Shown in pieces: positions 1 through 12,944 of a stretch of 12,944 nt of DNA (its first letter is position 1; each line of letters begins with the position of its first letter). Origin of the DNA: Dehalococcoidia bacterium. GTDB taxonomy: Bacteria > Chloroflexota > Dehalococcoidia > SAR202 > UBA11138. The stretch is taken from assembly GCA_012270665.1 (NCBI GenBank), contig JAAXHY010000385.1, forward strand, positions 1 through 12,944. The letters are read 5' to 3'. The notes beneath the pieces were generated by a model, which was given only the letters and a program-made list of their open reading frames with translations, was not told the origin of the DNA and did not search any database. Position numbers and translations under genes: made by a program.

Positions 1-15
1 GAATTAGGAGTGTAG

Positions 16-1221
16 ATGACCGCGCAGAGATTTCCTTCCGAGAACACAGATGGCGCCGCCGGCGGCAAGCGCGTCGACGGATCGGATGACTTCAGTCGCC
101 TTTTTGGGGAGGATATTAACAGCCTGCTGGATCCGGCGTCCTGGGCGCCGGGTGTTGGCCTGGCCAACACTTACGCGCGAATGGAACGTGAGACACGCCT
201 GGCGGTGGAGCGGGAGCGAGGCGTCGCCAATACGATTCGGGAGAAGCTGTTTCCGAGAATAGCGCCCAATGCGCTCGCCGGGCCGGCGTCGGGGGTTTAC
301 CAGGCGACACCGGAGCAGATAAACCGCGTTCATAACGGCCTTCTGCTCAACGGCAACGTCGAGGCGTGCGCGGGGATCAGCATGGCGCACGAGACGCTCG
401 CTATGACGTTTATGCAAGTCGGCGTGTGCATGGTGTCGTACCAGGGGGATCAGCAGTCCTGGTCGCATCGTATGTATCGGCGCGATTACCGCTCGGACAG
501 CGGCGACCTGATTACGGAGATGCTGTCGGTTCTGGACAGACGCAGAGTGGGGGACCGGGTGAGCCGCCTGGCGCGAAGGGGAATACTGGCTTACGCGGAG
601 AGGATGTTCCTCACCAGAATTTCTCTCGCTCGCTGGAGAATATGCCAGGGAGCGCCCGCCCCTTTCGAACTTATAACAGGAGCCGGGCTGCTGAGTCCGG
701 GCGAATCCGGGATGGCATACCCGCTCATGCAGTCCGGCATGGCGATTTTGAGGGAGCTGATTCTGAGGCACAGACGGTTCGTGTTCATCCCCAAGCGCGC
801 CCAAGATCAGGACGGGGCTCTGCTGACAATCGGGCGGGCGCTGGCGCCCTTGGAGTACGCGGTGTTGGACACGATAAGCGACCGGATAGAGTCGGTGGAG
901 CAGACGGGGCACTACGATGCCAGACAGCGGGCGGCGCTGTCCGGGTTCAGGGAAGATGTGGGAGATGTAGTGGTGAGAGGTGTGTTCCGGGCTTCTAGGA
1001 TTGGACCGCCGCAGGTCTTCTACGCTCACAGGGACTATGTTCACGTCGCGGCGCTGATAGCGCTGGCGGACAGCGTTTTGCAGGAGCAGCGAAGCTATCC
1101 GGTTCTGCTGGACCTGGCGCGGACGGTGTGCGAGACGACTTTCGGGGTTGACAGTTTCGCGCCTCAGCTAAGAGTAGCCTATACGGACGCGGGCGCGCCG
1201 TGGACGACTATCGAATCTTGA
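16..1221 (+). CDS. NurA-like domain protein (HerA partner)
   Basis: A 401-residue protein that I assign to the NurA nuclease family mainly by context: the next gene is a HerA-type ATPase, and NurA and HerA work together as a DNA end-resection machine. Within the protein, a stretch around residues 108-145 and another around 195-260 (ending in a basic IPKR at 258-261) are placed like the two NurA active-site regions. The C-terminal YPVLLDLA at 361-368 resembles the conserved end of NurA proteins. The Asp-Gly-Ser style acidic motifs are not obvious: the corresponding places read NGN (112-114) and ITGAG (220-224), so the nuclease may be inactive or divergent. No signal peptide or membrane segment is seen. 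The ATG follows AGGAG at 6-10 with good spacing; a TAG at 13-15 may end an upstream gene. It could also be an unrelated HerA-linked effector. Confidence 0.6.
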   Translation: MTAQRFPSENTDGAAGGKRVDGSDDFSRLFGEDINSLLDPASWAPGVGLANTYARMERETRLAVERERGVANTIREKLFPRIAPNALAGPASGVYQATPEQINRVHNGLLLNGNVEACAGISMAHETLAMTFMQVGVCMVSYQGDQQSWSHRMYRRDYRSDSGDLITEMLSVLDRRRVGDRVSRLARRGILAYAERMFLTRISLARWRICQGAPAPFELITGAGLLSPGESGMAYPLMQSGMAILRELILRHRRFVFIPKRAQDQDGALLTIGRALAPLEYAVLDTISDRIESVEQTGHYDARQRAALSGFREDVGDVVVRGVFRASRIGPPQVFYAHRDYVHVAALIALADSVLQEQRSYPVLLDLARTVCETTFGVDSFAPQLRVAYTDAGAPWTTIES

Positions 1222-1250
1222 CTGCCAAAAACAGTGAGCGGGAGGGTCAG

Positions 1251-3095
1251 ATGGACATAAGCGCAGAGTTGGCTGATTCGGTTGTGCGGAAAGCGCCGGA
1301 GGAAGCGCTGCTGAATGAGTTGGAGGGTCTGGAGGCGTTCACTCCCCCACAGCGGGAGGGGGTGATCGGGTGGACGATGTTCGACACGCCGACGGCGCGG
1401 GACGATACGGTTGTGGCGCTTTTGCCGAAGAATCAGATTGGGGCGGTTCCGAATCGTGGGCTGGTTCGGATCGAGAGCGAGGCGGACGGGCGCGAGTACC
1501 TGGGTATAGTGCAGGAGGGGCCGTTCGCGGAGCCGGACGGTCTTCGCGGGGACGCGCCGCTGGTGGTGACGGTGCAGGCGCGCAGCGGACAGATGCTTCT
1601 GCCGCAGTTTCATGGTCGGATTCACATAGAGATCATGGGACAGAAGTCGGGGACGGTTGTCGCGCCGCCGAGGTTCAGACCGCTGCCGTCGAGTCCGGTG
1701 TTCTTGCTGGACGCGGATGAGACGCGGGAGTTGCTGCGGTGTGATGGGGACATGACGCTGGGTCTGGCGTCTGGGTATGACGACCTGGTGGTGGGGATAC
1801 CGTCGGATCGGAAGTCGGTACTGCCTCGGCATACGGGGGTTCTGGGAACGACGGGCGCGGGCAAGTCCACGACGGTGTCTCGGATGATACAGCAGGCGCG
1901 GGGCGCGGGCATGGCGGTGGTTCTGCTGGATGTGGAAGGCGAGTACTCGGAGATAGGCAGGACGGCGGACAATCCTGAGATGGTGGAGCTTCTCTCTGAG
2001 CGGGGAATGGAGCCGGAGGGGGTGAGCGGGACGACGCTGTATCACCTGGCAGGGACGGATACGACGAATCCGAGGCATCCGGACAGGCGGGAGTTTTCGC
2101 CGCCGTTCTCGCGGCTGTCGCCGTATATGGTGTGTGAGATTCTGGATCTTTCGGACGCTCAGCAGACGCGCTATTGGCAGGCGTATGAGGTGTGCAAGGC
2201 GCTGTTGAGGGAGTTGGGGATATATCCGCAGAGGTTGATGGGACGGGTGGATGAGGGCCAGGAGCGGCGGGTGGAGCGGCTGGATGAGTTTAGCGAAGGC
2301 TATCCGGGGATGACGCTGGGGGCGCTTCTGGATGTGGTGTCGGCGTTTCTGCGCGGGGTAGAGCGGCAGGACGGAAGTCCGAGGCTGTACTCGGCGGAGT
2401 TCCGCGATCATGCGGATAGGGTGATGGGGCGGGTGAATCAGGTTCGGGCGGATTCGGCGGTGAGTTGGCGAGCGCTGAGGGCTCGGCTGTTCAGGCTGAT
2501 GCGGCTGGGTGTGTTCGATTCGCGGAGGTCGGGGGTTCGGCGGATGGATTATGGGGGGATGGTTCGGCCTGGCGCGGTGTCTATCGTGGATCTGTCGGAT
2601 ATGGAGGCGCCGGAGCTTAGGAATTTGGTTATCGCGGACATCATCCGGGGTGTGGAGGAGGCTCAGGAGGAGGCGTTCGAGTCGGCGGCGCGGTCGGGGG
2701 CCGGTCTGCCTCGGACGCTGGTGGTCGTGGAGGAGGCGCATGAGTTTCTGTCGGCGGAGCGAACTCGTCGTATGCCGAATTTGTTCGGGACGGTGAGCCG
2801 GATAGCGAAGCGTGGACGGAAGCGGTGGCTGGGACTTGTGTTCGTCACTCAGCATCCCCAGCATTTGCCGGATGAGCTTCTGGGGCTTCTGAATAATTAT
2901 GTTTTGCACCGGATCAATGACGCGAATACGATAGGCCGTTTGCGACGCTCGATAGGCGGGATTGACGCGGGTCTTTGGGAGCGGGTGACGTCGCTGGCGC
3001 CGGGCCAGGCGGTGGTGAGTTTTACGCATCTGAGCCGGGCGATGTTGGTTACGGTTGATCCGACTCAGTGCCGGCTGCGGATGGCGGAGGAGTGA
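1251..3095 (+). CDS. herA: HerA-type DNA translocase/helicase ATPase
   Basis: A 614-residue ATPase of the HerA/FtsK class, which forms a hexamer that pumps double-stranded DNA and feeds a partner nuclease. Residues about 50-140 look like the N-terminal HAS barrel. The Walker A motif is GTTGAGKSTT at 199-208, with a following acidic strand VVLLDVEGEY at 223-232. Walker B is VVVEEAHEFL at 491-500, a basic stretch RIAKRGRKR (517-525) may carry the arginine finger, and a sensor-like VTQHPQHLP lies at 532-540. A GTG at 1200 would add 17 residues and overlap the upstream gene, but the ATG at 1251 has GGAGGG at 1241-1246 and is preferred. It lies 29 nt after the NurA-like gene, presumably in one operon. 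Codon use is very G-rich on the coding strand. A DNA-repair pair is the simplest view; a HerA-based defence module next to CRISPR is possible. Confidence 0.9.
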   Translation: MDISAELADSVVRKAPEEALLNELEGLEAFTPPQREGVIGWTMFDTPTARDDTVVALLPKNQIGAVPNRGLVRIESEADGREYLGIVQEGPFAEPDGLRGDAPLVVTVQARSGQMLLPQFHGRIHIEIMGQKSGTVVAPPRFRPLPSSPVFLLDADETRELLRCDGDMTLGLASGYDDLVVGIPSDRKSVLPRHTGVLGTTGAGKSTTVSRMIQQARGAGMAVVLLDVEGEYSEIGRTADNPEMVELLSERGMEPEGVSGTTLYHLAGTDTTNPRHPDRREFSPPFSRLSPYMVCEILDLSDAQQTRYWQAYEVCKALLRELGIYPQRLMGRVDEGQERRVERLDEFSEGYPGMTLGALLDVVSAFLRGVERQDGSPRLYSAEFRDHADRVMGRVNQVRADSAVSWRALRARLFRLMRLGVFDSRRSGVRRMDYGGMVRPGAVSIVDLSDMEAPELRNLVIADIIRGVEEAQEEAFESAARSGAGLPRTLVVVEEAHEFLSAERTRRMPNLFGTVSRIAKRGRKRWLGLVFVTQHPQHLPDELLGLLNNYVLHRINDANTIGRLRRSIGGIDAGLWERVTSLAPGQAVVSFTHLSRAMLVTVDPTQCRLRMAEE

Positions 3096-3124
3096 GGGTT
3101 GGATATATTGGGATTTATAATACA

Positions 3125-3210
3125 CTGGTGGGCAACAGGTGGCTTAACTGGTGACTGACAGGTGGGTAACAGGCAATTAGAACACCAGATGTTGACCTGA
3201 GTTTCACCTG
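3125..3210. repeat. Helically phased GGTG repeat cluster
   Basis: GGTG occurs at 3127, 3138, 3150 and 3161, that is every 11-12 nt, about one turn of DNA, within alternating CTGGTG and CAGGTG units. GGTGGGCAACAGG (3127-3139) recurs 12 of 13 as GGTGGGTAACAGG (3161-3173). Inverted copies follow: CACCAG at 3183-3188 and CACCTG at 3205-3210. This resembles a multi-site protein binding region, but no protein is assigned. Confidence 0.45.
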
Positions 3211-3420
3211 CGTTAGCTTTGGAGGTGTCGCATTTTCTTCGGTCGGGTCGGTGAGTATAAGGTTTGATTTATGATTATTGGTTCTTGGCTGTTAGTTTGT
3301 ATGTTCGGAATTGTAGCATGGGGGGGGGAGTGGATGGGTAGTGTGTCACCTTGAAATCCAGGAGTTTTGGGTGTTGCGTATGAAGCGGACACAGCACGGT
3401 TTATAGAATCCAGAAATATG

Positions 3421-3449
3421 TTGTAAAATTATTTATGGGCTGATACATT
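3421..3449 (+). promoter_or_regulatory. Weak candidate promoter for the small membrane protein gene
   Basis: TTGTAA (3421-3426) and TACATT (3444-3449), 17 nt apart, each match the sigma-70 consensus at 4 of 6 positions. Transcription would start near 3456, about 50 nt before the gene. The AT-rich surroundings make chance matches likely. Confidence 0.25.
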
Positions 3450-3504
3450 GCCCGAACCAACGGGGAGAGTGCGATTGTAGCCTAACCGGGTAGCTATTTG
3501 GAGC

Positions 3505-3870
3505 GTGCTGGAAGAACACCAACGGTGGTACGCTTGGCTATTCCCCGGGCTATGGTTGCTAGGAACGCTGTACCACGCCTATCTCAGATTTCAATTGGGA
3601 CCAGAAGAGCATTTGGCGCTTACGATTGGGGAGTTCACCAAAGATATAGGCATTGTCGGTCTGTCCGCCGCGGTTCTGGCACTCATGATAATATCGGCAC
3701 GGAGGTTTGGCATGGCGCTATTCGATTGGGCGAATAGGGATAAGACCAGGGCGCAGAGAGATGAGGAGTGGCAGAGGTGGTTGGAGCGTAAAGAGCGGGC
3801 CGAGCGGGATGGGGTCGAGTTCAATGAGCCATCTCCCGCTGAACGAAGAGAAAAGGCTGGAGTATCTTAG
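3505..3870 (+). CDS. Small two-helix membrane protein of unknown function
   Basis: A 121-residue protein whose function I do not recognise. Two hydrophobic segments, about residues 9-31 and 47-67, should cross the membrane, joined by a short loop. The tail from about residue 73 is highly charged, rich in Arg, Glu and Trp, and probably helical, ending in a Pro-rich stretch (FNEPSPAERR). A tail pattern of this kind (Trp-x-x-Trp, basic residues, then F-x-EP-x-P) reminds me of hypothetical proteins in Chloroflexota, an impression I could not check. The start is uncertain: GTG at 3505 has GGAG only one base upstream, and no earlier ATG or GTG exists in frame after the stop at 3478-3480. It sits alone between herA and the CRISPR control region and is followed by a strong hairpin. 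Similarly placed membrane proteins accompany some defence loci, but nothing here proves a link. Confidence 0.6.
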   Translation: MLEEHQRWYAWLFPGLWLLGTLYHAYLRFQLGPEEHLALTIGEFTKDIGIVGLSAAVLALMIISARRFGMALFDWANRDKTRAQRDEEWQRWLERKERAERDGVEFNEPSPAERREKAGVS

Positions 3871-3874
3871 CGTA

Positions 3875-3907
3875 AGAGGATGCCCCGGGACTCCCGGGGC
3901 ATCCTCT
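3875..3907. terminator. Strong hairpin, probable bidirectional terminator
   Basis: A perfect 16-base inverted repeat with a single central C: the left arm runs 3875-3890 and the right arm 3892-3907, GC-rich at the tip (GCCCCGGGA). It begins 4 nt after the stop codon of the small membrane protein gene. Neither side has a clear T run, so it is not a textbook intrinsic terminator. It also lies downstream of the minus-strand crRNA-like RNA (3942-4035) and could close both converging transcripts. Confidence 0.65.
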
Positions 3908-3941
3908 CGCTTCCTCGATGATGATCTTTGCCGAAATCGAA

Positions 3942-3972
3942 AATGGGGCCTTACCCTTTCGGGCAAGGAATC
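3942..3972 (-). repeat. Degenerate CRISPR repeat with conserved hairpin (downstream pseudo-repeat)
   Basis: On the minus strand this matches bases 1-31 of the 36-nt array repeat at 26 positions. The stem is CCTTGCCC/GGGTAAGG with loop GAAA, against CCTTGCTC/GAGTGAGG with loop GGAA in the array, followed in both by CCCCATT. The last five repeat bases (GAAGC) are lost, as expected where no further crRNA handle is needed. Confidence 0.8.
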
Positions 3973-4010
3973 GGGTGCATGGAATGTTCAACACACCAGA
4001 AGAACGTCAT

Positions 4011-4035
4011 GCTTCAATATGGCCTCGGAAAGAGG
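4011..4035 (-). repeat. Degenerate CRISPR repeat with conserved handle (upstream pseudo-repeat)
   Basis: The last 16 bases on the minus strand match the end of the array repeat at 14 positions, including GAGGCC and the full handle ATTGAAGC. The upstream stem is shortened to CCTC/GAGG (4035-4032 with 4026-4023) around a 5-nt loop, and the 5' half of the repeat is unrecognisable. Confidence 0.7.
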
Positions 4036-4082
4036 ATTTAAGACTTAAGCGGAGACTCGGCATAATAGGAGACGGGAAGACG

Positions 4083-4110
4083 TTATAGTGTTTATGACTT
4101 TCTTATAGTG
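4083..4110. repeat. TTATAGTG direct repeat, 20 nt apart
   Basis: TTATAGTG occurs at 4083-4090 and 4103-4110. The surroundings look like an imperfect tandem duplication of about 20 bp (GAC, then TTATAGTG, in each copy). The second copy lies inside the crRNA-like target. On the minus strand both give TATAA-type -10 boxes that could serve the crRNA-like RNA. Confidence 0.5.
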
Positions 4111-4131
4111 CATTGATGGCCCCTATTGACA
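4091..4131 (+). promoter_or_regulatory. Target site of the crRNA-like RNA over the cas promoter
   Basis: TTT at 4091-4093 fits the TTN PAM reported for type I-G. The protospacer from 4094 matches pseudo-spacer bases 1-5 (ATGAC), 7-11 (TTCTT), 13, 15-17 and 20-23. Mismatches are at 6, 12, 14, 18 and 19, and the match fades after 23. Positions 6, 12 and 18 are the bases that type I effectors flip out. A 38-nt footprint would run to 4131 and cover the -35 box at 4126-4131. Seed-only pairing of this kind normally gives binding without Cas3 cleavage. Confidence 0.75.
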
Positions 4132-4154
4132 CAGATACCGTGTCCATGTAGGAT
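4126..4154 (+). promoter_or_regulatory. Sigma-70 type promoter for the tRNA and cas3-csb2
   Basis: A perfect -35 box TTGACA (4126-4131), a 17-nt spacer and a -10 box TAGGAT (4149-4154, 4 of 6) predict transcription starting near 4161. This is 52 nt before the tRNA and about 160 nt before cas3. No terminator is visible between the tRNA and cas3, so both should share this transcript. Confidence 0.65.
4128..4144. promoter_or_regulatory. Inverted repeat in the promoter spacer, candidate operator
   Basis: GACAC (4128-4132) and GTGTC (4140-4144) are inverted around 7 nt and overlap the -35 box. The 11 bases GATACCGTGTC (4134-4144) recur exactly, in reverse complement, in the CRISPR leader at 12587-12597. 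A DNA-binding regulator common to both sites is possible. Confidence 0.35.
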
Positions 4155-4162
4155 TGGTGACG

Positions 4163-4205
4163 GGGGAGAAGTCTCTAACGGGTCTAGTCATTGAGACAAC
4201 TCCCC
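4163..4205 (+). other. Hairpin in the 5' leader of the tRNA-cas transcript
   Basis: GGGGAG (4163-4168) pairs with CTCCCC (4200-4205) and GTCTC (4171-4175) with GAGAC (4193-4197), separated by an AA/AA internal loop and capped by a 17-nt loop. It begins about at the predicted transcription start and ends 7 nt before the tRNA, so it fills the whole tRNA 5' leader. Role unknown; it may aid tRNA processing or be a regulatory RNA element. Confidence 0.5.
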
Positions 4206-4212
4206 TGAGTGT

Positions 4213-4286
4213 GCGCCCGTAGCTCACGTGGACTAGAGCACCCGCTTGCTAGGCGGAAGGAGTCGGTTCGAATCCGACCGGGCGCG
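4213..4286 (+). tRNA. Class I tRNA with anticodon GCU on an arginine-type body
   Basis: A 74-nt cloverleaf. The acceptor stem GCGCCCG (4213-4219) pairs fully with CGGGCGC (4279-4285), with G73 at 4286 and CCA not encoded. The D stem is GCTC/GAGC, with G18-G19 at 4230-4231 and A20 at 4232. The anticodon loop TTGCTAG (4246-4252) gives anticodon GCT (4248-4250), which reads serine AGC/AGU. The T arm GTCGG-TTCGAAT-CCGAC is perfect. Bacterial serine tRNAs carry a long variable arm, but here it is only 4 nt (AGGA). The acceptor and D arm look like tRNA-Arg, and A20, C35, U36 and G73 are arginine identity elements in E. coli. A C-A mismatch at 27-43 and C15/A48 are slight blemishes. It lies 37 nt upstream of cas3. 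It may be a functional odd tRNA, a decaying copy, an integration target, or the toxin of a CreTA-like module. Confidence 0.8.
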
Positions 4287-4323
4287 TGTCACTTGATGGG
4301 ATTGTAGCACAAAGGATGTAGCA

Positions 4324-7020
4324 ATGGCGGAATCAGTAGGAAATGCATTTCATATAGACTTCAGGGCTTTAACGGGACACTCTCCCTTGCCCTGGCAGAT
4401 GAATCTATTTGGCAAGATGGTTTCGGGCAGGATTCCGGGGGTTTGCGATCTGCCGACGGGCTTGGGAAAGACCTCTGTGATCGCGATCTGGCTTATCGCT
4501 CTGTGCCGACAGGCGGCTGAGGGGAGAATCACGCTACCGAGACGGCTGGTCTATATCGTCAACCGGCGGACGGTCGTGGATCAGGCTACGGCAACGGTGG
4601 AACAGATCCGTGATAGGCTTCGGAATCCAGGCAGTCCCGATTGGATGGAACACGCGGAGACGCTTAGAGCACTAAGGATTGCGCTTCAGGATTTGTGCTT
4701 AGAAGGGTCAGGCTTCCTTGGGGTGAGTACACTGCGGGGGGAACTGGCCGACAACCAGGAATGGAAGACGGATCCCGCTCGCGCCTCTATTATCGTTGGA
4801 ACGATAGATATGATTGGGAGCAAACTGCTGTTTAGTGGGTACGGAGATGGTCGCTACAAGCGCCCGCAACACGCCGGACTTATCGGGCAGGATTCGCTGA
4901 TAGTGCATGATGAAGCGCATCTGACGCCCGCTTTCAGCGCGCTCCTGCGGAGCGTTAGGGCTATTCAGGAAGAAGAAAGCGCCCCTCGCCGTATCCGCGT
5001 GATGGAACTGTCGGCGACTCAGCGGGATGGAGACGTGGGGGACGATGTTCTGCGACTAGGGCTAGATGATGAACGGAACAGCATCGTCGCTGAGCGGATT
5101 AGCGCGAGGAAGCTAGTTCGGTTGCGCGAGTCAGACAAGAAGGCTCAGAACAAGGACTTGGCGGACCTCGCGCATGAACATGATGGTTCTCGCGCAAAAG
5201 TGTTGGTGTATGTCCGCTCGCCAGAGGATGCGGTCAAGATTGCAAAAGACCTGAAAAAGCGGACCAATGATAACTCTGATAAGCGGGTTGCTCTGCTTAC
5301 AGGAACTATCAGAGGCTATGAGCGCGACTGTCTCGTAACCGAAAACGCTGTCTATCGACAGATGCTGAATCCTGAATCAATGCCCTCCGAAACGGTGTAT
5401 CTAGTCAGCACATCGGCGGGCGAGGTCGGGATAGACATTGACGCTGACCAGATGGTTTGCGACGTTGCGCCTCTGGACTCGATGATTCAGCGGCTTGGGA
5501 GAGTAAACAGGCGGGGCGGACACCAGCGTGAAGCGCATGTTGATGTGCTGTGGACTGAGGAACAGACTAATCCCGGCCAGAGGTCTTCCGAGTTTGCCAG
5601 GTCTATGGCCAAGACACTTGAGATTCTTCGGCGATGGGTGGAAGAGTCAGACGGTTCGCTGGATGCCAGCCCACGCAATGTTCGGGGTCTGATTGACAGC
5701 CTGAGCTCTGAAGAGCGTGAGGAAGCGTTCTCGCCAAAGCCCGAAATACGAGAGGTGACGGATATTCTGCTGGACGCCTGGTCGCTGACCAGTGTTGACG
5801 ATATGCCTGGGCGTCCAGAGGTTGGGCTGTATCTTCATGGAGATGTGGATGACCCGCCGGAGACATATGTTGCGTGGCGGAAAGAGGTTGGCTTGTTCGA
5901 TGAACATGGGGTGGCTGAACAGGAGATGAGACATTGGTTCAATATATGCCCCGTCTGGTCCAATGAGAGGGTGCAAGGGCAAACCGACAAGGTAAAGGCT
6001 TTTCTTCGTGGCTTGCTGAGAGAGCATCGAAAGAAGGATGGGTCTAGCGATTTTCTGGTTGTGATACTGGACAATCGTAGAAAAGTTAAGTGTATGAAGT
6101 TGTCCGAGGCGCTAGACAGTGCGGACAGGCAATTGCTGAATTTCAAGACGCTGGTATTGCCCGCAGAAGCGGGGGGACTTGATAAATTCGGTATGTTTGA
6201 TTCGAAAATCACGGATCCCACTGGGAATATAGATGTGGCTGACCAAGATGGTGGTAACAGGAAACGCAGGCGTATCTTTCCGGGCGAATCGAGTTCCGGG
6301 GGATGGAAGGAGCGCGGCAGTGTAACCCTGCGGGAGGCTACCGAGGGGTTGGAAGACGATGAGAAAGAGGTGGTACTGAGCCTAGTGATGTCAGGGCGCG
6401 ATATGGCTGTTGACGATCATGAGCAGGCTAAATTCGATATGACTCTGTCAGTACATACGACAGCCATCGTGTCCAATATAGCAGGTATTGGAAAGAGAGT
6501 CGGACTGAAAACCGAAATTGTGGACGCTCTTGCTTTGGCCTGTGAGTGGCACGACAAGGGGAAGGACAGAGATATATGGCAGCGTTACGCGGGCAAGCAA
6601 GGTGAAGTTGAGAAATATGCTAAGTCCGAAAAGTATCTGCATGGGCGCGCTCTAGCAGGGTACCGGCACGAGTTGGGTTCCCTACTTGACGCCATGCGTG
6701 ACAGTGCGATCTCAGAACACTCTGAATGTGATCTGATTCTGCATCTAATAGCTTCGCATCACGGACTGGCCCGTCCACACTTCGGATCTGAGTCTTTCGA
6801 CAAGGAACGATATGGCACTCGAGAGAACTCGGAAGCGGTCAATGAAGTGATGAGGCGGTTCGGGCGACTTCAGAAGCGGTACGGACGCTGGGGACTGACT
6901 TGGCTAGAGGCATTAATGCGGTGCGCGGATATAGCGGCTTCTCAGCCGTCAGGCGGGTTCGAGGAGCCGGACGTGGACGGAAATCCGTGTGAACACGGTA
7001 CTCAGATGTCACTTCTGTAA
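4324..7020 (+). CDS. cas3: Type I-G Cas3 helicase-nuclease with C-terminal HD domain
   Basis: The 898-residue effector nuclease-helicase that is recruited to DNA bound by the Csb complex, unwinds it and degrades the displaced strand. The superfamily 2 helicase comes first: Walker A PTGLGKTS (44-51), DEAH (196-199), SAT (230-232), and motif VI QRLGRVNRRG (389-398). The HD nuclease domain is at the C-terminus: H711, H743-D744 in WHDKGK, H782, HHG (812-814) and probably D869. This helicase-then-HD order is reversed from most Cas3 proteins and is characteristic of type I-G. All visible catalytic residues are present. ATG 4324 follows AAAGGA (4311-4316) at 7 nt. It heads a tight run with csb3, csb1 and csb2 behind the promoter at 4126-4154, so the crRNA-like RNA should control it. 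Codon use is less G-skewed than in herA or cas4-cas1. Confidence 0.95.
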   Translation: MAESVGNAFHIDFRALTGHSPLPWQMNLFGKMVSGRIPGVCDLPTGLGKTSVIAIWLIALCRQAAEGRITLPRRLVYIVNRRTVVDQATATVEQIRDRLRNPGSPDWMEHAETLRALRIALQDLCLEGSGFLGVSTLRGELADNQEWKTDPARASIIVGTIDMIGSKLLFSGYGDGRYKRPQHAGLIGQDSLIVHDEAHLTPAFSALLRSVRAIQEEESAPRRIRVMELSATQRDGDVGDDVLRLGLDDERNSIVAERISARKLVRLRESDKKAQNKDLADLAHEHDGSRAKVLVYVRSPEDAVKIAKDLKKRTNDNSDKRVALLTGTIRGYERDCLVTENAVYRQMLNPESMPSETVYLVSTSAGEVGIDIDADQMVCDVAPLDSMIQRLGRVNRRGGHQREAHVDVLWTEEQTNPGQRSSEFARSMAKTLEILRRWVEESDGSLDASPRNVRGLIDSLSSEEREEAFSPKPEIREVTDILLDAWSLTSVDDMPGRPEVGLYLHGDVDDPPETYVAWRKEVGLFDEHGVAEQEMRHWFNICPVWSNERVQGQTDKVKAFLRGLLREHRKKDGSSDFLVVILDNRRKVKCMKLSEALDSADRQLLNFKTLVLPAEAGGLDKFGMFDSKITDPTGNIDVADQDGGNRKRRRIFPGESSSGGWKERGSVTLREATEGLEDDEKEVVLSLVMSGRDMAVDDHEQAKFDMTLSVHTTAIVSNIAGIGKRVGLKTEIVDALALACEWHDKGKDRDIWQRYAGKQGEVEKYAKSEKYLHGRALAGYRHELGSLLDAMRDSAISEHSECDLILHLIASHHGLARPHFGSESFDKERYGTRENSEAVNEVMRRFGRLQKRYGRWGLTWLEALMRCADIAASQPSGGFEEPDVDGNPCEHGTQMSLL

Positions 7021-7042
7021 AGGCATGAATGGAGTGAAGCAT

Positions 7043-7810
7043 ATGAAATCGGATATTGAAGTTCAGGTTGACGTGACCAATCCTGGGGAGTTCTTGGCGT
7101 GTTGCGGACTTCTGGAACTCGCCGACCGTCTGAGTTCGGGGGCGGAAGGATGGTTCGACAGCGATAGATTCTACATAATTTTCTCAGACCCATCGGGTGG
7201 GGTCACAATCCATGAAGCGTTGTGGTCTGTGATAAACGTGGAGGTTGAGAGCGAGTCTGGGGAGAGGGAATCCCCTCTGCTGGTGGGTAAGCCGCTCGAC
7301 ATACGACTTGACTGGTGGATGACGGACGGCAGGAATAATATGCTCAAGACTTGGGCGGGGCAGCAGGACTCTATGAAGATGTTCTCAAAGTGGGAACAGC
7401 CGCTAAGGGAAATCTTATCGGAAGAAGACCCGGACATAAACTTGCTGTTTCGGCAGCAGAGGCCGATACAGGGGCCTTACGGATTTGATTCTAAGTTCGG
7501 ATGGGACGCTTTATCCGTGGGGTTTTCCCTGAACGAACATACACGGTACAAGAAGTCAACGGCCCGTCCAGTCATAGAGATTCTGGGGGCTATCGGGCTT
7601 CAGAGATTTACTCCTGATATGGACCGGAGCAATGGAATAGTTCGATACGCGACCTGGAATACGCCTCTGCCTCCTTCGGTCGCTCGTCTCGTCGCAGTGG
7701 GTGCGTTGCCCCACGCGGCACTTATGAGATTGGAATCTGAAACAACCAGACGTGGCAGCTACAAAGGACTCGCCACTGCGCGAATACAGACAGGAGATTT
7801 GGATGACTGA
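7043..7810 (+). CDS. csb3: Csb3, type I-G effector subunit (GSU0052 family)
   Basis: A 255-residue protein of the Csb3 (GSU0052) family, the small Cas8-like subunit found in one branch of type I-G; the other branch uses the larger Csx17. It is expected to help the complex recognise the PAM and recruit Cas3. The diagnostic N-terminal stretch is NPGEFLACCGLLELADRL (13-30). The C-terminal region has LPPSVARLVAVGALP followed by RGSYKGLATARI, which also fits the family. The ATG at 7043 has GGAG at 7031-7034. An in-frame ATG at 7025 and a GTG at 6989 inside cas3 are less likely starts. It begins 22 nt after cas3, and its last 8 bases overlap csb1, suggesting translational coupling. Confidence 0.85.
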   Translation: MKSDIEVQVDVTNPGEFLACCGLLELADRLSSGAEGWFDSDRFYIIFSDPSGGVTIHEALWSVINVEVESESGERESPLLVGKPLDIRLDWWMTDGRNNMLKTWAGQQDSMKMFSKWEQPLREILSEEDPDINLLFRQQRPIQGPYGFDSKFGWDALSVGFSLNEHTRYKKSTARPVIEILGAIGLQRFTPDMDRSNGIVRYATWNTPLPPSVARLVAVGALPHAALMRLESETTRRGSYKGLATARIQTGDLDD

Positions 7811-8882
7811 CACACTTCATACTTTCGACGACTGGATTCAGGATGATAGCCCAATCGGGGCGGTCGTCATGCGTCAACATCTCGAACCCATTGAGGGCCC
7901 GGACGCCATGATTTTCCCACCCACGTACCCGATTGACCGTGATACGGCAGGCTACAATATAGACCAATTCGATGATGGAACAAGCGTCTGCCAGATTGAT
8001 AGCGTTGGTTCCCAGGCAAACCGAATGGAACCCATATTCAAGAGGGCGAAATACAAGTCCCTCATTCCGCAGGTGATTATCAAGGCGGAAGAAAGAGAAC
8101 TTCACATACTCGACGCCGGCCATAGGGCGGCGGACGCGATTGTAAGGTTCTCGACGCCTATCAATTCGGAGTTATACCAGGCGTTCGAGGCTCTACGCGA
8201 TAAGGGTGAATCGGAATCTCTGGCTCGAATCGCGCCGACGTCAATTGTATTCGGGGCTTGGGACTCAAGAGGCACTCAGGTAAAACTTCCTCGAATCGTC
8301 AGGTCGGTAATCAGGGCGTTCAATGTCAAGGAACTCAAGCGGTCGGCGCAGTATGCCACAATCGCGGGTGAGATACTCGAAGACGGTGAGGCGGAAACGG
8401 GAGAGAGTGGCGCGAAAGCGGAGCTAGGTCTGACTCACGTTCCGTCTGTCAAGACTCACGGAGGAATAAGGGCCGATGGCGGAATCCGACGTGACGCGGT
8501 GTTGAGTCTATCGCCTCTGCGAGCTTTAGGCAGCGCATCGGGAGAACCTGAAGATGACGCGAAATTGAGACGCTATATCCTGGGTCTGTGCCTAGTCGCT
8601 TTCACCGCTCCGGCTGAGATTGCGCTGCGTGAAGGGTGCGAACTTGTTCCGGTGGTGGATAAGCCGGCGGAGTGGAAGGTCGTCCGGCATGATGGCAACA
8701 GAGATTCCTTCGATCTGTCACACGACGCGGCACTAGGGTTCGCAGGCTCAGCCGCCGATGACTTCGGCGTTAAGCAGGAAGAGATTCAGGCCACCTTCGA
8801 CAGCGCTCTGGCTCGCAGGTTACTTAGCGCGAATCAGAATACCAGAAGAAGCAAGCTCAGGCAGGACCCGGCAACGTGGTAG
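7803..8882 (+). CDS. csb1: Csb1 (Cas7), crRNA backbone subunit of type I-G
   Basis: A 359-residue Cas7-family protein (TIGR02570, GSU0053 type) that polymerises along the crRNA spacer to form the backbone of the type I-G effector complex. Family hallmarks seen: IFPPTYP near residue 37, the block IDSVGSQANRMEPIF (about 65-79), the LDAGHRAADAIVRFS segment, FGAWDSRGTQVKLPRIVRS, and the glycine-rich GGIRADGGIRRDAVL. The ATG at 7803 has AGGAG at 7792-7796, six bases upstream; a longer in-frame start at 7752 is not supported. It overlaps csb3 by 8 nt and csb2 by 7 nt. The backbone sets the 6-base rhythm of crRNA-target pairing seen in the promoter target at 4094-4116. Confidence 0.93.
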   Translation: MTDTLHTFDDWIQDDSPIGAVVMRQHLEPIEGPDAMIFPPTYPIDRDTAGYNIDQFDDGTSVCQIDSVGSQANRMEPIFKRAKYKSLIPQVIIKAEERELHILDAGHRAADAIVRFSTPINSELYQAFEALRDKGESESLARIAPTSIVFGAWDSRGTQVKLPRIVRSVIRAFNVKELKRSAQYATIAGEILEDGEAETGESGAKAELGLTHVPSVKTHGGIRADGGIRRDAVLSLSPLRALGSASGEPEDDAKLRRYILGLCLVAFTAPAEIALREGCELVPVVDKPAEWKVVRHDGNRDSFDLSHDAALGFAGSAADDFGVKQEEIQATFDSALARRLLSANQNTRRSKLRQDPATW

Positions 8883-10363
8883 ATGAAAGCGAGTACAAGA
8901 TGGAACGATACCTGTGCATCTCAGTAACCCTGCTTGATCCGCTGTATCACGGCAAAGGCGATTCAGAGCGTCCGGAGTGGCCGCCATCGCCGATGAGATC
9001 GTTTCAGGCGATGCTCGCAGGATCGAGAGCGGGAACTCGGAAAGCGCGTTGGTTGACACAAGTCCGGAGCGATTTCACTGACGCCTTCATGTGGTTGGAG
9101 CGTCAGAGTCCGCCGATGATAGTCACGCCGCGCGCGGAGCGGGTGAGAGCGTCACATACTCTGTTCGTCCCGAACAACGACAGCGATGAGATATTCGACC
9201 AGCGGGACAGGCTTACGTCCAAGTATGCACATCCGCATCGCCTGGTGTCCGAGGACGGCGGTCAGATGATTCACTACCTTTGGGGAATTTCGGAAGAAGA
9301 CTGGACCGATTCGCGTCCATACGCGGAGATAATGGCTCGTGAGGCGCGTTGTCTGATGGCTTTGGGCTGGGGGATTGACCAAGCGGTCGGGAATGGGGAG
9401 ATACTCAGCGCGGCGCAGGCCGGCCAGTTACAGGGTGAAAGGTGGCAGCCGTATCCTGGAGATACACTGACCGACGGCAGACTACGTGTGCCGATAGAAG
9501 GTTCGTTAAGAAACCTTGAAGCAGTGTATGAGTCGTTTTGCGCGCAGTTGGAAGGTGGGATGTACAGCCCTCCGATGAAGTTCACACAATTCGACGTGGT
9601 GAGATATGTGAGGGCTACACAGCTTCCGAATAGGCCATACGTGGCGTTCGAGTTGCCGGACGGCTGTGCGTTTCGGCAGGAAGCAGCGAATGAAGTCGCG
9701 GGGATGTTGCGCTCGCTGGCCTGTCGTGAGCCGAACAGGAACGACTTCCATGAAGAGTTTGGGGACGATACCGAGGTCTATCTCGCAGGACACGTGAAGG
9801 GTGAGGACCGCACTCCGCCCAGGTTTTCGTACCTTCCGATACCAACGATAGGTCATCAACACGCGGACGGTATGATTCGACGTTTGTTGATTGCCGAACC
9901 GTATGGCGGTGATGGGACACGGGCAAGGTGGGCGGACAGGCGGTTAGGTGGTCAGACATTGACTGATAGCAGAGGCGACCAAAGGGGACAGCTATTCGGA
10001 CTGTGGCGGAACGCATCCCGTAGGATAGTGAACCGCTATGTTGGAGAGCATCGAATATGGTCAACTGTAACCCCGGTGATACTGCCAGGATTCGATGATG
10101 GAAAGTTAGTAAAAGCTGAAAGGCTGTTCCTGAAGGCAGTTCAGCAGGCTGGCATTTCAGTTGACGGGATCAAGGACGTCACTCTGCGGATGGTGCCGTT
10201 CTGGCCAGGGTCGCAACATCCTCGCGATTATCGCAGACCGAAATATCTGAAACACCTGCCGGGCTGGCACGCGCGGATCGAGTTTCGAGAACCCGTATCT
10301 GGGCCGCTCGCGATTGGAGCAGGCCGCCATGCAGGTCTGGGGGTTATGGCCGGCTCCGATTGA
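8876..10363 (+). CDS. csb2: Csb2, Cas5-Cas6 fusion of type I-G
   Basis: A 495-residue protein of the Csb2 (TIGR02165, GSU0054) family, fusing a Cas5-like subunit that holds the crRNA handle to a Cas6-like endoribonuclease that cuts the repeat hairpin. The N-terminal YLCISVTLLDPLYHG and PEWPPSPMRSFQAMLAG (33-49) are typical. The second half starts near YLPIPTIGHQHADG (319-332), where H327 and H329 are candidate catalytic histidines. The end has a glycine-rich loop, GPLAIGAGRHAGLGVMA (476-492), as in Cas6. GTG 8876 has AGGA at 8863-8866 and overlaps csb1 by 7 nt; the ATG at 8900 fits the usual family N-terminus equally well. It would process both the array transcript and the crRNA-like RNA, whose downstream pseudo-repeat keeps the hairpin. 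It ends the interference operon. Confidence 0.92.
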   Translation: MVDESEYKMERYLCISVTLLDPLYHGKGDSERPEWPPSPMRSFQAMLAGSRAGTRKARWLTQVRSDFTDAFMWLERQSPPMIVTPRAERVRASHTLFVPNNDSDEIFDQRDRLTSKYAHPHRLVSEDGGQMIHYLWGISEEDWTDSRPYAEIMAREARCLMALGWGIDQAVGNGEILSAAQAGQLQGERWQPYPGDTLTDGRLRVPIEGSLRNLEAVYESFCAQLEGGMYSPPMKFTQFDVVRYVRATQLPNRPYVAFELPDGCAFRQEAANEVAGMLRSLACREPNRNDFHEEFGDDTEVYLAGHVKGEDRTPPRFSYLPIPTIGHQHADGMIRRLLIAEPYGGDGTRARWADRRLGGQTLTDSRGDQRGQLFGLWRNASRRIVNRYVGEHRIWSTVTPVILPGFDDGKLVKAERLFLKAVQQAGISVDGIKDVTLRMVPFWPGSQHPRDYRRPKYLKHLPGWHARIEFREPVSGPLAIGAGRHAGLGVMAGSD

Positions 10364-10408
10364 TGCACCTTAACAGTTGAATAGTGTCGAGTTTGCCTCC
10401 ATGTCGTC

Positions 10409-10428
10409 GGAATAGGTCTGTATATTCC
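10409..10428. promoter_or_regulatory. Inverted repeat and -10-like box upstream of cas4-cas1
   Basis: GGAATA (10409-10414) and TATTCC (10423-10428) are inverted around 8 nt and overlap TATATT (10421-10426), a 5-of-6 match to a -10 box. No good -35 box lies at the right distance. It sits in the 92-nt gap after csb2, so the adaptation genes may have their own regulated promoter. Confidence 0.35.
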
Positions 10429-10455
10429 TACACCCGGCGATGTGGAGGCTCGATT

Positions 10456-12144
10456 ATGGTTGCGGCTGCGTCTGTTATCCAACCGAAGGCTGCGGCGGAG
10501 CTTGTTCCGGCGCGGATGTTGAATGAGTTCGCGTATTGTCCTCGGCTTTGTTATCTGGAGTGGGTGCAGGGGGAGTTCGCGCATAGCGCGGATACGATTG
10601 ACGGACGGTTTCAGCATCGTCGGGTGGATCGGGAGTCGGGGAGTTTGCCCGGGCCGGATTCTGGGGATGATTCGGTGATTCACGCGAGATCTGTGTTGCT
10701 GTCGGATGAGGGATTGGGGGCTATCGCGCGGATTGACCTGGTGGAGGCTCAGGGGAGCCGGGCGACGCCGGTGGATTATAAGCGTGGGAGGGTTCCTAAT
10801 GTGCCTGAGGGGGCGTATGAGCCGGAGCGGGCGCAGTTGTGCGTGCAGGGGCTTTTGCTGAGGGCGCATGGGTATGAGTGTGATGAGGGTATCATCTATT
10901 TTGTGGCGTCGAAGCGGCGGGTGGCGGTGCGGTTCGATGATGGGTTGGTGGCTCGGACGCTGGAGTTGCTGGAGGGGGCGCGTGGGATGTCGGAGTTGGG
11001 TGAGATTCCGCCGCCGCTGGAGGATAGTCCGAAGTGTCCGCGCTGTTCGCTGGTGGGGATATGTCTGCCGGATGAGGTGTCATTTTTGCGGGGGAGTTCG
11101 TATGTGATCAAGCCGGATGATGTTCGGCGGATGGCTCCGGCGCGGGATGACGCTCTGCCGATGTATGTGCAGGCGCAGGGGGCTGTGGTTGGGAAGTCGG
11201 GGGATAATGTTACTGTGCGTATCAAGGGTGAGGTGGTGTCGAAGACGCGGCTGTTGGATGTGTCGAGTGTTTCGATTTTCGGGAATGCGCAGGTGACGGC
11301 GCAGGCGGTGCGGGAGTTCCTGGACCGGGGGATTCCGATTTGTCATTTCAGCTATGGCGGCTGGCTGAAGGGTGTGACGTGGGGGATGGGTCATAAGAAT
11401 GTGGATTTGCGGATTCGTCAGTTCGCGGCTGCGAGGGACAGGATCGGGTCGGTGATGATCGCGCGGGAGCTTGTGATTGCGAAGCTGCGGAATAGCCGGG
11501 TTATGCTGCGCCGGAATCATCCTGACGCACCGGAGAGGGCGTTGAAGGAGTTGATGCGGCTGTCTCGGAACGCTCGGAAGGCGGATTCGCTTCAGACGTT
11601 GCTGGGGATAGAGGGTGCGGGGGCGAGTGTGTATTTCTCGAATTTCGGGGAGATGATCCGATCCGAGGAGGGGGCGTTTGATTTCAGGACTCGGAATCGG
11701 AGGCCGCCTAGGGATCCGGTGAACGCGGTGTTGTCGTTTTTGTATTCGATGTTGATAAAGCAGGCGCTGGTGTCGGCTATCGCGGTGGGGTTCGATCCGT
11801 ATATGGGGTTCTATCATCAGCCGAAGTATGGGAAGCCTGCGTTGGCGCTGGACCTGGCGGAGGAGTTTCGTCCGATAGTGGCGGATTCGGCGGCGTTGAC
11901 TTTGTTCAATAATTCGGAGTTGGCGCCTGGGGATTTCGTGCGGAGGTCGGGGGCCGTGGCTCTGACGGAGACGGGCCGGAAGGCGGTGATCCGGGCGTTC
12001 GAGCGCCGTCTGGATACGCTGATAACGCATCCGCTGTTTGGGTATTCGATCAGCTACCGGCGGATAATGGAGGTGCAGGCGCGGCTGCTGGGTCGGCATA
12101 TCCTGGGGGAACTGCCGAGGTATCCGGCGTTCAGGACGAGGTGA
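10456..12144 (+). CDS. cas4-cas1: Cas4-Cas1 fusion, spacer acquisition integrase
   Basis: A 562-residue fusion typical of type I-G. Cas4 selects and trims PAM-bearing prespacers, and Cas1 integrates them next to the leader. The Cas4 part (about 1-225) has the RecB-type nuclease residues H54, D94 (ARIDLVE), D107 and K109 (VDYKRG) and Q127. Its iron-sulphur cysteines are C28 (or C32) with C194, C197 and C203. The Cas1 part (about 235-562) has E386 in GIEGAGA, H454 in FYHQPKYG, and D466/E469 in LALDLAEEFRP. All key residues are present. The ATG at 10456 follows GGAGG (10444-10448); an upstream in-frame start at 10384 lacks support. It is separated from csb2 by 92 nt and followed by cas2 after 3 nt. 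Its extreme G-over-C coding-strand bias resembles herA more than the cas3-csb2 block. Confidence 0.96.
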   Translation: MVAAASVIQPKAAAELVPARMLNEFAYCPRLCYLEWVQGEFAHSADTIDGRFQHRRVDRESGSLPGPDSGDDSVIHARSVLLSDEGLGAIARIDLVEAQGSRATPVDYKRGRVPNVPEGAYEPERAQLCVQGLLLRAHGYECDEGIIYFVASKRRVAVRFDDGLVARTLELLEGARGMSELGEIPPPLEDSPKCPRCSLVGICLPDEVSFLRGSSYVIKPDDVRRMAPARDDALPMYVQAQGAVVGKSGDNVTVRIKGEVVSKTRLLDVSSVSIFGNAQVTAQAVREFLDRGIPICHFSYGGWLKGVTWGMGHKNVDLRIRQFAAARDRIGSVMIARELVIAKLRNSRVMLRRNHPDAPERALKELMRLSRNARKADSLQTLLGIEGAGASVYFSNFGEMIRSEEGAFDFRTRNRRPPRDPVNAVLSFLYSMLIKQALVSAIAVGFDPYMGFYHQPKYGKPALALDLAEEFRPIVADSAALTLFNNSELAPGDFVRRSGAVALTETGRKAVIRAFERRLDTLITHPLFGYSISYRRIMEVQARLLGRHILGELPRYPAFRTR

Positions 12145-12147
12145 GGG

Positions 12148-12438
12148 ATGCGGAATCGGTATATCGTGGCGTATGATGTGAGTAATGCGAAGAGGCTTCG
12201 CCTGACGTTCAGGAAGATGAATGGTTTCGGTGAGCCGCTTCAGTATTCGGTGTTCTCGTGTGACCTGTCGAGGAAGGAGCGGGTTTTGCTGGAGGAGTCG
12301 CTGACGGAGATCATCAATATGAAGGAGGATAGGGTTCTTATCATTGATACGGGTCCGGCTGAGGGTCGAGGCGGCGGGTCGCTGCGGACGCTGGGTCGGC
12401 AGTTGGTTCCGGAGGCGCGGGATGTTACGGTTGTTTGA
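12148..12438 (+). CDS. cas2: Cas2, spacer acquisition subunit
   Basis: A 96-residue Cas2, the dimeric core that bridges Cas1 dimers during spacer integration. The N-terminal strand ends in VAYDV with the conserved Asp at residue 10. FGEPLQYSVFSCDL (27-40) is the usual second block. LIIDTGPAEGR and the C-terminal VTVV strand complete the fold at normal length. The ATG comes 3 nt after the cas4-cas1 stop, behind a GAGGTGAGGG purine stretch, so the two genes are co-translated. It sits directly before the leader, completing the adaptation module. Confidence 0.94.
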   Translation: MRNRYIVAYDVSNAKRLRLTFRKMNGFGEPLQYSVFSCDLSRKERVLLEESLTEIINMKEDRVLIIDTGPAEGRGGGSLRTLGRQLVPEARDVTVV

Positions 12439-12633
12439 GGTTGGGGCGAGGGCCGCGAGGGGTGTGGTGGTGATGTGGTCAGGTATGGAGCGCTCGCGGT
12501 TTTTGGCGGGAAAGTCGGAGGTGGATTCTATTTTGGGGATGGAAATGGAGGAGGGTATTGTGAACGTGGATAGGTTTTGTGTTAAAGACACGGTATCAGG
12601 GTTCGGGAGGTCGTATTTCGAGGCGCAGAGGCT
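12439..12633 (+). promoter_or_regulatory. CRISPR leader
   Basis: The 195 nt between cas2 and the first repeat, on the side where new spacers should enter. It is rich in G and T and poor in C (4 C among about 87 bases from 12499 to 12585). It contains GTGT-TAAAG-ACAC (12579-12591) overlapping GACACGGTATC (12587-12597), the same 11 bases, inverted, as in the cas promoter. TTGTGA at 12558-12563 could be a -35 box but has only a weak -10 partner. An open frame crosses it from cas2 into the first repeat but has no gene-like features. Confidence 0.7.
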
Positions 12634-12944
12634 GTTTCCTTGCTCGGAAGAGTGAGGCCCCATTGAAGCAGAGCTCTCGATACGGGCGTTGATGTCGCGA
12701 TGGAGTTTCCTTGCTCGGAAGAGTGAGGCCCCATTGAAGCACTCGTAGTCTATCCCGCGGATATACTGCGTACGCTGTTTCCTTGCTCGGAAGAGTGAGG
12801 CCCCATTGAAGCCGAGCCGAGCGGCGCGCCGAGATTCCGAGCCGAGCGGTTTCCTTGCTCGGAAGAGTGAGGCCCCATTGAAGCTCGGATTGAAGCCTCT
12901 GAGTACATCGCTGAACAAGAGTTTCCTTGCTCGGAAGAGTGAGG
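12634..12944 (+). CRISPR. Type I-G CRISPR array, runs off the window end
   Basis: Four identical 36-nt repeats at 12634-12669, 12705-12740, 12777-12812 and 12849-12884, and the first 24 nt of a fifth at 12921-12944. Spacers are 35, 36, 36 and 36 nt. The repeat starts GTTT and then forms an 8-bp stem, CCTTGCTC with GAGTGAGG (two G-T pairs), capped by the GNRA-type loop GGAA. It ends CCCC-ATTGAAGC; the last eight bases are the expected crRNA 5' handle. Orientation follows from cas2 and leader upstream and the handle at the 3' end. Identical repeats show that the degenerate distal end lies outside. I found no obvious match of the spacers to this window by eye. Confidence 0.98.

What the first reader, a model, noticed from the sequence alone, without database searches (positions are those of the whole stretch)
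4091..4131. The pseudo-spacer targets the cas promoter with a PAM and the type I 6-base rhythm
Seen: pseudo-spacer bases 1-23 match 4094-4116 at 18 positions. Mismatches are at 6, 12, 14, 18 and 19, and TTT precedes the match. Known: type I effectors flip out every sixth base, and TTN is the PAM reported for type I-G. The 38-nt footprint would end on the last base of the -35 box TTGACA. Inference: the Csb complex represses its own interference operon by seed-type pairing without cleavage.
Basis: partly seen in the sequence, partly recalled or inferred. Interest (0 to 1): 0.95.

Follow-up and report, generated by a model that had tools for sequence, protein, structure and literature searches.

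The report
CRISPR effector's self-silencing guide RNA
Upstream of this type I-G CRISPR immune system lies a small decayed CRISPR unit whose guide matches the promoter region of the system's own genes, so the immune complex probably turns down its own production; similar guide and promoter pairs, with other sequences, occur in other bacteria.

Summary
A minus-strand mini-array (degenerate repeat 4046-4011, 38-nt pseudo-spacer 4010-3973, degenerate repeat 3972-3937) lies upstream of a type I-G cas operon. Its guide matches 4094-4116 at 18 of 23 bases after TTT; 0 of 5000 shuffles do so. Covariation holds: ten guide-promoter pairs in 31 Chloroflexota-side stretches and three in 19 gammaproteobacterial ones, with different guides that fit their own cas-upstream regions. 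Over 13 pairs, positions 6 and 12 mismatch in 19 of 26 cells, positions 5, 7, 11 and 13 in 1 of 52. This is the anatomy of CreR, the cas-regulating RNA that a review reports for I-B, I-E and V-A. My searches found no I-G report, but the two primary papers were not readable. Repression without cleavage is inferred. Most I-G loci sampled show no such pair. Here the promoter first transcribes an odd tRNA (arginine-like body, serine AGY anticodon), then cas3; a tRNA-toxin reading is possible but weak. New member of a known kind.

The parts
4011..4046 (-). degenerate repeat 1: keeps the 8-nt handle ATTGAAGC, weak 4-bp stem
   Evidence: 19 of 36 identical to the CRISPR repeat, last 8 nt identical; fold -4.0 kcal/mol
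3973..4010 (-). 38-nt pseudo-spacer (guide)
   Evidence: 18 of 23 match to 4094-4116
3937..3972 (-). degenerate repeat 2: keeps the 8-bp hairpin, handle decayed to ATTTTCGA
   Evidence: 27 of 36 identical to the repeat; stem kept through one two-sided pair change (read from the sequence); fold -13.6 kcal/mol
3875..3907 (.). palindrome with 16-bp arms after repeat 2, possible end of the small RNA (no U run)
   Evidence: no intrinsic terminator called
4091..4093 (+). TTT PAM
   Evidence: TTN PAM of type I-G in PMC9638904
4094..4116 (+). target (protospacer) of the guide; core match 4094-4110
4126..4154 (+). promoter-like TTGACA-17-TAGGAT
   Evidence: 10 of 12 consensus; the scan finds 4 sites against 1.4 expected, so a lead only
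4212..4287 (+). tRNA gene, anticodon GCT (Ser AGY) on a body without a long variable arm
   Evidence: ARAGORN and Rfam; the matches found are tRNA-Arg
4324..7020 (+). cas3g
   Evidence: TIGR02621, 655 bits, cut-off 400
7043..7810 (+). cas8g2
   Evidence: TIGR04106, 152 bits, cut-off 125
7803..8882 (+). csb1 (cas7g)
   Evidence: TIGR02570, 124 bits, cut-off 38
8900..10363 (+). csb2 (cas5-cas6 fusion)
   Evidence: TIGR02165, 259 bits, cut-off 45
10456..12144 (+). cas4g-cas1g
   Evidence: NF049935, 768 bits, cut-off 560
12148..12438 (+). cas2
   Evidence: TIGR01573, 28.6 bits, cut-off 24.5
12634..12944 (+). CRISPR array, repeat GTTTCCTTGCTCGGAAGAGTGAGGCCCCATTGAAGC, cut by the window end

Best explanation
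The mini-array is a creR-type gene. Its transcript is cut by Csb2 into a crRNA-like guide (8-nt handle from repeat 1, 38-nt spacer, hairpin from repeat 2) and loaded into the Cas7/Csb complex. The complex binds the promoter region upstream of tRNA-cas3 through a TTT PAM and pairing at positions 1-5, 7-11 and most of 13-17, and blocks transcription. Over the 13 pairs complementarity fades after about position 17, so Cas3 is presumably not fired. When ordinary crRNAs are abundant or an inhibitor removes the complex, repression lifts and more Cas protein is made. Shown: anatomy, PAM, sixth-base rhythm, covariation across relatives. Inferred: transcription, processing, binding, repression, absence of cleavage, response to crRNA level.
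For: Match and chance. 322 handle-preceded candidate guides in 31 stretches (window, L001, L042-L070): 8 score at least 13 of 15 with a TTN PAM within 700 nt, against 0.05 expected from 20 shuffle rounds (8 against 0.2 over all 1000 candidates); no round gave 14 or more. All 8 lie upstream of cas genes. Phase test: masking 6 and 12 gives 8/5/3 hits at 13+/14+/15, the ten other phases at most 6/3/1. Gammaproteobacteria: 3 of 19 stretches, all TTT, 6 and 12 mismatched, 1-5 and 7-11 intact (no shuffle control was run for that set). Cross-pairing of 13 guides with 13 regions: own scores 12-15 except L042 (7, PAM CTT); of 156 foreign pairings 154 score 10 or less, the others 15 (L042 guide on its relative L052b) and 12 (L052a guide on L051). 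L001: 20 of 25 bases, 0 of 3000 shuffles. Repeat 2 folds into a hairpin in 12 of 13 when cut to 42 nt, and L060 in its 90-nt context; repeat 1 folds less strongly than repeat 2 in 13 of 13, hardly so in L158. CreA: seed 1-5 and 7-11 required, 6 and 12 dispensable (PMC8501985, passages).
Against: No expression or binding data. 22 of 31 Chloroflexota-side stretches (some cut short), 16 of 19 gammaproteobacterial ones and nine named plasmid-borne loci show no pair upstream of cas by these criteria. By the masked score L001 (12) is at chance level: 1 seen at 12, 1.05 expected. L042 has CTT instead of TTN. The handle was a search criterion, so its presence in relatives is not independent evidence, except where the handle-free scan found the same pairs (window, L052a, L058, L063). 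In the window the promoter also drives a tRNA; in L001 the best promoter at the target faces the other way, towards tRNA and mini-array; in L051 the target lies near divergent cas4-cas1. Only 6 of 10 targets examined have a promoter-like site of 9 or more of 12 on the target strand nearby.
Confidence: 0.85

Rival explanations
1. CreTA-like addiction module: the guide represses a toxic RNA rather than mainly cas. The candidate toxin is the tRNA with an arginine-type body and a serine (AGY) anticodon, which could put arginine at serine codons if the effector is lost.
For: The window promoter precedes this tRNA. In L001 a 12-of-12 consensus promoter overlapping the target faces another such tRNA (ACT) followed by the mini-array, which is the creT-creA order as I recall it. 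The L001 genome also has an ordinary class II tRNA-Ser(GCT) (L122), so the odd tRNA is an extra. Apart from L001's own tRNA and the similar one in G516, the matches found are tRNA-Arg: 9 of 9 for L001, 6 of 6 for the window.
Against: A third such tRNA (G516) has no CRISPR repeats in 6 kb and no cas family among 7 neighbouring ORFs, one an integrase. The window tRNA as query did not find the L001 or G516 tRNA at E 1e-6, so the two loci may hold unrelated tRNAs. No tRNA in the 7 other Chloroflexota-side stretches with a pair. In L158, L165 and L169 the target lies directly upstream of csb1 or cas3.
Confidence: 0.07
2. Autoimmune relic: a spacer once captured from the own promoter in an array that is now decaying, with no present function.
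For: Both repeats are decayed.
Against: Decay is patterned (handle kept in repeat 1, hairpin in repeat 2); mismatches concentrate at 6 and 12; guides and targets covary in two phyla.
Confidence: 0.03
3. The bound complex regulates mainly the mini-array's own promoter, the tRNA or cas4-cas1, or activates rather than represses.
For: L001 target overlaps the promoter facing the mini-array; L051 target is close to divergent cas4-cas1; in 5 of 13 pairs (L051, L067, L158, L165, L169) the mini-array itself lies between target and cas gene on the operon strand.
Against: In 6 of 10 targets examined a same-strand promoter-like site of 9 or more of 12 lies nearby, a consensus lead only.
Confidence: 0.04
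4. Chance resemblance.
For: None beyond the short length of the match.
Against: 0 of 5000 shuffles; 8 observed against 0.05 expected over loci.
Confidence: 0.005

Closest known systems
CreR, cas-regulating mini-CRISPR RNAs
   Same: Mini-array near cas, limited complementarity to a cas promoter, crRNA-like guide.
   Different: Named in what I could read for I-B, I-E and V-A (PMC13131331, one passage) and more loosely for 'Type I and Type V-A' (PMC12737573, passages). Here the effector is I-G (Csb1, Csb2, Cas8g) and a tRNA lies between promoter and cas3. The primary paper was not readable.
CreTA (CreA antitoxin guide and CreT toxin RNA)
   Same: Two divergently degenerate repeats, seed 1-5 and 7-11, positions 6 and 12 free, effector-dependent repression (PMC8501985, passages).
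   Different: No CreT mini-gene recognised in the window; the target precedes cas genes. The odd tRNA is only a candidate toxin.
CRISPR-derived regulatory elements of Shmakov et al. 2023 (NAR, gkad495)
   Same: By title, and from recall, a computational survey of standalone repeats and mini-arrays aimed at cas promoters.
   Different: Not held here (seen only as a citation), so whether I-G loci are in it is unknown.

Membership tests
CreR | mini-CRISPR with two degenerate repeats outside the array | tested here: met
   window; repeat-2 hairpin in 12 of 13 pairs as 42 nt, L060 only in 90-nt context
CreR | partial (seed) complementarity to the cognate cas promoter next to a valid PAM | tested here: met
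   the promoter itself is a consensus match only
CreR | guide and target co-evolve in relatives | tested here: met
   12 of 13 own-region scores 12-15; 154 of 156 foreign pairings 10 or less
CreR | RNA transcribed and cut into a crRNA-like guide | not testable with these tools
   handle and hairpin geometry fit Csb2 cleavage 4 nt from the stem base (PMC9638904); no RNA data
CreR | effector-dependent repression of cas | not testable with these tools
   needs a reporter assay
CreTA | a toxin RNA or mini-gene under the guided promoter | tested here: inconclusive
   an arginine-like tRNA with serine anticodon follows the promoter; toxicity unknown; such a tRNA also exists away from cas
type I-G CRISPR-Cas | cas3g, cas8g, csb1, csb2, cas4g-cas1g and cas2 above curated cut-offs | tested here: met

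The most novel reading that the evidence does not exclude
The I-G guide controls one promoter for both the cas operon and a rogue tRNA that carries arginine but reads serine AGY codons, so loss or inhibition of the effector would release mistranslation: an addiction or abortive-infection module whose toxin is a tRNA, fused to cas self-regulation.
Probability: 0.05. Interest if true: 0.88.

Novelty: new member of a known kind. Interest (0 to 1): 0.58.

Why it matters
It extends RNA-guided cas self-repression, as a well-supported prediction, to type I-G, which the abstract of PMC9638904 calls the least well understood type I subtype, with comparative evidence in two phyla. The 13 natural guide-target pairs suggest pairing rules for the I-G effector (TTN in 12 of 13; pairing at 1-5, 7-11 and mostly 13-17; free bases at 6 and 12; little beyond 17) that can be turned directly into reporter tests.

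Tried and rejected
Local alignment to the repeat alone missed repeat 1 in the window, whose stem is decayed; the handle-plus-guide scan was needed. High-scoring pairs without TTN in coding, array or tandem-repeat DNA were set aside: L065, L057, L046, L069, L055, L044, L045, L043, L049 and others, and in the gammaproteobacterial set L161, L162, L164, L168 and L171 (13-14 of 15, no TTN) and a second L169 pair (12, TTG). The handle-free scan also gave two sets of TTN pairs at 14-15 without a handle, a G+C-rich tandem repeat in L049 and an A+T-rich pair in L073, which I take as spurious. Named plasmid loci: 9 of the 21 records were fetched (Cereibacter, Rhodothermus, three Thermus, Azotobacter, two Streptomyces, Actinomyces): no pair upstream of cas by the handle scan as far as printed; loose hits elsewhere in L074, L076 and L079; L071's printout was array self-matches and partly cut. 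The link of the odd tRNA to CRISPR was weakened by G516 and. Rows dropped: G219, G595, G596 (short contigs) and G1152 (contig end) were not fetched; L040 was returned but not scanned; L056, L062, L064 and L068 had under 500 nt upstream and were left out, as was L053 (no core gene hit). L050 has no csb gene by tblastn and may not be an I-G effector locus; it stays in the 31 as a miss.

Full report
The window holds a type I-G locus: cas3g, cas8g2, csb1, csb2, cas4g-cas1g and cas2 all pass curated cut-offs, followed by a CRISPR array with a 36-nt repeat. No whole genome is held for the window. The one genome-contig scan found two loci; the close one is SAR202 cluster bacterium bin90 (L001, Cas3 71% identical over nearly its whole length). 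The window probably comes from the same group; that is inference.

The observation. On the minus strand upstream of cas3 lie a degenerate repeat (4046-4011), a 38-nt pseudo-spacer (4010-3973) and a second degenerate repeat (3972-3937). The first keeps the handle ATTGAAGC and a 4-bp stem; the second keeps the 8-bp hairpin but has lost the handle. In type I-G, Csb2 cuts 4 nt from the stem base and leaves an 8-nt handle (PMC9638904, passages); both features fit. The guide matches 4094-4116 at 18 of 23 positions after TTT, with mismatches at 6, 12, 14, 18 and 19. The 38-nt footprint ends with the TTGACA box.

Chance. With the real guide, 0 of 5000 dinucleotide shuffles of 4013-4324 reach 18 of 23 and none exceeds 12 of 15 by the masked score, where 14 is seen. 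Without using the repeat, the pair is the only one at 14 or more in the cas3 upstream region; pooled over 35 loci, 11 of 350 shuffled regions give one.

Covariation. I took I-G loci from genomes of the class (cas3 in 11 of 393), order (csb2 in 13 of 250) and phylum (csb2 in 13 of 400) of L001. I scanned 31 stretches (window, L001, L042-L070) for guides preceded by a repeat-like end with a target within 700 nt. Of 322 candidates with at least 10 of 14 tail matches, 8 have a TTN-flanked target at 13 or more of 15, against 0.05 expected: L052 (two), L058, window, L063, L060, L067, L051. L042 scores 14 with CTT in place of TTN. L001 scores only 12, a value seen once and expected 1.05 times; it is held by its longer match, 20 of 25, reached by 0 of 3000 shuffles. 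That makes ten pairs in nine stretches. In Gammaproteobacteria 19 of 369 genomes had csb2; 19 stretches from 18 of them were examined and three have a pair (L158, L165, L169), all with TTT and all mismatched at both 6 and 12. Nearly all guides differ (L042 and L052b are alike). Cross-pairing 13 guides with 13 regions, own scores are 12-15 except L042 (7, because of its PAM), while 154 of 156 foreign pairings reach 10 or less; the exceptions are the L042 guide on L052b (15) and the L052a guide on L051 (12). The targets lie upstream of cas3 or csb1; L058 and L052b have a small ORF in between. In 8 of 13 pairs the mini-array faces away from the operon; in 5 (L051, L067, L158, L165, L169) it lies between target and cas gene on the operon strand.

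Rhythm. Over 13 pairs, positions 6 and 12 mismatch in 19 of 26 cells, positions 5, 7, 11 and 13 in 1 of 52, positions 1-5 and 7-11 in 5 of 130, positions 13-17 in 10 of 65, positions 18-23 in 49 of 78 and 24-30 in 71 of 91. The search ignored 6 and 12 and so favoured matches elsewhere in 1-17; the control is the phase test on the 31 stretches, where masking 6 and 12 gives 8/5/3 hits at 13+/14+/15 and the ten other phases at most 6/3/1. Type I-G Cas7 flips every sixth base (PMC9638904), and CreA needs 1-5 and 7-11 but not 6 or 12 (PMC8501985, passages).

Mechanism. The best reading is a creR-type gene whose guide leads the Csb complex to the cas promoter region and represses it. Anatomy, PAM, rhythm and covariation are shown; transcription, processing, binding, repression and lack of cleavage are inferred from CreA and CreR work. 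A review states that CreRs mediate autorepression in I-B, I-E and V-A via partial promoter complementarity (PMC13131331, one passage); another speaks of Type I and V-A in general (PMC12737573, passages). My searches (listings, and passages of some papers) showed no I-G case, but the two primary papers are not held, so priority cannot be claimed.

The tRNA. It has anticodon GCT but no long variable arm, unlike ordinary tRNA-Ser; its matches in 250 order genomes are tRNA-Arg in 6 of 6. L001 has a tRNA of the same odd kind (ACT) on the other strand, next to the mini-array, facing a 12-of-12 consensus promoter that overlaps the guide's target; that genome has a normal tRNA-Ser(GCT) too. This allows the bold reading of a tRNA toxin. 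Against it: a third such tRNA (G516) has no CRISPR repeats within the 6 kb examined and no cas family among 7 neighbouring ORFs, one of them an integrase (six of these seven ORFs and the integrase were put to Pfam as listed); the window tRNA as query finds neither of the other two; and no tRNA was found in the 7 other Chloroflexota-side stretches with a pair. I hold it at 5%.

Limits. Promoters are consensus matches (4 found, 1.4 expected; 6 of 10 targets with a same-strand site of 9 or more). Most I-G loci sampled show no pair; some are cut short. Nine named plasmid loci show none upstream of cas. No shuffle control was run on the gammaproteobacterial set.

Noticed in passing
window 4212-4287; L001 9628-9702 (-); L143 1501-1578: tRNAs with a serine AGY anticodon (GCT, ACT, GCT) on a class I, arginine-like body; L001's genome also has a normal class II tRNA-Ser(GCT). 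The G516 copy (L143/L172) is not near detected CRISPR or cas; an integrase lies about 4 kb away.
   Followed up: partly
L001 9827-9856 (-): A 12-of-12 consensus promoter overlaps the guide's target and faces the tRNA and the mini-array rather than cas3.
   Followed up: partly
L052 about 5430 downwards (-); L042 about 6810-6868 (+): A small ORF beginning MTRTRY follows the targeted promoter: about 78 codons before cas3 in L052, cut to 18 codons before csb1 in L042.
   Followed up: partly
L058 16578-16775 (-): A 65-aa ORF (MPNRRTQY...NHWHIGHSW) lies between the targeted promoter and cas3; no Pfam match.
   Followed up: partly
L169 11751-17351 (-): One 1866-aa ORF joins Cas3 helicase and HD domains with a Fic domain (PF02661, 27.2 bits, cut-off 24) and further sequence; csb1 beside it matches only over a short piece.
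   Followed up: partly
L046 393-599 (-): Three repeat-like copies upstream of csb1 with no detected promoter match.
   Followed up: no
window 1251-3095 and L001 about 8200-9390: A HerA-like ATPase gene precedes the CRISPR locus in the window and, by eye, in L001; the window gene before it (16-1221) has no Pfam or NCBIfam match at E 0.001.
   Followed up: no
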